Source of the DNA: Thauera carbonicopians
GTDB taxonomy: Bacteria > Pseudomonadota > Gammaproteobacteria > Burkholderiales > Rhodocyclaceae
Length of the DNA: 64,000 bases
Assembly (NCBI RefSeq): GCF_025699485.1
Contig: NZ_JANUXN010000002.1
Location: 372,001-436,000 of the forward strand
Reading direction: 5' to 3'
The notes under the pieces were generated by a model. It was not told the DNA's origin, did no database searches, and was given only the letters and a program-made list of their open reading frames with translations. Below, in pieces: positions 1-64,000 of the stretch. How positions within the stretch are numbered: position 1 is the stretch's first letter; each line of letters starts with the position of its first letter. Both the position numbers and the translations under genes were made by a program.

Positions 1-579
1 ATGGTCATCGGCAGCGGGCTTGTTTACATGGCTACCGAGGTGTTGTTGCTGGTCCAGCGAGGTGTGGAGCAATCCAGGGAGGCGGCGGGGCAGGTGATGG
101 CGGAGCAGCGCGCGATCGCGGTGATGAAAGCGGCAATATCGAACCTTGTTCCACCTGCCTCTGATACCGATGAGCGACATCGGATCGTCGCGACCGGGTC
201 AGTCTTCGAGTTTGCCGCGATTCCGGTCGACAGCCAGGTCCACGCGGGGACGGTGAGGGCAAGAATTCTGATCGAGCCGGCAAGTGCAGGTGGGTTCGTG
301 GTGGCATTCGAGCAACGGGGGCTGGGAGCCGTCACTTCGAGCCCGCCGCCACGGCTCATCCTTTTGAAGGATCTCACCAGTGCTTCGCTGCAGTACTCGT
401 ATCGCACCCCTCTCGGTCTTCGAACGCACGCCACGCGGCCCGAGCAGGCCCCGGAGCTGGTGACGCTGAGTTGGACCAGGGCGGAACATGAAGGGAAAAG
501 CGGTTCGTTGTCCGTTCGACCACGACTCGATGTCGGCGCGAACTGCAGGCTCGATTTCCTGCCCTTGAGCTGCCGCTAA
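1..579 (+). CDS. GspJ-like type II secretion pseudopilin, 5' end cut off (tentative)
   Basis: The frame is open from the first base and ends at a TAA at 577-579, so the true start lies outside the window. The visible 192 residues begin with a hydrophobic stretch followed by an amphipathic helix, then a beta-rich domain ending in a Cys-containing C-terminus. This is the layout of a minor pseudopilin such as GspJ after its prepilin cleavage site. No prepilin motif is visible because the N-terminus is missing, so the family call rests on overall style only. It converges with eutA; a small hairpin (579-614) lies between them. Confidence 0.4.
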   Translation: MVIGSGLVYMATEVLLLVQRGVEQSREAAGQVMAEQRAIAVMKAAISNLVPPASDTDERHRIVATGSVFEFAAIPVDSQVHAGTVRARILIEPASAGGFVVAFEQRGLGAVTSSPPPRLILLKDLTSASLQYSYRTPLGLRTHATRPEQAPELVTLSWTRAEHEGKSGSLSVRPRLDVGANCRLDFLPLSCR

Positions 580-614
580 GGGGGAAGTTGGCGGGGCGCC
601 TCGAATTGCCCCCT
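579..614. terminator. Weak convergent hairpin between the pseudopilin gene and eutA
   Basis: AGGGGG at 579-584 can pair with CCCCCT at 609-614 across a 24-base loop. It lies exactly between two convergent genes. There is no T-run on either side, so terminator function is only inferred from position. Confidence 0.3.
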
Positions 615-617
615 GAT

Positions 618-2057
618 TCAGCCCGGGAATGCTAGCGATTTAACCGTGATCGGCACGATGTCGCCGCCCATGAAGGGCTTGCCGACGTCGATGTAGTCGC
701 CGGGGCGGGTCTGGATCTCGTCGATGACGGCGAGCTTGCGGCCGTGCAGGCGGGGCTGCAGCAGCATGCCGAGCACTTTGCCGAGGTCCTGGCGGGCGAC
801 GACGAACAGTGCCCGTGCGGGGTCGGGATGGGCGTCGGCGAAATGCACCAGAGCGTCGACGACGCGCTCGACGTCGGCGTAGGCCACCGGCAGGTCGTCG
901 GGCAGGCCCAGCGCATAGCCGTCCTTGGCGGGATCGATGTCCATGCGCTTTATCGCGGTATCCCAGTCCTCGGCCAGTTGCACGGCGGTGCAGCCGGGCC
1001 AGGGGCGGGCGGCGTGGACCACCGGCAGGTTGCGCACCGGCAGGTGCTGCTCGTCTACCCAGATGGTGCTGCCCGACAGCGACAGGCTGTAGGCGCCGGC
1101 GCCGATCACGGTGGCGCGCAGGGTGTGGCGCGGTTCGCGCAGCGGCAGCGCCTGCATGCCGGCGTGGCGGTGCAGGGCTTCGGCGAGGGCGGGGCCGATG
1201 TCGCCGAAGGCGCGGGCGGAGGCGATGCTCTGCGGGTCGTAGTAGCACGCGCCGACGCCGCCGGACAGATAGACCGCGTCGTAGCGATGGCCGGGGCGCA
1301 GGCAGTCGGTCATCAGTAGCTGCTGCGCCAGCGGCGAGGGCTGGCCGACGCAGATTTCATGGATCAAGCCGGCCATGCGGTCGGCGATGCGGGTGACGGT
1401 GCCATCGCTGACCGGCTGGCCGGCTTCCGGCAGCGGAGACAGTCCCAGTTCGGTGCAGATCGGCCGGGCCGGCGCGTGCAGGTGGCGCAGGCGGCCGTCG
1501 CTTTCGAGTTCCAGCAGATGGCCGCCGACGTTGAGGCAGGCGGTGTCGACGACGCGGCCGGCTTCGAACACCGCGTAGTTGGAGGTGCCGCCGCCGATGT
1601 CGATGTTGAGCACGCGGCAGGTGTTGGTGCGCGAATGTTCGGCCGCGCCCGAGCCCTGGCCGGCGATCACCGATTCCAGATGCGGGCCGGCGGTGGCGAC
1701 GATGAAGTCGCCGAGCTGCTCGGCCAGCCCCATCACCGCCTGGCGGGCGTTGCGTGCCTTGGAGGTTTCGCCGGTGATGATGATGGCACCGGATTTGACC
1801 TGCTCGGTGTCGAGCCCGGCGGCGGCGTACTGCGACATGATGAAGCGGCGCAGCGTGTCCTCATGCACATGGCCTTCGAAGTCGATCGGCGTCGGGATCG
1901 CCGGGCTGACGTAGAGGATGTCGCGGCGCGAGAACTCGTAGTTCGGCACCTGCGAGGCGGCGGCGCGGTTGACCACTTCGAGGCGCGAGAAGATCACCTG
2001 CGACGTCGTCGTGCCGATGTCGATGCCGACGCTGTGGATCTGCCAGGATTCAGCCAT
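618..2057 (-). CDS. eutA: Ethanolamine ammonia-lyase reactivating factor EutA
   Basis: EutA reactivates adenosylcobalamin-dependent ethanolamine ammonia-lyase (EutBC) by ATP-driven release of damaged cofactor. The 479-residue protein has the actin/Hsp70-type phosphate-1 motif GIDIGTTTSQ at residues 11-20 and a second nucleotide loop IDIGGGTSN near residue 150, both typical of the family, and is the usual family length. It is the last gene of the minus-strand eut operon. A strong GC hairpin separates it from eutH upstream, which could lower its expression relative to the genes before it. The start at 2057 gives the normal EutA N-terminus. Confidence 0.95.
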   Translation of the reverse strand: MAESWQIHSVGIDIGTTTSQVIFSRLEVVNRAAASQVPNYEFSRRDILYVSPAIPTPIDFEGHVHEDTLRRFIMSQYAAAGLDTEQVKSGAIIITGETSKARNARQAVMGLAEQLGDFIVATAGPHLESVIAGQGSGAAEHSRTNTCRVLNIDIGGGTSNYAVFEAGRVVDTACLNVGGHLLELESDGRLRHLHAPARPICTELGLSPLPEAGQPVSDGTVTRIADRMAGLIHEICVGQPSPLAQQLLMTDCLRPGHRYDAVYLSGGVGACYYDPQSIASARAFGDIGPALAEALHRHAGMQALPLREPRHTLRATVIGAGAYSLSLSGSTIWVDEQHLPVRNLPVVHAARPWPGCTAVQLAEDWDTAIKRMDIDPAKDGYALGLPDDLPVAYADVERVVDALVHFADAHPDPARALFVVARQDLGKVLGMLLQPRLHGRKLAVIDEIQTRPGDYIDVGKPFMGGDIVPITVKSLAFPG

Positions 2058-2079
2058 GACGCGGATCCCCTGTGCTTGT

Positions 2080-2129
2080 GCCCCCGCTCCCCGGGAGGGA
2101 GGGCCGGCCGAGGGCCGGGGAGCGGGGGC
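2080..2129 (-). terminator. Strong intra-operon hairpin between eutH and eutA
   Basis: GCCCCCGCTCCCC at 2080-2092 pairs perfectly over 13 bp with GGGGAGCGGGGGC at 2117-2129. The loop is 24 bases and itself contains GC dyads. It sits in the 102-bp eutH-eutA gap and has no U-run, so it more likely attenuates, stabilises eutH mRNA, or is a repeat-type palindrome than acts as a full terminator. Confidence 0.5.
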
Positions 2130-2159
2130 GCTTCGCGGGCACAGCAGCAGACGGAAGCT

Positions 2160-3401
2160 TCATGCAGTCGCCTTGGCGGCGACGGCGGGGGCGACGCTCG
2201 GCTTGGGCGCGATCATCATCGCCACGAACACCGCGGCGACGCCGCCGACCAGCTTGCCGACGATCATCGGGAAGATCATCGGCGAGGCCACGGCGGCGAC
2301 GAAGCCGAGGTGGTCGCCGAGGGCGAAGGCAGCGGATACCGCGAAGGCGATGTTGAGCACCTTGCCGCGGTCGTCCATCTTGTTGAGCATCACGAACATC
2401 GGGATGTTGTTGGCTAGCGTCGCCACCATGCCGGCGGCGGCGGTGTCGTTCATCTTCAGCAGGCTGCCGACCTTGGCCAGCGAGCTGCCGAACCAGCGCG
2501 TCAGCAGGAACACCATCGGGTAGGCGCCGAGCAGCACCGCGGCGATCTTGCCGATGGTCTCGATGCCGCGCAGGTCCTCGCCCGGCACGTCGCCCGGCAC
2601 CATGAAGATCGGGTCCATGCCGGGAATCAGGGTCAGGCCGATCTGGTCCTGCAGCACCGCGGCGGCCAGCCCCAGCGTGATGACCGCGACCAGGATCTTG
2701 GCGAAGACCTGGAAGCCGGCGATCATCTTCTCGGGAATGAACTTCAGGCCCAGCGCCACCGCCACCGCGAACAGGATCACCGGCGTCAGGTTGGACAGGA
2801 TCATGCCGAAGGTGAAATCCACCTGCTGGCCGTCGATGATCACGTTGGAGGCCATCGCCACCAGGCCGCCGGCGATGCAGCCGAGCGGGATCGCGACGAT
2901 GCCGGCGAGCACGCCCATGGCGAGGAAGCGGCGGTCTTCCTTGTCGATGATGCCCAGCCCGACCGGAATCGAGAACACGATGGTCGGCCCCATCATCGAG
3001 CCGAGGATCACGCCGGCATACATCCAGGCCGCGGTGTCGCCGCCGGACAGCTCGCGCGCCAGCGGAAAGCCGCCCATGTCCAGCGCCAGCAGCGTGGTGG
3101 CGAACATCGCCGGGTTGGCGCCGAGCGCTTCGTACAGCGGGATCACGATCGGGCCGAGCATCCGTGCCAGCACCGGCGCCAGCGCCATCACCCCGACCAT
3201 CGCCAGGCCGAGCGCGCCCATCGCCATGAAGCCTTCCTCGAACTGCTTGCCCGAGCCGCTGATGGAACGGCCCAGGCCGCCGAGGCCGATCTTGCCCAGC
3301 ACTTTCTCGGCGCCGTCGAACTGATCCATCATCCGGTCCAGTGCGGCGATCGCCATGAAGCTCATCATGATCCACATGATGATGACGTTGATCTTGTCCA
3401 T
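2160..3401 (-). CDS. eutH: Ethanolamine permease EutH
   Basis: EutH is an inner-membrane ethanolamine transporter needed when ethanolamine is scarce or the pH is low. The 413-residue product is strongly hydrophobic with about ten predicted membrane segments and the typical EutH N-terminus (MDKINVIIMWIMM). Length matches the family (about 408 in enterics). It lies between eutG and eutA, the same relative place as in Salmonella. Confidence 0.95.
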   Translation of the reverse strand: MDKINVIIMWIMMSFMAIAALDRMMDQFDGAEKVLGKIGLGGLGRSISGSGKQFEEGFMAMGALGLAMVGVMALAPVLARMLGPIVIPLYEALGANPAMFATTLLALDMGGFPLARELSGGDTAAWMYAGVILGSMMGPTIVFSIPVGLGIIDKEDRRFLAMGVLAGIVAIPLGCIAGGLVAMASNVIIDGQQVDFTFGMILSNLTPVILFAVAVALGLKFIPEKMIAGFQVFAKILVAVITLGLAAAVLQDQIGLTLIPGMDPIFMVPGDVPGEDLRGIETIGKIAAVLLGAYPMVFLLTRWFGSSLAKVGSLLKMNDTAAAGMVATLANNIPMFVMLNKMDDRGKVLNIAFAVSAAFALGDHLGFVAAVASPMIFPMIVGKLVGGVAAVFVAMMIAPKPSVAPAVAAKATA

Positions 3402-3484
3402 GATGCTCGTTTCCTCTTGCGCCAGATGCTCGTCGAATCACCGCGCCAGCGCGTGCCCGGTGCTCCGCTGTTTATCGTTTTCCG

Positions 3485-4732
3485 TCAGCCGGCCGGCTGG
3501 CTCGTGCGCCAGTCGGTGGCGCACTGGCGGGCGTGGGCATGGCGATAGACCTCCACCACCTGCGCGCGCGACACGCTGCGCGGATTGGTGACCAGGCTGG
3601 GGTCGAGCAGCGCGGCGTCGGCGAAGCGCTCGTAGTCCCCGTCCCGGCCACCGGCCTCGCGCAGGTTGAGCGGGAGCCCCAGTTCCACGATCAGTTGCTG
3701 CACGTGCTCGATGGTCTGCGCCGCATCCAGCAGACGGCCGCTGAGGGCGTGGCCGATCTCGGCGAGGTCGCGCTTGCACACCAACTGGTTGAAGCCCATC
3801 ACCGACGGCAGCAGGATGGCGTTGGCGATGCCGTGCGGGATGCCGTAGGCGGGGCCGATCTGGTGCGCCATCGCATGGCACAGCCCCAGGCCTGCATTGG
3901 AGAAGGAAACACCGGCCATGTAGGACGCCAGCATCATCGATTCGCGTGCCTCGATGTTCTGGCCCTGGCCCACCGCGATCGGTAGCGCTTCGCCGATCAG
4001 CGTCATCGCACGGTAGGCGAGCGCCTTGGTCAGCGGCGTGGCGTGGATGGCGACATAGGCCTCGATGGCGTGGGTGAGGGCGTCGACGCCGACGGCGGCG
4101 GTGAAGTGCGGCGGCGTGCCCAGCGTCAGGCAGGCGTCGATCACCGCCAGGTCCGGAATCATGTCCGGGTGGATGATGAGGTGCTTGACGTGTTCGCCGC
4201 CGTCCGTATCGGTGACGACGGTGGCGTTGGTCGCCTCGGAGCCGGTGCCGGCGGTGGTCGGCACCGCGATCAGCGGTGCGCGGCGGACGGCGATGCGCGC
4301 CGGTTCGTCGGCCATCGCGTGCACGCCGAGGCCGGGGTTGGCGGCCAGCACCACCGCGGCCTTGGCGGCGTCGAGGATGGAGCCGCCGCCGAAGGCGATG
4401 ACGCCGTCGAAGCGGGTCTCGCGCATCGCCTCGGCCATGGTCTCGACCAGCGCGGTGTCCGGTTCGCGCGGTGCCTGGCGATAGACGACGTGCTCCAGTC
4501 CGCAGGCCTGCAGCGAGCGGTACATGCCGTCGGCGAGGCCGAGCTTTTCCAGGCTCTCGTCGATGGCGATGAAGACCCGGCTCATGCCGCGCGCGGCAAT
4601 GGCCTGGCCGATGCGGGCGATGCTACCGGGGCCGATGAAGGTGCTCGGCGGTACCGAGAATTCGCGTACCGAGCGGGCGTTGATCAGGTCGATGGCCTGA
4701 TAGACGACGGTGCTGACGTCTTCGTGGTTCAT
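3485..4732 (-). CDS. eutG: Microcompartment iron-containing alcohol dehydrogenase EutG
   Basis: EutG reduces acetaldehyde to ethanol inside the microcompartment and so recycles NADH to NAD+ for EutE. The protein has 415 residues of the group III Fe-dependent alcohol dehydrogenase family. Visible features are the NAD-binding GGGS loop (FGGGSILDAAKA), the GTGSEATN motif, and the metal-ligand segments GVDALTHAIEAY and CHAMAHQIG...PHG. The ATG at 4732 was chosen because it overlaps the stop of eutJ (4729) by 4 bp; the open frame extends upstream only by chance in this GC-rich DNA. Residues 1-20 form a possible amphipathic targeting helix. Confidence 0.93.
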   Translation of the reverse strand: MNHEDVSTVVYQAIDLINARSVREFSVPPSTFIGPGSIARIGQAIAARGMSRVFIAIDESLEKLGLADGMYRSLQACGLEHVVYRQAPREPDTALVETMAEAMRETRFDGVIAFGGGSILDAAKAAVVLAANPGLGVHAMADEPARIAVRRAPLIAVPTTAGTGSEATNATVVTDTDGGEHVKHLIIHPDMIPDLAVIDACLTLGTPPHFTAAVGVDALTHAIEAYVAIHATPLTKALAYRAMTLIGEALPIAVGQGQNIEARESMMLASYMAGVSFSNAGLGLCHAMAHQIGPAYGIPHGIANAILLPSVMGFNQLVCKRDLAEIGHALSGRLLDAAQTIEHVQQLIVELGLPLNLREAGGRDGDYERFADAALLDPSLVTNPRSVSRAQVVEVYRHAHARQCATDWRTSQPAG

Positions 4733-5583
4733 GCCTGGACCTCGGCGTACGCGCCGGCCAGGCCGTGGGCGGCGATGGCGAGCGGAGTGAGGAACAGCGG
4801 CGGCTGCGGCAGGATCACCTCGAGCTGCGGAAAGCGCTGGGCGAACAACTCGCGCACGCCGGGCATGGCGCATGAGCCGCCGGACAGGTAGAGGGTATCG
4901 ACTTGCCAGCCTTGCAGGTGGGTGTCGACGATGTGGGCCATCTTGTCGAACACCGGCCGCACGATGGGCCACAGCGTGGCGTTGTCCTTGCCGCGCTTGA
5001 GCATCTCGGCTTCGGCCAGCGGCAGATTGCGCGAACCGGCCAGGGTCAGGCTGACGTGATGGCCGCCGGTCGGCTCGTCGCCGGAATAGACGATGCGCCC
5101 GTCCCGCACCACCGCCACGCCGGTGGTGCCGCCGCCGATGTCGACCACCGCGGCCTTGTCGAGCTGCAGCAGCGCGGCGACCGCCGACGGTTCGTCGATG
5201 ACGCCGGAGACTTCCAGCCCGGCGGCTTCGATGACGTTCACCGAAATGCGCGGGTCGGTACCGGGCGGGTAGGAGGTGGTGGCCTGCTTCGGCAGCCGGT
5301 CGCCGAACAGCGTGCCAAGCGATTCGAGCTGCCGGCACACGATCTGCACCGCGCCGAAGAAATCCCACACCACGCCGTCGCGCACCACGTCGGCCCAGTC
5401 GAGCCGCACGGCCACGGGCCGGCCCTCGCCGTCGAGCACCATCGTCACCACGCAACTGGTGCCGAGGTCGATGCCGAGGTGCAGCGGCGCGTCCGCTGCC
5501 AGGTCGGCGGCCGCGGCACCGCTGGCCGCCAGTGCGGCGGCCTGGGCGAGGCGGGGTTCGAGCCAGTCGGCGATGCTGCGCAT
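4729..5583 (-). CDS. eutJ: EutJ, Hsp70/FGGY-like chaperone of the eut microcompartment
   Basis: EutJ is a conserved actin-fold ATPase of eut operons, thought to help fold or assemble microcompartment enzymes. The product has 284 residues. It carries the nucleotide motifs GIDLGTSCVV near residue 36 and VDIGGGTTGVAVV in the middle, plus the adenosine motif LYLSGGSC near the C-terminus. The start at 5583 lies 8 bp after the eutE stop, and the 3' end overlaps eutG by 4 bp. Confidence 0.92.
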   Translation of the reverse strand: MRSIADWLEPRLAQAAALAASGAAAADLAADAPLHLGIDLGTSCVVTMVLDGEGRPVAVRLDWADVVRDGVVWDFFGAVQIVCRQLESLGTLFGDRLPKQATTSYPPGTDPRISVNVIEAAGLEVSGVIDEPSAVAALLQLDKAAVVDIGGGTTGVAVVRDGRIVYSGDEPTGGHHVSLTLAGSRNLPLAEAEMLKRGKDNATLWPIVRPVFDKMAHIVDTHLQGWQVDTLYLSGGSCAMPGVRELFAQRFPQLEVILPQPPLFLTPLAIAAHGLAGAYAEVQA

Positions 5584-5591
5584 GATGGGCC

Positions 5592-7010
5592 TCAGATGAT
5601 GCGGAAGTGGTCCACCATCACGCAGCGGCGCAGTCGCACGAAGGTGCGTGCACTGGTCACGCCTTCGCCGGTCGGGGTGGAGATCGTCATCGTCGTCCAG
5701 CCTTCGCCGCCGAAGCCGAGGCCGGCCAGGCAGGGGCCGTTCTTGACGAAGATGCTGGTGTTGATGGCGTTGGCCATGCGGTCGAGCGCGTCGATGTTGC
5801 GCGAGTGCATCGCCGCGGTGTGGCGGCAATTGCCTTCGAGCTTCACTGCGAGGTCGATCGCGGCATCGACGTCCGGCGCGCGGATGACCGGAATCACCGG
5901 CATCATCAGTTCGGTGACGGCAAAGGGGTGGTCGGCAGCGGTTTCGACGAACAGCAGGCGGGTGTCGGCCGGCACGTCGAGGCCGATGGCGGCGGCGATC
6001 TTGGCCGCGTCGCGGCCCACCCAGTCGCGGCTGACGCTGCCGCGTCCGTCCGGGCCGACCTTGGTGAGCAGGATGTCGACCAGGCGCCCGGCCTGGTCGG
6101 GCGTCAACTCCACCGCCTTGTGGCGCGCCATCTCGGTCTTCAGCGCGTCGCAGACGCGGTCGACGACGATGATCTCCTTCTCGTCGGCGCAGATGATGTT
6201 GTTGTCGAAGGACGCCCCCCAGACGATGTCGCGCGCGGCGCGGGCGATGTCGGCGGTTTCGTCCACCACCACCGGCGGATTGCCGGCGCCGGCGGCGATC
6301 AGGCGCTTGTCGGTGTGCTTGCGCGCGGCCTCGACCACCGCCTCGCCGCCGGTCACGGTCAGCAGGTTGATGCCCGGGTAGCTGAACAGCCGCTGCGCGG
6401 TGGCGATGTCGGGCTCGAGCACGGTGGTGACGATGTTGTCCGGGCCGCCGGCGGCGACCGAGGCTTCGTTGATCAGCGACACCGCGCGCTGCGAGACTTT
6501 CTTCGCCGCCGGGTGGGGGGCGAAGACCACCGCGTTGCCGGCGGCGATCATGCTGATTGCATTGTTGATGACGGTCGCCGCGGGGTTGGTCGAAGGCGTC
6601 ACCGAGGCGATCACGCCCCAGGCGGCATTCTCGATCAGGGTCAGGCCGCGGTCGCCGGTCAGCACCATCGGCGACAGGCATTCGACGCCCGGCGTGTGGC
6701 GCGCCTGGGAGATGTTCTTGGCGATCTTGTCCTCGACCCGGCCCATGCCGGTCTCGGCCACCGCCAGTTCGGCCAGCTCGCGCGCATGCTCCTCGCAGAC
6801 CTTGCGGATCGCCTCGATGACCCGGGTGCGCACCGCCAGCGTGCGGATGCCTTTCTGCGCCAGGCTGGCTTCGGCCACCGCGTCGTCCAGTTCGGCGAAC
6901 ACGCCCGGCGCGACGCGGCGCGCGGCGGCCGGCGCCGCCTGGGTCTGTGTCTGCATGGATGCCAGTACCGTGCGAACGATCTGTTCCACGTCTTTCAGGT
7001 TGATATCCAC
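5592..7010 (-). CDS. eutE: CoA-acylating acetaldehyde dehydrogenase EutE
   Basis: EutE converts acetaldehyde, NAD+ and CoA to acetyl-CoA and NADH in the microcompartment lumen. The 472-residue protein is an aldehyde dehydrogenase with the catalytic cysteine in the family motif NNIICADEKE (around residue 270). The first 18 or so residues form an amphipathic helix (core VEQIVRTVLASM), then an Ala/Pro/Gln linker, the form of an encapsulation peptide; a very similar helix begins EutC. It ends with the typical C-terminal FRII. It is followed by eutJ after 8 bp. Confidence 0.95.
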   Translation of the reverse strand: MDINLKDVEQIVRTVLASMQTQTQAAPAAARRVAPGVFAELDDAVAEASLAQKGIRTLAVRTRVIEAIRKVCEEHARELAELAVAETGMGRVEDKIAKNISQARHTPGVECLSPMVLTGDRGLTLIENAAWGVIASVTPSTNPAATVINNAISMIAAGNAVVFAPHPAAKKVSQRAVSLINEASVAAGGPDNIVTTVLEPDIATAQRLFSYPGINLLTVTGGEAVVEAARKHTDKRLIAAGAGNPPVVVDETADIARAARDIVWGASFDNNIICADEKEIIVVDRVCDALKTEMARHKAVELTPDQAGRLVDILLTKVGPDGRGSVSRDWVGRDAAKIAAAIGLDVPADTRLLFVETAADHPFAVTELMMPVIPVIRAPDVDAAIDLAVKLEGNCRHTAAMHSRNIDALDRMANAINTSIFVKNGPCLAGLGFGGEGWTTMTISTPTGEGVTSARTFVRLRRCVMVDHFRII

Positions 7011-7081
7011 CGTGCGCTCCCGTTTTCATCCATGCCGCGCCGCCATGCCGGCCGCGCGGCTTCGTTCGTGTTCCGGCCTGC

Positions 7082-7366
7082 CTATTTGTGGAACGTGAGC
7101 TTGCCGCCCAGCACCACTTCATCGACGATGCCGACCACGCTCAGGTCGGTCGGCGCATCGTTGGAAATCGTCTTGCGCGCCGAACTGCCCTGGACCACCA
7201 GCACCCATTCGCCGTCGCCGGCGCCGATGCTGTCGGTGGCGACACAGGGGCTGCCCTTGCGCTCGCCTTCGGGGCCGATGAAGTCCACCAGCAGCAGGCG
7301 CTGCTGTTCGAAGCCGGCGTGCTTCACCGTCGAAACCACTTGTCCGAGTACGATTGCCAGTTCCAT
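7082..7366 (-). CDS. eutN: Microcompartment vertex protein EutN
   Basis: EutN is a pentameric BMC-P (EutN/CcmL) protein that caps shell vertices. The product of 94 residues starts MELAIVLGQVVST and contains the family segments DFIGPEG and VQGSSAR. The start at 7366 is chosen because it gives the normal N-terminus; upstream in-frame residues do not match the family. A 177-bp gap with a GC hairpin separates it from eutM. Confidence 0.93.
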   Translation of the reverse strand: MELAIVLGQVVSTVKHAGFEQQRLLLVDFIGPEGERKGSPCVATDSIGAGDGEWVLVVQGSSARKTISNDAPTDLSVVGIVDEVVLGGKLTFHK

Positions 7367-7499
7367 GTGTTCACCGCCGTGTCTGTTCAGCGTCGGGGCC
7401 ATTTTCTTCATTGCGCGGGCGTGCTGATACCGTGGCGCCGCAGCCGTCGCGCATGTCCTGCAGGGATCGGTCACCGGCCGCCAGCCCACGCGGGGCGGG

Positions 7500-7543
7500 G
7501 CGGCCGGGCCGTCCGGTCGAGTCGAGCCGAACCGTCCGGCCGC
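7500..7543 (-). terminator. GC hairpin directly after the eutM stop codon
   Basis: GCGGCCGG at 7500-7507 pairs with CCGGCCGC at 7536-7543, the base next to the eutM stop at 7544. The loop is 28 bases with partial internal pairing. There is no U-run. Its position behind the gene for the most abundant shell protein suggests mRNA 3' protection or partial attenuation, which is inference. Confidence 0.4.
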
Positions 7544-7831
7544 TCAGTCCAGTCCGCTTTCCATCTTGATCGGGAAGACTTCTTCCAGATCGCCGTGCGG
7601 GCGCGGAATGACGTGCACCGAGACGAGCTCGCCGATGCGTTGCGCAGCGGCCGCGCCGGCGTCGGTCGCCGCCTTGCAGGCCGCGACGTCGCCGCGCACC
7701 ATCGCGGTGACGAAACCGCCGCCGATCTGCTTGACGCCGACCAGCTTGACGCGCGCGGCCTTGACCATCGCGTCGGAGGCTTCGATCAGGGCAACCAGGC
7801 CTTTCGTTTCGATCAGTCCCAGGGCTTCCAT
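7544..7831 (-). CDS. eutM: Major hexameric shell protein EutM (BMC-H)
   Basis: EutM forms the hexameric tiles of the shell facets. The 95-residue protein is a single canonical BMC domain: [20 protein letters not shown], then the pore region [10 protein letters not shown], then the conserved VIPRPH near the C-terminus. Length is standard. It sits between eutD and eutN as in enterics. Confidence 0.96.
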
Positions 7832-7866
7832 TTTGACTACTCCTTAAAAAGTCCCCTCCTGGGGAA

Positions 7867-8913
7867 TCATGGTGAGACGGTGACGGCGCGCGGCGCCGAT
7901 GGCGTAGCGGCCGGTACGGCATTGCCGCCGGCCATCATCGCGGCCAGCAGGCAGGTTTCGACGATGTCCTCGCTGCTGCAGCCGCGCGACAGGTCGTGCA
8001 TCGGCTGGGCGAGGCCTTGCAGCATCGGCCCGAGCGCGCTGTAGCCGCCCAGGCGCTGGGCGATCTTGTAGCCGATGTTGCCGGCCTCCAGCGACGGGAA
8101 CACCAGCACGTTGGCACGGCCCTGCAGCGGGCTGTCCGGTACCTTCAGCGCCGCCACGGCGGGCACGATGGCGGCGTCGAACTGCAGGTCGCCGTCGATC
8201 AGCAGGCCGGGCTGGCGTTGGCGCACCAGCGCGGTGGCTTCGCGCACCGCGTCGACCGCCGGATGGCGGGCGCTGCCGTGGCTGGAGAAGGACAGCATGG
8301 CGACCGCGGCGCGTTCGCCGGTGACGTTCTCGTAGCTCGCCGCCGAGGCGATGGCGATGTCGGCCAGTTGTGTCGGCTCGGGTTGCGGCACCACGCCGCA
8401 GTCGGCAAAGCCGAGGATGCGGCTGTCGCTGCCGCAGGCTTCGGCCGGCGGGATCATGAAGAAGATCGACGACACCGTGGTATTGCCCGGTGCGAGGCCG
8501 AGCACGCGGATCGCGGCGCGCAGCACGCTGGCGGTGGAGGACAGGTTGCCGCCGATGCACAGCTCGGCGTCGCCGCTCGCCAGCATCGCGGCGGCGAACC
8601 ACAGCGGCTCGGACAGGCGGGCGGCGATTTCTTCCTGCGAAGCCTTGGGCATGCGCGTCTGCAGCAGCTCGGCGTAGGCGTGGCGCACGCCGGCGCGCGC
8701 CGGGTCGAGCAGCGACAGCGAACCCTGGCCGAGGCCTTTCTCCAGGCACAGCGCACGCAGCTCGAAGGGGTTGGCGAGCAGCGTCGGCCTGGCCCAGCCG
8801 CGTGCCTGCAGGTGGCGGGCGGCTTCGATGGCGCGCGCATCCAGCGCATCGGGGAAGACGACGCGCGGCGGCCGTTGCCGGGCGGCTTCCGCACAGCGGC
8901 GCATCAGCTCCAT
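7867..8913 (-). CDS. eutD: Phosphotransacetylase EutD
   Basis: EutD converts acetyl-CoA and phosphate to acetyl phosphate and frees CoA for EutE. The 348-residue product is the Pta-type (PTA_PTB) enzyme, with the family segments [12 protein letters not shown] near residue 20, [11 protein letters not shown] in the middle, and DGDLQFDAA...[12 protein letters not shown] near the C-terminus. The ATG at 8913 overlaps the end of eutT by 10 bp and yields the normal N-terminus. Confidence 0.94.
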
Positions 8914-9737
8914 GCCGCCTCCTTCACCGCGAGGCCGCGATCGAGCATCAGGGCGACGATCATCAGCACATACACCGCGCTGCTGAGGCGGTTCAGCCCT
9001 TCGAGGATGTCCGGGCGGGCGATGCTGAAGTCGCCGCCGATGTACAGGCGGGCGGCGACCAGTTCGACCTTGCGGATCGCGGTGCGCAGCATGTTCAGGC
9101 GCGCGGCGGTGAGGCCGTGCTCGACGTCGGGCACGATGTGGTCGTAGCCGAGGTGCTTGAGCGGCGCGTGCGACATGCGGTGGATGGCTTCGGCGTCGAA
9201 GTCGCCCATGTGCACCGGGTGCAGGGCGTCGCCGGCGGCTTCGGCGCGCAGTACGTTGCCGAGGCCGGAGCGGACGTCGGCCAGCCAGGGCGCGATGCGG
9301 CGCGAGGGCTTGTCGCTGTCGGCCAGCTCGGCCTGGATCCAGACCGCGCAGGCGATCGCGTCGTCGATCTGGCCGCGCAGGTGGATGCGCGGGTCGTTCT
9401 TCGACACCAGGGTGTCGGCGTTCAGGTGGGTCAGCGTATCCGGTTTCTTGTCGACCGCCTGCCGGCACAGCACGCAGTGCATGGCGTGGGCATGGTCGCT
9501 GCCGGTCAGCGGATGCACCCGCTTGCGCTCGTCGGCGCTGCCTTTGCCGCGGGCCGCCGCGGGATCATTGACGAAGACCTGGCCGGAAGCATCGACGTAC
9601 TTCACCCGCAGATGGCGCTCGCTGATCAGCGATTGCGCCGCCGGCGTCAGGCAGGCACCCGCCGGCAGATGCAGCTCGGTGCCGTCGGCCAGGGTGTTGC
9701 GCTCGCGCAGCCAGGTTTCGGTGATGTAGGTTGCCAT
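8904..9737 (-). CDS. eutT: Corrinoid adenosyltransferase EutT
   Basis: EutT makes adenosylcobalamin for ethanolamine ammonia-lyase from ATP and reduced cobalamin. The protein has 277 residues, close to the enteric length. A His-rich and CxxC segment ([10 protein letters not shown]) matches the metal-binding region of EutT, although the second residue of the usual CC pair is His here. The C-terminal half is the helical adenosyltransferase domain. The PduS-like protein encoded in the other operon could provide the cobalamin reduction EutT needs. Confidence 0.94.
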
Positions 9738-9761
9738 GATGACTACCCGCCGTGCTCCGCC

Positions 9762-10550
9762 TCAGAGCTCCGACCAGTTGGCCGGATGGGCGACGTACAG
9801 GAAGCGCACCTCGGTGGGCGTGCCGAACTCGATCGCCGAGCCCTTGGGAATGAAGATCACGTCGCCGGGCTTGCCGACCACGGTCTGGCCGTTGCAGCGG
9901 ATGTGAAGCTCGCCTTCGAGCACCAGATCGACCTCGTCGTAGTTCAGCGTCCATGGGAAGAAGCAGCGGTTCCAGCTCATGAAGCCGGCGGCCATCGAGC
10001 TGCCGTCGGCGCTGGTGATGACGTCGGCGATGCCGACATGGCTGTCCTCGCCGGCGCCGTCGAACAGGCCCATGCGCACCGAATCGCCTTTCACCGCCTT
10101 GATGCCGCCGGCAATGGTGCGGGACTCGTAGGGCAGCGCTGCGTCCTGTGCAGAGGGGGCGGGCTTGGGCGGCGCATTGACCGCGAGCGTGGCGGCCTGG
10201 CGCGCCTGCTGCTCCTGCGCGACCTTGCTGACCAGCTGGTCGACCATGCCGTCGGGAACCAGGCCTGCCGGCAGGCGGGCCTGCACTGCCTTGCGGATCT
10301 CGGCGAGCGCTTCCGCCGGCAGGGCAGCGGCTGCGGCCGGCCTGGACGCAGGCATGGCCGGCGTCGGCGGGGCGCCGCAGTGGGGTGCGGCGTCGGCTTT
10401 TGCTTCGCCCTCGCGGATCAGAACGCCCAGCGCCTCGGCGACCGTCCGTGCTTCGGGTGTGACGATATGCCCATTGCGCGTCACGGCGATCTCGCGCTTT
10501 CCGGCGGCGTGCTCACTGCGCACCACTTCGGCACTAATGAGTTGCTTCAT
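9762..10550 (-). CDS. eutQ: EutQ, cupin-type acetate kinase
   Basis: EutQ is a cupin protein with acetate kinase activity in Salmonella, also linked to microcompartment assembly. The product has 262 residues, somewhat longer than the enteric form. A Pro/Ala-rich linker (about residues 55-80) separates a small N-terminal part from the C-terminal cupin, which shows DEVDLVLEGELHI and PGDVIFIPKGS. Its 5' end overlaps eutP by 17 bp, pointing to coupled translation. Confidence 0.93.
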   Translation of the reverse strand: MKQLISAEVVRSEHAAGKREIAVTRNGHIVTPEARTVAEALGVLIREGEAKADAAPHCGAPPTPAMPASRPAAAAALPAEALAEIRKAVQARLPAGLVPDGMVDQLVSKVAQEQQARQAATLAVNAPPKPAPSAQDAALPYESRTIAGGIKAVKGDSVRMGLFDGAGEDSHVGIADVITSADGSSMAAGFMSWNRCFFPWTLNYDEVDLVLEGELHIRCNGQTVVGKPGDVIFIPKGSAIEFGTPTEVRFLYVAHPANWSEL

Positions 10551-11040
10551 GATCGTCCTGCCTTTCCTGTTCGAACAGATAGCGTTTGAAGGGCACGAGG
10601 GTTTCGGGCCTGAACACCGAGACCCGGAAGATCGGCGCGCTGAAGCCGCCGGCGCGCAGCAGGGCCTCGACGCGCTGCGGATCGGCGTCGGGCAGGTCGA
10701 TCTTGGTGATCGCCGCCATCAGGCGCTTGTCGGCATTGACTTCGAGCAGGCCGGGCGGCAGCCGGTAGTCGAAATCGGTTGCGCCATGCACATAGACGAC
10801 GCTGCGGGCGTCGGAGACGGTGTTGATCAGCGCGTGGTGCAGGCGCGGGTGGCTGAAGAACTCGCCCGGCGTATCGACGATGCCGTTCTCGTAGTCGAGC
10901 GCCTGCGTCTTCATCGCCGCGCCTCCGCGGCCGATCAGCGCATTGAACAGCGTGGTCTTGCCTGCCGCGACCGGGCCGACCAGCACGAAGCGGCTGGGAT
11001 CGTAGGGGGAAGGGGGCGGCGAAGGCGAACGGGTCATCAT
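10534..11040 (-). CDS. eutP: EutP, small P-loop protein (acetate kinase/GTPase family)
   Basis: EutP and its homologue PduV are small P-loop proteins of microcompartment operons; acetate kinase activity has been reported for EutP. The 168-residue sequence has Walker A GPVAAGKTTLFNAL near residue 22, a DTPGE switch motif and ITKIDLPDAD, the GTPase-type base-specificity loop. It lies 5 bp after eutS. Confidence 0.92.
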   Translation of the reverse strand: MMTRSPSPPPSPYDPSRFVLVGPVAAGKTTLFNALIGRGGAAMKTQALDYENGIVDTPGEFFSHPRLHHALINTVSDARSVVYVHGATDFDYRLPPGLLEVNADKRLMAAITKIDLPDADPQRVEALLRAGGFSAPIFRVSVFRPETLVPFKRYLFEQERQDDHEATH

Positions 11041-11045
11041 GCGCC

Positions 11046-11390
11046 TCAGGTCCGGGTGATGCTGCAGACGGCGTAATCGAGCACGCGCTGCAGCACGCCG
11101 AGGGTTTCCTGCAGCGCCTCGCCGACGGCGCCGACTGAGCCGCAGATCACCAAGGCACCGCTGAAGCGGTCGAGAAAGCCGATATGGACCGCCGCCGCCT
11201 TGGTGGCGATGTCGCCGGCGATGATCGCGGTCTCGCCCGGGGTCAGGGTCAGGATGCCGATCGCCTCGGCGCCGGAGACGCCGATCTTGTGCGCCAGTTC
11301 TTCGGTGGGATGCGCGATCAGGTGTGCCAGCGTGACCTGCTTGCCGGGCACGAACTCCTGGATGATGCGTTCTTTGTCGTCGAATTTCAT
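11046..11390 (-). CDS. eutS: Shell protein EutS (circularly permuted BMC-H)
   Basis: EutS is a permuted single-BMC-domain shell protein whose bent hexamer is thought to form shell edges. The 114-residue product has the family's features: [17 protein letters not shown] near the N-terminus, [17 protein letters not shown] in the middle and the C-terminal [14 protein letters not shown]. It is the first gene of the minus-strand operon. The candidate EutR-dependent promoter lies about 150 bp upstream. Confidence 0.95.
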
Positions 11391-11697
11391 GGCTTCCGTC
11401 GGCCTGCTCCGTTATCGCAGCGGGCGGCGCCCGGGTGAAGGGGGCCGCTCCAGGAACGTCAGCTGAACGCCTTGCGCTACATGGCTGGCGCGGTCCGGGC
11501 CTGCCGGCCGCTGCCGTGATGGCGAGGAGTTCGGTCTGATGGTAGCCCCGGGGTTTTTGGGGCCGCTAACAAAAATCGGCAAGTTTGACGGTGCTGTGCC
11601 CGTGCGCGGGGCACGGCTGCGCGCGCTCAGGCAGTTGCCGCAGAACGGGAGGTCGGGGGCATGGCGCGGAAGCTGCCCGAGGCGGGCGTGCCTGGCT
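11391..11697. other. eutR-eutS intergenic region
   Basis: This 307-bp gap separates two genes of the same strand. It contains the 49-bp element at 11538-11586. The stretch 11391-11537 would be the leader of the eutS mRNA; no clear riboswitch or B12-box was seen in it. Confidence 0.6.
11538..11586 (-). promoter_or_regulatory. Candidate EutR-dependent promoter of the eutSPQTDMNEJGHA operon (copy A)
   Basis: Read on the minus strand, this 49-bp element begins AAACTTGCCG, runs through GTTAGCGGCC and ends in a TACCAT hexamer that could be a -10 box. It matches the element upstream of eutB at 44 of 49 positions without gaps, with the first 27 bases identical. No good -35 box lies 17 bp upstream of the hexamer, as expected for an activator-dependent promoter. 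The hexamer is about 150 bp from the eutS start. EutR as the binding protein is inferred from position. Confidence 0.7.
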
Positions 11698-12783
11698 TCA
11701 GGCAAGCATGACGAGCGGGACTTTTTCCGCTCTGGAGCGGATGCTGGAAGGGTAGCGGAAGCAGACGTGCTCGCCGCCGCCGGCTTTCAGGGTGTCGGAC
11801 GGGTGTTCGGCGAACATCGCGAAATAGTCGGCGGCGAACTGGCTCATGTGCCAGAAGCCCCAGCGGGCGGCGACGTCCTGCACCGTCCTGAAGCCGGAGT
11901 CGCGGTCGCGCAGCGTGCGGCGCACCGCGTTCAGGCGCAGGGCCTTGAGGTAGTTCACCGGGCAGATGCCGAGTACCGCGCGGAAAGCGTTCTGCAGCGT
12001 ACGGCGGCTGACGTAGAGCGCTTCGCACAGGTCGGTCACCGAGATGACGCGGTCGGGTTGGGACAGCACGTATTCGCGCGCGCCGGAGACCAGTCGGCGG
12101 TAGCTGAGATTGCTGTGGCGCAGCTTGACCGGCGCGATGTGTTCGCCGAACAGCTCGAACAGGCCGGTCATCAGTTCCTCGGTCAGGGTGTCGCACACCG
12201 TGCGGGGCAGGCGCTTCAGGCCCAGGCCGGCGGCCTGCAGCAGCGTGCGCGACACGCGTTCCCAGAAGATCGCCTTCTGCCGTGCCGGCAGCGGAAACGA
12301 TTCGCCCCTGCGCAGCAGTTCGACCAGCTGGGGGCGCTCGGCGGCACGGGCGTGGCGTTCGAGCAGCGCTTCGTCGATGACGATGCCGAGGATCTGGTAG
12401 GCATCCGGCGTGAGCAGTTCGAAGTCCTTGCCGCCGGGGCGCACGGCGATGGTGTTGCGGCCGAGCGGCGAAGCGTTGATCAGGCCGTCGGCGCTGTCGC
12501 AGCGCGGCAGGCCGAACCAGAAGGCGCCGGGCCAGACGATGCAGGTCTGGCGCAGCGCGTGGCTGGTGGTTTCGAGGAAGAACTGCATCTGGCCGAGCCA
12601 GACCTCGGTGATCGAGCCGAAGAAGCGGCCGGCGCCGATCTGATCGTATTCCTGATACCAGGCGGTGATGTTGGCCGCCTGCTCGTCGGCATCGTGTACG
12701 TCCGATACCCGGATGCACCCCTTGGTGTCGCCCAGCGGCAGGATGATTCCCTGCTCCGTGGTCGTCATGATCTCGGCTTTCAT
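11698..12783 (-). CDS. eutR: AraC-family regulator EutR
   Basis: EutR activates eut operons in response to ethanolamine plus adenosylcobalamin. The 361-residue protein has a C-terminal AraC/XylS double helix-turn-helix, visible as VTDLCEALYVSRRTLQNAF (about residues 260-280) and the second helix pair near FRTVQDVAARWGF. The N-terminal two thirds match the EutR effector domain (AWYQEYDQIGAGRFFGS). The ATG at 12783 was chosen because GGAGAG lies a few bases upstream; an in-frame ATG at 12798 is possible. Unlike in enterics, where eutR is the last gene, it sits between the two divergent eut operons. Confidence 0.93.
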   Translation of the reverse strand: MKAEIMTTTEQGIILPLGDTKGCIRVSDVHDADEQAANITAWYQEYDQIGAGRFFGSITEVWLGQMQFFLETTSHALRQTCIVWPGAFWFGLPRCDSADGLINASPLGRNTIAVRPGGKDFELLTPDAYQILGIVIDEALLERHARAAERPQLVELLRRGESFPLPARQKAIFWERVSRTLLQAAGLGLKRLPRTVCDTLTEELMTGLFELFGEHIAPVKLRHSNLSYRRLVSGAREYVLSQPDRVISVTDLCEALYVSRRTLQNAFRAVLGICPVNYLKALRLNAVRRTLRDRDSGFRTVQDVAARWGFWHMSQFAADYFAMFAEHPSDTLKAGGGEHVCFRYPSSIRSRAEKVPLVMLA

Positions 12784-13119
12784 GGCTCTCCGCTGCATGG
12801 AAAAACTGAATTCCGGAGGAGGGGCCCCGGCGCTCCGCTTCGATCCCGCACCGCCTGCCGCCGAATGACCATGCAGCGGAAGGGGATGAGCGGACCTTAG
12901 CCCGTGCCGGTTCGGGGCGTCAATTGCGCCGCGTGAAACTTGCCGATTTTTGTTAGCGGCCCAAAAAACGCCGGGCGTAGCATCGCTGCGTGGAATGACG
13001 TGGCCCGACCTTGGGCCGCCGGCCGTCGGCTTCGGCCGTTCGGGATGCAGGTGCCGCCAGCGGCGGGTGCGTGGAGCGTGGCGGATCGTTTCCTCTTTGG
13101 CTTTGTGGATGGAGCGCAC
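12784..13119. other. eutR-eutB divergent intergenic region
   Basis: A 336-bp region between divergent genes. It carries copy B of the shared promoter element at 12936-12984. The part 12784-12935 should hold the eutR promoter; no consensus boxes stand out there. The stretch 12985-13119 is the eutB leader. Confidence 0.6.
12936..12984 (+). promoter_or_regulatory. Candidate EutR-dependent promoter of eutBCLK-pduST (copy B)
   Basis: On the plus strand the element begins AAACTTGCCG, runs through GTTAGCGGCC and ends in TAGCAT, a possible -10 box. It is the same 49-bp element as upstream of eutS, in the same orientation relative to transcription. The -10-like hexamer ends 136 bp before the eutB start, against 148 bp for the eutS copy. 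Confidence 0.7.
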
Positions 13120-14481
13120 ATGAAACTCAAGGCTCAGTTGTTCGGCCAGACCTACCAGTTCAAGGACGTCAAGGACGTGCTGGCCAAGGCGAACGATCTC
13201 CGCTCGGGCGACGTTCTGGCGGGCGTGGCGGCGCAGAGCACACGCGAGCGGGTGGCGGCGAAATACGTGCTGTCCGAGCTGACGCTGGCGGATCTGCGCA
13301 ACAACCCGGTGGTGCCCTACGAAGAGGACTGCGTCACCCGCATCATCCAGGACGACATCAATTCCGCGGCCTACGAGAAGGTGAAGAACTGGACCGTCGG
13401 CGAACTGCGCGAATGGATCCTCGACGACGATACCAGCAATGACGACATCGCCTTCATCCGCAAGGGACTGACGTCCGAGATGATCGCCGGCGTGGCCAAG
13501 ATCTGTTCCAACTCGGACCTGATCTACGGCGCGTCGAAGATGCCGGTGGTGAAGAAGGCCAATACCACGATCGGCCTGCCGGGCCGGATCTCGGCGCGGC
13601 TGCAGCCCAACGATACCCGCGACAACCTGGAAAGCATCCGCGCGCAGATCTTCGAAGGCCTGTCCTACGGCGCGGGCGACGCGGTGATCGGGGTCAATCC
13701 GGTGACCGACAACGTCGAGAACATCCACCGCATCCTCGACACCATCTACGAGATCGTCGACAAGTACCAGATTCCCACCCAGGGCTGCGTGCTGGCGCAC
13801 ATCACCACCCAGATCGCGGCGATCCGCCGCGGCGCGCCGGGCGGCCTGATCTTCCAGAGCATCTGCGGCAGCGAGAAGGGGCTGAAGGAGTTCGGCGTCG
13901 AGATCGCGATGCTCGACGAGGCGGCCGAGGTCGGCCGTACCCACAACCGCCTGGCCGGGCCGAACTGCCTGTATTTCGAAACCGGCCAGGGTTCGGCGCT
14001 GTCGGCCGGCGCGCACTACGGCGCCGACCAGGTGACGATGGAGGCGCGCAACTACGGCCTGGCGCGCCACTACGACCCGATGCTGGTCAATACCGTGGTC
14101 GGCTTCATCGGCCCGGAATACCTCTACAACGACCGCCAGATCATCCGCGCCGGTCTCGAGGACCACTTCATGGGCAAGCTGTCCGGCGTGTCGATGGGCT
14201 GCGACACCTGCTACACCAACCACGCCGAAGCGGACCAGAACTCCAACGAGAACCTGATGGTGCTGCTGGGCTCGGCCGGGGTGAACTTCATCATGGGCAT
14301 GCCGCTGGGCGACGACATCATGCTCAATTACCAGACCAGCGCCTTCCACGACACCGCCACGCTGCGCAAGGTGCTGAACCGCAGGCCGGCACCCGAGTTC
14401 GAGCAGTGGCTGGAAAAGATGGGGCTGATGGAAAACGGCCGCCTGACCCACAATGCGGGCGACGCGTCGTGGTTCTTCTGA
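13120..14481 (+). CDS. eutB: Ethanolamine ammonia-lyase large subunit EutB
   Basis: EutB with EutC forms the adenosylcobalamin-dependent lyase that splits ethanolamine into acetaldehyde and ammonia. The product has 453 residues, the same length as the E. coli subunit, and is co-linear in style throughout (for example [15 protein letters not shown] in the barrel and the C-terminal NAGDASWFF). The ATG at 13120 has GGAG 5 bp upstream and gives the standard [12 protein letters not shown] start. Confidence 0.97.
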
Positions 14482-14500
14482 CTTTGGGGGCGTGTTGATC

Positions 14501-15382
14501 ATGGACCAGAAAGAGATCGAGAGCATCGTCCGCGCGGTGCTGGGGCAGATCGGCGGCACGGCGGCACCCGCGCCTGCGAGCACTTCGTCCGCTGCCGCGG
14601 CGCCGGCCGGGGCCGATGGCGGCTGCCTGCCGGACCTCGGCGACGCCAGCGTCAAGAACTGGATCGGCGTGCGCAATCCGAAGAGCCTCGAAGTGCTGCA
14701 GGAGCTCAAGCGCAATAGCGGCTCGCGGGTGTGCTCGGGCCGCGTCGGCACCCGCCCGCGCACCACCTCGCTGCTGCGCTTCCTCGCCGACCATTCGCGC
14801 TCCAAGGACACGGTGCTGCAGGACGTGCCGGCCGCCTGGCTGGAAAAGACCGGCCTGCTCGAAGTGCATAGCGAGATCAAGGACAAGGACCAGTACCTGA
14901 CCCGGCCGGACCTCGGCCGGCGGCTGTCGGCCGAAGCGGTGCAGATCCTGAAGTCGAAGTGCAAGCAGTCGCCGCAGGTGCAGGTGGTGGTGTCCGACGG
15001 CCTGTCGACCGACGCGATCACCTCCAACTACGACGAGATCCTGCCGCCGCTGCTGAAAGGGCTGGAGAGCGCCGGGCTGGACGTCGGCACGCCGTTCTTC
15101 GTGCGTTATGGCCGCGTCAAGGTCGAAGACCAGATCGGCGAACTGCTCGGCGCCAAGGTGGTGATCCTGCTGGTCGGCGAACGGCCCGGCCTCGGCCAGT
15201 CCGAGAGCCTGTCCTGCTACATGGTTTACAGCCCCACTTCGCAGACGGTCGAGGCCGACCGTACCTGCATTTCCAACATCCACCGCGCCGGCACGCCGCC
15301 GGTCGAGGCGGCAGCCGTCATCGTCGATCTGGCCAAGCGCATGCTGGAGCAGAAGGCTTCGGGCATCGCGCTGAACAAGTGA
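14501..15382 (+). CDS. eutC: Ethanolamine ammonia-lyase small subunit EutC
   Basis: EutC completes the lyase and contributes to cobalamin binding. The 293-residue product is the family length. Residues 1-18 ([18 protein letters not shown]) form an amphipathic helix followed by an Ala/Pro/Ser linker, the form of the known EutC encapsulation signal. The conserved [13 protein letters not shown]-type segment and [14 protein letters not shown] are present. The start at 14501 lies 19 bp after the eutB stop; the longer open frame upstream overlaps eutB and is not family-like. Confidence 0.96.
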
Positions 15383-15411
15383 GCCATCCGGATTCCGTGG
15401 AGAGATAAGTC

Positions 15412-16068
15412 ATGTCCGCACTCGAACCCATCAAGCCCAGCGTCAAGGCCGTCCGCCTGATCGCCTCGGTGGCGAAGGACTACAAGGAAGAACTCGGCCT
15501 GCCGGCGCACATGAACAGCATCGGCCTGCTGACGGCGGATTCGGACGACGTCACCTACATCGCCGCCGACGAGGCGACGAAGCAGGCTCAGGTCGAAGTC
15601 GTCTATGGCCGTTCGCTGTATGCCGGCGCGGCGCACAGTTCGTCGCCCACCGCGGGCGAAGTGATCATCATGCTCGGCGGTCCGACGCCGGCCGAAGTCA
15701 AGGCCGGGCTGGACGCGATGGTGGCGATGATCGAGAGCGGGCCGGCCTTCCAGTGGGCCGACGATGCGCATACCGCCGCCTTCCTCGCCCACCTGGTGTC
15801 GCGCACCGGCAGCTATCTGTCGGGGCTGGCGAAGATTCCGCTCGGCGATGCGATGGCCTACCTGATCGCGCCGCCGCTGGAAGCGATGTACGGCATCGAT
15901 GCCGCGATCAAGGCCGCCGACGTCAGGCTGGCGACCTACATCGGGCCGCCGTCCGAGACCAACTACGGCGGCGCCTTCCTGACCGGCAGCCAGGCCGCAT
16001 GCAAGGCGGCCTGCGGTGCCTTCACCGAGGCGGTGCTCGAAGTCGGGCGCGACAACATCCGCTTCTGA
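15412..16068 (+). CDS. eutL: Trimeric shell protein EutL (BMC-T)
   Basis: EutL is a tandem BMC-domain trimer with a gated central pore. The 218-residue product matches the family in length and contains [15 protein letters not shown] in the first half and [15 protein letters not shown], the conserved pore-lining segment, near the C-terminus. It lies 29 bp after eutC with an AGAGA ribosome-binding sequence. Confidence 0.95.
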
Positions 16069-16118
16069 GCGGATGACCGGCAGATGAACGCTCAGGCCCT
16101 TTCCTTCGAGGTTTCCGC

Positions 16119-16754
16119 ATGAAGATCGACGCGCTGGGTTTTCTGGAAGTCCGCGGCCTGGTCGCGGCGATCGAGGCGGCCGACGCCATGCTGAAGGCGG
16201 CGGACGTCAAGCTGATCCGCTCGCACCAGGTCGATCCGCGCTTCTTCACGCTGGTGGTCGAGGGCGACCTGGCCGCCTGCCGCGCCGCCGTCGATGCCGG
16301 CAAGGCGGCGGCGTCGCGGCTGGGCGAAGTCGTCAGCCGGCTGGAGATCGGCCGGCCAGACAACGATACCGAAGCCATGGTGCTGGAGCTGGTGGATCGC
16401 TCGAAGGGTGAAGCGCCGAAAGCCAGGCCGGCCGCGGGAGAAAACGCTGCTGCGGCCTTGCCGGCCGCCGCCGGGGCCGCGCCGGCTGGTGATGCCCCGA
16501 CTCCCGCGACGCCAACGCCTGCGGCGCCGGCAGCAGATGAGAGCGTCGATACCTCGGGCATCGTCGCATCGGGCGTCGATACGTCGGACGACGCGGCGCT
16601 GCTGGCCTTCATCGCCGCGTCCGCGCGCGGCCGCTCGCTGGCCGAGCTGGCGGCGCACTTCGGCCCGGCGGTGGACCGTGCGCGGCTGGAGGCGCTGGTG
16701 GCCGAAGGGCGGCTGCGCAAAGCTGGTGCCCGCTACCGGGCAGTGGTGCAGTGA
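16119..16754 (+). CDS. eutK: Shell protein EutK with C-terminal helix-turn-helix-like domain
   Basis: EutK has a BMC domain fused to a small C-terminal winged-helix-like domain proposed to bind nucleic acid. Here residues 1-88 are the BMC domain (MKIDALGFLEVRGLVAAIEA). Residues 100-145 are an Ala/Pro-rich linker, and residues 155-211 form the C-terminal domain (LAFIAASARGRSLAELAAHF). At 211 residues it is longer than the enteric protein (about 165), the difference being the linker. Confidence 0.9.
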   Translation: MKIDALGFLEVRGLVAAIEAADAMLKAADVKLIRSHQVDPRFFTLVVEGDLAACRAAVDAGKAAASRLGEVVSRLEIGRPDNDTEAMVLELVDRSKGEAPKARPAAGENAAAALPAAAGAAPAGDAPTPATPTPAAPAADESVDTSGIVASGVDTSDDAALLAFIAASARGRSLAELAAHFGPAVDRARLEALVAEGRLRKAGARYRAVVQ

Positions 16755-16797
16755 GGGCGCCATGACGGCGCGGATTGCGAGCGGGAGATAGAGGTAC

Positions 16798-18126
16798 ATG
16801 GAAACCCAGGAGATCGTCCGCAAGGTGTATGAGGCCGGCGTCGTCGGCGCCGGCGGCGCGGGCTTTCCGACCCACGTCAAGCTGGGCGCGGAGGCTGAGA
16901 TCGTGCTGGTCAATGGCGCCGAATGCGAGCCGCTGCTGAAGGTCGACCAGCAACTGGCGGTGCGCCATGCGAAGGAAATGGTGCGCGGCCTGGCGCTGGC
17001 GATGCAGGCGGTGGGCGCACGTGAAGGCATCGTTGCGCTGAAGGCCAAGTACGCCGAGGCGATCGACGCGATCACGCCGCTGCTGCACGAGAACATGCGC
17101 ATCCACATCCTGCAGGACGTGTATCCGGCCGGCGACGAGGTGATCACGATCTGGATGGCAACCGGCCGGCGCGTGCCGCCGGGCGACATTCCGCTGAGCA
17201 TCGGCGTGGTGGTCAACAATGTGAACACGCTGATCAACGTCGCCCGCGCGGTGGATGAAGGACTGCCCGTGACCCACCGCTGCCTGACGGTCACCGGCGC
17301 GGTCAATGAACCGGTGACCGTGACGGTGCCGATCGGCACGCCGCTGCGCGAGACGCTGGCGCTGGCCGGCGGGCTCAGCATTCCCGCGACCGACGCGGCC
17401 TTCATCGATGGCGGGCCGATGATGGGTGGCCTGCTCGAATCGCTCGACGTCCCGGTCACCCGGACCACCGGCGGCCTGATCGCGCTGCCTGCCGACCACC
17501 TGCTGATCCAGCGCCGGCGCGCCGACATGCGCAGCGTCATCAGCATGGCGCGCACGGTGTGCGAGCAATGCCTGCTGTGTACCGAACTCTGCCCGCGCCA
17601 TCTGATCGGCCACGAACTGCCGCCGCACCTGATCGTGCGTTCGGTGAACTACAACCACGTTGCCAAGCCGTCGGTGCTGCTGTCGGCGCTGACCTGCTCG
17701 GAGTGCGCGATCTGCGAAGCCTATGCCTGTCCGGTGGAGATCTCGCCGATGCGCCTGAACCAGGCGCTGAAGGCGCAGTTCCGCCAGGAAGGCGCGCGCT
17801 ACGAAGGCGAGCTGCGCAAGGCCGATCCGATGATCGAAGGGCGCCTGCTGCCGACGAGCCGGCTGGTGGCCCGCATCGGCCTGACGCGCTACAACCGCAA
17901 GGCGCCTTGGTCGGACGTCGTGCATGCGCCGGAACGGGTGTGGATTCGCCTGCGCCAGCACATCGGCGTCGCCGCCGAGCCCTGTATCCGCGTCGGCGAT
18001 GCCGTCCGCTGCGGACAGCGCATCGCCGACATCCCGGCCAAGGCGATGGGCGCACCGATCCACGCCAGCATCGACGGCGTGGTGGAAACGATCGGCGACG
18101 ACGCCATTGTCATCAGGAGGGCGTAA
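16798..18126 (+). CDS. pduS: PduS-like cobalamin reductase / RnfC-type electron carrier
   Basis: PduS is a flavin and Fe-S protein that reduces cobalamin for adenosyltransferase and binds the microcompartment shell. The 442-residue protein has the RnfC/Nqo1 nucleotide-binding loop GAGGAGFPTHVKLG near residue 19. It has two ferredoxin-type clusters, CEQCLLCTELCP near residue 255 and CSECAICEAYACP near residue 300, and a C-terminal barrel-sandwich hybrid domain. Enterobacterial eut operons lack this gene. Its position after eutK and before pduT suggests it supplies electrons across the shell to EutT-bound cobalamin; that role is inferred. Confidence 0.88.
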   Translation: METQEIVRKVYEAGVVGAGGAGFPTHVKLGAEAEIVLVNGAECEPLLKVDQQLAVRHAKEMVRGLALAMQAVGAREGIVALKAKYAEAIDAITPLLHENMRIHILQDVYPAGDEVITIWMATGRRVPPGDIPLSIGVVVNNVNTLINVARAVDEGLPVTHRCLTVTGAVNEPVTVTVPIGTPLRETLALAGGLSIPATDAAFIDGGPMMGGLLESLDVPVTRTTGGLIALPADHLLIQRRRADMRSVISMARTVCEQCLLCTELCPRHLIGHELPPHLIVRSVNYNHVAKPSVLLSALTCSECAICEAYACPVEISPMRLNQALKAQFRQEGARYEGELRKADPMIEGRLLPTSRLVARIGLTRYNRKAPWSDVVHAPERVWIRLRQHIGVAAEPCIRVGDAVRCGQRIADIPAKAMGAPIHASIDGVVETIGDDAIVIRRA

Positions 18127-18127
18127 G

Positions 18128-18676
18128 GTGCTTCACGCCATCGGTTTGATCGAATTGAACAGCATCGCCAAGGGCATCGAAGCCGGCGATGCGATGCTGA
18201 AGGCTGCCGAAGTGTCGCTGCTGGTGGCCAAGACCATCTGCCCCGGCAAGTACATCGTCATGGTCGGCGGCGACGTTGCGGCGACGGCGCGGGCGGTGGA
18301 CGTCGGCACCGAGGTCGCTGCGCACACGCTGGTGGACCAATTCACCATCCCCAACATCCACGCCTCCATCCTGCCGTCGATCAGCGGTGTGACGCCGATC
18401 GACCAGGTGCAGGCGATCGGCGTGGTCGAGACCTACAGCGTGGGCGCCTGTATCGAATCGGCCGACGCTGCGGTCAAGGCCGCCAGCGTGGTGCCGATCC
18501 GCACCCACCTGGCCTTCGGCATCGGCGGCAAGTGCTACTACGTGCTGAACGGCGATGTGGCCGACATCACGGCAGCGGTCAGGACAGGCGCCGACCTGGC
18601 GGGCGCGAAAGGGCTGCTGGTGCAATACACCATCCTGCCGCGGCCGCATCCGCAACTGGTCGATGCCCTGCTGTAA
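18128..18676 (+). CDS. pduT: PduT-like tandem BMC shell protein with Fe-S cysteine
   Basis: PduT is a trimer of tandem BMC domains with a [4Fe-4S] cluster in its central pore. The 182-residue product has two BMC domains, residues 1-90 (MLHAIGLIELNSIAKGIEAG) and 95-180 (IGVVETYSVGACIESADA). A cysteine falls at residue 38 (KTICPGK), the cluster ligand reported for PduT. The start is GTG at 18128 with AGGAGGG 7 bp upstream, 1 bp after the pduS stop. It presumably docks the PduS-like protein to the shell. Confidence 0.9.
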   Translation: MLHAIGLIELNSIAKGIEAGDAMLKAAEVSLLVAKTICPGKYIVMVGGDVAATARAVDVGTEVAAHTLVDQFTIPNIHASILPSISGVTPIDQVQAIGVVETYSVGACIESADAAVKAASVVPIRTHLAFGIGGKCYYVLNGDVADITAAVRTGADLAGAKGLLVQYTILPRPHPQLVDALL

Positions 18677-18726
18677 TGCGTCAGCGGCAGCATGGCAATT
18701 TTGTGTTCACACTCAAGGGGAAAGTC

Positions 18727-20034
18727 ATGGAGATGAAGTTCAGGATGTCTGCTGTTGCCGCGGCACTGCTGTCGGCGGTGCTGCTGACGGGGTGCCAGAC
18801 TACGTCCGAGGTGGTGTCGCAGACGGCCTCGCAGGTATCGCAGGCCCTGCAGGCGCAGAAGCTGGAAAAGGGCAACTGGGACGACTTCAACCGCGCGCAA
18901 CTGGACAAGATGCTCGCCACCTACGGCAAGTCCAGCCCGAACTATGATCCGGCCAAGCCGCCCTACGTGGTGTTCGACTGGGACAACACTTCGATCTTCC
19001 TCGACATCCAGGAAGCGCTGCTGGTCTACCAGTTGGAGAACCTGCGCTTCGCGATGACGCCGGCGCAGCTCGACAACGCGATCCGCAAGGACATTCCGAC
19101 CACGAACTTCGACGACGACAGCCGCAACGAAGCCGGCCAGGCGATCAACATCGACAAGATCGCGCAGGACATCGTCTCCAGCTATGCCTGGCTGTACAAC
19201 AACTACCAGGGTCTCAGGGGCAAGCAGACGCTGGCCCAGGTCAAGCAGGCGCCGCAGTACCAGGACTTCATCGTCAAGATGCGCTTCCTGTACGAAGCCA
19301 TCGGCAATACCTTCGACCATTCCGTGTCCTATCCGTGGGTCACCTACCACTTCACCGGCATGACCGAGAAGGACGTGCGTGCGCTGGCTGCCGAAACCTT
19401 CCGCTGGCAGCAGACCCAGCCGGTCGAGGCGGTCAAATGGACGAGCCCGGCGGCGCTGCCGGGCAAGGCGGGGGTGGTCAGCATCACCTGGAAGAACGGC
19501 CTGCGCCCGGTGCCGGAAATGCAGGATCTGTACAAGAAGTTGCGCGCCAGCGGCTTCGACGTCTATGTGTGCTCGGCCTCGTTCCGCGACGTGATCCGCG
19601 AAGTGTCGTCGAACCCCGAGTTTGGCTACGCCAACGCGGTGGACAACGTCTACGCGATGGAACTCGAACGCGATGCCAATGGCGCGATCCGGACGCAGTT
19701 CCGCCAGGGCTACGCGCAGACGCAGGGGCCGGGCAAGACCGAGACGATCAAGCAGTTCCTGGTGCCCAAGTACGGCTACGGCCCGGTGTTCATCGCCGGC
19801 GACAGCGAAGGCGACCAGAACATGATGCAGGACTTCGACGACATGAAGGTCGGCCTCATCATCAACCGCCTGCGCGGCAACGACATCGGCAAGATGTCCA
19901 AGCTCGCCGCCGAAAGCTACGGCAAGCCGGATGCACGCTACCTGCTGCAGGGGCGTGACGACAACAAGGGCGTCTTCGTGCCGTCGCAGCAGGCTTACAA
20001 GCTGGGCAGCGATACGCCCAAAACCCTGAAGTAA
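18727..20034 (+). CDS. HAD-family lipoprotein phosphatase, phosphorylcholine/phosphoethanolamine phosphatase-like
   Basis: The 435-residue protein has a lipoprotein signal peptide with lipobox LLTGC (Cys23), so it should be an outer- or inner-membrane periplasmic lipoprotein. Motif I of the HAD family is FDWDNT with Asp84 and Asp86; motif IV is GDSEGDQNM near residue 360. The overall layout resembles PchP, the Pseudomonas phosphorylcholine phosphatase, which also acts on phosphoethanolamine. It starts 50 bp after pduT with no terminator between, and a strong terminator follows at 20061-20100. It is therefore probably the last gene of the eut operon and could release ethanolamine. Substrate is inferred. 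Confidence 0.75.
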   Translation: MEMKFRMSAVAAALLSAVLLTGCQTTSEVVSQTASQVSQALQAQKLEKGNWDDFNRAQLDKMLATYGKSSPNYDPAKPPYVVFDWDNTSIFLDIQEALLVYQLENLRFAMTPAQLDNAIRKDIPTTNFDDDSRNEAGQAINIDKIAQDIVSSYAWLYNNYQGLRGKQTLAQVKQAPQYQDFIVKMRFLYEAIGNTFDHSVSYPWVTYHFTGMTEKDVRALAAETFRWQQTQPVEAVKWTSPAALPGKAGVVSITWKNGLRPVPEMQDLYKKLRASGFDVYVCSASFRDVIREVSSNPEFGYANAVDNVYAMELERDANGAIRTQFRQGYAQTQGPGKTETIKQFLVPKYGYGPVFIAGDSEGDQNMMQDFDDMKVGLIINRLRGNDIGKMSKLAAESYGKPDARYLLQGRDDNKGVFVPSQQAYKLGSDTPKTLK

Positions 20035-20060
20035 AACCAACGCAGCCCCCGGCTGCAGCG

Positions 20061-20100
20061 AAAGGCCGTGCGTGGCGCTCCTCCGCCGCGCACGGCCTTT
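20061..20100 (+). terminator. Intrinsic terminator closing the eutBCLK-pduST operon
   Basis: AAAGGCCGTGCG at 20061-20072 pairs perfectly over 12 bp with CGCACGGCCTTT at 20089-20100, loop of 16 bases. The 3' arm ends in TTT but there is no longer T-run. Confidence 0.75.
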
Positions 20101-20147
20101 CATCGTCCGGTGCCGGTGGCGGGCGGACCGCCCGCGACTTGGCGCTG

Positions 20148-20156
20148 TGCTAGAAT
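20148..20156 (+). promoter_or_regulatory. Candidate extended -10 promoter of surE
   Basis: TGC TAGAAT forms an extended -10 element 46 bp before the surE start. No clear -35 box is seen. A comparable extended -10 (TGC TATAAT) precedes the tRNA-Ser gene in this window. Confidence 0.45.
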
Positions 20157-20201
20157 TCCGCGTCTTCAGGCCGCGCCCGCGGCGCTTTCCATGGGTTTCA
20201 G

Positions 20202-20945
20202 ATGCGCATTCTGGTCAGTAACGACGACGGCTACTTCGCTCCCGGAATCGCGGCGCTCGCCGAGGCGCTCGGCACCATCGGCGAAGTCACGGTGGTCGCG
20301 CCCGAGCGCGACCGCAGCGGCGCCAGCAACTCGCTGACGCTGGATCGTCCGCTGTCGCTGCGCCGCACCGCGAACGGCTTCTATCATGTCAATGGCACAC
20401 CGACCGACTGCGTGCACCTCGCGGTGACCGGCATGCTCGACCATCTGCCCGACATGGTGGTGTCCGGTGTCAACCACGGCGCCAACATGGGCGACGACAC
20501 GGTGTATTCCGGTACCGTCGCGGCAGCGACCGAAGGCTTCCTGCTCGGCGTGCCGTCGATCGCGGTGTCGCTGGTCAGCAAGTCGGCGGCGGATTTCAGC
20601 GCTGCCGCGCGCGTCGCCCGCGACCTGGCCGAACGCTTCATGCACGACCCTTTCCCACAGCCGGTGCTGCTCAACGTCAACGTGCCCGACGTCGCCTACG
20701 AGCGTCTGCAGGGCGTCAAGGTGACGCGCCTGGGCCGACGCCACAAGGCCGAGCCGGTGGTGCGCAGCGTGACGCCGCGCAACGAGACGGTGTATTGGGT
20801 CGGCGCGGCGGGCGGCGCGGCCGATGCGGGCGAAGGCACGGATTTCCACGCCGTGGCCAACGGCTACGTGTCGGTCACGCCGCTGCAGATCGATCTCACC
20901 CACACCGGCCAGATCGCGCCGGTCTTCGACTGGCTGAAGCGGTGA
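20202..20945 (+). CDS. surE: 5'/3'-nucleotidase SurE
   Basis: SurE is a metal-dependent nucleotidase/exopolyphosphatase of stationary phase. The 247-residue protein starts [15 protein letters not shown], which contains the metal-binding Asp8-Asp9, and has [10 protein letters not shown] and [10 protein letters not shown] typical of the family. It begins the conserved proteobacterial surE-pcm-nlpD-rpoS block. Its stop overlaps the GTG start proposed for pcm. Confidence 0.96.
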
Positions 20946-21595
20946 ACGTGCGCAGCGCCGATGCAGGGCAGGCGATGCGCGCACGCGTGCGCATGGTCGA
21001 GCGCCTCCGTACCCAGGGCATTCGCGACGAGCGGGTGCTGGCGGCGATGCAGAGCGTGCCGCGGCACATGTTCGTCGAGGAAGGGTTGGGCTACAGTGCC
21101 TACGACGACACGCCGCTGCCGATCGGCTTCCAGCAGACGATCTCGCAGCCCTTCGTCGTCGCGCGCATGATCGAGCTGCTGCGCGCCGGCCGTGAGCTGG
21201 GGCGGACGCTCGAAGTCGGGGCGGGCTGTGGCTACCAGGCAGCGGTGCTGAGCCAGTTGGCGACCGAGGTCTATGCGGTCGAGCGCATCCGTCCGCTGCT
21301 CGATCGGGCGCGGGCGAACCTGCGTCCGCTGCGTCTGCCCAATGTCAGATTGAAACTTGCGGACGGTAGTTTGGGTCTTCCCGAGGCGGCTCCGTTCGAC
21401 AGCATCATCGTCGCGGCCGCGGCCATCGGTTTACCGCCGGCGCTCAAGGCGCAGCTCGCGCCGGGCGGGCGCCTGATCGTGCCGGTGGGAGGGGCCGACC
21501 AGCGATTGCTGCTGGTCGAGCGGCAAGGTAATGTTTTTCGGGAAAGCTGGCATGAGGCCGTACGCTTCGTGCCGCTGCTCGCAGGTACGGAATGA
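20942..21595 (+). CDS. pcm: Protein-L-isoaspartate O-methyltransferase
   Basis: Pcm methylates L-isoaspartyl residues for repair of aged proteins. The product (217 residues from GTG at 20942) shows the family segments [22 protein letters not shown] and the SAM motif [14 protein letters not shown]. The GTG at 20942 overlaps the surE stop by 4 bp; ATG at 20975 would give 206 residues, closer to the E. coli length, so the start is uncertain. The 3' end overlaps nlpD by 4 bp. Confidence 0.93.
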
Positions 21596-22485
21596 AATTC
21601 GCTATTCACATGCAGACTCGTTTTGGTTTGATGCCGGCTTTGCTGGTAAGCGTGGTATTGGCGGGGTGCGCCTCGTCGGGTGAGGCGCCGGTACGCGACG
21701 GCAACGGCGCGCCGCCTGTCACGGGTTCCGCGCCGGCAGTGCCGGCAGGCATGCATGTGGTCAGGCAGGGGGAAACCCTGCTCGGCATCGCGCGCCAGTA
21801 CAACGTGACGCTGCCGGATCTCGTGCGCTGGAACGGTCTGACCAATCCCGACCAGATCCAGGTGGGCCAGAGTCTGCGCGTCGGGCCGCCCGACATGGCG
21901 CAGGACGGCGGCGCCACCGCCATTCCGATCGGCGACGGTGCGGTGGCGATGCCGGTGCCGATGCCCGGTGGCACCGAGCCCGCTGCGCCGCCGCTGAAGC
22001 AGGGGCCGCTGGGCGGACCGGTGCCGTATTCCCAGGATCCCGGAGCGGGCGCTGCGCCGCCGCCGGTGCCGGCACCCGAGCAGCCGGCGCCTGCGCCCGA
22101 GACGCCGGCAGCGGCCGTGGCCGGCGACTGGCAGTGGCCCGCGGCCGGCAGGGTGATCGCGGCCTACAACGAAGCGTCGAACAAGGGAGTCGACATCGGC
22201 GGCAACGTCGGCGATCCGGTCTATGCGGCTGCGGCGGGCAAGGTCGTCTATGCCGGGAGCGGGCTGCGCGGCTACGGCAAGCTTGTTGTCATCAAGCATA
22301 ACCAGGAGTACAACTCGGTCTATGCGCATAATGACAAGCTGCTCGTGAAGGAAGACGACCAGGTTGCCCGCGGGCAGAAGATCGCCGAACTGGGCAGCTC
22401 CGAAACCGATCGCCCCAAGCTGCATTTCGAGATCCGCAAGCAGGGCAAGGCGATCGATCCGACGAAGTACCTGCCCGCACGCTGA
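21592..22485 (+). CDS. nlpD: Lipoprotein NlpD (LysM and degenerate M23 peptidase)
   Basis: NlpD is an outer-membrane lipoprotein that activates the amidase AmiC during cell separation. The 297-residue product has a lipobox (VLAGC), a LysM peptidoglycan-binding domain at about residues 54-98 and a Pro-rich linker. The C-terminal M23 domain has Asn where the first zinc-ligand His of active enzymes would be (NKGVDIGG), as expected of a non-catalytic activator. It starts within an ATGA overlap with pcm and is followed by rpoS after 14 bp. Confidence 0.94.
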
Positions 22486-22499
22486 CGACAGGGGGAAGC

Positions 22500-23432
22500 A
22501 TGGAAGAACCGGTAAGCCTCGATGATCTCGAAAGCCATGAACCGGATCTTCCCCCCGAGGTCGAGGTCTTTGCCACTGCCGTCGTGCAGGCGAAGGAAAG
22601 CGACTTCTTCAGCGACGTCACCCAGCTTTATCTCAACGAGATCGGCGCCAACCCGCTGCTGACCGCCGAAGAAGAACTCAGGCTGGCACGCCTGGTGCGT
22701 ACGGGCAACTTCGACGCCCGGCAGACGATGATCGAGCGCAATCTCAGGCTCGTCGTCAATATCGCCAAGCACTATCTCAACCGTGGCATTCCCCTGCTCG
22801 ATCTGGTCGAGGAGGGGAATCTCGGGCTGATGCATGCGCTCGAGAAGTTCGACCCCGAGCGGGGTTTCCGTTTTTCCACCTATGCGACCTGGTGGATACG
22901 CCAGAACATCGAGCGCGCGATCATGAACCAGTCGCGCACGATCCGCCTGCCGGTGCATGTGGTGAAGGAACTGAACCAGGTGCTGCGCGCCCAGCGCTGC
23001 AACGACGGCTCCATCGGCGAGCCTTCGCTGGACGCGGTCGCACGCAGGCTCGGCAAGACCGTCGATGAGGTGCGGGAAATCCTGCAGCTCAGCGAACACA
23101 CGGCTTCGCTGGATGCGCCGCTCGACATCGATCCGAACCTGTCGATCGGCGAGTCGCTGGCCGATGAGCAGGTGCTGGCACCGGACCTGCAGATCCATTT
23201 CGCCGAGCTCGAGCGTCTGGTGCGCGAATGGATCAAGATGCTGTCGGACAAACAGCGGCTCGTCATCCGCCACCGCTACGGCATCGACGAATGCGAGCTG
23301 CTGACGCTGGAAGAGCTGGCGCTGCGCCTGGACCTGACCCGCGAGCGCGTGCGCCAGATCCAGCTCGAAGCGCTCAGCCAGCTGCGCCGCATCCTCAAGC
23401 GCTACGGCATTTCACGCGATGCGCTGCTGTGA
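22500..23432 (+). CDS. rpoS: RNA polymerase sigma factor RpoS
   Basis: RpoS is the stationary-phase and general stress sigma factor. The 310-residue protein contains region 1.2 (LYLNEIGANPLLTAEEE), region 2 (NLRLVVNIAKHYLNRG and FSTYATWWIRQNIERAIMNQ), and region 4 with the DNA-binding helix LDLTRERVRQIQLEAL near the C-terminus. Its place after nlpD is the classic arrangement, in which the rpoS promoter commonly lies inside nlpD. Confidence 0.96.
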   Translation: MEEPVSLDDLESHEPDLPPEVEVFATAVVQAKESDFFSDVTQLYLNEIGANPLLTAEEELRLARLVRTGNFDARQTMIERNLRLVVNIAKHYLNRGIPLLDLVEEGNLGLMHALEKFDPERGFRFSTYATWWIRQNIERAIMNQSRTIRLPVHVVKELNQVLRAQRCNDGSIGEPSLDAVARRLGKTVDEVREILQLSEHTASLDAPLDIDPNLSIGESLADEQVLAPDLQIHFAELERLVREWIKMLSDKQRLVIRHRYGIDECELLTLEELALRLDLTRERVRQIQLEALSQLRRILKRYGISRDALL

Positions 23433-23457
23433 GTGCAGGCGCCGGCTGCGGCGGTGA

Positions 23458-24216
23458 TCAGGCCGGCGCGCCGTCCACCGGATAGACCCTGAAATACAGT
23501 TCGCGGCTGGCGTAGGCCATCACCGGCAGCGTGACCAGCAGCAGCGGCAGCAGCACGGCGCTGACGATGATCACCGCGGCCAGCAGGCAGGCCCAGGCCA
23601 TGACGACGCCGAAGCGCCCGAACACCGCCCTGACGCTGGCGACGACGCCGGAGACGAGGTTGGCGCGGTGATCGTAGATCAGCGGGATCGAGAAGGCCGA
23701 GACTGCGAACAGGATGAAAGCCAGTACCGCGCCCATGATCGAACTGAAGAACACGAAACGGTGTATGGCCGCGTCGCCCTGCAGCAGGTGGGCCAATTGG
23801 GCGGGTTCGCGGCCGACCATGAAGCCGTAGAGCGTGCCCGCGTCGGTGATCCAGATCAGGAACAGCAGCGCGCAGACGAAGGAGACCACCCAGCCGCCGC
23901 GCGGCATGCGGGCGAATCCCCGGCCGATGTCGGCGGCGACGGGCCGCCGGCCGGCGCGCAGGCTGTCCGACAGCGCGAAGAAGCCCGCCAGCAGCGCCGG
24001 GCCGATCAGCATGAAGCCGCCGGCGAAGGACAGGCTGATCGGCGCGATCGACATCGATTCCAGCGCCCAGAACAGGATTGCGCCGAGGACGACGAAAACC
24101 GCCGCATAGCCGGAGCTGAGGGCGGGCATGGCGCAGAACTGCCGCCAGCCGGTGGACATTGCCGCGGAGATGTCGGAAAGGCGGACTGCGGCGGGCTTCA
24201 GTGGCGTCGAGGTCAC
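23458..24216 (-). CDS. DUF2189-type integral membrane protein
   Basis: A 252-residue protein with about six hydrophobic segments. It resembles the DUF2189 (BPSS1780-like) family of predicted integral membrane proteins, recognisable by the FAGGFMLIGPALLAGFFALS-type segment and a basic loop after it. Function is unknown. It converges with rpoS (25 bp apart) and lies 69 bp downstream of mltB on the same strand, so it may belong to the moxR-tgpA-mltB transcript. Confidence 0.7.
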   Translation of the reverse strand: MTSTPLKPAAVRLSDISAAMSTGWRQFCAMPALSSGYAAVFVVLGAILFWALESMSIAPISLSFAGGFMLIGPALLAGFFALSDSLRAGRRPVAADIGRGFARMPRGGWVVSFVCALLFLIWITDAGTLYGFMVGREPAQLAHLLQGDAAIHRFVFFSSIMGAVLAFILFAVSAFSIPLIYDHRANLVSGVVASVRAVFGRFGVVMAWACLLAAVIIVSAVLLPLLLVTLPVMAYASRELYFRVYPVDGAPA

Positions 24217-24285
24217 GTGTCTGCGGGCGGGATGCTGTGGGCCGCCTAGTTCACGAGGAATCGCCGTGTCATGCCTTGATCTGGA

Positions 24286-25380
24286 TCAGTTTCGGTTTTC
24301 GGCCCTGATGCGTTCGACGAGGCGGCGCTGGCTCAGCGCCTCGGCCAGCTCGAACACCGACATCGCATAGAAGCTGCTGCGGTTGTAGCGCGTGATCACG
24401 TAGAAGTTGCGGTAGCCGAGCCAGTATTCCGTCGCCGCGCCGGGGGTTTCGAGGTCGACCAGGGTGGTGGGGCCGGCGGCGGTGTCGCCGTGCAGCGGCT
24501 TCACGCCGGCCCGGCTCAAGGCCTCGGGTTCCAGCGCCGGCTCGATGCCTGCCGCGACCAGTGCCGCGGCGTCGGTGTCGGCCGCCAGCAGCGCGGGTTC
24601 GGCGATCGGGGCGCCAGGCTGCCAGCCGTGCATGTGCAGGTAGTTGGCGACGCTGCCGATCGCATCGAGCGGGTCGGAATCGAAGTCGATCCGGCCGTTG
24701 CCGTCGAAGTCGACCGCATAGGCGCGCACGCTGCTGGGCAGGAACTGGGGATAGCCGATGGCACCGGCGAAGGAGCCGTAGTAATCGGTCGGTATGCGGC
24801 CTTGTTCGCGGGCGAGCAGGAACAGGGCTTCGAGTTCGCGGCGGAACAGGTCCGCGCGCGGCGGGTAGTCGAAGGCGAGCGTGGTGAGCGCGGACAGGGT
24901 CTCGAAATTGCCGGTATGGCGCCCGTACAGGGTCTCGACGCCGATGATCGCGACGATGATTTCCGGCGGCACGCCGAACTGCTTCGAGGCACGCTCGAGA
25001 TCCACTTCATGCGCTTTCCAGAACGCGACGCCGCCCTCGATGCGGCTGCGGTCCAGGAAGCGGGCACGATAGTTCTGCCACGAGCGCGCGCCCTTGCGCG
25101 CCGGCGGCGTGATCAGGCGGATCACGCCGGCTTCGTGCCGGGCCAGTGCCAGCGTCGCCGCCACGGTGTCCCGGTCGAAGCCATGGCGTGCCGCAAGCTC
25201 GTCGGCGAAGGCGCGGACATCGTCGCGCTCGGCATACGAAGCCAGTGCCGGGGTGGCCGGCAGCGCGGCCAGCAGCGACAGGCCGGCGCCGACCAGGGCG
25301 GGCAGGATCCTGTGCCTCGTCTTGCTGGCGGCGGGTTTGCGGCGGATGGACGGGGGCAGGCGGAATCGGGGCAGTTTCAT
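24286..25380 (-). CDS. mltB: Membrane-bound lytic murein transglycosylase B
   Basis: MltB cleaves peptidoglycan glycan strands to 1,6-anhydromuropeptides. The 364-residue protein has a signal sequence near residues 22-47 (no lipobox seen). It carries the SLT-B/MltB catalytic segment IIGVETLYGRHTGNFETL with the catalytic Glu, and the family blocks GAIGYPQFLPSS and DPLDAIGSVANYLHMHGW. The ATG overlaps the stop of the transglutaminase-like gene by 4 bp, which implies one operon. Confidence 0.92.
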   Translation of the reverse strand: MKLPRFRLPPSIRRKPAASKTRHRILPALVGAGLSLLAALPATPALASYAERDDVRAFADELAARHGFDRDTVAATLALARHEAGVIRLITPPARKGARSWQNYRARFLDRSRIEGGVAFWKAHEVDLERASKQFGVPPEIIVAIIGVETLYGRHTGNFETLSALTTLAFDYPPRADLFRRELEALFLLAREQGRIPTDYYGSFAGAIGYPQFLPSSVRAYAVDFDGNGRIDFDSDPLDAIGSVANYLHMHGWQPGAPIAEPALLAADTDAAALVAAGIEPALEPEALSRAGVKPLHGDTAAGPTTLVDLETPGAATEYWLGYRNFYVITRYNRSSFYAMSVFELAEALSQRRLVERIRAENRN

Positions 25381-27368
25381 GGCAATCGGAGAACGTCGAT
25401 CTTCTTTCTGAGCGCGGCAAGGCGCGCGCTGTCGGAATGGGGGCCGTAGCGCAGGCTGGCGTAATCCACGCCGATTGCCCGTACTGCGGCTGCGAGTTCG
25501 GGAATGGCCGACGCCACCCGCTGCGTGTAGTCATGCGGCCCTTCCCAGGGCTGGCGCGCCAACCCGCGGGCAGCCAGCTTCGTGCTCAGTGCCTGCCAGG
25601 CCCGGTCGAGTGGGTCGCTGCGGCGTCGCCTGCGGCCGGCCCACAGGATCAGGCACAGGAACGGCACGCCGGTGGCGGCGGCCAGCATGCCGGCGAGGCG
25701 CCACGCATCGCCCGGGGCCAGGCCCAGGCGGGACAGCAGTTCGCGCTGGCGTTCCGGATTGTAGCCAAGAACGCGCTGGTTCCACGTATTCGACAGCGCT
25801 TCCCAGCGCAAGCGCATGTTTCGCAGCCAGTCGTGCTGGGCACGCAGGGTGAAAGGCAGGGCTTCGCCGGCGGGCAGGGCGGCAGCAAGGCCGTCGTCGA
25901 TGCGGCGCGGCGCGGCGAGATAGGTCGGATCGACGCGCACCCAGCCACGGCCGCCGAGCCAGACTTCGCTCCAGGCATGGGCGTCGAGCTGGCGGACGAC
26001 GAGATTGCCGTCTACCGGGTTGATCTCGCCGCCCTGGTAGCCGGTGACGACGCGCGCCGGCACGCCCGCGGCCCGCATCAGCACGGTGAAGGCGGAGGCG
26101 AAGTGCTCGCAGAAGCCGCGCCGGCTGTCGAAAAGGAATTCGTCGACGCTGTCGCGGCCGAGCAGCGGCGGCCGGAGCGTGTAGAGCAGCCCGGCGTTCC
26201 GGAGATGCGAAACGGCTCGTTGCAGGATCTGCTCGTGCGACTCCGCACCGGCGGCGAGCCGTGCCGCCAGTGCCTGCGTGCGCGGATTGAAGCCGGCCGG
26301 GAGCCGGCGCGCCGCGGCCAGCGTCGCCGCCGTCTCCGCCAGCCCGACGACGGCTTCCGGATGGGCGCTCAGTTCGTGCCGCACCCGCGACCGGACCGGC
26401 CGGGGCGCGAGCAGCTGGAAATCGCCGGTGTGCCGCAGCGCTGCGCCCGTGGCGCCGGGAAAGTCGAGAGCCAGCAGCCAGCGCTTGCCGTGGGCTTCCA
26501 GGGTCAGCGTGTAGTCGATGCGCTTGCCGTCCGCTGCATGGAAGGGAACCGCCGCTTCCTGCGCAGGCTCGGCCTGCCAGTTGCGGCCATCGAAGCGGGT
26601 CAGCACCGGGCCGCGCCAGTAGCGCTGCCGGCGGGCGGGGATTTCGCCGGCGAAACTGGCTCTGAAGGCGATTTCGCCCGACTGGCTCAGCGCGCTGATC
26701 GAACCCGGGCTCATCGACTCCGACAAGCCGGTACGGGCGCTGAAGGCATCGGCCGGCAAACCCCACAAGGGGCCGTCGATACGCGGGAACAGAACGAACA
26801 GGATCAGCATGAACGGCAGGCCCTGCGCCATCAGGGTGCCGGCCACGCGCAGGTGCTCGCCGCTGCGGCCGTTCGGGTCGGCCTGGGCGACCAGCGCCGC
26901 GAGGCCGAGCAGGCTGGCGCACAGCGCGAGCGCGGCGACCGGAAAGCTCTGGTCTTCGAAGAAGATCGCCAGTTGCAGGAAGAAGCACAGCATCACCGCT
27001 GCCCGGACGTCGCGGGCGGCGCGGATTTCGAGCAGCTTGAGGCCGAGCAGCAGCGCCAGCAGCGCCACGCCGGGGTCCTTGCCGAAGAAGTGGCCGAACT
27101 CGGCGCGCACGCCGGCTGCTGCGGCCGCGGTCAGCGCCAGCAGCAGCCACGGCGACGGCGCCTGGCGCCCATGCCACAGCAACAGACCCCGCCAGGCCAG
27201 CAGCGCGGCGCACAGCCCGCTGATCCAGGGCGGTAGCCAGCTCGCGTGCGGTGCCATCGTCAGCGCTGCGGCGCCGAGCAGCCAGGCGCCCTGGCGGCGG
27301 CCGAGCGCGCTGCCGGCGCTTGCCGATCGGCGTCTCGTTGCGCGCTGCTTCAGCCAGCCGCCGATCAT
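25377..27368 (-). CDS. tgpA: TgpA-type transglutaminase-like membrane protein
   Basis: A 663-residue inner-membrane protein with about six membrane helices in the first 200 residues and a periplasmic transglutaminase-like domain. The triad motifs are visible as FCEHFASAF (Cys), DAHAWSEVWL (His) and VRVDPT (Asp). A further membrane segment and a DUF4129-like tail follow. Pseudomonas TgpA is essential and linked to the cell envelope. The start at 27368 overlaps the DUF58 gene by 4 bp; the longer open frame upstream is only a GC artefact. Confidence 0.88.
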   Translation of the reverse strand: MIGGWLKQRATRRRSASAGSALGRRQGAWLLGAAALTMAPHASWLPPWISGLCAALLAWRGLLLWHGRQAPSPWLLLALTAAAAAGVRAEFGHFFGKDPGVALLALLLGLKLLEIRAARDVRAAVMLCFFLQLAIFFEDQSFPVAALALCASLLGLAALVAQADPNGRSGEHLRVAGTLMAQGLPFMLILFVLFPRIDGPLWGLPADAFSARTGLSESMSPGSISALSQSGEIAFRASFAGEIPARRQRYWRGPVLTRFDGRNWQAEPAQEAAVPFHAADGKRIDYTLTLEAHGKRWLLALDFPGATGAALRHTGDFQLLAPRPVRSRVRHELSAHPEAVVGLAETAATLAAARRLPAGFNPRTQALAARLAAGAESHEQILQRAVSHLRNAGLLYTLRPPLLGRDSVDEFLFDSRRGFCEHFASAFTVLMRAAGVPARVVTGYQGGEINPVDGNLVVRQLDAHAWSEVWLGGRGWVRVDPTYLAAPRRIDDGLAAALPAGEALPFTLRAQHDWLRNMRLRWEALSNTWNQRVLGYNPERQRELLSRLGLAPGDAWRLAGMLAAATGVPFLCLILWAGRRRRRSDPLDRAWQALSTKLAARGLARQPWEGPHDYTQRVASAIPELAAAVRAIGVDYASLRYGPHSDSARLAALRKKIDVLRLP

Positions 27369-28354
27369 GTGCCGTCCGCCCTGTCGGGCTCCTCGTGATA
27401 CGCCAGTTCGTCCAGGCAGCGGAGCAGATGGCTGCGGCCGTTGCCGCGCGGCACGTTCGTGCCGGGCAGTGCCAGCGACCAGGGGCGGCCGCTGCGTTCG
27501 GCCTCCAGCAGCCAGGCGCTCAGGCGCGACAGGCGCCGCTCGGCGTCGAGCCCGGGCGGCAGGTCGGCCCAGGCCAGCGACAGCTCCTGCCCCTGCTGCC
27601 CGGCGAACTGCTTGGTCATCAGCGGGCCGCCGCGCGCGAGCACTTTCCAGGCGATGTGGCGCGGAGAGTCGGCCCGCTGGTGCGGGCGCAGGCCGGCGAA
27701 GTCGTCGTCGCCGGCCTTCGGCGACGGCGCGCCGCCACCCTGTTCCGCCGGGCTTTCGGGCAGGGGAGGCGCGTTCTTCTCCGGCGCCGGGTGGACGACG
27801 CAGCCGACGTCGGCGACGAAAACGCTCCAAGCCCGGATCAGCCCCAGCGGCCAGCGGGTTTCGATGACCGTGCGCCCGGCCTGCAGCCGGCCGCGGTGTT
27901 CGGCGGCGCAGGCGATCCCGATCGCGCGCGTCTGCAGCGGGCCGAGCTCGAAGGCGGTTTCCGCGCCGCGCAGTTTCAGCCGCAGGGCAGGACGGCGGGC
28001 TTTGCGCGGGTTGTCGATGATGAAATGGAGCGTGGCCGTTTCGCCGGCGAACACCGCTTCGCTGCGTCCGGGCCGGATGCGCAGTCCGGCGAGGTTGCGC
28101 CAGGCGTGCACGATGCTGGCCAGCGCCGCGCCGGCCAGGGCGAAGACCAGGCCGTAGCCGAGGCTCAGGCCGTAGTTGATCGACGCCACCAGCATCGCCA
28201 GCATGGCAATGGCAAAGCTCAGGCCGCCGGCGGTCGGCAGCACGTAGATGCGGCGGCTGCGCAGTTCGATCGGCGCCGTTTCGGGCCTGCCCGGCCGGCG
28301 CAGCAGCCAGCGGCGGAACAAAGCTGGTGGAGAGGGTGTGCCGGCTGCAGGCAT
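27365..28354 (-). CDS. DUF58 protein of the MoxR/TgpA operon
   Basis: A 329-residue protein with two membrane helices near residues 40-85 and a C-terminal DUF58 (VWA-like) domain, recognisable from DDFAGLRPHQRADSPRHIAWKVLAR-type sequence near residue 220. Such proteins are regularly encoded between moxR and a TgpA-type transglutaminase, where they may act as the MoxR AAA+ partner. The start at 28354 follows the moxR stop by 5 bp. Confidence 0.87.
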   Translation of the reverse strand: MPAAGTPSPPALFRRWLLRRPGRPETAPIELRSRRIYVLPTAGGLSFAIAMLAMLVASINYGLSLGYGLVFALAGAALASIVHAWRNLAGLRIRPGRSEAVFAGETATLHFIIDNPRKARRPALRLKLRGAETAFELGPLQTRAIGIACAAEHRGRLQAGRTVIETRWPLGLIRAWSVFVADVGCVVHPAPEKNAPPLPESPAEQGGGAPSPKAGDDDFAGLRPHQRADSPRHIAWKVLARGGPLMTKQFAGQQGQELSLAWADLPPGLDAERRLSRLSAWLLEAERSGRPWSLALPGTNVPRGNGRSHLLRCLDELAYHEEPDRADGT

Positions 28355-28359
28355 GTTGC

Positions 28360-29277
<918 letters not shown>

Positions 29278-29456
29278 CTCGGAGGCACTGTGAAATTGAC
29301 TGCGAAGCGGTGATAATAGGTGACAAAAGCACATCGACCGGCGGAGCCATTTCACGGTTCGCACCGAGTCGGGCCGAGCAGAAAAAACGGCTGACAAGCA
29401 GAGCCGCCTCCGATTGAGTGGCGGACACGACGTTCAATGCTGGAGAAGGGGAGAGT

Positions 29457-30383
29457 ATGACGACAACGGCGTTCATCACGCATCGCGACTGCTGGCTGCA
29501 CGACATGGGGGCGATGCACCCCGAATGCCCCGATCGACTCGGTGCGATCAACGACCGCCTGATCGCGTCGGGGCTGGACATGTACGTCTCCTTCTACGAT
29601 GCGCCCATCGCCACGCGTGAGCAGATCATCCGGGTCCATCCCGAGAATTATCTGGACGAACTGCTCGGCAGCGTTCCCGAGCACGGCATCCGCCACCTCG
29701 ACCCCGACACCGCGATGAGCCCCGGCACCATGAAGGCTGCATTGCGCTCGGCCGGCGCCGGGGTGATGGCGACCGACATGGTGATCGCCGGCGAGATCGA
29801 GAATGCCTTCTGTGCCGTGCGTCCGCCCGGCCACCATGCCGAACGCGCCAAGGCGATGGGTTTCTGCTTCATGAACAACGTCGCCATCGCCGCTCGCCAT
29901 GCGCTCGAGGCGCACGGCCTGGAGCGGGTTGCCATCGTGGACTTCGACGTGCATCACGGCAACGGCACCGAGGACATCTTCCGCGACGACCCGCGCGTGA
30001 TGATGGGCGGCATCTTCCAGCATCCCTTCTATCCCTACTCGGGCGCCGACAATCCGCCCGCCCACATGTGCAACGTACCGCTGCCGGCCGGCACCCGCGG
30101 CGATGTCTTCCGCGAGGCTTTCGGCGAGAAGGTCGTGCCCGCGCTGCGCGCCCACGAGCCGCAGATGATCTTCATCTCCGCCGGCTTCGACGCCCACTAC
30201 GAGGACGACATGGGCTCGATGGGACTGCTCGAGGCGGATTACATCTGGGCCACCGAGCAGATCAAGGACGTCGCCAAGGCCTGCGGCCACACGCGCATCG
30301 TGTCCCTGCTGGAAGGCGGCTATTCGCTGTCCTCGCTGGCGCGTTCGGTCGTCGCGCACGTCAAGGCGCTGGCCGATCTGTGA
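29457..30383 (+). CDS. Class II histone-deacetylase-like amidohydrolase
   Basis: Bacterial members of this zinc-dependent deacetylase superfamily act on acetylated proteins or acetylpolyamines. The 308-residue protein has the catalytic pair RPPGHHAE (about residue 122), the metal-ligand motif DFDVHHGNG, the second ligand region SAGFDAH, and the EGGYS loop near the C-terminus. ATG at 29457 is preceded by a good GGAGAAGGGGAG sequence; a GTG at 29418 is possible. It is divergent from moxR. Confidence 0.88.
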   Translation: MTTTAFITHRDCWLHDMGAMHPECPDRLGAINDRLIASGLDMYVSFYDAPIATREQIIRVHPENYLDELLGSVPEHGIRHLDPDTAMSPGTMKAALRSAGAGVMATDMVIAGEIENAFCAVRPPGHHAERAKAMGFCFMNNVAIAARHALEAHGLERVAIVDFDVHHGNGTEDIFRDDPRVMMGGIFQHPFYPYSGADNPPAHMCNVPLPAGTRGDVFREAFGEKVVPALRAHEPQMIFISAGFDAHYEDDMGSMGLLEADYIWATEQIKDVAKACGHTRIVSLLEGGYSLSSLARSVVAHVKALADL

Positions 30384-30443
30384 GCCGGTAATATCCGCAA
30401 ACATTCCCGTTCTCGGCGCGTGCCCGCAAAAATGCGTGCCGCG

Positions 30444-30472
30444 CTGGCCGTGGCGCGACGATCGGTTAGAAT
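30444..30472 (+). promoter_or_regulatory. Candidate dapA promoter
   Basis: A TAGAAT hexamer (30467-30472) lies 28 bp before the dapA start. A weak -35-like CTGGCC sits 17 bp upstream. It was chosen for spacing and position only. Confidence 0.35.
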
Positions 30473-30499
30473 CAACTTTTTAACGCTCTGGCCAACGCC

Positions 30500-31378
30500 A
30501 TGATTACCGGATCGCTTGTCGCAATCGTCACGCCCATGCTCGACGACGGAAGCCTCGATTATCCTCGTCTGCGCAACCTCATCGATTGGCACATCAACGA
30601 GGGCACCGACGGCATCGTCATCGTCGGCACCACCGGCGAGTCGCCCACCGTCGATGTCGAAGAACACTGCGAACTCATTCGCGTCACGGTCGAGCATGCC
30701 GCCGGCCGCATCCCCGTCGTCGCCGGCACCGGCGCCAATTCCACCGTCGAGGCGGTCGAACTGGCGCAGTTCGCCAAGCAGGCGGGCGCCGTGGCCCACC
30801 TGTCGGTCGTGCCGTACTACAACCGCCCGACCCAGGAAGGCCTCTACCGCCATTTCCGCACCATCGCCGAATCGGTCGATCTGCCGCTGATCCTCTACAA
30901 CGTGCCGGGCCGCACCGTCGCCGATCTCGCCAACGACACCACGCTGCGCCTGGCCGAAGTGCCGAACATCGTCGGCATCAAGGATGCCACCGGCAACCTC
31001 GGCGGCGCCTGCGACCTGGTCGAGCGCGCCCCCGAAGGCTTCGCCCTGTACAGCGGCGACGACATGTCCTCGGCCGCCTTCCTGATGCTCGGCGGCCACG
31101 GCGTCATTTCGGTGACGGCCAACGTCGCGCCGCGGGCGATGCACGAACTGTGCGCCGCCGCTGCCGCGGGCGATCTGCGCAAGCTGCGCGAAACCAATGC
31201 CGCGCTGACGGGTCTGCACCGCGACCTGTTCTGCGAAGCCAATCCGATTCCGGTCAAGTGGGCGGTCGCCCGCATGGGGCTGATCGGTGACGGCATCCGC
31301 CTGCCGCTGACGCAACTGACCGAGCCCTGCCACGAGCGCGTGCTGAAGGCGATGCGCAAGGCCGGCATCCAGGTCTGA
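30500..31378 (+). CDS. dapA: 4-hydroxy-tetrahydrodipicolinate synthase
   Basis: DapA condenses pyruvate and aspartate semialdehyde in lysine and diaminopimelate synthesis. The 292-residue TIM barrel shows the family's GTTGESPT motif near residue 43, the tyrosine in LYNVPGRT near residue 133 and the Schiff-base lysine in GIKDATGN near residue 161. Its pairing with bamC (dapX/nlpB) 27 bp downstream is the conserved proteobacterial arrangement, which separates it from the DapA-like catabolic gene at 56596. Confidence 0.96.
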
Positions 31379-31405
31379 TCCGAATTTCTCTTCCGCAGGA
31401 ACTCC

Positions 31406-32545
31406 ATGAATCGCTCCATGCGCACCCCCGTTTCCCTGATCGCGCTGTCCGTGGCGCTTGCCGGTTGCTCGACCTCCCTGCTCGAATCCAAACGCATCGA
31501 CTACAAGGGTGCGAAGCGAATGGAGCGCCCGCTCGAGATCCCGCCGGATCTCACCGCGCCCACGCGCGACGACCGCTTCGCCGTACCCGACGTCACGCCG
31601 CGCGGCGTGGCGACCTATTCCGCCTACAGCGCGGACCGTGCCGACCAGCCGGCTGCGTCCACCGGCCCGGAAGTGCTCGCCGCGCCGGAGACGATGCGCA
31701 TCGAGCGCGCCGGCAGCCAGCGCTGGCTGGTCGTTGCCGGCACGCCGGACGAACTGTGGCCGCAGATCAAGGATTTCTGGCTCGAACTCGGTTTCGTCCT
31801 GAACATCGACAGCCCGGACATCGGCGTCATGGAAACCGACTGGGCCGAAGACCGCGCCAAGATCCCGCAGGATTTCCTGCGCTCGGCGATCGGCAAGGTG
31901 CTGGACGGCCTTTTCTCCACGCCCGAGCGCGACAAGTTCCGCACTCGCCTGGAGCAGGGCAAGGATGACGGTACGGTCGAGATCTACGTCAGCCACCGCG
32001 GCATGATGGAAATCTATCCGAACGAAGCCAAGGACTCGACGATCTGGCAGCCGCGCCCGGCCGACCCCGAGCTGGAAGCCGAAATGCTGCGCCGCCTGAT
32101 GGTGCACCTCGGCGCCGAAGAAGTGCGTGCCGAAGCCGCGCTGACCAGCGCACCGACCGAGGAGCGTGCGCGCATCGCCTCCGGCAGCGACGGCCAGGCC
32201 AGCCTGATCATGGAAGAGTCCTTCGACCGCGCCTGGCGCCGCGTCGGCCTGGCGCTGGACCGCATCGGCTTCACCGTTGAAGACCGCGACCGCGCCCAGG
32301 GCCTGTACTTCGTGCGTTATGTCGACCCCGATGCCGACAACAAGACCGAGGACAAGGGCTTCCTGTCCAAGCTGGCCTTCTGGCGCAGCGACGACAAGCC
32401 GGCGCAGGGCGGCAGCGAATACCGCCTGCACGTGCAGGGGCAGGGCAGCGATTCGCAGGTCAGGGTGCTGACCCGCGAGGGCGGCGCCGACGCCTCCGAC
32501 ACCGCCAAGCGGATCCTCGGCCTGCTGCACAACGAACTGCGTTGA
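31406..32545 (+). CDS. bamC: Outer membrane assembly lipoprotein BamC
   Basis: BamC is a lipoprotein of the BAM complex that inserts outer-membrane beta-barrels. The 379-residue product has a lipobox (ALAGC, Cys21), the conserved unstructured segment LEIPPDLTAPTRDDRF near residue 45 that contacts BamD, and two helix-grip domains behind it. It follows dapA, probably in one transcript. A GC hairpin (32552-32584) follows the stop. Confidence 0.92.
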   Translation: MNRSMRTPVSLIALSVALAGCSTSLLESKRIDYKGAKRMERPLEIPPDLTAPTRDDRFAVPDVTPRGVATYSAYSADRADQPAASTGPEVLAAPETMRIERAGSQRWLVVAGTPDELWPQIKDFWLELGFVLNIDSPDIGVMETDWAEDRAKIPQDFLRSAIGKVLDGLFSTPERDKFRTRLEQGKDDGTVEIYVSHRGMMEIYPNEAKDSTIWQPRPADPELEAEMLRRLMVHLGAEEVRAEAALTSAPTEERARIASGSDGQASLIMEESFDRAWRRVGLALDRIGFTVEDRDRAQGLYFVRYVDPDADNKTEDKGFLSKLAFWRSDDKPAQGGSEYRLHVQGQGSDSQVRVLTREGGADASDTAKRILGLLHNELR

Positions 32546-32551
32546 TCGGTC

Positions 32552-32584
32552 GTGCGTATCGCGGCAGCCTGCCGCGGTACGCAC
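32552..32584 (+). terminator. Hairpin after bamC
   Basis: GTGCGTATCGCGGC at 32552-32565 pairs with GCCGCGGTACGCAC at 32571-32584, with one G-U pair and a 5-base loop. It lies 6 bp after the bamC stop. No T-run follows, so termination efficiency is uncertain. Confidence 0.55.
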
Positions 32585-32589
32585 CAGGC

Positions 32590-32842
32590 ATAAAAAATTC
32601 GATCAGATTCCGATGGCGGTACAGTTTTCGGTCGTATGTACGCAAAGATCGCCGGTTCGATCGAGGCGGAATGACCGCATGGGAGCTGTTTTCCTACAGC
32701 CTTGACCAACGCGTTGGCACCGTAACCCTTGTCGGCAATCAGCGCCTTGAAGGGGATATGCGCGATCAGATCGTGAACTGACTCGATATCGGCCACCTGG
32801 CGGGCAGCCGATATCATTCGCAGCGGATTGCCTCTTGCTCGT
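32590..32842 (-). pseudogene. Remnant of an IS5-family DDE transposase
   Basis: Only an internal part of a transposase is left. On the minus strand one frame reads RGNPLRMISAARQVADI then ALIADKGYGANALVKAV, and the adjacent frame continues HAVIPPRSNRR then TYDRKLYRHRNLIEFF. These are the D and E regions of IS5-family transposases. A frameshift of about 2 bases near 32695 separates them. The N-terminal part is missing and the sequence breaks off before the normal C-terminus next to the bamC hairpin. No terminal inverted repeats were found. Confidence 0.75.
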
Positions 32843-33052
32843 AGTTTCGGCAACGCGGTTGCACAGCACGTCACCCAGCCCGGGCCGCTCGGTCTTGCAC
32901 TGCTGGCGCAGTTCTTTGGGCCGTTCCGGGTTGGCCGCCAGTTCTGCTACTGTTGGGGTGCTGGCTGCGGAATCCGTGGCCTTCCGTGGTGTCTCGGACT
33001 GGCCGCAGGTAGTCAATGCGGCCATCAGCAAGAACGGGACGATCTTCTTCAT
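32843..33052 (-). pseudogene. Truncated entry-exclusion lipoprotein gene (EexN/TrbK type)
   Basis: The minus-strand frame starting at 33052 encodes a lipoprotein signal (LTTCGQ), then the segments TVAELAANPERPKELRQQC and GLGDVLCNRVAE. These are the hallmark of EexN-family entry-exclusion lipoproteins encoded in the trb clusters of Tn4371-like integrative conjugative elements. GGAGG lies 10 bp before the ATG. After about 70 residues the frame runs into the IS5-like remnant, so the C-terminus is lost. This is the only conjugation-related sequence seen in the window. Confidence 0.65.
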
Positions 33053-33377
33053 GGCGTCAGCTCCTCCGGGTGACCGGGATTGCGGCCCCGTATGGGCCTG
33101 GGGGTTTCCGGCAACTCGATGGCCTGTACGCGCTCAATGAACCCGCGCCAGCTAGTCGAACGGATCTCCGTCGAGCTGCAGCAGATAGGTCGTGAGCGGC
33201 GGCACGCGCGGAGCCAGCGGTCGGGCTACGACACCGAACTCACGGCTGGCCGCAATGTGCGCACCGCCTGCCAATCCCAAGCGCGAAGCCGGCTGATGCC
33301 CGCGCCATCATCAGGTCGCAGGGACAGCGCCTCGTCGAGGCGGAATGTTCCATTGGGCGTGAGCTGACACGATGGGG
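33053..33377. other. Unassigned remnant DNA left of the MerR islet
   Basis: About 325 bp with no convincing intact gene. On the minus strand, short protein-like stretches such as RPLAPRVPPLTTYLLQLDG and IERVQAIELPETPRP lie in shifted frames with stops between them. They look like decayed coding sequence upstream of the eexN remnant. The family was not recognised. Confidence 0.4.
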
Positions 33378-33408
33378 TTGACCTTGAAGTCAACTTAATA
33401 CTTATGCT
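33378..33408 (+). promoter_or_regulatory. MerR-type promoter 1 (for the acetoacetate-decarboxylase-like operon)
   Basis: TTGACC (-35), a 19-bp spacer and TATGCT (-10). The overlong 19-bp spacer is the hallmark of promoters activated by MerR-family proteins. The spacer begins TTGAAGTCAACTTAA directly after the -35 box, one good and one imperfect half of the dyad seen in the two sister sites. It lies 35 bp before the proposed GTG start. Confidence 0.7.
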
Positions 33409-33443
33409 TTGCGGTGATGTCATTTCATCTCCGAGGCAACACC

Positions 33444-34424
33444 GTGAAAACCACTTCCCTGGCCGCCCTCTTTGGTGCATGCCTGCCGGCTGCGGCTACA
33501 TTCGCGCAAGCGGCCGAAACCACCGTAATCAAGATCGGTGACCACGATGTACCCGTGGTGAAAGGCGGCCTGTACGACCGCTTCCGCTCCAACCCGCCGC
33601 TTTCCGTCATCGCCGCCGAGTCGCCGGGCACCGACCTGAGCTGGTTCAAGGGGATCACCAAGGAAAAGGTCGATATTGGCTTCGAAAGCCATTCGCCGAA
33701 CTTCTATTACAAGAACAGCCGGGTGACGGCCATCTTCACCGCCGACCTGGCGCGGCTGCGGGAACTGATGCCGCCCGAGGTGCTGGAGCAGGTGCAGCCG
33801 CTGCAAGTGTGGCCGGGCAGGGGCGTTGTCGCGCTGACCGCCTACGCTTACCACTACTGCGACAACGACAGCTACAACGAGATCGGCCTGTCCGTCGTCA
33901 CCAACAAACCAGGTTCGTCGAACTGGGGGCCGTTCTCCTTGATGGGCCAGTCATTTTCCGATGACTTCTGGGGCTACGTGCTGAAGCTGCCTGTCGATAC
34001 CGAATTGGCCAAGGTGCGCGGCGTGGTCGGCTACAACCTGCCCAAGTGGCTGACGCGCATCGACTACCGCGAGGGCGAGAACAACGTCGTCGTCGAAATC
34101 TTCGACAGCGAAACCCAGAAGCTGGACGTGACGCTGGAGACGCAAAAGCTCGACGTTTCTTCCAGCAAGGAAAGCCTGGTGACGAACAGCTTCACGAACA
34201 TCGACCAGCAAGGGCAACTGACCACCGGCTACACCACCTCCCGCCAGTTGCGCCACGCCAGCACGTCCAGCGTGGACGCGGTGAAGCTGACGCTGACGGA
34301 CGGCAGCCTCTCGCGCTTCATCGAGTCGCTGAAGCTGGGAAAGATGTTCAAGTACGAGTATGCCCCCGACTTCCAGGCGGCGCTGTACGCACCCAAGCCG
34401 CTCGAGTCCGACGCCAAGCATTGA
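33444..34424 (+). CDS. Secreted acetoacetate-decarboxylase-family protein
   Basis: The 326-residue product (GTG start at 33444, GAGG 7 bp upstream) begins with a clear signal peptide ending ATFAQAAE, so it is probably periplasmic. The rest resembles the acetoacetate decarboxylase (ADC) superfamily, for example LRELMPPEVLEQVQPLQVWP and the GLSVVTNKP segment. The catalytic role is unknown, as many ADC-like proteins are not decarboxylases. An in-frame ATG at 33417 would add nine residues before the signal peptide. It heads a three-gene operon under MerR-type promoter 1. Confidence 0.65.
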   Translation: MKTTSLAALFGACLPAAATFAQAAETTVIKIGDHDVPVVKGGLYDRFRSNPPLSVIAAESPGTDLSWFKGITKEKVDIGFESHSPNFYYKNSRVTAIFTADLARLRELMPPEVLEQVQPLQVWPGRGVVALTAYAYHYCDNDSYNEIGLSVVTNKPGSSNWGPFSLMGQSFSDDFWGYVLKLPVDTELAKVRGVVGYNLPKWLTRIDYREGENNVVVEIFDSETQKLDVTLETQKLDVSSSKESLVTNSFTNIDQQGQLTTGYTTSRQLRHASTSSVDAVKLTLTDGSLSRFIESLKLGKMFKYEYAPDFQAALYAPKPLESDAKH

Positions 34425-34455
34425 CAGCAGCCGTCCGGAAACCGGGAGAGACCGC

Positions 34456-35937
34456 ATGACTGAAGACAGCACCCGCATGGCCGACCTGCTGAGCCGGCAG
34501 CGCAACGCATTCCTCCACGACGGCCCGCCGGGCCTGCCGCTGCGCAAGGCCCGGCTCGCCCGGCTGCGCGCCGCCGTGCTCGCGCACCGCGAAGTGCTCA
34601 AGGATGCGGTCAGCGCCGATTTCGGCAACCGCTCGCGCCACGAGACCGACATCATGGAACTGGCCTGCGTCATCCAGGCCATCGACTACCTCTCCAGCCA
34701 CTTGCGCCGCTTCATGAAGCGCGAGCGCCGCCACGTGCATTTCTTCTACCGCTCCGCACGCGCCTACGTCGAATACCAGCCGCTGGGCGTCGTGGGCGTG
34801 ATGTCGCCGTGGAACTACCCCATCTCCCTCACGCTGGTGCCGCTCGCCACCGCGCTGGCTGCGGGCAACCGTGCGATGCTCAAGCCTTCGGAACTGACCC
34901 CGCGCACCAGCGAGGCGCTGCGGCATGTGCTGGCCGAGGCTTTCGCGGAGGATGAGGTGGCCGTGGTGCTGGGCGGCCCCGAGGTCGGTGCCGCGTTCAG
35001 CGCACTGCCATTCGACCACCTGCTGTTCACCGGCAGCACGCAGGTCGGCCGCAAGGTGATGCGCGCCGCCAGCGACAACCTGGTGCCCGTGACCCTGGAG
35101 CTGGGCGGCAAGAGCCCCGCCATCGTGGCGCGCGGCCACGCCAACGACCGCAGCGTGCAGAGCCTGGTGTACGGCAAGCTGTCCAACGCCGGCCAGACCT
35201 GCGTGGCGCCGGACTACGCCTTGGTGCACGAGGACGACCTGGAGGCATTCATCGCCCAATACGTCGCCACGGTACATCGCTTCTACCCGGACGGCCCGGC
35301 CAGCCGCGACTACACGAGCATCGTCAGCGATCGCCACTACGACCGGCTGCGCGGGCTCGTCGATGACGCGCGCCGCAATGGCGCCCGTGTGATCGAGGTG
35401 GGAGAGGTGGAAGAGCGTCCCGCCCACATGCCTGGGCGCGAGCGCACCTTGGTGCCGACGCTCGTCGTCAACGCGGGCGATGAAACGCTCCTCATGCAGG
35501 AGGAAATCTTCGGCCCCATCCTGCCTGTGCGCACCTACGGCAGCATCGACGAGGCCATCGCCTATGTGAACGCGCGGCCCCGCCCGCTCGCGCTCTACTA
35601 CTTCGGTGCCGAGGGCGGCGACTGTGCCTGGCTGCTGGCGCGCACCACCTCCGGCAACGTGGGCATCAACAACACCTTGATGCACGTGGCGCAGGACGAT
35701 CTGTCCTTTGGCGGCGTCGGCCCGAGCGGCATGGGGGCCTACCACGGCATCGAGGGCTTCCGTGCGATGAGCCATGCCAAGGGCGTCTTCGTGCAGGGCC
35801 GCTGGAACTTCCCCGGCCTGCTGCATGCGCCCTTCGGCAAGCTCGCCGACATGGCCATCTCGCTCATGCTGGGAAAACCAAGGAATCATCGCCAGGGAGA
35901 TCAGAGATCCATCTCCCAGACAGGAGAGATGCAATGA
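34456..35937 (+). CDS. Aldehyde dehydrogenase, coniferyl aldehyde dehydrogenase-like
   Basis: A 493-residue NAD(P)-dependent aldehyde dehydrogenase with the N-terminal helical region of the class 3/coniferyl-aldehyde group. Visible are SPWNYPISL (cofactor loop), FTGSTQVGR, the catalytic glutamate in LELGGKSP and the catalytic cysteine in NAGQTCVAPDY near residue 250. ATG at 34456 follows GGGAGAG. It lies 31 bp after the ADC-like gene and overlaps the next gene by 4 bp. The substrate is unknown. Confidence 0.88.
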   Translation: MTEDSTRMADLLSRQRNAFLHDGPPGLPLRKARLARLRAAVLAHREVLKDAVSADFGNRSRHETDIMELACVIQAIDYLSSHLRRFMKRERRHVHFFYRSARAYVEYQPLGVVGVMSPWNYPISLTLVPLATALAAGNRAMLKPSELTPRTSEALRHVLAEAFAEDEVAVVLGGPEVGAAFSALPFDHLLFTGSTQVGRKVMRAASDNLVPVTLELGGKSPAIVARGHANDRSVQSLVYGKLSNAGQTCVAPDYALVHEDDLEAFIAQYVATVHRFYPDGPASRDYTSIVSDRHYDRLRGLVDDARRNGARVIEVGEVEERPAHMPGRERTLVPTLVVNAGDETLLMQEEIFGPILPVRTYGSIDEAIAYVNARPRPLALYYFGAEGGDCAWLLARTTSGNVGINNTLMHVAQDDLSFGGVGPSGMGAYHGIEGFRAMSHAKGVFVQGRWNFPGLLHAPFGKLADMAISLMLGKPRNHRQGDQRSISQTGEMQ

Positions 35938-37025
35938 GCAAGCAAAGCGGTAGTCCCGGGCGCATGCGCTGGATGATCTATGGCGCGAATGGCTATACCG
36001 GGGAACTGATCGCCCGCGAAGCGGCGCGGCGCGGGCTCAAGCCAGTACTAGCGGGCCGCAGGCGCGAAAGCGTCGAGGCGCTGGCGCGCACGCTGGGGCT
36101 GGAGGCGCGTGCTTTCGGCCTCGATGACGTGTTGGCGCTGACCGGGCAGATCCAGGGCGAGGATCAGGCGCTGGGGCTGGTGCTGAACTGCGCCGGCCCG
36201 TTCTCGGCCACCGCCGCGCCGATGATGGAAGCCTGCCTGCGCGCCCGCGCGCATTACCTGGACATCACCGGCGAGATTGCCGTGTTCGAGCACGCGCAGT
36301 CGCTCCATGTCCGCGCGCGGGACGCCGGCGTGGTGCTGTGTCCTGGCGTGGGCTTCGACGTCATCCCCACCGACTGCGTGGCCGCCGCGCTGAAAGAGGC
36401 GCTGCCGGATGCGACTCATCTCACGCTGGGCTTCGACTCGCGCTCGGGCTTCTCGCCCGGCACCGCCAAGACCTCGGTAGAGGGGCTGGCCCAGGGCGGC
36501 AAGGTGCGCCGCGACGGGAAGATCGTCACCGTGCCGCTGGCCTACGAGGTGCGCCGCATCGACTTCGGTGACGGCGAGAAGGAGGCGATGACGATCCCTT
36601 GGGGCGACGTATCCACCGCCTACCACACCACCGGTATTCCGAACATTCAGGCATTCATTCCAGGCTCGCCCCGCATGATCGCCAGCGCCAGGCGCGCCAA
36701 CCATGTCCGGCCGCTACTGGGGCTGCCGTGGGTGCAGAAGCTGATCAAGGCGCGCATCGCCAGGACGGTGAAGGGCCCCAGCGAGGAAAAGTGTGCGCAG
36801 ATGCCCACCTTCGTCTGGGGGGAGGCCACCAATGCGCACGGAGAGAAAAAGACCGCGCGCATCCGCACCGCCAACGGCTACAGTCTGACCATCACCGGCT
36901 CGCTGGCCGTGGTCGAATACCTGATGAAAGCCCAACCTGCTGGTGGCGCCTACACGCCGGCCAGGCTGGTGGGCGCCGATCTGGTGACGCGCCTGCCCGG
37001 ATCAGGGCCTCTACAGATCGTCTAG
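35934..37025 (+). CDS. Saccharopine dehydrogenase-like NAD(P)-binding oxidoreductase
   Basis: The 363-residue protein begins with a Rossmann fold, IYGANGYTGELIAREAARRG near residue 15, and continues with segments of the saccharopine dehydrogenase NADP-binding/trans-acting enoyl reductase family (LNCAGPFSATAAPMMEACL, HYLDITGE). ATG at 35934 is preceded by AGGAGAG and overlaps the aldehyde dehydrogenase stop. The reaction is unknown. Confidence 0.82.
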   Translation: MSKQSGSPGRMRWMIYGANGYTGELIAREAARRGLKPVLAGRRRESVEALARTLGLEARAFGLDDVLALTGQIQGEDQALGLVLNCAGPFSATAAPMMEACLRARAHYLDITGEIAVFEHAQSLHVRARDAGVVLCPGVGFDVIPTDCVAAALKEALPDATHLTLGFDSRSGFSPGTAKTSVEGLAQGGKVRRDGKIVTVPLAYEVRRIDFGDGEKEAMTIPWGDVSTAYHTTGIPNIQAFIPGSPRMIASARRANHVRPLLGLPWVQKLIKARIARTVKGPSEEKCAQMPTFVWGEATNAHGEKKTARIRTANGYSLTITGSLAVVEYLMKAQPAGGAYTPARLVGADLVTRLPGSGPLQIV

Positions 37026-37166
37026 GTGGATGGTCGAATCGACCTGAAGTGACCATCAGGAAAGCGCCGGGAGAACTTCTGTCAAGTGTTTACAAAGTGG
37101 CTCCCCTCTCCCCGGCCCTCTCCTGCCAGGGGAGAAGGAGAACAGCCGGACACTTTGCGATAGCAC
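37026..37166. other. Convergent intergenic region with CT-rich palindrome
   Basis: A 141-bp gap between convergent genes. It holds CTCCCCT at about 37100 and AGGGGAG at about 37129, a palindromic CT-rich motif that could form a hairpin serving both genes. Nothing else was seen. Confidence 0.4.
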
Positions 37167-38114
37167 CTATTTGCCTGACCACTCCCGCCGGATCAGCTCC
37201 AGCCCCTCTCGATAGGTCGTCACCTCGAACTCGGGGAACCGGCGCTTGAACTTCGTGGAATCGAAGAGGTTGTCCTGCTCGTAGCGAGGCAGCAGTTCCC
37301 CGATCTCGCGTACCTGCTTCGAGAACAGTCCGGCTGCGGTCAGCGCCCACTTGCCGATGACCGAATAGGAAGGCTTGCGCCCGAAGACCTGGTTGGCCAT
37401 CGCGACGAACTCCTTGTACGTCGGCCGGTCGTCGCAGCACGGCAGATGCCAGGTCTGGCCGAACGCATCGGGTGCATTGCCCAGGGCCGCGAGGGCGCGG
37501 CTCGCGTCGGGCGTCCAGATCAGCGTGCGCCGCGTGTCGTCGCGCACCGGCACGCGCGGCTTGTTGCCGGCCTGGAGTTTTTCGATGACCAGCGCATTGG
37601 TGAAACTCTGCGTCTTGCCCGGCCCATAGAATTCCGGGGCGCGGCCAATGAGCACGGGGATCTCGCCGCGCGCCATTTCCTCGAGCACCATCGAAGCCAT
37701 CGCGGCGCGCACTTTGCCCTTGCGGCCCACCGGCGCGAAGGGCGTTTGCTCGGTCTGCAACCGCGCATCCTGCGGATACATGTAGGTGTTGTCGAAATAG
37801 GCGAAGCTCGCGCCAGTCACGCGGCAGGCATCCAGAGCATTCTTCAGCATCGCGGGGAACTGCGCTTCCCATAGCGCCGTGTCTGGCGGCAGGCCGGCCG
37901 TGAAGTAGACGATGCTGCTTCCCTTGACCGCATCCAGGGTCTGCTTCGCATCGAGCAGGTTGGCGGACACCAGGCTGTCGGTGTCGTTGACCTTGCGTGG
38001 ATTGCGGCTTACGAGCCGTACATCGTTCGTGTATTTGCGCTGTAGCTCCCGCGCCAGTTCCACGGCGATCTGGCCGTTCGCCCCCAGTATCGTCTGCATT
38101 CCGTCCGCCTTCAT
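37167..38114 (-). CDS. NAD-dependent epimerase/dehydratase-like protein
   Basis: A 315-residue atypical short-chain dehydrogenase-like protein with the Rossmann motif ILGANGQIAVELA near residue 8, then SSIVYFTAGLP and YFDNTYMYPQ, which includes the active-site tyrosine region of extended SDRs. Start 38114 lies 29 bp after the -10 of MerR-type promoter 2; ATG at 38099 is an alternative. It is divergent from the merR gene. Confidence 0.82.
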   Translation of the reverse strand: MKADGMQTILGANGQIAVELARELQRKYTNDVRLVSRNPRKVNDTDSLVSANLLDAKQTLDAVKGSSIVYFTAGLPPDTALWEAQFPAMLKNALDACRVTGASFAYFDNTYMYPQDARLQTEQTPFAPVGRKGKVRAAMASMVLEEMARGEIPVLIGRAPEFYGPGKTQSFTNALVIEKLQAGNKPRVPVRDDTRRTLIWTPDASRALAALGNAPDAFGQTWHLPCCDDRPTYKEFVAMANQVFGRKPSYSVIGKWALTAAGLFSKQVREIGELLPRYEQDNLFDSTKFKRRFPEFEVTTYREGLELIRREWSGK

Positions 38115-38143
38115 GATTTGCACCTGGTCGTGCGATGGCCTCA

Positions 38144-38174
38144 AGGTTAACTTTGAAGTAATGTTCAATGTCAA
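38144..38174 (-). promoter_or_regulatory. MerR-type promoter 2 (for the epimerase-like gene, next to merR)
   Basis: On the minus strand: TTGACA (-35, 38174-38169), 19-bp spacer, TAACCT (-10, 38149-38144). The spacer contains the perfect dyad TTGAA-N6-TTCAA at 38153-38168, starting one base after the -35 box. It lies in the 89-bp gap between the epimerase-like gene and merR, where it could also autoregulate merR. Confidence 0.75.
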
Positions 38175-38203
38175 ACCCTGTGGCCACTCGGAGTACCTCG
38201 ATC

Positions 38204-38653
38204 ATGAAAATTGGAGAACTCGCGCAGCGCACGGGCCTGGCGCCTTCGCGCATCCGCTTCTACGAACGCATCGGCCTGCTCAAGGCGGTCGAGCGCCAGG
38301 AAAACGGCTATCGCAGCTACCCCGACGACGCGGTATTGGCGCTCAAGCTCATTGCGACCGGGCAGCGTGCGGGCTTCAGCCTGGATGAGTTGCGTACATT
38401 GCTGCCCAGCGATCTCGCTAGCTGGGATCACGGCACTCTGATCGACACGCTGCGCCGCAAGGTGCAGGACATCGAGGCCCTGCAAGCACAGCTCGCGCAA
38501 AGCAAGGCCCATCTGGTCGAACTGATGGCGCAGATCGAAGCCAAGCCGCAGGACATGGATTGCGCTGCCAACGCCCGGCGCGTTCTGTCGGAGATGCGGT
38601 TGGTAGAGGCGGACGATGCCCCGACCACCAGGAAGGCCCGTCGCCGCCATTAG
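38204..38653 (+). CDS. MerR-family transcriptional regulator
   Basis: The 149-residue protein has the MerR winged helix at the N-terminus (MKIGELAQRTGLAPSRIRFY, then ERIGLL and ENGYRSY), then the long dimerisation coiled coil at about residues 80-120. It has one C-terminal cysteine (MDCAANARR), so it is unlikely to be a multi-Cys metal sensor or a SoxR-type Fe-S protein. Start 38204 is chosen because it gives the standard MerR beginning; GGAG lies 10 bp upstream. The three promoters with 19-bp spacers around it are its likely targets. Confidence 0.88.
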   Translation: MKIGELAQRTGLAPSRIRFYERIGLLKAVERQENGYRSYPDDAVLALKLIATGQRAGFSLDELRTLLPSDLASWDHGTLIDTLRRKVQDIEALQAQLAQSKAHLVELMAQIEAKPQDMDCAANARRVLSEMRLVEADDAPTTRKARRRH

Positions 38654-38683
38654 AGGGGCATCGCACCAAGGTGCATGTGCCGC

Positions 38684-38714
38684 TTGACATTGAAGTTGTA
38701 TTCAACGTTAGAGT
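38684..38714 (+). promoter_or_regulatory. MerR-type promoter 3 (for the truncated PfpI-like gene)
   Basis: TTGACA (38684-38689), 19-bp spacer, TAGAGT (38709-38714). The spacer has the perfect dyad TTGAA-N6-TTCAA one base after the -35 box, the same geometry as promoter 2. It lies 30 bp after the merR stop. Confidence 0.75.
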
Positions 38715-38729
38715 TCATCCACTGGTTCC

Positions 38730-39008
38730 TTGCTGAAATGGCCACTCGCCGATGCGTCCGTGAAGGACTGGCTGGCCGACCCTGCGCGGATGGCGCTGCT
38801 GTCATCCACCGCGCGACCGGACGAGATCGATCCGGTGGAGTTCGACGCGATCTACTTCACCGGTGGGCATGCTGTCATGTGGGACTTCCCCGGCTGTGGG
38901 GCGTTGCAGCGCATCACCTGCGCCAGCGAGCGGGTCTGTTCTACGATCGATTCCCCATGCAAGGCCAAGGCAGGCTTGCGGCGCTCGCTGGCGTTCGTCC
39001 GATATTAG
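38730..39008 (+). pseudogene. Truncated DJ-1/PfpI-family gene
   Basis: The frame from TTG 38730 encodes 92 residues, of which the segment VEFDAIYFTGGHAVMWDFPG is typical of the middle of Hsp31/DJ-1/PfpI proteins. The first 60 or so residues of such proteins are missing. The reading frame loses similarity after ALQRIT, before the nucleophile elbow, so the protein cannot be functional. It lies directly behind an intact MerR-type promoter. Confidence 0.6.
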
Positions 39009-39124
39009 AGCACGAACACCTTGCGGTCGGATGGGGTAATATCGTACTTAAGTTATTGATAAAACTGTTGTACTGGGCTTTGGCGTAGTCCAGCAAAGTT
39101 CGGTGCTGGAGTCATGGTTAAATG
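39009..39124. other. AT-richer tail of the accessory islet
   Basis: About 115 bp without a recognisable gene, clearly less GC-rich than the flanks, between the pfpI remnant and the terminator at 39125. No repeat matching the left end of the islet was found. Confidence 0.4.
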
Positions 39125-39152
39125 AAAAAAGCCGGCATCAGCCGGCTTTTTT
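39125..39152. terminator. Bidirectional intrinsic terminator
   Basis: AAAAAAGCCGGC, loop ATCA, GCCGGCTTTTTT: perfect 12-bp arms with a T6 run on both strands. It can end transcription from the islet on the plus strand and from the lipoprotein gene at 39173-39547 on the minus strand. Confidence 0.9.
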
Positions 39153-39172
39153 GCGTCGTGCCACAGCGGAAA

Positions 39173-39547
39173 TCAGTTGGCGGCTTCCTTGGCCTTTTCG
39201 ACCGCGGCTTCGGCGGCTTCCTTGGCAGCATCGACGGCTTCGCCAGCGGCTTCCTTGGTCGCTTCCGCGGCTTCCTTGGCGGCTTCGACAGCGGCGTCAG
39301 TGTGCTCCTTGGCCGCTTCGACTGCGTCGGCGGCGCCTTCCTTGGCGGCGTCGACAGCTTCGGAAGCGCTCTCCTTCGCAGCCTCGGCGCTTTCCTTCGC
39401 CGCTTCCACGGCCTGCTCGGCAGCTTCCTGAGCCTGTTCCTGAACGGTGGGGGCCGGCGTCGACACCGGCGGCGGCGCTTCTTCCTGCTTGCCGCAAGCG
39501 GTCACGGCGATGGCAACGAGGGCGGCGACGAGAAGGGATTGTTTCAT
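39173..39547 (-). CDS. Small Ala/Lys/Glu-rich helical-repeat lipoprotein
   Basis: The 124-residue product has a lipoprotein signal with lipobox VTACG (Cys18) and a short Pro-rich spacer. About 85 residues of near-repeats of the type AAKEAAEAAKE follow, predicted to form one long charged helix, as in LEA-like or apolipoprotein-like proteins. The start at 39547 gives the signal peptide. The function is not known; a role at the envelope under stress would be a guess. It stands alone with its own terminator. Confidence 0.75.
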   Translation of the reverse strand: MKQSLLVAALVAIAVTACGKQEEAPPPVSTPAPTVQEQAQEAAEQAVEAAKESAEAAKESASEAVDAAKEGAADAVEAAKEHTDAAVEAAKEAAEATKEAAGEAVDAAKEAAEAAVEKAKEAAN

Positions 39548-39807
39548 TGCTGTTGTCCTTTTTCGAGTTGAATGCCGCCGGCTGCCGGGCAGCCAGTGGC
39601 ATGGGTAATGCAATCACGGCTTGAAACGCGGCAAGTCTAGCATGCAGGCGAGGAAAAACCGGCGCGGATGCTGCACTGCAAAATGTGAGCGTATTTTTCC
39701 GTCAAAACCGGCCACTACCCGTCCTGGATGCCTTGCTGCATGGCACCGAAATTCCCTGGCCGAGCGGCGAATGCGGGCTCATTCCGTCTGCGCCGATGGC
39801 CGTCCGG

Positions 39808-40425
39808 TCAGGGGTTCTGCGACTGGTACTGCGCGAGCCATACCGTGTGGCGCCCGCATTCAGGATCTTCGGCGACATGCTTCGACACCGTGAACCCATG
39901 GGCGTCGAGCAGCGCCTCGTATTCAGCCGGAGACAAACTGGCGTGATACAGCGCTTCTCCCTCGAAAGAACCGATAGCTTCGCCGTGTCCGGGGCCTGTG
40001 GTGAACAGCAACGGGGCGCCCGGGGCCGCATGCTCGCGGAAGACGGAAAACATCCTGCGCTGCTCGTCGTGTGCGAGATGGAAGAAGCTGTCCCAGGCGA
40101 TCAAGCCGTCGAACCGGCGGCCGATCGACAGCCTGCGCATGTCGGCCACGGTCCATTCCGCCTGCGGAAAGCGGCTCCGGCATTTCGAGATGAGTGCCGG
40201 CGATGAATCCACGCCGAGGACGGAGAAGCCGCGCACGATCAGATGGCGGGCAATCGGCTGTCCCGCGCCGCAGCCCAGGTCCAGCACCGAGCCGCCGGGG
40301 GGAAGCAGCCTGGTGAAGTGCTCGATCCAGGCCTTCTCGAGGGTCAGGTCTCCGGGTCGAGCGCGATCCCAGGCCTCTGCGTGCCGCTCGTACAGTCCGA
40401 TGATTTCGTCGGCACCTGAAGACAT
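39808..40425 (-). CDS. Class I SAM-dependent methyltransferase
   Basis: A 205-residue protein with SAM motif I LDLGCGAGQPIARHL near residue 48, the acidic motif II VLGVDSS, and motif IV region IAWDSFFHL. The substrate cannot be told from sequence. It lies 22 bp downstream of roxA on the same strand and could be co-transcribed. Confidence 0.8.
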   Translation of the reverse strand: MSSGADEIIGLYERHAEAWDRARPGDLTLEKAWIEHFTRLLPPGGSVLDLGCGAGQPIARHLIVRGFSVLGVDSSPALISKCRSRFPQAEWTVADMRRLSIGRRFDGLIAWDSFFHLAHDEQRRMFSVFREHAAPGAPLLFTTGPGHGEAIGSFEGEALYHASLSPAEYEALLDAHGFTVSKHVAEDPECGRHTVWLAQYQSQNP

Positions 40426-40447
40426 GATTCCTGCCCTTGCCCCTCGA

Positions 40448-41620
40448 TCAGTTGCAGGGGCGCCCGAAACCGCTTTCGTACCACTCGTGCAGCATGTCCA
40501 GCAACTCGGTCGGGCAAGCCGCGAAATCCTCGGCCGGCAAGCTGCGCTGGTGGGCGAGCTTCGCCACGACGTCGTGCAGGGCGGGGTCGAATTCCAGCGG
40601 CTCGCCGTTCAGATGGAAGCCCGCGGCCGAGAACAGCAGCAGGCTGCGGGCATCCAGTTCGAAGCCGTGCGCGCGCACGGCGCGCTCGAAGGCCTTGCGG
40701 CTCAGGCTGTCCTCGGGCGGATCGAAGAAGACGTGGGCTTTCGGCTCGGTGAGATAGGCGCCGACGAACTCCTCGATGTCCGCGCGGCTCCAGCGGATGC
40801 CCGACAGCATGCCTTCGATTTGGTCGACCATGCGGCTGCCGATCTCGGCCGAGTTCTGCTGCAGCTCCAGGTCCGGGTCGGTATAGATGCCGTCGAGCCG
40901 GATGCGCTCCTGCAGCCAGCCGAGGAATTCGCTGCCGAGCTCCTGCGCGGTGGGCGAGCGGAAACCGATGGAGTAGGTGGTGCATTCGCCGATGGCGATG
41001 CCGTTGTGCGCCCAGTGCGGCGGCAGGTAGAGCATGTCGCCGGGTTCCAGCACCCAGTCCTCGGTGGGCTGGAAGTTCTTCAGGATGCGCAGCGGCGCGC
41101 CTTCGATCAGCGTGCGGTCGGCCTGATCGGAAATCTGCCAGCGGCGCTTGCCCGTGCCCTGCAGCAGGAACACGTCGTAGTTGTCGAAGTGCGGGCCGAC
41201 GCCGCCGCCATCGACGGCGTAGCTCACCATCAGATCGTCCAGCCGCGCCTGCGGGATGAAGTCGAAGCAGTGCAGCAGGCGGTCGCCTTCGGGCACCCAC
41301 AGGTTCAGGCCCTGCACCAGCACGGTCCAGGGCTGCTTCCTGCCGCGCAGGCGGCCGCGGCTCTGCGGGCCGTGCTCCAGCGTCCATTCGCCTTCGAGGC
41401 CGTCGGCGGGCAGGCGGATGTAGCGCGATTCGACGTCGGCGTCGCAGGCGAGCTCGAACAGTTCGTCGCGCTCCAGCACGCCGCTGAAGCCGGGCACGGC
41501 CTGGCGGATCAGCAGGGGTTTCTTTTGCCAGTATTCGGCAAGGAACTCGCGTGTCGACAGGCCGCCGAGCAGGGTTTCGAATGTCGGCAAATGAGTTGGC
41601 AACTGAGTAGGCAGATTCAT
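40448..41620 (-). CDS. roxA: Ribosomal protein L16 arginine 3-hydroxylase (JmjC/cupin oxygenase)
   Basis: RoxA (YcfD) is a 2-oxoglutarate Fe(II) oxygenase that hydroxylates an arginine of ribosomal protein L16. The 390-residue protein has the N-terminal segment EYWQKKPLLIRQA and the JmjC metal motif HFDNYD (HxD) near residue 145. The distal His lies in LPPHWAHNG near residue 205, followed by the C-terminal dimerisation/winged-helix region. Length is close to that of E. coli YcfD. Confidence 0.9.
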   Translation of the reverse strand: MNLPTQLPTHLPTFETLLGGLSTREFLAEYWQKKPLLIRQAVPGFSGVLERDELFELACDADVESRYIRLPADGLEGEWTLEHGPQSRGRLRGRKQPWTVLVQGLNLWVPEGDRLLHCFDFIPQARLDDLMVSYAVDGGGVGPHFDNYDVFLLQGTGKRRWQISDQADRTLIEGAPLRILKNFQPTEDWVLEPGDMLYLPPHWAHNGIAIGECTTYSIGFRSPTAQELGSEFLGWLQERIRLDGIYTDPDLELQQNSAEIGSRMVDQIEGMLSGIRWSRADIEEFVGAYLTEPKAHVFFDPPEDSLSRKAFERAVRAHGFELDARSLLLFSAAGFHLNGEPLEFDPALHDVVAKLAHQRSLPAEDFAACPTELLDMLHEWYESGFGRPCN

Positions 41621-41757
41621 GGCGCGGATTATAGGCCCGGGCGGGGGCCGGACGCTGGCGCCGGTGCGGGGGCGGCCGCGGCGGATGGTGGAAGTAGACG
41701 CAAGAAGCAGGTGGACGGACGCGGTAGAATCGCGCCACTTTTCTCGGCGGAATCCCC

Positions 41758-43059
41758 ATGTCGGCAGCAGTCATCGAATCGCTGGACCATGAAGGCCGCG
41801 GCATCGCCCATGTCGACGGCAAGGCCGTCTTCATCGAAGGCGCGCTGCCCGGCGAGCGGGTGGAATACACCGTGCTGCGCGAGCGGCCGCGCTATGCCCA
41901 GGCCGAAACGGCGCGGGTGCTGAAGGCGAGTGCGCAGCGGATCGAGCCGCGCTGCGTGCATTTCGGCACCTGCGGCGGCTGTTCGATGCAGCATCTCGAC
42001 CCGCTGGCGCAGGCCGCCGCCAAGCAGCGCATCCTGGAAGACGCGCTGTGGCACATCGGCAAGGTCGAGCCGCAGGTGATCTACCCGGCGATCCACGGCC
42101 CGGCCTGGGGCTACCGCTACCGTGCGCGGCTGACCGTGCGCGTGGTGCCGAGCAAGGGCGGGGTGCTGGTCGGCTTCCACCAGAAGCGCTCGAGCCACAT
42201 CGCCGACATGCAGTCCTGTCCGGTGCTGCCGCCGGCGATTTCCGCGCTGGTGCCGGAACTGCACCGCCTGATCGCCAGGCTGTCGATCGCCGACCGCGTG
42301 CCGCAGATCGAGATCGCCGTCAGCGATACCGCGACCGCCTTCGTGTTCCGCCACCTGCTGCCCTTCAGCGAAGGCGACCGGCGTGCGCTGGCCGCTTTCG
42401 CCGACGCCCACGGCATCCAGGCCTGGGCGCAGCCCGGCGGCCCGGACACCGCCGCGCCGCTGCATCCGCAGGGGGGCCCCGGCTTGGCCTACACCTTGCC
42501 CGAGTTCGACGTGCGGATGGACTTCCGCCCCACCGATTTCACCCAGGTCAATGTCCACATCAACCGCCTGCTGATCCGGCGCGCGATGCAACTGCTCGAT
42601 CCGCAGCCGGGCGAGCGCATCGCCGACCTGTTCTGCGGCCTGGGCAACTTCAGCCTGCCGATCGCGCGGCGCGGCGCGACGATGGTCGGCGTGGAGGGCA
42701 GCGAGGCGCTGGTCGAGCGCGCCCGGGCCAATGCCGCGGCCAACGGCCTGGCGGAACGCTGCGAATTCCATGCAGCCAACCTGTTCGAAGCCACTGAGGA
42801 CAGCCTGGCTGCGCTCGGATCGCTCGACAAGCTGCTGATCGATCCGCCGCGCGAGGGCGCGATCGCGGTGGTCAAGGCGATCAGTCCGTTGCAGCGGCCG
42901 CCGCGCATCGTTTACGTATCATGCAACCCGGCGACGCTGGCGCGCGACGCGGCGGTGCTGGTGCATGAAAAGGGCTATGTGCTGCGCGGAGCGGGCATCG
43001 CCAACATGTTCCCGCAGACCTCGCACGTCGAGTCGATCGTGCTGTTCGAACAGGGCTGA
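41758..43059 (+). CDS. rlmD: 23S rRNA (uracil-1939-C5)-methyltransferase RlmD
   Basis: RlmD (RumA) methylates U1939 of 23S rRNA. The 433-residue product has an N-terminal TRAM domain (about residues 1-58), an Fe-S cluster region RCVHFGTCGGCSMQHL near residue 65, SAM motif DLFCGLGNFSLP near residue 290, and the catalytic cysteine in YVSCNPATLARD near residue 388. A TAGAAT box at 41725-41730 may be its -10. Confidence 0.94.
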   Translation: MSAAVIESLDHEGRGIAHVDGKAVFIEGALPGERVEYTVLRERPRYAQAETARVLKASAQRIEPRCVHFGTCGGCSMQHLDPLAQAAAKQRILEDALWHIGKVEPQVIYPAIHGPAWGYRYRARLTVRVVPSKGGVLVGFHQKRSSHIADMQSCPVLPPAISALVPELHRLIARLSIADRVPQIEIAVSDTATAFVFRHLLPFSEGDRRALAAFADAHGIQAWAQPGGPDTAAPLHPQGGPGLAYTLPEFDVRMDFRPTDFTQVNVHINRLLIRRAMQLLDPQPGERIADLFCGLGNFSLPIARRGATMVGVEGSEALVERARANAAANGLAERCEFHAANLFEATEDSLAALGSLDKLLIDPPREGAIAVVKAISPLQRPPRIVYVSCNPATLARDAAVLVHEKGYVLRGAGIANMFPQTSHVESIVLFEQG

Positions 43060-43089
43060 AGGCTTTTCATTTTGGCCTGCAACTGAAAC

Positions 43090-43106
43090 AATCACGGCCT
43101 GTGATT
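43090..43106 (+). promoter_or_regulatory. Dyad in the bioA promoter region
   Basis: AATCAC-GGCCT-GTGATT is a perfect 6-bp inverted repeat ending 7 bp before the bioA start and directly in front of a CATAAT hexamer (43107-43112) that could be a -10 box. It does not look like the E. coli BirA operator or the BioR box. Operator function is inferred. Confidence 0.4.
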
Positions 43107-43113
43107 CATAATT

Positions 43114-44598
43114 ATGGACGAAGAGGGCATGGCGTCCCGTTCCCCCGACCCCGATTTTCCGGCCCGTGGCAGCACCGCTTCCGGTAGCGGCCCCGTGCGT
43201 GACGAGCAGGCCGCCTGGCAGCGGCGCAGCATCGCCCAGGTGTGGCATCCCTGCACCCAGATGCAGCGCCTGCAGGCGGTACCGCCGTTGCCGATCGCGC
43301 GCGGTCAGGGGCCGTGGCTGTACGACTACGCCGGCGGGCGCTATTTCGACGCCAACAGCTCGTGGTGGGTGAACCTCTTCGGCCACGCCGATGCGCGCAT
43401 CAACGCCGCGCTGCGCGAACAGCTCGACACCTTGCCGCACGTGATGCTGGCCGGCTGCACCCATGCGCCGGCGGTGGAACTGGCCGAGCGCCTGTCGGCG
43501 CTGACCGGCAGCGTGCTCGGCCATGCTTTCTTCGCCAGCGACGGCGCCTCGGCGGTCGAGATCGCGCTGAAGATGAGCTTTCACTGCTGGCGCAACCGGG
43601 GCCGCGACAGCAAGCGCGAATTCGTCTGCGTGCGCCACGGCTACCACGGCGAAACCCTGGGCGCGCTGGCGGTGACCGACGTCACGGTGTTCCGCGACGC
43701 CTATGCGCCGCTGCTGCTGCAGGCCCACCTCGTCGCCTCGCCCGATGCCCGCCAGGCCGGCCCCGGCGAGACCGCGGCCGACGTTGCCGCACGTGCGCTG
43801 GAAGAGGTGCGGGCCTTGTTCGAAGCCCGCCACGAACACATCGCCGCCTTCATCGTCGAGCCGCTGGTGCAGTGCGCCGCCGGCATGGCGATGTACGACC
43901 CGGCCTACCTGCGCGGCCTGCGTGCGCTGTGCGAGCGCTACGACGTCCATCTGATCGCCGACGAGATCGCCGTCGGCTGCGGCCGCAGCGGCAGCTTCTT
44001 CGCCTTCGAGCAGGCGGCGGGCGAGGGGCAGGCGCCGTTGTGGCCGGACTTCATCTGCCTGTCGAAAGGCATCAGCGGCGGCTACCTGCCGCTGTCGCTG
44101 GTGCTGAGCCGGAACGAGATCTACGAAGCCTTCCTCGACGACGAAGTCGCGCGCGGCTTCCTGCACTCGCATTCCTACACCGGCAACGCGCTCGCCTGCC
44201 GCGCGGCGCTGGCGGTGCTCGACCGCTTCGAGCAGGGAGACGTGCTGGTCCGCAACCGGGCCAGCGCCGAGGCGCTGACGGCTGCGCTGGCGCCGCTGGC
44301 CGAGGATTCGCGCATCGAGCACCTGCGCCGGCGCGGCATGATCTGGGCTTTCGACGTGCGTGAAGAATGGGCCGGCGAGCGCTTCGCCGAACGTTTCCAT
44401 CTCGCCGGGCGCCGCCACGAACTGCTGATCCGGCCGATCGGCCGCACGGTGTACCTGATGCCGCCCTACGTGCTCGACGACGAGCTGTCCGCCTGGCTGG
44501 CGGCACGGGTGCGGGCGACGCTCGACGACGTGCTGCCGGACGGCACCCCCACCCGGAGTAGCGATGCTGCTGGCGCATCTGACCCGGCGACGGCTTGA
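43114..44598 (+). CDS. bioA: Adenosylmethionine-8-amino-7-oxononanoate aminotransferase
   Basis: BioA converts KAPA to DAPA in biotin synthesis with PLP. The 494-residue protein has the family motifs VWHPCTQMQ near residue 43, [24 protein letters not shown] and the PLP lysine in [12 protein letters not shown]. It is about 60 residues longer than usual: roughly 30 extra at the N-terminus and a low-complexity tail that overlaps bioF by 35 bp. The start may therefore be further in. It heads bioA-F-H-C-D-B. Confidence 0.93.
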
Positions 44599-45790
44599 GC
44601 GCGAGGCCGCGGCGCTGCTGCGCCGCCGCCGAATCGCCGCTTCGCCCTGCGCGCCCCTGCAGACCGTCGAAAGTGGCGAGAACGGCACGCGCCGCTTGCT
44701 GAACTTCGGCAGCAACGACTACCTCGGCCTCGCCAGCCATCCGGACATCGCCGCCGCGCTGGCCGAAGGCGCGCAGCGCTGGGGGGCGGGCAGCGGCGCC
44801 TCGCACCTGGTCACCGGCCACAGCCAGGCCCACGCCCGGCTCGAAGGCGAACTGGCGCAACTGCTGTCGCCCTGGGTGCCGGATGCGGCGGCGCTGCTGT
44901 TCTGCAGCGGCTTCATGGCCAACCTGGCGCTGCTGACCACGCTCGGCGCCGAGCAGGCGGCGATCTTCGCCGACAAGCTCAACCACGCATCGCTGGTCGA
45001 TGGCGGCCTGCTCGCGGCGGCAAGGATGCGGCGTTATCCGCATGGCCGCCTCGATCTGCTCGATGCCATGCTGTGCGACTGCGAGCAGCCGATCCGGCTG
45101 ATCGTCACCGACGCGGTGTTCAGCATGGACGGCGACGTCGCGCCGCTGCCCGAACTGCTGGCATTGGCCGAACGCCACGACGCCTGGCTGATCATCGACG
45201 ACGCTCACGGCTTCGGCGTGCTCGGTCCGAACGGCGAGGGCGCGCTGGCGCATTTCGGCCTGCGCAGCGAGCGCCTGATCTACATGGGCACGCTCGGCAA
45301 GGCCGCGGGCGTGGCGGGCGCTTTCGTCGCCGCCCATCCGGCGGTCGTCGATGCGCTGGTGCAGGGCGGCCGCAGCTACATCTACACCACCGCGATGCCG
45401 CCTGCGCTGGCCCATGCGCTGAGCGCCAGCCTGAAGCTGATCACGGGCGAGGAGGGCGCGGCGCGGCGGCAAAGGCTCGCCACGCTGACGACCACGCTGC
45501 GCGAGCGCCTGTCCGCACTGATCACCCGCCATCCCGGCCGCGGCTGGCAACTGGCCGATTCCGCCACGCCGATCCAGCCGCTGATCGTCGGCGACAACGC
45601 CGCCGCGCTGGCGCTGGCTTCGGCGCTCGACGCCGCAGGGCTGTGGGTGTCGGCCATCCGCCCGCCCACGGTGCCGGCCAATACCGCGCGGCTGCGCATC
45701 ACGCTGAGCGCGGCACATGTGCTGGACGACGTCGAGCGCTTGTGCGACGCACTGGCCGACTGCGGATCCGGGGTGAACCGCCATGCGTGA
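44564..45790 (+). CDS. bioF: 8-amino-7-oxononanoate synthase
   Basis: BioF condenses pimeloyl-ACP (or -CoA) with L-alanine using PLP. The 408-residue protein shows [13 protein letters not shown] near residue 47, [12 protein letters not shown], the aspartate in [11 protein letters not shown] and the PLP lysine in [11 protein letters not shown] near residue 245. It overlaps bioA by 35 bp and bioH by 8 bp. Confidence 0.94.
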
Positions 45791-46514
45791 ACATCTGATC
45801 CTGCTGCCGGGTTGGGGCCTGGGCAGCCTGCTGCTGGAGGGCCTGGCCGAAACCCTGCGCGGGCTCGAGCCGATGCTGCGGGTGGACATCGAGCCGCTGC
45901 CCGAACTGGCCAGCGGCGAAGCGCGCGACTGGCTGCTGGAGCTGGACGCGCGCCTGCCGCCGCATACCTGGCTGGGCGGCTGGTCGCTCGGCGGCATGCT
46001 CGCCAGCGGACTGGCGGCGCTGCGCGGCGAAGGCTGCCGCGGCCTGCTGACGCTGGCCAGCAATCCTCGCTTCGTGGCCGGCAGCGACTGGCCGCAGGGC
46101 ATGGACGAGGCGAGCTTCGACGCCTTCGTCGATGGCTGCCGCGCTGATCCCGACGCCACCCTCAGGCGTTTCAGCCTGCTCTGCGCGCAGGGCGCGGCCG
46201 AAGCCCGCAGCCTGGCGCGCCAGTTGCAGGCTGCGGCGCCCCGCGCCGCGGCGCAGGTGCGGCTGGCCGGGCTGGAAGTGCTCGGCAGTTGCGACGGGCG
46301 CGGCGCACTGCGAGACTTCGGCGGGCCGCAACTGCATCTGCTTGCCGGCGCCGACGCCCTGGTGCCGGCCGAGGTGGCCGGCGAGCTGCTGGCACTGCAG
46401 CCGGACATCGCAGTCGGGCTGATCGAGGACGCAAGCCACGCCTTCCCGCTGGAGCGGCCCCACGAGGTGGCGGCGGCGATGCTGGCTTTCATCGGCGAGG
46501 CCGGCAATGCCTGA
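45783..46514 (+). CDS. bioH: Pimeloyl-ACP methyl ester esterase BioH
   Basis: BioH is an alpha/beta hydrolase that removes the methyl group from pimeloyl-ACP methyl ester. The 243-residue protein has the nucleophile elbow [11 protein letters not shown] near residue 70, the aspartate in AGADALVP and the histidine in DASHAFPLE near the C-terminus. Having bioH inside the operon next to bioC fits their sequential roles. It overlaps bioC by 8 bp. Confidence 0.9.
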
Positions 46515-47301
46515 ACACCTGCTCGTTGTGCCGGACAAGCGCCAGGTGGCCGCTTCCTTTTCCCGTGCGGCGGGCAGCTACGACGCTGCCGCATCGCTGC
46601 AGCGCGAAGTGGGTGCGCGGCTGCTGGCGCGCCTGCCGTCCCTGGCGTTCGGCCGCTGGCTGGACCTGGGATGCGGCACCGGACACTTCACCCGGTCGCT
46701 GGCTGAGCGCTTCGGTGCCGATGCCGGCGTTGCCCTGGACCTGGCCGAAGGCATGCTGCGCCATGCCCGGCCCCTGGGCGGCGCGCGGCACTTCGTCGCC
46801 GGCGATGCCGAAGCCCTGCCGCTGCGCGACGGCAGTCTCGACCTGATCTATTCCAACCTGGCGGTGCAGTGGTGCGGCGATTTCGCCGCCGTGCTGGGCG
46901 AGGCGCAGCGGGTGCTGAGGCCGGGCGGGGTGCTGGCCTTCAGCAGCCTGTGTGCCGGCACCCTGGGAGAATTGCGCGACAGCTGGCAGGCGGTGGACGG
47001 CTTCACCCACGTCAATCGCTTCCGCGCCTTCGGTGACTACGAGGCCTTGTGCGCGGACAGCGGCCTGCAGGTGCTGGTGCTCGAACGCCAGGCGCGGACG
47101 CTGCATTTTCCCGACCTGCGCGCGCTGGCCCGTTCGCTCAAGGAGCTGGGCGCGCACAATCTCAACCCCGGCCGGCCGGGCGGGCTCACCGGCCCGGCGC
47201 GGATCCGCGCCCTGGCCGCCGCCTACGAGGGCTTGCGCACGGCCGAGGGCCTGCCGGCCACCTACCAGGTGGTCCATGCCGTTCTGTACAAGCGCCGATG
47301 A
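46507..47301 (+). CDS. bioC: Malonyl-ACP O-methyltransferase BioC
   Basis: BioC starts pimeloyl synthesis by methylating malonyl-ACP. The 264-residue protein begins with the BioC-typical segment [19 protein letters not shown], has the SAM motif [12 protein letters not shown] near residue 53, and the family block [14 protein letters not shown]. An 84-bp gap without a gene separates it from bioD. Confidence 0.92.
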
Positions 47302-47385
47302 AAGCCCGGATGAAGAAGCTATGAACCCATCCCGGCGCGACCGTCCAGGCTTCGGCGCTTTCACCGAATCACCGGAGGAGCCGTA

Positions 47386-48111
47386 ATGGCCCACGCCTGT
47401 TTCGTCACCGGCACCGACACCGAGATCGGCAAGACCACCATCGCCGCCGCCATCGTCGGCCTGCTGGCCAAGACCGGGCTGCGCGTCGCCGGGCTGAAGC
47501 CGGTCGCCGCCGGCATTAGCGTGATCGACGGCGAACGCATCAACGAAGACGTCCATGCACTGCGTGCCGCCAGCAACGTGGCGCTGAGCGCCGACGAGAT
47601 CGCGCCTTTCCAGTTCGAGGCCGCCTGCGCACCGCACGTCGCCGCCGCGCTCGAAGGCCGCAGCATCGAGCGTGGCCCTATACTGGCGTCCATCCGGGCT
47701 GCGGCGGCGTGCTGCGACAGGGTGGTGATCGAAGGCGTCGGCGGTTTCCGCGTGCCCTTGGATACCGCCGGTGGCTGGGACAGCGCCGACCTGGCGCGTG
47801 ACCTGGATCTGCCGGTGCTGATGGTGGTCGGCCTGCGCCTGGGCGCGATCAACCATGCGCTGCTCACTGCCGAAGCCGTCCGTGCGCGCGGGCTGCGCTT
47901 GTGCGGCTGGGTGGCCAACACCATCGACCCGGCGATGGCCCAGGCTTCGGCGACGCTCGACGCGCTGGCCGCCGGCCTGGGCAACGCGCCCTGCCTGGGC
48001 CTGGTGCCGCGGCTGCCGGCACCGTCGCCCGAAGCCATCGCCCCATACCTGAACGTGCCTGCGTTGCACCGATTGTTCGATTCCGATTCCGTCCTCAAGG
48101 AGAACCCATGA
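47386..48111 (+). CDS. bioD: ATP-dependent dethiobiotin synthetase
   Basis: BioD closes the ureido ring of dethiobiotin from DAPA, CO2 and ATP. The 241-residue product has the P-loop [11 protein letters not shown] near residue 8, the KPVAAG segment near residue 37 and [11 protein letters not shown] near residue 120. GGAGGAG lies before the ATG. It overlaps bioB by 4 bp (ATGA). Confidence 0.95.
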
Positions 48112-49124
48112 CCACCGTCGCTACCGTGTCGCCCGACGCCCTGCGCCGCACCGCGCCCCAGCCCGTCCCGGCGGCCACCGGCGCCTGGCGCGTCGAAGAG
48201 ATCGAAGCCCTGTTCGCGCTGCCTTTCATGGAACTGGTGTTCCGCGCCCAGCAGGTCCATCGCCAGCATTTCGATCCGAGCGAGATCCAGCTCTCGACGC
48301 TGCTGTCGATCAAGACCGGCGGCTGCGCCGAGGACTGCGGCTACTGCTCGCAGTCCGCCCATTTCGACACCGGCCTGAAAGCCGAGAAGCTGATGCCGGT
48401 CGACGAGGTGCTGGAAGCCGCCCGCGCCGCCAAGGCCCAGGGCGCCAGCCGCTTCTGCATGGGTGCGGCCTGGCGTTCGCCCAAGCCGCGCGACATGGAG
48501 CGGGTGACGACGATGGTGCGTGAAGTGAAGGCGCTGGGGCTGGAAACCTGCATGACGCTGGGCATGCTGGACGAAGGCCAGGCCCAGTCGCTGAAGGACG
48601 CCGGCCTCGACTACTACAACCACAACCTCGACACCGCGCCGGAGTACTACGGCAAGGTCATCGGCACCCGTACCTACCAGGACCGCCTCGACACCCTCGG
48701 CAACGTGCGCGCGGCCGGCATCAACGTCTGCAGCGGCGGCATCGTCGGCATGGGCGAGACGCGCGCCCACCGCGCCGGCCTGATCGCCCAGCTCGCCAAC
48801 CTCGAACCGCCGCCCGAATCGGTGCCGATCAACAACCTCGTGCCGATCCCCGGCACCCCGCTGGCCGATGTCGATCCGATCGACCCCTTCGAGTTCGTGC
48901 GCACCATCGCGGTGGCGCGCATCACGATGCCGACCAGCTACGTCCGCCTGTCGGCCGGGCGCCAGGAAATGGACGAAGCCCTGCAGGCGCTGTGCCTGAT
49001 GGCGGGTGCCAACTCCATCTTCTACGGCGACCACCTGCTGACCACCCCCAACCCCGGCACCGGCCGCGACCGCAGCCTGCTCGAGCGGCTCGACATGCGC
49101 ATCGAGGGGCAGGACGCCGCATGA
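48108..49124 (+). CDS. bioB: Biotin synthase
   Basis: BioB is the radical-SAM enzyme that inserts sulfur into dethiobiotin. The 338-residue protein has the cluster motif [10 protein letters not shown] near residue 70, the second-cluster regions FCMGAAWR and [12 protein letters not shown], and the C-terminal block [17 protein letters not shown]. The ATG at 48108 has AAGGAGA 4 bp upstream. Confidence 0.96.
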
Positions 49125-49218
49125 GCGCCTCCGCCGGGCCGTCCGAAGCGGGCGCCCAGCCTCCCGCGGGGAGGGCGAAGCAGGGGTTTCGCGCGGCAAT
49201 GCTGCGCGCCTGCGGAGC

Positions 49219-49259
49219 GGGCCGGCTGTGCAAAGCCGGCCCTACGTCGCGCAGCGACG
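49219..49259 (+). repeat. Twin hairpins between bioB and the P450 gene
   Basis: GGGCCGGCT (49219-49227) pairs with AGCCGGCCC (49234-49242), loop 6. CGTCGC (49245-49250) pairs with GCGACG (49254-49259), loop 3. They look like an intergenic REP-type palindrome and could act as a partial terminator or mRNA stabiliser. No T-run follows. Confidence 0.5.
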
Positions 49260-49272
49260 GGAGCGGCGCGCG

Positions 49273-50616
49273 GTGACCCGGGCGGCCAGCGCCGGCCTGC
49301 CGGCCTTCGACGCCGGCTTCCTGCGCGATCCCTATCCGGCCTACCGCGCCCTGCGTGAAGCGGGGCCGCTGCACTGGTGCGAGGATTTCTTCCAGGGCGC
49401 GTGGCTGGTGACACGGCACGCGGACGTCGAACGCGTGCTGCGCGACCCGCGCTTCTCGTCGCAGCGCACCGGCGGCTGGGTGAAACGCGCCGAAGGGCTG
49501 GACGCGGCGCACGGCGGAGCCTATGCGGCGGCGCGTGCGCAGGGCGGCCTGGACCGCTTCCAGCGCCTGTTCTCGCGGGCGATGGTGTTCCTCGATGCGC
49601 CCGACCACACCCGGCTGCGCCGGGCGATGCTGGGCGGCTTCCATCCGGCGACGATCCGCGCCCTCGCGCCCGAGATCGAGCGCCTGGCCGACGAGATCCT
49701 CGACGGGCTGGATGGCGCGCAGGGCTTCGATTTCATCGAAGCCGTCGCCCGGCCGCTGCCCTCGCGCGTCATCGGCCTGATGCTCGGCATCGACCGCGCC
49801 GATGAGGCGCAATTCATCGCCTGGTCGGAAGAACTCGCGGTCTTCATCGGCGCCGTCCGGCCCGAGGTCGAACAACTGCAGCGCGCTCAGCGCAGCCTGC
49901 TGCAACTGGTGCGCTATTTCGATGCTCTGATCGAAGCCCGCCGCCGCATGCCCGGCACCGACCTGGTCAGCCGCCTGGTGCAGGCCGAGCAGCAAGGCCT
50001 GGTGCGCGCCGACGGCGAACTGCTCGCGCAATGCGCGATGCTGCTTTTCGCCGGCCACGAGACGACCCGCAACCTACTCGGCAACGGCCTGTTCACGCTG
50101 CTGTCGCACCCCGGCCAGTGGGCCGCGCTGTGCGCGCAGCCGGACGGCATCGGTGCCGCCGTGCGCGAAATCCTGCGCTACGACAGCCCGGTGCAATACA
50201 CCGGCCGCCGCGTCAGCCGGGAGATCGAGCTGCACGGCCGCACCCTGCGCAGAGGCGAACTGCTCATCGCCCTGATCGGCTCGGCCAACCGCGACCCTGC
50301 CCGCTATACCGAGCCCGAGCGCTTCGACATCACCCGCGGCGAAGGCAGCCATCTCGCCTTCGGCAGCGGCCCGCACGTCTGCATCGGCGCAGGTCTGTCG
50401 ATGCTCGAAGCCGACGTCACGCTGCGCGCGCTGATGCGCCGCTGGCCCGGTTTGCGCATGATCGATGCCGAGCCGCAGTGGAACGGCAACGCCGCGCTGC
50501 GCGGGCTGCTGCGCCTGCCGGTGTGCTGCGACGGTGCATCAGTGGGGGGTGAGGTGGAGGAATCCGGTATGCAGGAAAGGTATCTGCCGGCGCCGGAAGT
50601 GGTCTCATCGACTTGA
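49273..50616 (+). CDS. Cytochrome P450
   Basis: A soluble bacterial P450 of 447 residues. It has the I-helix oxygen-binding motif LLFAGHETTRN, the ExxR motif in VREILRYDSP, and the heme loop FGSGPHVCIGAG with the Cys ligand. GTG at 49273 with GGGAG 9 bp upstream was chosen; a TTG at 49228 would extend it. It follows bioB by 148 bp on the same strand. BioI of Bacillus is a P450 that makes pimelate for biotin, but here bioC and bioH already supply pimeloyl groups, so a biotin role is uncertain. Confidence 0.88.
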   Translation: MTRAASAGLPAFDAGFLRDPYPAYRALREAGPLHWCEDFFQGAWLVTRHADVERVLRDPRFSSQRTGGWVKRAEGLDAAHGGAYAAARAQGGLDRFQRLFSRAMVFLDAPDHTRLRRAMLGGFHPATIRALAPEIERLADEILDGLDGAQGFDFIEAVARPLPSRVIGLMLGIDRADEAQFIAWSEELAVFIGAVRPEVEQLQRAQRSLLQLVRYFDALIEARRRMPGTDLVSRLVQAEQQGLVRADGELLAQCAMLLFAGHETTRNLLGNGLFTLLSHPGQWAALCAQPDGIGAAVREILRYDSPVQYTGRRVSREIELHGRTLRRGELLIALIGSANRDPARYTEPERFDITRGEGSHLAFGSGPHVCIGAGLSMLEADVTLRALMRRWPGLRMIDAEPQWNGNAALRGLLRLPVCCDGASVGGEVEESGMQERYLPAPEVVSST

Positions 50617-50637
50617 GTCGGTGCGCCGCCTGCCCGG

Positions 50638-50646
50638 TGCTATAAT
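50638..50646 (+). promoter_or_regulatory. Extended -10 promoter of tRNA-Ser
   Basis: TGC TATAAT, a consensus extended -10, ends 13 bp before the first base of the tRNA gene. No -35 box at normal distance was seen. Confidence 0.65.
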
Positions 50647-50659
50647 CGCGCCCTCTTGC

Positions 50660-50749
50660 GGAGGCGTGGCAGAGCGGTTGAATGCAACGGTCTTGAAAAC
50701 CGTCAGGGGTTTACGCCCCTCGTGAGTTCGAATCTCACCGCCTCCGCCA
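50660..50749 (+). tRNA. tRNA-Ser (anticodon UGA)
   Basis: The acceptor strands GGAGGCG (50660-50666) and CGCCTCC pair fully, followed by discriminator G and an encoded CCA. The anticodon loop CTTGAAA gives UGA. The long variable arm (AGGGG-CCCCT) is typical of type II serine tRNAs. The T-arm GTTCGAATC is canonical. Total 90 bases. Confidence 0.97.
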
Positions 50750-50873
50750 GAATCCGATCCGGCTCCGCGTTCGATGGGGCTGATAGCTTCGCAGGCCTTG
50801 TCGGGGTCATCCTGCTGCGTCAATGGAAAGCGTCACGCTCCCCCAATTTTTATTCTTGGGGTGCATATCTTGT

Positions 50874-50897
50874 ATTTATGCGCATTGACGCATAAAT
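50874..50897 (+). promoter_or_regulatory. Palindromic operator candidate of hipBA
   Basis: ATTTATGCG-CATTGA-CGCATAAAT has perfect 9-bp arms and a 6-bp centre. It lies 29 bp before the hipB start, and a TTGACG hexamer overlaps its right half. HipB-type antitoxins autorepress through such palindromes; this sequence differs from the E. coli TATCC-N8-GGATA operator. Confidence 0.6.
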
Positions 50898-50926
50898 TGG
50901 AGATATTCATCTAGCGCATATTGACC

Positions 50927-51184
50927 ATGCACACGATACGGACCGTCGAGCAGCTTGCTTCCGTGCTTCAAGGCATGAGAGCTTCCCGCAAACTCACGCA
51001 GGCCCAGTTGGGCGAGGCCATGGGGTTATCCCAGGCGCGCATCTCGAGGCTCCTGGACAATCCAGCGAACGTGACTGTCGATCAGCTCCTGACCCTGCTG
51101 ATGCTGTTCGACGCCGAGCTCGCCATCCGACCCAGGCCGCAAGGCGGTGCGGCGGCTGCAGGTCCGCGCGAGGACGCCTGGTAA
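50927..51184 (+). CDS. hipB: HipB-like antitoxin (XRE-family repressor)
   Basis: The 85-residue protein has an XRE helix-turn-helix (LTQAQLGEAMGLSQARISRL, about residues 22-41) and an acidic, less ordered C-terminus. HipB neutralises HipA and represses the operon. The ATG at 50927 lacks a clear Shine-Dalgarno sequence. Its stop overlaps the hipA start by 1 bp (TAATG). The local DNA upstream is AT-richer than the genome around it, hinting at acquired DNA beside the tRNA. Confidence 0.85.
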   Translation: MHTIRTVEQLASVLQGMRASRKLTQAQLGEAMGLSQARISRLLDNPANVTVDQLLTLLMLFDAELAIRPRPQGGAAAAGPREDAW

Positions 51185-52518
51185 TGGCGGGGCGGCCGTC
51201 GAAACGCAGGACACTCGCCGTATGGATGAATGGCGAGGCGGTGGGGCACTGGACCCTGGCTCCCGACGGTCACCGGTTCGTGTACCTGGAGGCCTGGCTC
51301 GGCTCACCGTCGGCGCGCGCGATTTCGCTGTCCATGCCGTTGGAGCAAGGCACCAGACCCTTCGCCGGTGACCGGGTCGAGACCTACTTCGAGAACCTTT
51401 TGCCTGAGAGCATCGCGATTCGAAAGCGTATCGCGCAGAAGTTCGGGACATCCGCCTCGACCTTCGATCTCCTGGCCCATATCGGCCGGGATTGCGTGGG
51501 AGCCGTGCAGTTGCTCCCACTGGACGTGGAGCCCACCGGCGTGCGCCGCATCGATGCCGAGCCGTTGACGGACGGCCAGGTGGAAGCATTGCTCGACGCC
51601 ACCATCTCGAATGCTCCGCTCGGCCTCGGTGACGAGGAAGGGCTGAGGATTTCCATCGCCGGCGCGCAGGAGAAAACGGCGTTGCTGCAGCATGAGGGGC
51701 GTTGGTGCCGGCCGCTGGGTGCCACGCCCACGACGCATATCCTCAAGCTCCCCATGGGTGAAGTCGGCCATGTGCGGGCCGATTTTTCCACCTCGGTAGA
51801 GAACGAGTGGCTGTGCGCCCAGATTGCGCGCGAGTTCGGCTTTGCGGTGGCGGAGTGCGAGATTCTCCGATTCGGACACCACAAGGTACTCTCGGTAGCG
51901 CGCTTTGATCGCGTACTGCTCGAAGGCTGGTGGGCCCGGCGCCCGCAGGAGGACTTCTGCCAGGCCCTCGGGGTGCCGGCTGAAAGGAAATACGAAGAGC
52001 ATGGGGGGCCAGGCATGGCGGACATCCTGCGTGTCCTGCGCGGCAGCGACGGGCCGAAGGAGGACCGGCTCCGATTCCTTGCGGCACAACTGTTGTTCTG
52101 GCTTCTCGCGGCACCTGACGGGCATGCCAAGAACTTCAGCATCTTTCTCCTGCCGGGCAGCCGGTTCCGGCTCACTCCGCTCTACGACGTCATGTCCGCC
52201 TGGCCCATCATCGGCTCGGGCGCGCGACAGTTCCCGTGGCAGAAGGTGAAGCCCGCCATGGCCGTACGCTCGAAAAACATCCATTACCGGATGCACGATG
52301 TTCAACGCCGGCACTGGAGCGCCGTAGCGCGCGTGAACGCGCTTGGTCCCGATTTCGAGCCGGTCATCGAGGATTTCATTCGGCGAGCGCCGGAAGTCGT
52401 CGAAGCCGTGTCACGCATCCTGCCCGCAAGCTTTCCGGCGAGTGTGAGCGAGCCCATATTTCAAGGTCTGCTGAGCCAGGTCGGGCGTCTGGCCGCCGGA
52501 CAGCTCCTCGGAGCGTAG
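51184..52518 (+). CDS. hipA: HipA-like serine/threonine kinase toxin
   Basis: HipA toxins phosphorylate translation factors (GltX in E. coli) and induce persistence. The 444-residue product has the N-terminal HipA_N domain, the loop SIAGAQEKTALL near residue 157 with the autophosphorylated Ser region, and the catalytic motif DGHAKNFSIFL near residue 315 followed by LTPLYDVMSAWP with the metal-binding Asp. All key motifs are intact. It is translationally coupled to hipB. Confidence 0.92.
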   Translation: MAGRPSKRRTLAVWMNGEAVGHWTLAPDGHRFVYLEAWLGSPSARAISLSMPLEQGTRPFAGDRVETYFENLLPESIAIRKRIAQKFGTSASTFDLLAHIGRDCVGAVQLLPLDVEPTGVRRIDAEPLTDGQVEALLDATISNAPLGLGDEEGLRISIAGAQEKTALLQHEGRWCRPLGATPTTHILKLPMGEVGHVRADFSTSVENEWLCAQIAREFGFAVAECEILRFGHHKVLSVARFDRVLLEGWWARRPQEDFCQALGVPAERKYEEHGGPGMADILRVLRGSDGPKEDRLRFLAAQLLFWLLAAPDGHAKNFSIFLLPGSRFRLTPLYDVMSAWPIIGSGARQFPWQKVKPAMAVRSKNIHYRMHDVQRRHWSAVARVNALGPDFEPVIEDFIRRAPEVVEAVSRILPASFPASVSEPIFQGLLSQVGRLAAGQLLGA

Positions 52519-52547
52519 CAGGCCGGGGCGAGTTCAGCCGCCCGGGA

Positions 52548-53519
52548 TCATCCTGCCGCCAGGCCGCACTCGGCCAGGAACCAGTCGCGGAAGCGGCCCA
52601 ATGCCTCGTCGTCGGCCTTGTCCTCGCGGTAGGCGAGGTAATGGCGCGTCTCTTCCAGTTCCACTTCATGCTCGACCGGCCTGACCAGGCGGCCCTGCTG
52701 GATCAGGGGGGCCACCAGGTGGTCCCAGCCCAGGGATAGGCCCTGGCCGTTGAGCGCCATCTGGATCAGCAGGTTGTAGTCGTTGGCGTTGAAGTAGTGC
52801 CGATCTCTGCGGAGGCGGTCTTCGATGTCCAGGTGGTGAATGGCCAGCCATACGCCCCAGTCGACGTGCTCGGCGATCCCTGATCGCTCGTAGGGGCTCA
52901 GGTCGAGCAAGACGCCCTGCATCAATCCCTCGATGTCCCGTATTTCCGGGTGCGCCTCCAGGTAGGCAGGCGAGCAGACCGGATAGATCCGGTCGTGGAA
53001 CAGCGGCTCGCTGATGTAGCCGTCCCGTATCGATGAAAGCTTGGTGATGAAAACGTCCGGCTGGATGTCGGGGGCCATGGACAGGAAGTTCTGGGTCGAC
53101 ACCAGGTCGACGTCGATGTCCGGATTCGCGCTGAAGAAGCTGGGCAGCCGGTGTGCCATCCACAGTGCCGAGAAGGCAGGCGAGCAGCACAGGCTCAGGG
53201 TGCGCCTGCTGCTGCTGCCGTGGCCCTGCCGGATGCGTATCGCCGCCTGGGCGATGTTGATGAAGGACAACTGCGCGGCATCGAAGAAGGTGGAGCCGGC
53301 CGCGGTCAGTTCGACCGAACGCCCGGTGCGCGTGAACAGCGCCGTACCCAGATGTTCTTCGAGTTCCTTGATCTGGCGGCTGATCGCGGCCTGGGTGACG
53401 CACAGCGTTTCGGCAGCGCGGGTGAAGCTGCGGTGGCGGGCTGCGACGACGAAACATCTCACTGCCCGCAGGGAGGGCATCTTGAGCAGCAATTGGCCGG
53501 GCGCTGTGCGTTTGTTCAT
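52548..53519 (-). CDS. LysR-family transcriptional regulator (GcvA-like)
   Basis: The 323-residue protein has the LysR helix-turn-helix near residues 18-76 (SFTRAAETLCVTQAAISRQI) and a C-terminal periplasmic-binding-fold effector domain. The GcvA-like style is seen in PSLRAVRCFVVAARH and LFTRTGRSVELTAAG. It is divergent from the FAD oxidoreductase gene across a 109-bp region with a good promoter, so it most likely controls the cluster 53629 onward. Confidence 0.9.
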   Translation of the reverse strand: MNKRTAPGQLLLKMPSLRAVRCFVVAARHRSFTRAAETLCVTQAAISRQIKELEEHLGTALFTRTGRSVELTAAGSTFFDAAQLSFINIAQAAIRIRQGHGSSSRRTLSLCCSPAFSALWMAHRLPSFFSANPDIDVDLVSTQNFLSMAPDIQPDVFITKLSSIRDGYISEPLFHDRIYPVCSPAYLEAHPEIRDIEGLMQGVLLDLSPYERSGIAEHVDWGVWLAIHHLDIEDRLRRDRHYFNANDYNLLIQMALNGQGLSLGWDHLVAPLIQQGRLVRPVEHEVELEETRHYLAYREDKADDEALGRFRDWFLAECGLAAG

Positions 53520-53537
53520 AACATGAGGTTATCGATA

Positions 53538-53584
53538 GTCCGGAAAAAAGGTTGTTTGTCCAGAAATGGCTGCGTCTCTAGACT
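53538..53584 (+). promoter_or_regulatory. Promoter and LysR-site candidate for the oxidoreductase cluster
   Basis: TTGTCC (53556-53561), a 17-bp spacer and TAGACT (53579-53584). GTCCGGAAA (53538) and GTCCAGAAA (53558) form a direct repeat exactly 20 bp apart, two helical turns, the second overlapping the -35 box. This fits regulator binding, but the LysR link is inferred. Confidence 0.55.
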
Positions 53585-53628
53585 CTGCAAAAAATAAATT
53601 GATCAGACGATAAGACGGAGACCATGAA

Positions 53629-54948
53629 ATGACAAGAGTTGCTTCACTGCCTGCGGATGATGCGGCATGCGGCTGGTATCACACCAGTGCGCCTCGCCGG
53701 GCAAAAGAAAGTCATTCCGGCGAAAAGAAAACCCGCTGGGCAGTGATCGGTGCCGGATTCACCGGCCTGGCGGCGGCGCGGCAATTGGCCTTGAATTTCC
53801 CGGACGAGGAAATCGTGCTGATCGAGGCCCAGGAAGTGGGTTTCGGCACTTCGGGCAGAAATGCCGGATTCGCGATCGACCTGCCGCACGACATCGGTGC
53901 CAAGGATTACATCGGCGACATCAATATCGCGCAGAGCACGCTCAAGCTCAATCTGCTGGGGCAGTCCATTCTGCGCTCGCTGGTGGAGCAGCACGGCATC
54001 GATTGCCAGATGCACGCCTGCGGGAAATACCAGGGCGCCATCGAGGACCGCGGCGTGGCCGTGCTCGATGCCTATCGCAGCGGGCTGGACAAGCTCGGCC
54101 AGCCCTACGAAGTGATCGAAGGCAAGGATCTGCCGGATCACATTGGCACCTCGTTCTACCGCAAGGCGCTATTCACGCCCGGCACCATCCTGATCCAGCC
54201 CTCGGCCTTGGTGAAAGGGCTGGCCGACAGCCTGCCGTCCAATGTCACGCTGTACGAGAACACCCCGATCACCGATTTCGAATACGGCGACAAAGTGGTG
54301 CTGGGGCATCGCAACGGCCGCATCACGGCGGACAAGCTGGTACTGGCCAACAACGCCTTCGGCATGCGCTTCGGCTTCCTGCAGCGCACGATGCTGCCGA
54401 TGTTCCTGTACGCCAGCCTGACCCGGCCGCTGACCGCGGCCGAGCAGGCACAGTTGGGCGGCAAGCCGTTCTGGGGCGTGATCCCCGCCGATCCGTTCGG
54501 CAGCACGGTGCGCCGTACGCCCGACAACCGCATCCTGATTCGCAACAGCTTCAGCTTCAACCCGAATCAGCAGCCGAAGCCGCATTGCCTGGAGCGTTTC
54601 GTCCGCAATCATCGCCAGTCCTTCGAGCGGCGTTTCCCGATGCTGCCGGACGTCGATTTCGAATACACCTGGAGCGGCTCGCTGGCGCTGTCGCAGAACC
54701 ACAAGGGCTTTTTCGGCCAGCTTGCGCCCAATGTCTATGGCGCGCTGTGCTGCAACGGCCTGGGCGTGACCCGCGGCACCGTGACCGGAACGCTGCTGGC
54801 CGACTGGATCGCCGGCCAGCGCAATGAGCAGATCGATTTCCTGCTGGACACCTCCGGGCCGAACAAGGTGCCCCCCGAACCATTCCTGTCGATCGGCGTG
54901 AATGCCACCCTCTGGTGGGGGCAGATGAAAGCCGGCAAGGAAATGTAA
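53629..54948 (+). CDS. FAD-dependent amine/D-amino-acid oxidase-like oxidoreductase
   Basis: A 439-residue DAO/OrdL-type flavoprotein. The FAD-binding dinucleotide fold is AVIGAGFTGLAAARQLA near residue 38, and the family signature FGTSGRNAGFAID follows near residue 79. The C-terminal flavin-contact block GLGVTRGTVTGTLLAD is near residue 380. Such enzymes oxidise secondary amines or D-amino/imino acids; the substrate here is not known. ATG at 53629 has GGAG 9 bp upstream. Downstream genes suggest a catabolic pathway. Confidence 0.82.
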   Translation: MTRVASLPADDAACGWYHTSAPRRAKESHSGEKKTRWAVIGAGFTGLAAARQLALNFPDEEIVLIEAQEVGFGTSGRNAGFAIDLPHDIGAKDYIGDINIAQSTLKLNLLGQSILRSLVEQHGIDCQMHACGKYQGAIEDRGVAVLDAYRSGLDKLGQPYEVIEGKDLPDHIGTSFYRKALFTPGTILIQPSALVKGLADSLPSNVTLYENTPITDFEYGDKVVLGHRNGRITADKLVLANNAFGMRFGFLQRTMLPMFLYASLTRPLTAAEQAQLGGKPFWGVIPADPFGSTVRRTPDNRILIRNSFSFNPNQQPKPHCLERFVRNHRQSFERRFPMLPDVDFEYTWSGSLALSQNHKGFFGQLAPNVYGALCCNGLGVTRGTVTGTLLADWIAGQRNEQIDFLLDTSGPNKVPPEPFLSIGVNATLWWGQMKAGKEM

Positions 54949-55136
54949 TCGCCTGAAGTGATCCGCGCGCGCCATTGCTGATGGCGCGGCGCTCGATTGG
55001 CGGCCTGCAGATGGCGCCGGGTGGCGCTCGTCCATCCGCAGGGCAATTTCCCCGAATGGGACGTCAGGCGATCGTCCGGAAAAGGAAATGAACCGCCGGA
55101 TTTAATTGATACCCAAACAAGGATGCAGGAGGCAAA

Positions 55137-56489
55137 ATGAATCAAGCTTACTCAAAGGGAACAGGCCGCGCCGTTTCCATCGAGGATGTTCCCATCAATG
55201 GTTTCCATCAATTGCTGACCGTGCGTTCGGGCGGCGGCTGGGTGATGGATGGCTACATCCTCAGCATCATCGGTGTCGCCCTGATGCAGTTGTCGGCCGA
55301 ATTGAGCCTGGACAGTTTCTGGGAAGGCATGATCGCGGCCTCGGCACTGATCGGCATTTTCTTCGCGGGCTTCTTCGGCGGCTGGCTCACCGACAAGCTG
55401 GGACGGCAGAAACTGTATTTCGTCCCGCCCATCCTGTTCACGCTGTGCTCGCTGGCGCATCTGTGGGTGGATTCCGCCGTCGCCATCTTCATGCTCCGCT
55501 TCCTCATCGGCGTCGGCGTGGGCATCGAATATCCGGTGGCCAGCTCGCTGCTGGTGGAGTTCCTGCCCAGCAAGAACCGCGGCCCCCGGTTGGCGGCGCT
55601 GACGATTCTCTGGTTCGCCGGTGCGGCGCTGGCCTACATCGTCGGCAACGCCATCCTGAGTGCGGCAGGTCCGGAAGCCTGGCACTGGGTGCTGGCCAGC
55701 CCGGCGGTGCTCGGCGTGATGCTGTTCCTGGTGCGCCTGGGGACGCCGGAGTCGGCACGCTGGCTGCTCAGCAAGGGGCGCAGCGCCGAGGCCGACCGCG
55801 TGATCAAGAAGGTCTACGGCCCGACGTTCTCGCTGGCCAACATGCCGGAAGCGCCTGCCGACAAGAAGGTCTCGCTCGGTACGCTGATCCAGTCCGGCTA
55901 CGGCAAGCGCCTGCTGTTCGTCGGCGTGTTCTGGGCCTGCTCGGTGATTCCGGTGTTTGCCGTGTATGCCTTCGTGCCAAAGGTGCTGGCAGCGCTGAAC
56001 CTGACCGGCGACTGGGCAGCCTATGGCTCGATCGCGATCACGCTGCTGTTCGTGGTGGGCTGCATCGTCGCCACGCCGCTGGTGAACATCATCGGCCGCC
56101 GTCCGCTGGTGATCTGGAGCTTCCTGCTGTCGGCACTGGCGCTGCTGGGGCTGGGCAGCTTCTCGAACAGCGCGGAATGGGTGGTGCTGACCTTCTTCGG
56201 CCTCTACGCCTTGTTCATCGGCGGCGCGCAGGTGCTGCAACTGGTGTATCCGAACGAGATCTTCCCGACCGACATCCGGGCTGCCGGCGTGGGCATCGGC
56301 GCCTCGATCTCGCGCATCGGCGCGGCCATCGGCACCTGGCTGGTCCCGATCTCGCTGGTGAGCATCGGCATCGGCAACACCATGTACGCCGCCGCCGCAG
56401 TGTCCTTCGTCGGCCTCGCCGTGTCGGTGTGGCTGGCGCCGGAAACCCGCGGCATGACGCTGGAAGACGCCGCTTCGCTGAAGCGCTGA
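55137..56489 (+). CDS. Major facilitator superfamily transporter (sugar/organic-acid type)
   Basis: A 450-residue protein with twelve predicted membrane helices. The MFS signature after helix 2 is GWLTDKLGRQKLYF near residue 80, and there is a second copy NIIGRRPLVI near residue 320. EIFPTDIRAAGVG-type sequence near residue 380 is typical of the sugar/metabolite:H+ symporter groups. It probably imports the substrate of the neighbouring catabolic enzymes. A 188-bp gap without a gene separates it from the oxidoreductase. Confidence 0.87.
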   Translation: MNQAYSKGTGRAVSIEDVPINGFHQLLTVRSGGGWVMDGYILSIIGVALMQLSAELSLDSFWEGMIAASALIGIFFAGFFGGWLTDKLGRQKLYFVPPILFTLCSLAHLWVDSAVAIFMLRFLIGVGVGIEYPVASSLLVEFLPSKNRGPRLAALTILWFAGAALAYIVGNAILSAAGPEAWHWVLASPAVLGVMLFLVRLGTPESARWLLSKGRSAEADRVIKKVYGPTFSLANMPEAPADKKVSLGTLIQSGYGKRLLFVGVFWACSVIPVFAVYAFVPKVLAALNLTGDWAAYGSIAITLLFVVGCIVATPLVNIIGRRPLVIWSFLLSALALLGLGSFSNSAEWVVLTFFGLYALFIGGAQVLQLVYPNEIFPTDIRAAGVGIGASISRIGAAIGTWLVPISLVSIGIGNTMYAAAAVSFVGLAVSVWLAPETRGMTLEDAASLKR

Positions 56490-56595
56490 ATCCCGGATTT
56501 TCCCTGAACCCGTTCAACCCCATTCGCGTGTCGCTGCCGGAGCGGCGGCACGCTTTTCACCGGGAATGCACTTCCCACACCAATGGAGAACCATC

Positions 56596-57504
56596 ATGAA
56601 ATTCGAAGGTATCTACACCCCGGCCATCACCCCTTTGTCGGCAGACGGCCAGATCGACAAGACCGCGTTCGCCGAGGTGCTGGAATCGCTGATCGAAGGC
56701 GGCGTGCACGGCATCATCATCGGCGGCTCGACCGGTGAATACTATGCGCACTCCGTGCAGGAGCGCATCGACCTCGCCACCTACGCCAAGCAGGTGATCG
56801 GCACGCGCGTGCCGCTGATCGTCGGCACCGGCGCGGTGCGTACCGAGGAGTCGGTCGGCTACGCCGCGTCGGCGAAGGAAATCGGCGCCGATGCGATCCT
56901 GGTCGGCTCGCCCCCCTATGCCTTGCCCACCGAGGCGGAGAATGCCGCGCACGCGCTGGCGATCGACAAGGCCGCGGGCCTGCCGATCATGCTCTACAAC
57001 TACCCGGGCCGCATGGGCGTGTCGATGGGCCGGGAGTACTTCCGCACCGTCACCGCGGCGTCGAAGAACTTCGTCGCGATCAAGGAAAGCTCGGGCCAGA
57101 CCGGCCAGCTGCACATGCTGGCGCGCGAATTCCCCGGCATCGACGTTTCTTGCGGCTGGGACGACCAGGCGCTGGAATTCTTCGCCTGGGGCGCGCGCAG
57201 CTGGGTGTGCGCCGGCTCGAACTTCGTGCCGCGCGAGCACGTCGCCCTCTACCAGGCGTGCGTGGTCGAGAAGGACTTCGGCAAGGGCCGCCGCATCATG
57301 TCGGCGATGATGCCGCTGATGGATTTCCTCGAGTGCGGCAAGTTCGTGCAGTCGATCAAGTACGGCTGCGAACTGGTGGGCCTGCGCCCAGGCGGCGTGC
57401 GCGCGCCGCTGCAAGGCCTCGACGACAACGAGAAGCAGGCGCTGAAGGCGATTGTCGCCGAACTGAAGCGCGAGGTTGCCGAAGTCGTCGGAGGGCAAGC
57501 CTGA
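56596..57504 (+). CDS. DapA/N-acetylneuraminate-lyase family aldolase or dehydratase (catabolic)
   Basis: A 302-residue TIM-barrel protein of the DHDPS/NAL family with GGSTGEYYAHS near residue 43, the tyrosine in LYNYPGRMG near residue 134 and the Schiff-base lysine in AIKESSGQ near residue 165. True dapA is at 30500, so this copy is probably catabolic. ATG at 56596 has a GGAGAA sequence upstream, and its stop overlaps the next gene by 1 bp. A role such as pyrroline-4-hydroxy-2-carboxylate deaminase would fit the gene set but is a guess. Confidence 0.8.
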   Translation: MKFEGIYTPAITPLSADGQIDKTAFAEVLESLIEGGVHGIIIGGSTGEYYAHSVQERIDLATYAKQVIGTRVPLIVGTGAVRTEESVGYAASAKEIGADAILVGSPPYALPTEAENAAHALAIDKAAGLPIMLYNYPGRMGVSMGREYFRTVTAASKNFVAIKESSGQTGQLHMLAREFPGIDVSCGWDDQALEFFAWGARSWVCAGSNFVPREHVALYQACVVEKDFGKGRRIMSAMMPLMDFLECGKFVQSIKYGCELVGLRPGGVRAPLQGLDDNEKQALKAIVAELKREVAEVVGGQA

Positions 57505-59003
57505 TGGCCGAACTGCTGACTGCCGCGGAATACGCCGCGATCGCCAAGAACATCAGCTTCCCGACGAAAGCCTTCATCGACGGCGCTTTCCGCGACTCGC
57601 TGTCGGGCAAGACCTTCATCACCACCAATCCGGCCACCGGCGAAGTGCTGGCCGAGATCACCGCCTGCAACGCGCAGGACGTCGATCTGGCAGTGGCCAA
57701 CGCCAAGGCCGCGTTCGACGACGGCCGCTGGCAGCGCCTGCCGCCCTCGCAGCGCAAGACCGTGCTGGTGCGCTTCGCCGAGCTGCTGGAAGAGCATGCG
57801 CACGAACTGGCGGTGATGGAAAGCCTGGACAGCGGCAAGCCGGTGCGCGAGTGCCAGACTGCCGACGTGCCGGAAGCGATCCACACCATCCGCTGGCACG
57901 CCGAACTGATCGACAAGATCTACGACAACACCGCGCCCGTGGGTTCGAACGCGCTGGCGCTGGTGGTGCGCGAGCCGATCGGCGTGGTCGGCCTGGTGCT
58001 GCCGTGGAACTTCCCGCTGCTGATGCTGGCATGGAAGATCGGCCCCTCGTTGGCTGCAGGCTGCTCGATCGTGGTCAAGCCGGCCAAGGAAACGACGCTG
58101 ACCGCGCTGCGCGTGGCCGAACTCGCCCACCAGGCCGGCGTGCCCGCCGGCGTGTTCAACGTGCTGCCGGGCGGCGGCCGCGAAGTCGGTGAGCCGCTGG
58201 GCAAGCACAACGATGTCACCATGGTCAGCTTCACCGGCTCGACCGACACCGGCCGGCTGTTCCTGCAGTACGCGGCCGAGTCGAACCTGAAGCGCGTGGT
58301 GCTGGAGTGCGGCGGCAAGAACCCCGCCGTGGTGCTGAAGGACGTCGAAGACCTCGATATGGTCGCGCAACAGGTGGTCGCCGGCGCGTTCTGGAACATG
58401 GGCGAGAACTGCTCGGCCTCGTCGCGCCTGATCGTCCATGCCGACATCAAGGACGCGCTGCTCGAACGCATGGCCGTGGCGGTCAAGGAGTGGAAGATGG
58501 GCGATCCGCTCGATCCCGAGCACCGGCTGGGTTCGCTCGTCAGCAAGTCCCACTTCGACAAGGTCCGTTCCTACCTCGACCAGGCCGCGGCGGAGAAGCT
58601 GCGCGTGGTCTTCGGCGGCGGCACCCGCGAAGGCAACTTCGTCGAGCCGACGGTGGTGGACGGCGTCGGCCCGGACAGCCAGCTGTTCATCGAGGAAATC
58701 TTCGGCCCGATCCTGTCGGTCACGACTTTCAAGGATGTCGATGAAGCGATCGCGCTGGCCAACGACTCGGTCTACGGTCTGGCGGCCTCGGTCTACACCA
58801 GTAACCTGAACAACGCGATCCGTGTCTCGCGCGCGATCCGCGCGGGCGTGGTGACCGTGAACTGCTTCGGCGAAGGTGACATCACCACGCCGTTCGGCGG
58901 TTACAAGGAGTCGGGTTTCGGTGGCCGCGACAAGTCGATCTGGGCTCACGACCAATACACCGAGCTCAAGACGATCTGGATCGACGTGCCCAGCGCCGGC
59001 TGA
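57504..59003 (+). CDS. Aldehyde dehydrogenase, PuuC-like
   Basis: A 499-residue NAD(P)-dependent aldehyde dehydrogenase. Seen are LPWNFPLLMLAWKI (cofactor loop) near residue 175, FTGSTDTGRL, the catalytic glutamate in LECGGKNP, and the catalytic cysteine in NMGENCSASSRL near residue 307. The closest style is the gamma-glutamyl-gamma-aminobutyraldehyde dehydrogenase (PuuC) group, which acts on aldehydes derived from amines. It is coupled to the DapA-like gene (TGATG). Confidence 0.88.
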   Translation: MAELLTAAEYAAIAKNISFPTKAFIDGAFRDSLSGKTFITTNPATGEVLAEITACNAQDVDLAVANAKAAFDDGRWQRLPPSQRKTVLVRFAELLEEHAHELAVMESLDSGKPVRECQTADVPEAIHTIRWHAELIDKIYDNTAPVGSNALALVVREPIGVVGLVLPWNFPLLMLAWKIGPSLAAGCSIVVKPAKETTLTALRVAELAHQAGVPAGVFNVLPGGGREVGEPLGKHNDVTMVSFTGSTDTGRLFLQYAAESNLKRVVLECGGKNPAVVLKDVEDLDMVAQQVVAGAFWNMGENCSASSRLIVHADIKDALLERMAVAVKEWKMGDPLDPEHRLGSLVSKSHFDKVRSYLDQAAAEKLRVVFGGGTREGNFVEPTVVDGVGPDSQLFIEEIFGPILSVTTFKDVDEAIALANDSVYGLAASVYTSNLNNAIRVSRAIRAGVVTVNCFGEGDITTPFGGYKESGFGGRDKSIWAHDQYTELKTIWIDVPSAG

Positions 59004-59016
59004 TGCATGACACGCT

Positions 59017-59058
59017 CCGCCCGGGCATGGCCGGTGTTTGCCGGCCGTGCCCGGGCGG
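59017..59058 (+). terminator. Large GC hairpin after the aldehyde dehydrogenase
   Basis: CCGCCCGGGCA (59017-59027) pairs perfectly with TGCCCGGGCGG (59048-59058). Inside, GGCCGG (59029-59034) pairs with CCGGCC (59041-59046). This makes an almost continuous 17-bp stem with a 6-base loop. No T-run follows directly, but its location 14 bp after the stop fits a terminator or mRNA stabiliser. Confidence 0.55.
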
Positions 59059-59181
59059 GGCAGTCGGCTCCATAATCCCCGGTTTTTTCTCGGCCCGGCG
59101 CTCCGGCGGCCTCCCGGCCCCGAGGCCGCGGCTCTTTTACCGGGCAGAATTCGTGACATTCCTGACCATGGACAAGGCAGC

Positions 59182-60105
59182 ATGAACAGCAAGAACAAGG
59201 CAACGCTCATCGGCTTCATCGCGATCCTGTTGTGGGCGTCGATCGTGGGCCTGATCCGCGGCGTCAGCGAGAGCTTCGGCGCCACCGGCGGCGCGGCGCT
59301 GATCTATACCGTCGCGGCGGTGTTCCTGGTCTTCAGCGTCGGTTTCAACAAGCTGAGCAAGGTGCCGCCCAAATACCTGCTGTGGGGCAGCCTGCTGTTC
59401 GTGTCCTACGAGCTGTGCCTCGCGCTGTCGATCGGTTATGCCAACACCGGCCGGCAGGCGATCGAAGTCGGCATGGTCAACTACCTGTGGCCGACCTTCA
59501 CGCTGATGTCGGCGATCCTGTTCAACAAGCAGAAGGCGAACTTCCTGGTGGTGCCGGGTTTCCTGCTGTCGATGGCCGGCATCTGCTGGGTGCTGGGCGG
59601 CGACCAGGGGCTGGACATCGCCAGCATGATCGCCAACGTCCAGGACAACCCGCTGAGCTACGGGCTGGCCTTTTCGGGCGCGGTGATCTGGGCCGCCTAC
59701 TGCACCGTGACCGCACGCATCGCGCAAGGGCACAACTGCGTGACGCTGTTCTTCATCCTCGTTGCGGTGGTGCTGTGGGTCAAATACCTGCTGATGGGCG
59801 GCGGCGAGATGGATTTCAACCTGCGCTCGATCATCTATCTCGTGCTGGCCGCGTGTGCGATGGGCTTCGGCTACGCGGCCTGGAACGTCGGCATCCTGCA
59901 CGGCAACGTCACGATTCTTGCCGGCGCGTCCTATTTCATCCCGGTGCTTTCCGCCGCGCTCGCCGCCGCGCTGCTCAGCGCGCCGCTTTCGTTCGCCTTC
60001 TGGCAGGGCGCGGCGATGGTCTGCATCGGCTCGATCCTGTGCTGGCTGGCAACGCGCAGCAAGGCTTCGGCGCCGGTTGCAGAGAAGGCGGGAGAGAGCG
60101 CCTAG
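59182..60105 (+). CDS. DMT-family transporter, YddG-like
   Basis: A 307-residue integral membrane protein with ten predicted helices of the drug/metabolite (EamA) superfamily. The style matches YddG, an exporter of aromatic and other neutral amino acids: FIAILLWASIVGLIRGVSE near the N-terminus, MVNYLWPTFTLMSA and GYAAWNVGILHGN. ATG at 59182 is chosen; ATG at 59170 lies in another frame. It may export a product or excess amino acid from the pathway upstream. Confidence 0.82.
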   Translation: MNSKNKATLIGFIAILLWASIVGLIRGVSESFGATGGAALIYTVAAVFLVFSVGFNKLSKVPPKYLLWGSLLFVSYELCLALSIGYANTGRQAIEVGMVNYLWPTFTLMSAILFNKQKANFLVVPGFLLSMAGICWVLGGDQGLDIASMIANVQDNPLSYGLAFSGAVIWAAYCTVTARIAQGHNCVTLFFILVAVVLWVKYLLMGGGEMDFNLRSIIYLVLAACAMGFGYAAWNVGILHGNVTILAGASYFIPVLSAALAAALLSAPLSFAFWQGAAMVCIGSILCWLATRSKASAPVAEKAGESA

Positions 60106-60287
60106 CGCCCAGCCCTTCGATTCGCAGCTTCGCGGCGCCAGGGGTGTGCGCCGGCCCGGCCGGCACACCCAGTCCATAAGCATTCCGGCCGCCTGTTCCG
60201 CAACGCCCGCCCCGATAGCGGGGCCGGGCGGGGGCCTTCGCACGCCCGGACAATTACTGCATCAACCTGAAACAAGGAGGAGAAACC
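60106..60287. other. Intergenic region with hairpin before the porin gene
   Basis: A 182-bp gap. Around 60206-60232, CCCGCCCCG-ATAG-CGGGG followed by GGGCGGG forms a GC-rich hairpin that could terminate the DMT transporter transcript. AAGGAGGAG lies directly before the porin start. Confidence 0.4.
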
Positions 60288-61520
60288 ATGAACGAGAAAT
60301 ACACAGTCAAGACGGCCCGCATGCCGTACCGCCTGTCGGCCATCGGCGCAGTCTTGCTCGCGGGCAGCGTGCTCGCCGCCGCCGGCGCGCCGGCACGGGC
60401 CGCCGAAGAGACGACGGCGGCCGAAGGGAAGTTCACGATCGGCGGCGCGCTGCGCGCCCGCTACGACTACAGCTTCGACTACGAGGACGACATCAGCAAG
60501 CTCAGCTTCGACACCTTCCGCATCACCCTCAACTACGACTCGCCCACCTTCTACGGCTCGGCCCAGTACCGCTTCTACGGCAGCGCCTACCCCTACGACT
60601 ACACCAGCAGGATCGGGCGCATCAACTTCCCCGAGTGGGCCTGGGTCGGCTACAAGCTCGGCGACGACACCCGCGTCGTCGCCGGCATCAACCAGATCCC
60701 CTTCGGCGTGCTGCCCTACGTCAGCAGCACCTTCTACCAGACCATGGTCAACGCCATCGGCCTGGAGGACGTGCACAACCTCGGTATCAAGCTGCAGCAC
60801 ACTGCCGGCCCGCTGGACGTGCAGCTGGGCTTCTACCCCACCGACGGTGGCAACTGGAGCGGTACCTCGCGGGACGCCAACCGCTACTCGGTCAACGTGG
60901 TGCGCGCCGACGACTCGGTGACAGGCGGCAGCAGCAACGACGAACGCAACATGGTGGTCGGCCGCCTGGCCTACACGCTGCAGCACGGCGAGGAGGCGAA
61001 GTCGGAGCTGGGCATCTCGGCGCTGCACTCGACGCTGCACAACTACGACACCGGCCGCGACGGCCGCCGCAAGGCCTATGCACTGCACTACGGCGGCAGC
61101 TACGGCGCCTTGCGGGTGCTGGCCGAAGCGGGCCGGCAGAAGATGGCGCCGCGCAATCCGTCGGCGACCGGCAACGACGCGCTCACCTTCGGTGCCTACG
61201 ACGGCTCGTTCAACGTCGCGGCGAAAGGCAACTTCTACTCGGGCGAGCTCAGCTACGCCTTGCCCGGCAGCTACGGCCCGGTCAGCGGCATCACGCCCTA
61301 CCTGAACTACAGCGTCTTCACCAAGGACAGGTCCGGCTTCAAGGATTCGCAGCGGGTGATCGCCGGCGCGCATTTCAGCGCCGGTCCGCTGTACATCTAT
61401 ACGGAGATGCGCTGGGGCAGGAACGACCCCTATACCGGCGACTACACCAACGGCGCGGCGGCCGGCGGCGACGATCGCTGGAAGAAGGTCTTCTACGCCA
61501 ATATCGGCTACTACTTCTGA
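60288..61520 (+). CDS. Outer-membrane porin-like protein
   Basis: The 410-residue product has a signal peptide ending near residue 39 (ARAAEE). The mature part is rich in alternating aromatic/polar beta strands (RARYDYSFDYEDD, TFRITLNYD) and ends in the aromatic C-terminus NIGYYF, the BAM recognition signal. This supports a beta-barrel outer-membrane channel. Its family within porins was not identified with certainty. It presumably admits the substrate of this cluster. Confidence 0.78.
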   Translation: MNEKYTVKTARMPYRLSAIGAVLLAGSVLAAAGAPARAAEETTAAEGKFTIGGALRARYDYSFDYEDDISKLSFDTFRITLNYDSPTFYGSAQYRFYGSAYPYDYTSRIGRINFPEWAWVGYKLGDDTRVVAGINQIPFGVLPYVSSTFYQTMVNAIGLEDVHNLGIKLQHTAGPLDVQLGFYPTDGGNWSGTSRDANRYSVNVVRADDSVTGGSSNDERNMVVGRLAYTLQHGEEAKSELGISALHSTLHNYDTGRDGRRKAYALHYGGSYGALRVLAEAGRQKMAPRNPSATGNDALTFGAYDGSFNVAAKGNFYSGELSYALPGSYGPVSGITPYLNYSVFTKDRSGFKDSQRVIAGAHFSAGPLYIYTEMRWGRNDPYTGDYTNGAAAGGDDRWKKVFYANIGYYF

Positions 61521-61834
61521 GCGGGCCGCCCGGAGCGGAGCGCCGCGGACCCAGGCGCGCTCCTCTCCGGATGTGATACAGAAATTCAGCTTGACCAGAA
61601 TTGAAGTATCATTTCTAATAAATGAAATGAATTCCGTTATAGGGAATTCAAGTTTGACCAGGGTCGGCTGGAGCCTTGCCAGAACTTCGAGTGCAAACCT
61701 GAAAGGCTGCTGGCGTGCGACCTCGGGGCCGAGCGCCACGCAGTGCCATCGAGCCCCGGAGCGCTGGGCGCAGCGGGTCGGCACGCATAAAAATCATAAC
61801 GAAAAGCAGCAAGCACCACAGGAGACAGAAAAGC
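61521..61834. other. Intergenic region with repeats before the acylase gene
   Basis: A 314-bp gap, clearly AT-richer from about 61570 to 61660. It holds the repeat group described at 61581-61661. Further right (61670-61820) nothing was recognised except the ribosome-binding sequence AGGAGA of the next gene. Confidence 0.5.
61581..61661. repeat. Direct repeat plus dyads in AT-rich DNA
   Basis: GAAATTCAGCTTGACCAG (61581-61598) recurs as GGAATTCAAGTTTGACCAG (61643-61661). Between them lie the hairpins TCATTT-CTAAT-AAATGA (61609-61625) and TGAATTCC-N7-GGAATTCA (61628-61650). Base composition differs from the surroundings, so this may be the scar of a small mobile element or a regulatory site. 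Confidence 0.5.
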
Positions 61835-64000
61835 ATGAGAAGGGTAAAGAATATCGCCGCCGCCATCTCACTGGCACTCACAGGCGCCCTCGTGGCCGGC
61901 TGCATGGGCAATGCCGGCGGCAACCCGGCGGAGGACCGCATCACGATCATCCGCGACGGCTATGGCGTGCCGCATGTGTATGCCGATACGACGCGCGATC
62001 TGTTCACCGGCTATGGCTACGTCATCGCCGAGGATCGCCTGTACCAGATGGAAATGGCGCGCCGTTCGGTCATCGGCACGGTCGCGGAGGTGCTCGGCGA
62101 AGCCTACGTCAGCCATGACGTCTCCACTCGTTCGCTGTTCGATCCGCAGGACATTCAACGGCAGATCGATGCGCTTGGCGCCGATGACTTCGCCATCCTC
62201 GACGGCTATGCCAGCGGCTTCAACCGGCGCATCGATGAAGTGCTTGCCGACAAGGCCCGGCTGCTGCCCAGGCAGTTCATCGATGCCGGCTTTGAGCCGA
62301 CCAAATGGACTCCCTACGACGTGGCAATGCTCTACGTCGGCACCATGGTCAATCGCTATTCAGGCTCGTCGTCGGAAGTGTCGAACTACCAGGCATTGAG
62401 CTCGCTGACGGGCAGCTACGGAGACAGTGCAGGGCGCGCGCTTTTCGACCAGATCTACTGGCTCGAGGACGAGCACGCGCCCACCACCGTGCCGCGCAAC
62501 GAGGTGGTCGCCATGAAACGCGATGAAGCCGGGACGGCCGCGCAGCAGATCGCCGTTGCCGGCAACGCATCCGCGACGGACGAGAAGGCGTCGTCCTTGT
62601 CCGGCCATCTTGCCCGCCTGCGCCCGCTGTCCGCCGACTGGAAGGGTATGGAGCTCGCCGGCGCGGTCGTCGGCGGTACCTGGCCGGATGCTCGCCCGAC
62701 GACCAGCAACATGTGGATCATCGGCCCCGACAAGACCGACGACGGTTCCACCATGCTGCTCAATGGGCCGCAGTTCGGCTGGTTCAATCCGGGCTACGTG
62801 TTTGCCGTCGGCCTGCACGGTGCCGGTTTCGACATCGTCGGCAACACGCCTTTCGCGCTGCCGGTCATCCTGTTCGGCACCAACGGCAAGATCAGCTGGG
62901 GGGCGACCGCGGGTCCGCTCGACGTCAATGACATGTACCAGGAAACCCTGGTCCCCGGCGACAAGACCGCCTACCTGCACAATGGCACCGTGCAGCGGAT
63001 GAAAGCGAGGACCGAACTCATCAAGGTAAAGGGCAAACCGGACACGACAACGGAGGTGTATTCCACCGTGCACGGCTTCGTGACCAGTTTCGATCCCGGC
63101 AACAATACCGCCTACACCAAGAAATCGAGCTGGGCGGGCTTCGAGGTGCAGTCGCTGATCGCCTGGATCCGCTCCACCCAGGCCGGCAACTGGGAGGAGT
63201 TTCTCGATCAGGCGAGCAGGATGGCCCATACCATCAACTGGTACTACGCCGATGCGAAGGGCAACATCGGCTACGTTTCGCCGGGTTACCTGCCCAGGCG
63301 CCCGGCCAACCAGGACGTGCGCCTGCCGGCAAGCGGTGCCGGCGACATGGAGTGGCAAGGCTTCCAGCCGTTCAGCAGCAACCCGCAGGTCTTCAATCCG
63401 GCGCAAAAATATGTCGTCAACTGGAACAACCAGGCTGGCCCCGGCACGCTGACCGATTTCGGCAATTATTCGACCGTCGACCGGGTAAACGAATTGTCCA
63501 GCCGCATCGAGGCGAAGCCGAGGCTGAGCCGCCAGGACGTGCTGGACCTGAACAGGGCGGGCTCGTTCGCCGATCTCAATGCCCGCTATCTGCTTCCCGC
63601 GCTGATCGACGCCACCACCGATCTGCCCGCCGGTTCGATGGCGCGCATCGTGCGCGACCATCTCGCCGCCTGGAACTGGGAGAGCGCCGATGCGGACGAC
63701 GACGGCTACTACGATGATGCAGCGGCCACGCTGATGCGCAAGTGGGTGCCCGTGCTGCTCGAGCGCGTGCTCAAGGACGATCTGCCGGCCGACGTCTTTG
63801 CACGCTATGCGCCGGCGGGCTATCCGGCTGCGGGCAACCCCGGGAGCCCGCGCCCCGCAGCCGGCCTCAAGCTGGTCTACAACGCGATGCTTGGCGACGG
63901 AGCCGGCGTGCCGCAGACCGTCGATTTCTTCAACGGAGAGGCCCCGGCTGCGGTGCTGAAGGAAACCTTCCTTGCTGCGGTCGCTGCGCTCGAGGATCAG
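61835..64000 (+). CDS. Penicillin G acylase-like N-terminal serine hydrolase, lipoprotein, 3' end cut off
   Basis: The frame from ATG 61835 (AGGAGA upstream) stays open for 722 codons to the window edge, so the C-terminus is missing. The N-terminus has a lipoprotein signal with lipobox LVAGC (Cys23). The alpha part (for example DGYGVPHVYADT near residue 43) precedes the autoprocessing site: TT before Ser291-Asn-Met-Trp, the start of the beta chain and catalytic nucleophile. NGPQFGWFNPGYVF and GNTPFALPVILFG follow, closest in style to penicillin G acylase rather than AHL acylases. It hydrolyses an amide; the natural substrate is unknown. Confidence 0.87.
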   Translation, partial: MRRVKNIAAAISLALTGALVAGCMGNAGGNPAEDRITIIRDGYGVPHVYADTTRDLFTGYGYVIAEDRLYQMEMARRSVIGTVAEVLGEAYVSHDVSTRSLFDPQDIQRQIDALGADDFAILDGYASGFNRRIDEVLADKARLLPRQFIDAGFEPTKWTPYDVAMLYVGTMVNRYSGSSSEVSNYQALSSLTGSYGDSAGRALFDQIYWLEDEHAPTTVPRNEVVAMKRDEAGTAAQQIAVAGNASATDEKASSLSGHLARLRPLSADWKGMELAGAVVGGTWPDARPTTSNMWIIGPDKTDDGSTMLLNGPQFGWFNPGYVFAVGLHGAGFDIVGNTPFALPVILFGTNGKISWGATAGPLDVNDMYQETLVPGDKTAYLHNGTVQRMKARTELIKVKGKPDTTTEVYSTVHGFVTSFDPGNNTAYTKKSSWAGFEVQSLIAWIRSTQAGNWEEFLDQASRMAHTINWYYADAKGNIGYVSPGYLPRRPANQDVRLPASGAGDMEWQGFQPFSSNPQVFNPAQKYVVNWNNQAGPGTLTDFGNYSTVDRVNELSSRIEAKPRLSRQDVLDLNRAGSFADLNARYLLPALIDATTDLPAGSMARIVRDHLAAWNWESADADDDGYYDDAAATLMRKWVPVLLERVLKDDLPADVFARYAPAGYPAAGNPGSPRPAAGLKLVYNAMLGDGAGVPQTVDFFNGEAPAAVLKETFLAAVAALEDQ

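Follow-up and report, generated by a model that had tools for sequence, protein, structure and literature searches.

A shared candidate EutR box ahead of two divergent ethanolamine utilization operons in Thauera carbonicopians

The ethanolamine utilization (eut) locus of Thauera carbonicopians raises the question of what is encoded by a nearly duplicated stretch of DNA that appears once ahead of each of two divergent operons in the window (by which we mean the whole stretch of 64,000 nucleotides analyzed here). The leftward genes encode EutS, EutP, EutQ, and EutT, and the rightward ones EutB, EutC, EutL, EutK, and an RnfC-like protein, with eutR lying between both copies of the element: one copy sits between eutR and eutB and is aimed at eutB, and the other is found behind eutR and is aimed at eutS (Table 1). 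Among the encoded proteins, EutB, EutS, EutC, EutQ, and EutL reach their NCBIfam cut-offs, and EutR, EutP, and EutK of the window do not. As an answer, the two stretches ahead of the eut operons are most likely EutR landing sites together with their promoters, and we consider it highly probable that each copy serves as an EutR-dependent promoter, one regulator acting on both divergent eut operons.

Table 1. Coordinates of the genes and of the putative regulatory features discussed in the text.
Feature	Position in the window	Strand	Remarks
eutB, first gene of rightward operon	13120..14481	+	NCBIfam EutB, 681 bits
eutS, first gene of leftward operon	11046..11390	-	NCBIfam EutS, 182 bits
eutR, encoding the AraC-type activator that presumably binds the two boxes	11698..12783	-	NF007522, 304.4 bits; HTH_18, 68.6 bits
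Putative EutR box of eutB operon, AAACTTGCCGATTTTTGTTA	12936..12955 (16-bp core 12940-12955)	+	Invariant in 6/6 aligned eutB-side sites
Putative EutR box of eutS operon, AAACTTGCCGATTTTTGTTA	11567..11586 (16-bp core 11567-11582)	-	Invariant in 6/6 eutS-side sites; exact match
-10-like TAGCAT of eutB promoter	12978..12983	+	38 bases from 16-mer start
-10-like TACCAT of eutS promoter	11539..11544	-	Offset 38 from 16-mer start
Candidate eutR promoter without EutR box	12894..12923 (TTGACG 12918-12923; 18-bp spacer; TAAGGT 12894-12899)	-	

In a repeat search, the two copies emerged as the longest inverted pair (11538-11590 on the minus strand and 12932-12984 on the plus strand; 53 nt with an 89% match). 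A sequence-only reading of this DNA had described a 49-bp element that matches at 44 positions and whose first 27 bases are identical. In fact, the alignment of 11538-11586 with 12936-12984, counted by eye, has five differences (44/49 matches), and the 27-mer AAACTTGCCGATTTTTGTTAGCGGCCC is exact in both copies (11560-11586 on the minus strand and 12936-12962 on the plus strand), with no third copy in the window at three or fewer mismatches and none in 100 shuffles. The copies also lie, as had been claimed, in opposite orientation, one aiming at eutS-P-Q (-) and the other at eutB-C-L-K (+). Moreover, in a check of the whole genome (4,524,829 bases in 48 contigs), the 22-mer TTGCCGATTTTTGTTAGCGGCC was found at three or fewer mismatches only at these two places. 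Here, the pair could instead have arisen by recent duplication, or be some mobile or dispersed repeat, with no role in regulation, as the window copies agree in the spacer too (44/49), which is more than a box alone needs, but we regard this as very improbable: the genome has two copies only, Pseudothauera and T. linaloolentis carry the element at these same places and have only two genome matches each to the 16-letter pattern at one or no mismatch, and the spacers have diverged between species where the box has not. In its narrower form, that of a dispersed mobile repeat, the idea is refuted by there being only two copies of the 22-mer in the genome, and the sequence-only reading, which had named such a repeat of the core as a sign against itself, holds up in this respect, the core not being repeated elsewhere. 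When a looser 16-letter pattern was applied to the same genome at two or fewer mismatches, there were 14 matches versus one for a backward control, and only the two eut sites were without a mismatch, the other 12 all having two (two of the weaker matches lie on contig C3). This excess of 14 over one counts against the EutR-promoter reading.

To follow the element into related bacteria, named genomes were searched with EutR, which yielded 40 loci, and together with ten further loci, 50 were compared. The window EutR shares 98% identity with that of T. butanivorans, 81% with those of Pseudothauera nasutitermitis and T. linaloolentis, 57% and 60% with those of two MAGs labelled Accumulibacter, and 36-46% with those of Paraburkholderia, Chromobacterium, Marinomonas, and others, the remaining loci being more distant. 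Both an EutB and an EutR match are present in 34 loci (L065, L066, L067, and L071 among the ten, and L074-L078 and L080-L104 among the 40); L105-L113, L068-L070, L072, L073, and L079 fall outside this set, with no EutB match. In alignments of six genomes (which include the window and L074, near-identical to each other), all 12 sites (six on the eutB side and six on the eutS side) carry the 20-mer AAACTTGCCGATTTTTGTTA unchanged, and the surrounding DNA and spacers diverge between species while the box stays, with the -10 hexamer as the other conserved spot. The proposal that the conserved half upstream of the hexamer would be the EutR site is supported for a core of approximately 16-20 bp, A-N3-TTGCCGATTTTTGTTA, but not for the GCGGCCC that follows this core, which is not kept outside this clade, nor on the eutB side in L077 and L078, where GCGGCC is replaced by TCGCAT.

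A more general box, TTGCCRWWTTTYGWTA (run in the fetched loci with K at position 2 of the pattern), precedes the eut operon at a score of at least 14/16 in 33 of the 34 eutR-eutB loci, although such match counts are partly circular, the 16-letter pattern having been written after several sites had been seen. Scores are 14/16 in L095 and 15 or 16 in the other 32, and the one locus with no box is L071 (best, 12/16). For 28 of the 33, the box is inside the fetched locus, and for L066, L067, L081, L084, and L088 a whole-genome search places it further upstream, where four precede eutS and one lies 1.6 kb upstream of eutB (genome of L067). The box in L092 and L103 adjoins eutR, but is 3.1-3.2 kb upstream of eutB, and in L080, the only Paraburkholderia locus looked at in this regard, it is followed by an ORF for an ethanolamine permease (TIGR00908, 711 bits). 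In the divergent eutR-eutB regions (window, L074-L078, and L090-L104), the best box faces eutB in 21 of 21 (16/16 or 15/16 in 20, and 14/16 in one), with the best on the opposite strand being 10-13 of 16. Shuffling each of these regions 200 times produced scores of 15 or higher between zero and three times, and for the window, whose box scores 16/16, none of the 200 shuffles reached 15. As for the eutS side, four genomes with Chromobacterium-type eut loci have TTTCCGATTTTTGATA (three) or TTGCCAGTTTTTGATA (one) ahead of eutS, and the two positions occupied in Pseudothauera and T. linaloolentis are the sole matches in those genomes to the 16-letter pattern at one or no mismatch. A 19-mer searched at three or fewer mismatches in 150 family genomes had matches in 92, most of them evidently due to chance, with a backward control also hitting many; among the matches listed, the exact ones numbered three, namely both sites of the window and a further one in G052, which is presumably the genome of L078. 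Besides these, 16/16 boxes TTGCCGATTTTCGATA with TACGCT at 37 were seen beside EutR-like genes in L069 (9420, minus strand) and L070 (11351, plus strand), with no EutB match within the 19 kb fetched.

Whether the box keeps company with EutR was also followed in order-mates, where an EutB match occurs in 55 of 300 genomes. Thirty of the 55 were picked, 15 having an EutR-like match within 12 kb of eutB and 15 having none among the matches listed. A whole-genome scan revealed a box facing eutB within 12 kb, at one or no mismatch, in six of the 15 with an EutR-like gene (G397, G323, G206, G395, G424, and G336; EutR identity of 35-43%) versus none of the 15 without. The nine other EutR-bearing order-mates, whose regulators are 29-39% identical to the query, have no box at one or no mismatch near eutB and count against the EutR-promoter reading, though the shortness of several order-mate contigs means that some upstream DNA may be lacking. 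The 1.5 kb upstream of eutB was uninformative for most of the 30 order-mate loci, this stretch being taken as filled by upstream operon genes. In G244, which has no adjacent EutR, a 1-mismatch box is located on the opposite strand and 15.9 kb from eutB, more than the 12 kb allowed, and it lacks a -10 at 37/38.

The sequence-only reading also had each copy ending in a -10-like hexamer without a good -35 box, and this agrees with what we observed: TAGCAT (12978-12983, +) is followed by 136 nt up to the eutB ATG (13120) and TACCAT (11544-11539, -) by 148 nt up to the eutS ATG (11390, -), and at 17 bp upstream of TAGCAT the hexamer reads AGCGGC, matching, by eye, TTGACA at 0 of 6 positions. A consensus scan for sigma-70 promoters in 11391-13125 found none, with 0.1 expected. 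Among collected sites, which were gathered by box and nearness to eut genes with a box pattern that excludes the hexamer, an nAnnnT hexamer is placed at offset 37/38 from the 16-mer start in 41 of 41, and in 20 of 20 once sites at least 75% alike were removed, though this -10 test is not wholly blind, as a first look at Paraburkholderia used a 49-nt pattern including the hexamer and the hexamers had already been seen. The later box pattern without the hexamer finds the same Paraburkholderia sites. By comparison, the overlapping offset pairs 36/37 and 38/39 account for 8/20 and 13/20, and other adjacent pairs from 18 to 60 for 0 to 7 of 20. Seven further loci were read from the order-mate scan, one of which (L199) repeats L065; here, the new eut-side boxes of L201, L203, and L226 (+) have the hexamer at 38 (3/3), the boxes of L200 and L213, in genomes without an adjacent EutR, have no -10 at 37/38, and the box of L211, which is not near eutB, has a hexamer at 37. 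Taken as a promoter/operator for EutR, the element thus finds support in a box conserved in relatives, in its tracking of an EutR-like gene, and in the conserved position of the hexamer.

With the box ending 22 bases before the -10-like hexamer, its end falls at the -35 position, provided that this hexamer acts as the -10. AraC/XylS proteins engage in class II activation, as exemplified by AraC at araI2 and by MarA-type single sites, and the eut promoters resemble such cases in that the site abuts the -35 position, the -35 is weak or missing, and the distance to the -10 is near-rigid. A second half-site 16-39 bases upstream was not found in the 20 nonredundant sites (means of 5.05-6.55 of 16, with a single best of 12). 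In the mechanism we propose, EutR, an AraC/XylS-type activator, would bind one 16-20 bp box, A-N3-TTGCCGATTTTTGTTA, the 3' end of which abuts the position of the missing -35 element, and would thereby hold sigma-70 RNA polymerase on a weak -10 (TAGCAT or TACCAT) 38 bases from the 16-mer start, such that the two copies would let one EutR switch on both divergent eut operons, given ethanolamine and adenosylcobalamin. The box, the way it is oriented toward the structural operons, its occurrence in this genome at no other place than the two eut promoters, its conservation beside eutR, and its fixed distance from the hexamer are all read directly from the DNA. Were the conserved block instead to act in RNA, as a leader structure or riboswitch, this might suit the long predicted 5' leaders of about 130-140 nt after the hexamers, but such a role is extremely improbable, with the block lying upstream of the -10 and the leaders being poorly conserved. 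A scan with Rfam at the gathering threshold had a tRNA in 30001-64000 as its sole match, with none in 1-30000, and an RNA element was rejected.

As regards the protein, the window EutR has an AraC-type helix-turn-helix at its C-terminus (Pfam HTH_18, residues 252-333; 68.6 bits against a cut-off of 33.6), which places it among AraC/XylS proteins. The NF007522 EutR family is by far the best of six families for this protein, but the score of 304.4 bits is below the curated cut-off of 319 for this equivalog, which counts against the EutR-promoter reading. In the helix-turn-helix alignment, from which L097 (a one-residue protein) was left out, the window and E. coli EutR have 62 of 110 positions identical overall, and have in common the stretches VSRRTLQ and WGFWH, which we take to be the DNA-reading helices. 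The presumed EutR function of the window protein rests on its gene context together with this shared helix-turn-helix.

Since the same genome has two EutR paralogs, C3:51354 (37%) and C3:34070 (28%), the box might alternatively be the site of one of these, or of some other regulator co-occurring with eut, and not of EutR. Related boxes TGGCCGATTCTTGATA do adjoin the paralog C3:34070 as tandem pairs, and so related AraC proteins may read related DNA. Nonetheless, we find this alternative very unlikely, as the eut box starts with TTGCC and is single, whereas the paralog-side boxes start with TGGCC and are paired, and as the box adjoins the EutR gene itself in 21 of 21 divergent loci. The eut box is likewise unlike those tandem boxes in having no second half-site seen upstream. 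About the paralog itself, we noticed that this EutR-like AraC gene (G000:C3:34070-34993) adjoins the boxes in the arrangement TGGCCGATTCTTGATA-N17-TGGCCGTTTCACGATA, and that a similar tandem pair (N16) is situated 3.9 kb away, just behind an ORF for an ExaC-like acetaldehyde dehydrogenase (800 bits; cut-off of 900). These pairs, L117 1501-1549 and L118 1501-1548, are in the window genome but on a different contig. In each, the second box has a -10-like hexamer at 37 (TAAGAT and TATAGT), which is the same geometry as for the eut box.

Our preferred reading of EutR acting at both eut promoters can be set against enterobacterial systems. The paper that footprinted EutR is reportedly that of Luzader et al. 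from 2013, and the comparative-genomics paper on the EutR site is said to be that of Tsoy et al. from 2009, in which the EutR motif is reportedly shared with cobalamin operons in enterobacteria. In the 27-kb eut region of K-12, the best match to the 20-mer is upstream of eutS (GCGCTTGCCGAATTTTGTTA, 16/20), and the block there, CTTGCCGAATTTTGTTA, equals the window 16-mer at 15 of 16 bases, with the reported EutR site being known here by position only. This K-12 block has the nAnnnT hexamer CACGAT at offset 37. According to a review, the P1 promoter is bound in enterohemorrhagic E. coli by EutR, DNase I footprints having verified there a EutR sequence found by comparative genomics just upstream of the -35 of P1, and in Salmonella the operon ends with eutR, whose autoinduction comes from read-through (PMC5821096). 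Two other papers describe the eutS promoter of Salmonella as an established EutR target, enriched by EutR in ChIP (PMC4643982), and a putative EutR site in the promoter of a long, eutR-dependent eut locus of Klebsiella pneumoniae (PMC11101070). With the E. coli and Salmonella P1, the window has in common an AraC-type EutR, a eut operon, and a site just upstream of the -35 position, and with Klebsiella, as likened by description, a putative EutR site in a eutR-dependent eut promoter. By analogy with Salmonella and E. coli EutR, we infer that EutR would bind, activate, and respond to its ligands at both boxes. Yet E. coli and Salmonella have one eut promoter for the whole operon with eutR as its last gene, unlike the window, which has two EutR promoters for two divergent operons, and in which eutR lies outside both.

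In the window genome, no EutR box faces eutR, there being only two boxes genome-wide and a best eutR-facing score of 11/16. In contrast to the Salmonella type of autoinduction, eutR here has neither an EutR-activated promoter upstream nor a facing box. The candidate eutR promoter points away from the eutB promoter, and its form, TTGACG-N17/18-TAnGGT, is found in the window, L074 (near-identical to the window), L075, and L076, with TTGACG-N17-TAATCT in L078 and no TTGACG at this position in L077. For Thauera-type loci, we infer that eutR would be expressed from its own box-free promoter and hence would not be directly autoinduced. Separately, L226 (G424), G336:C172:18834-19026, and G395:C1:2641345-2641537 each have a pair of boxes in the eutR-eutB interval, of which one is directed at eutR and the other at eutB. 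In L226, the only one of the three that was read, the eutR-facing box TTGCCGATTTACGATA is without a -10 at 37/38 and so may act differently.

What was known already is that E. coli and Salmonella have an EutR switch ahead of their eut operon, with its site just upstream of the -35, and since the E. coli site has been footprinted there, the kind of finding is not new. New are these Thauera sites, the geometry between box and hexamer, and a eutR without a facing box. We lean slightly toward a wider proposition, in which a single EutR box at a rigid 37/38 bases from the -10 would hold in Beta- and Gammaproteobacteria, and, in place of the enterobacterial autoinduction loop, Thauera-type rewiring would have put eutR under a promoter that lacks the box and supplies the regulator for two divergent EutR promoters. 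If true, box and spacing would predict EutR regulons from sequence alone, such that these would become predictable in environmental bacteria. The present work gives a concrete candidate EutR recognition sequence with its promoter geometry outside the Enterobacteriaceae, and would offer a simple model of how a single AraC-type box can support activation. It also points to conservation of the operator between E. coli and Thauera, but not of the wiring of eutR.

In the open-access literature (subscription papers being outside the scope), there was no match for the box sequences or for a EutR box, motif, or regulon of this regulator, and nothing was found there on ethanolamine utilization with a microcompartment in Accumulibacter. 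The "EutR" of PMC5320631 appears to be another regulator that merely shares this name. A probe for EutS among 369 genomes sampled from the class matched one, the window genome, yet L064 and L132, outside the match list, have EutS as well. The microcompartment type of eut locus looks rare in the class, which horizontal transfer may explain. Lastly, the RnfC-like protein of the eutB operon (16798-18126, plus strand; TIGR01945, 262 bits) has matches beside eutL/eutK also in L066, L074-L076, L078, L081, L084, and L088.
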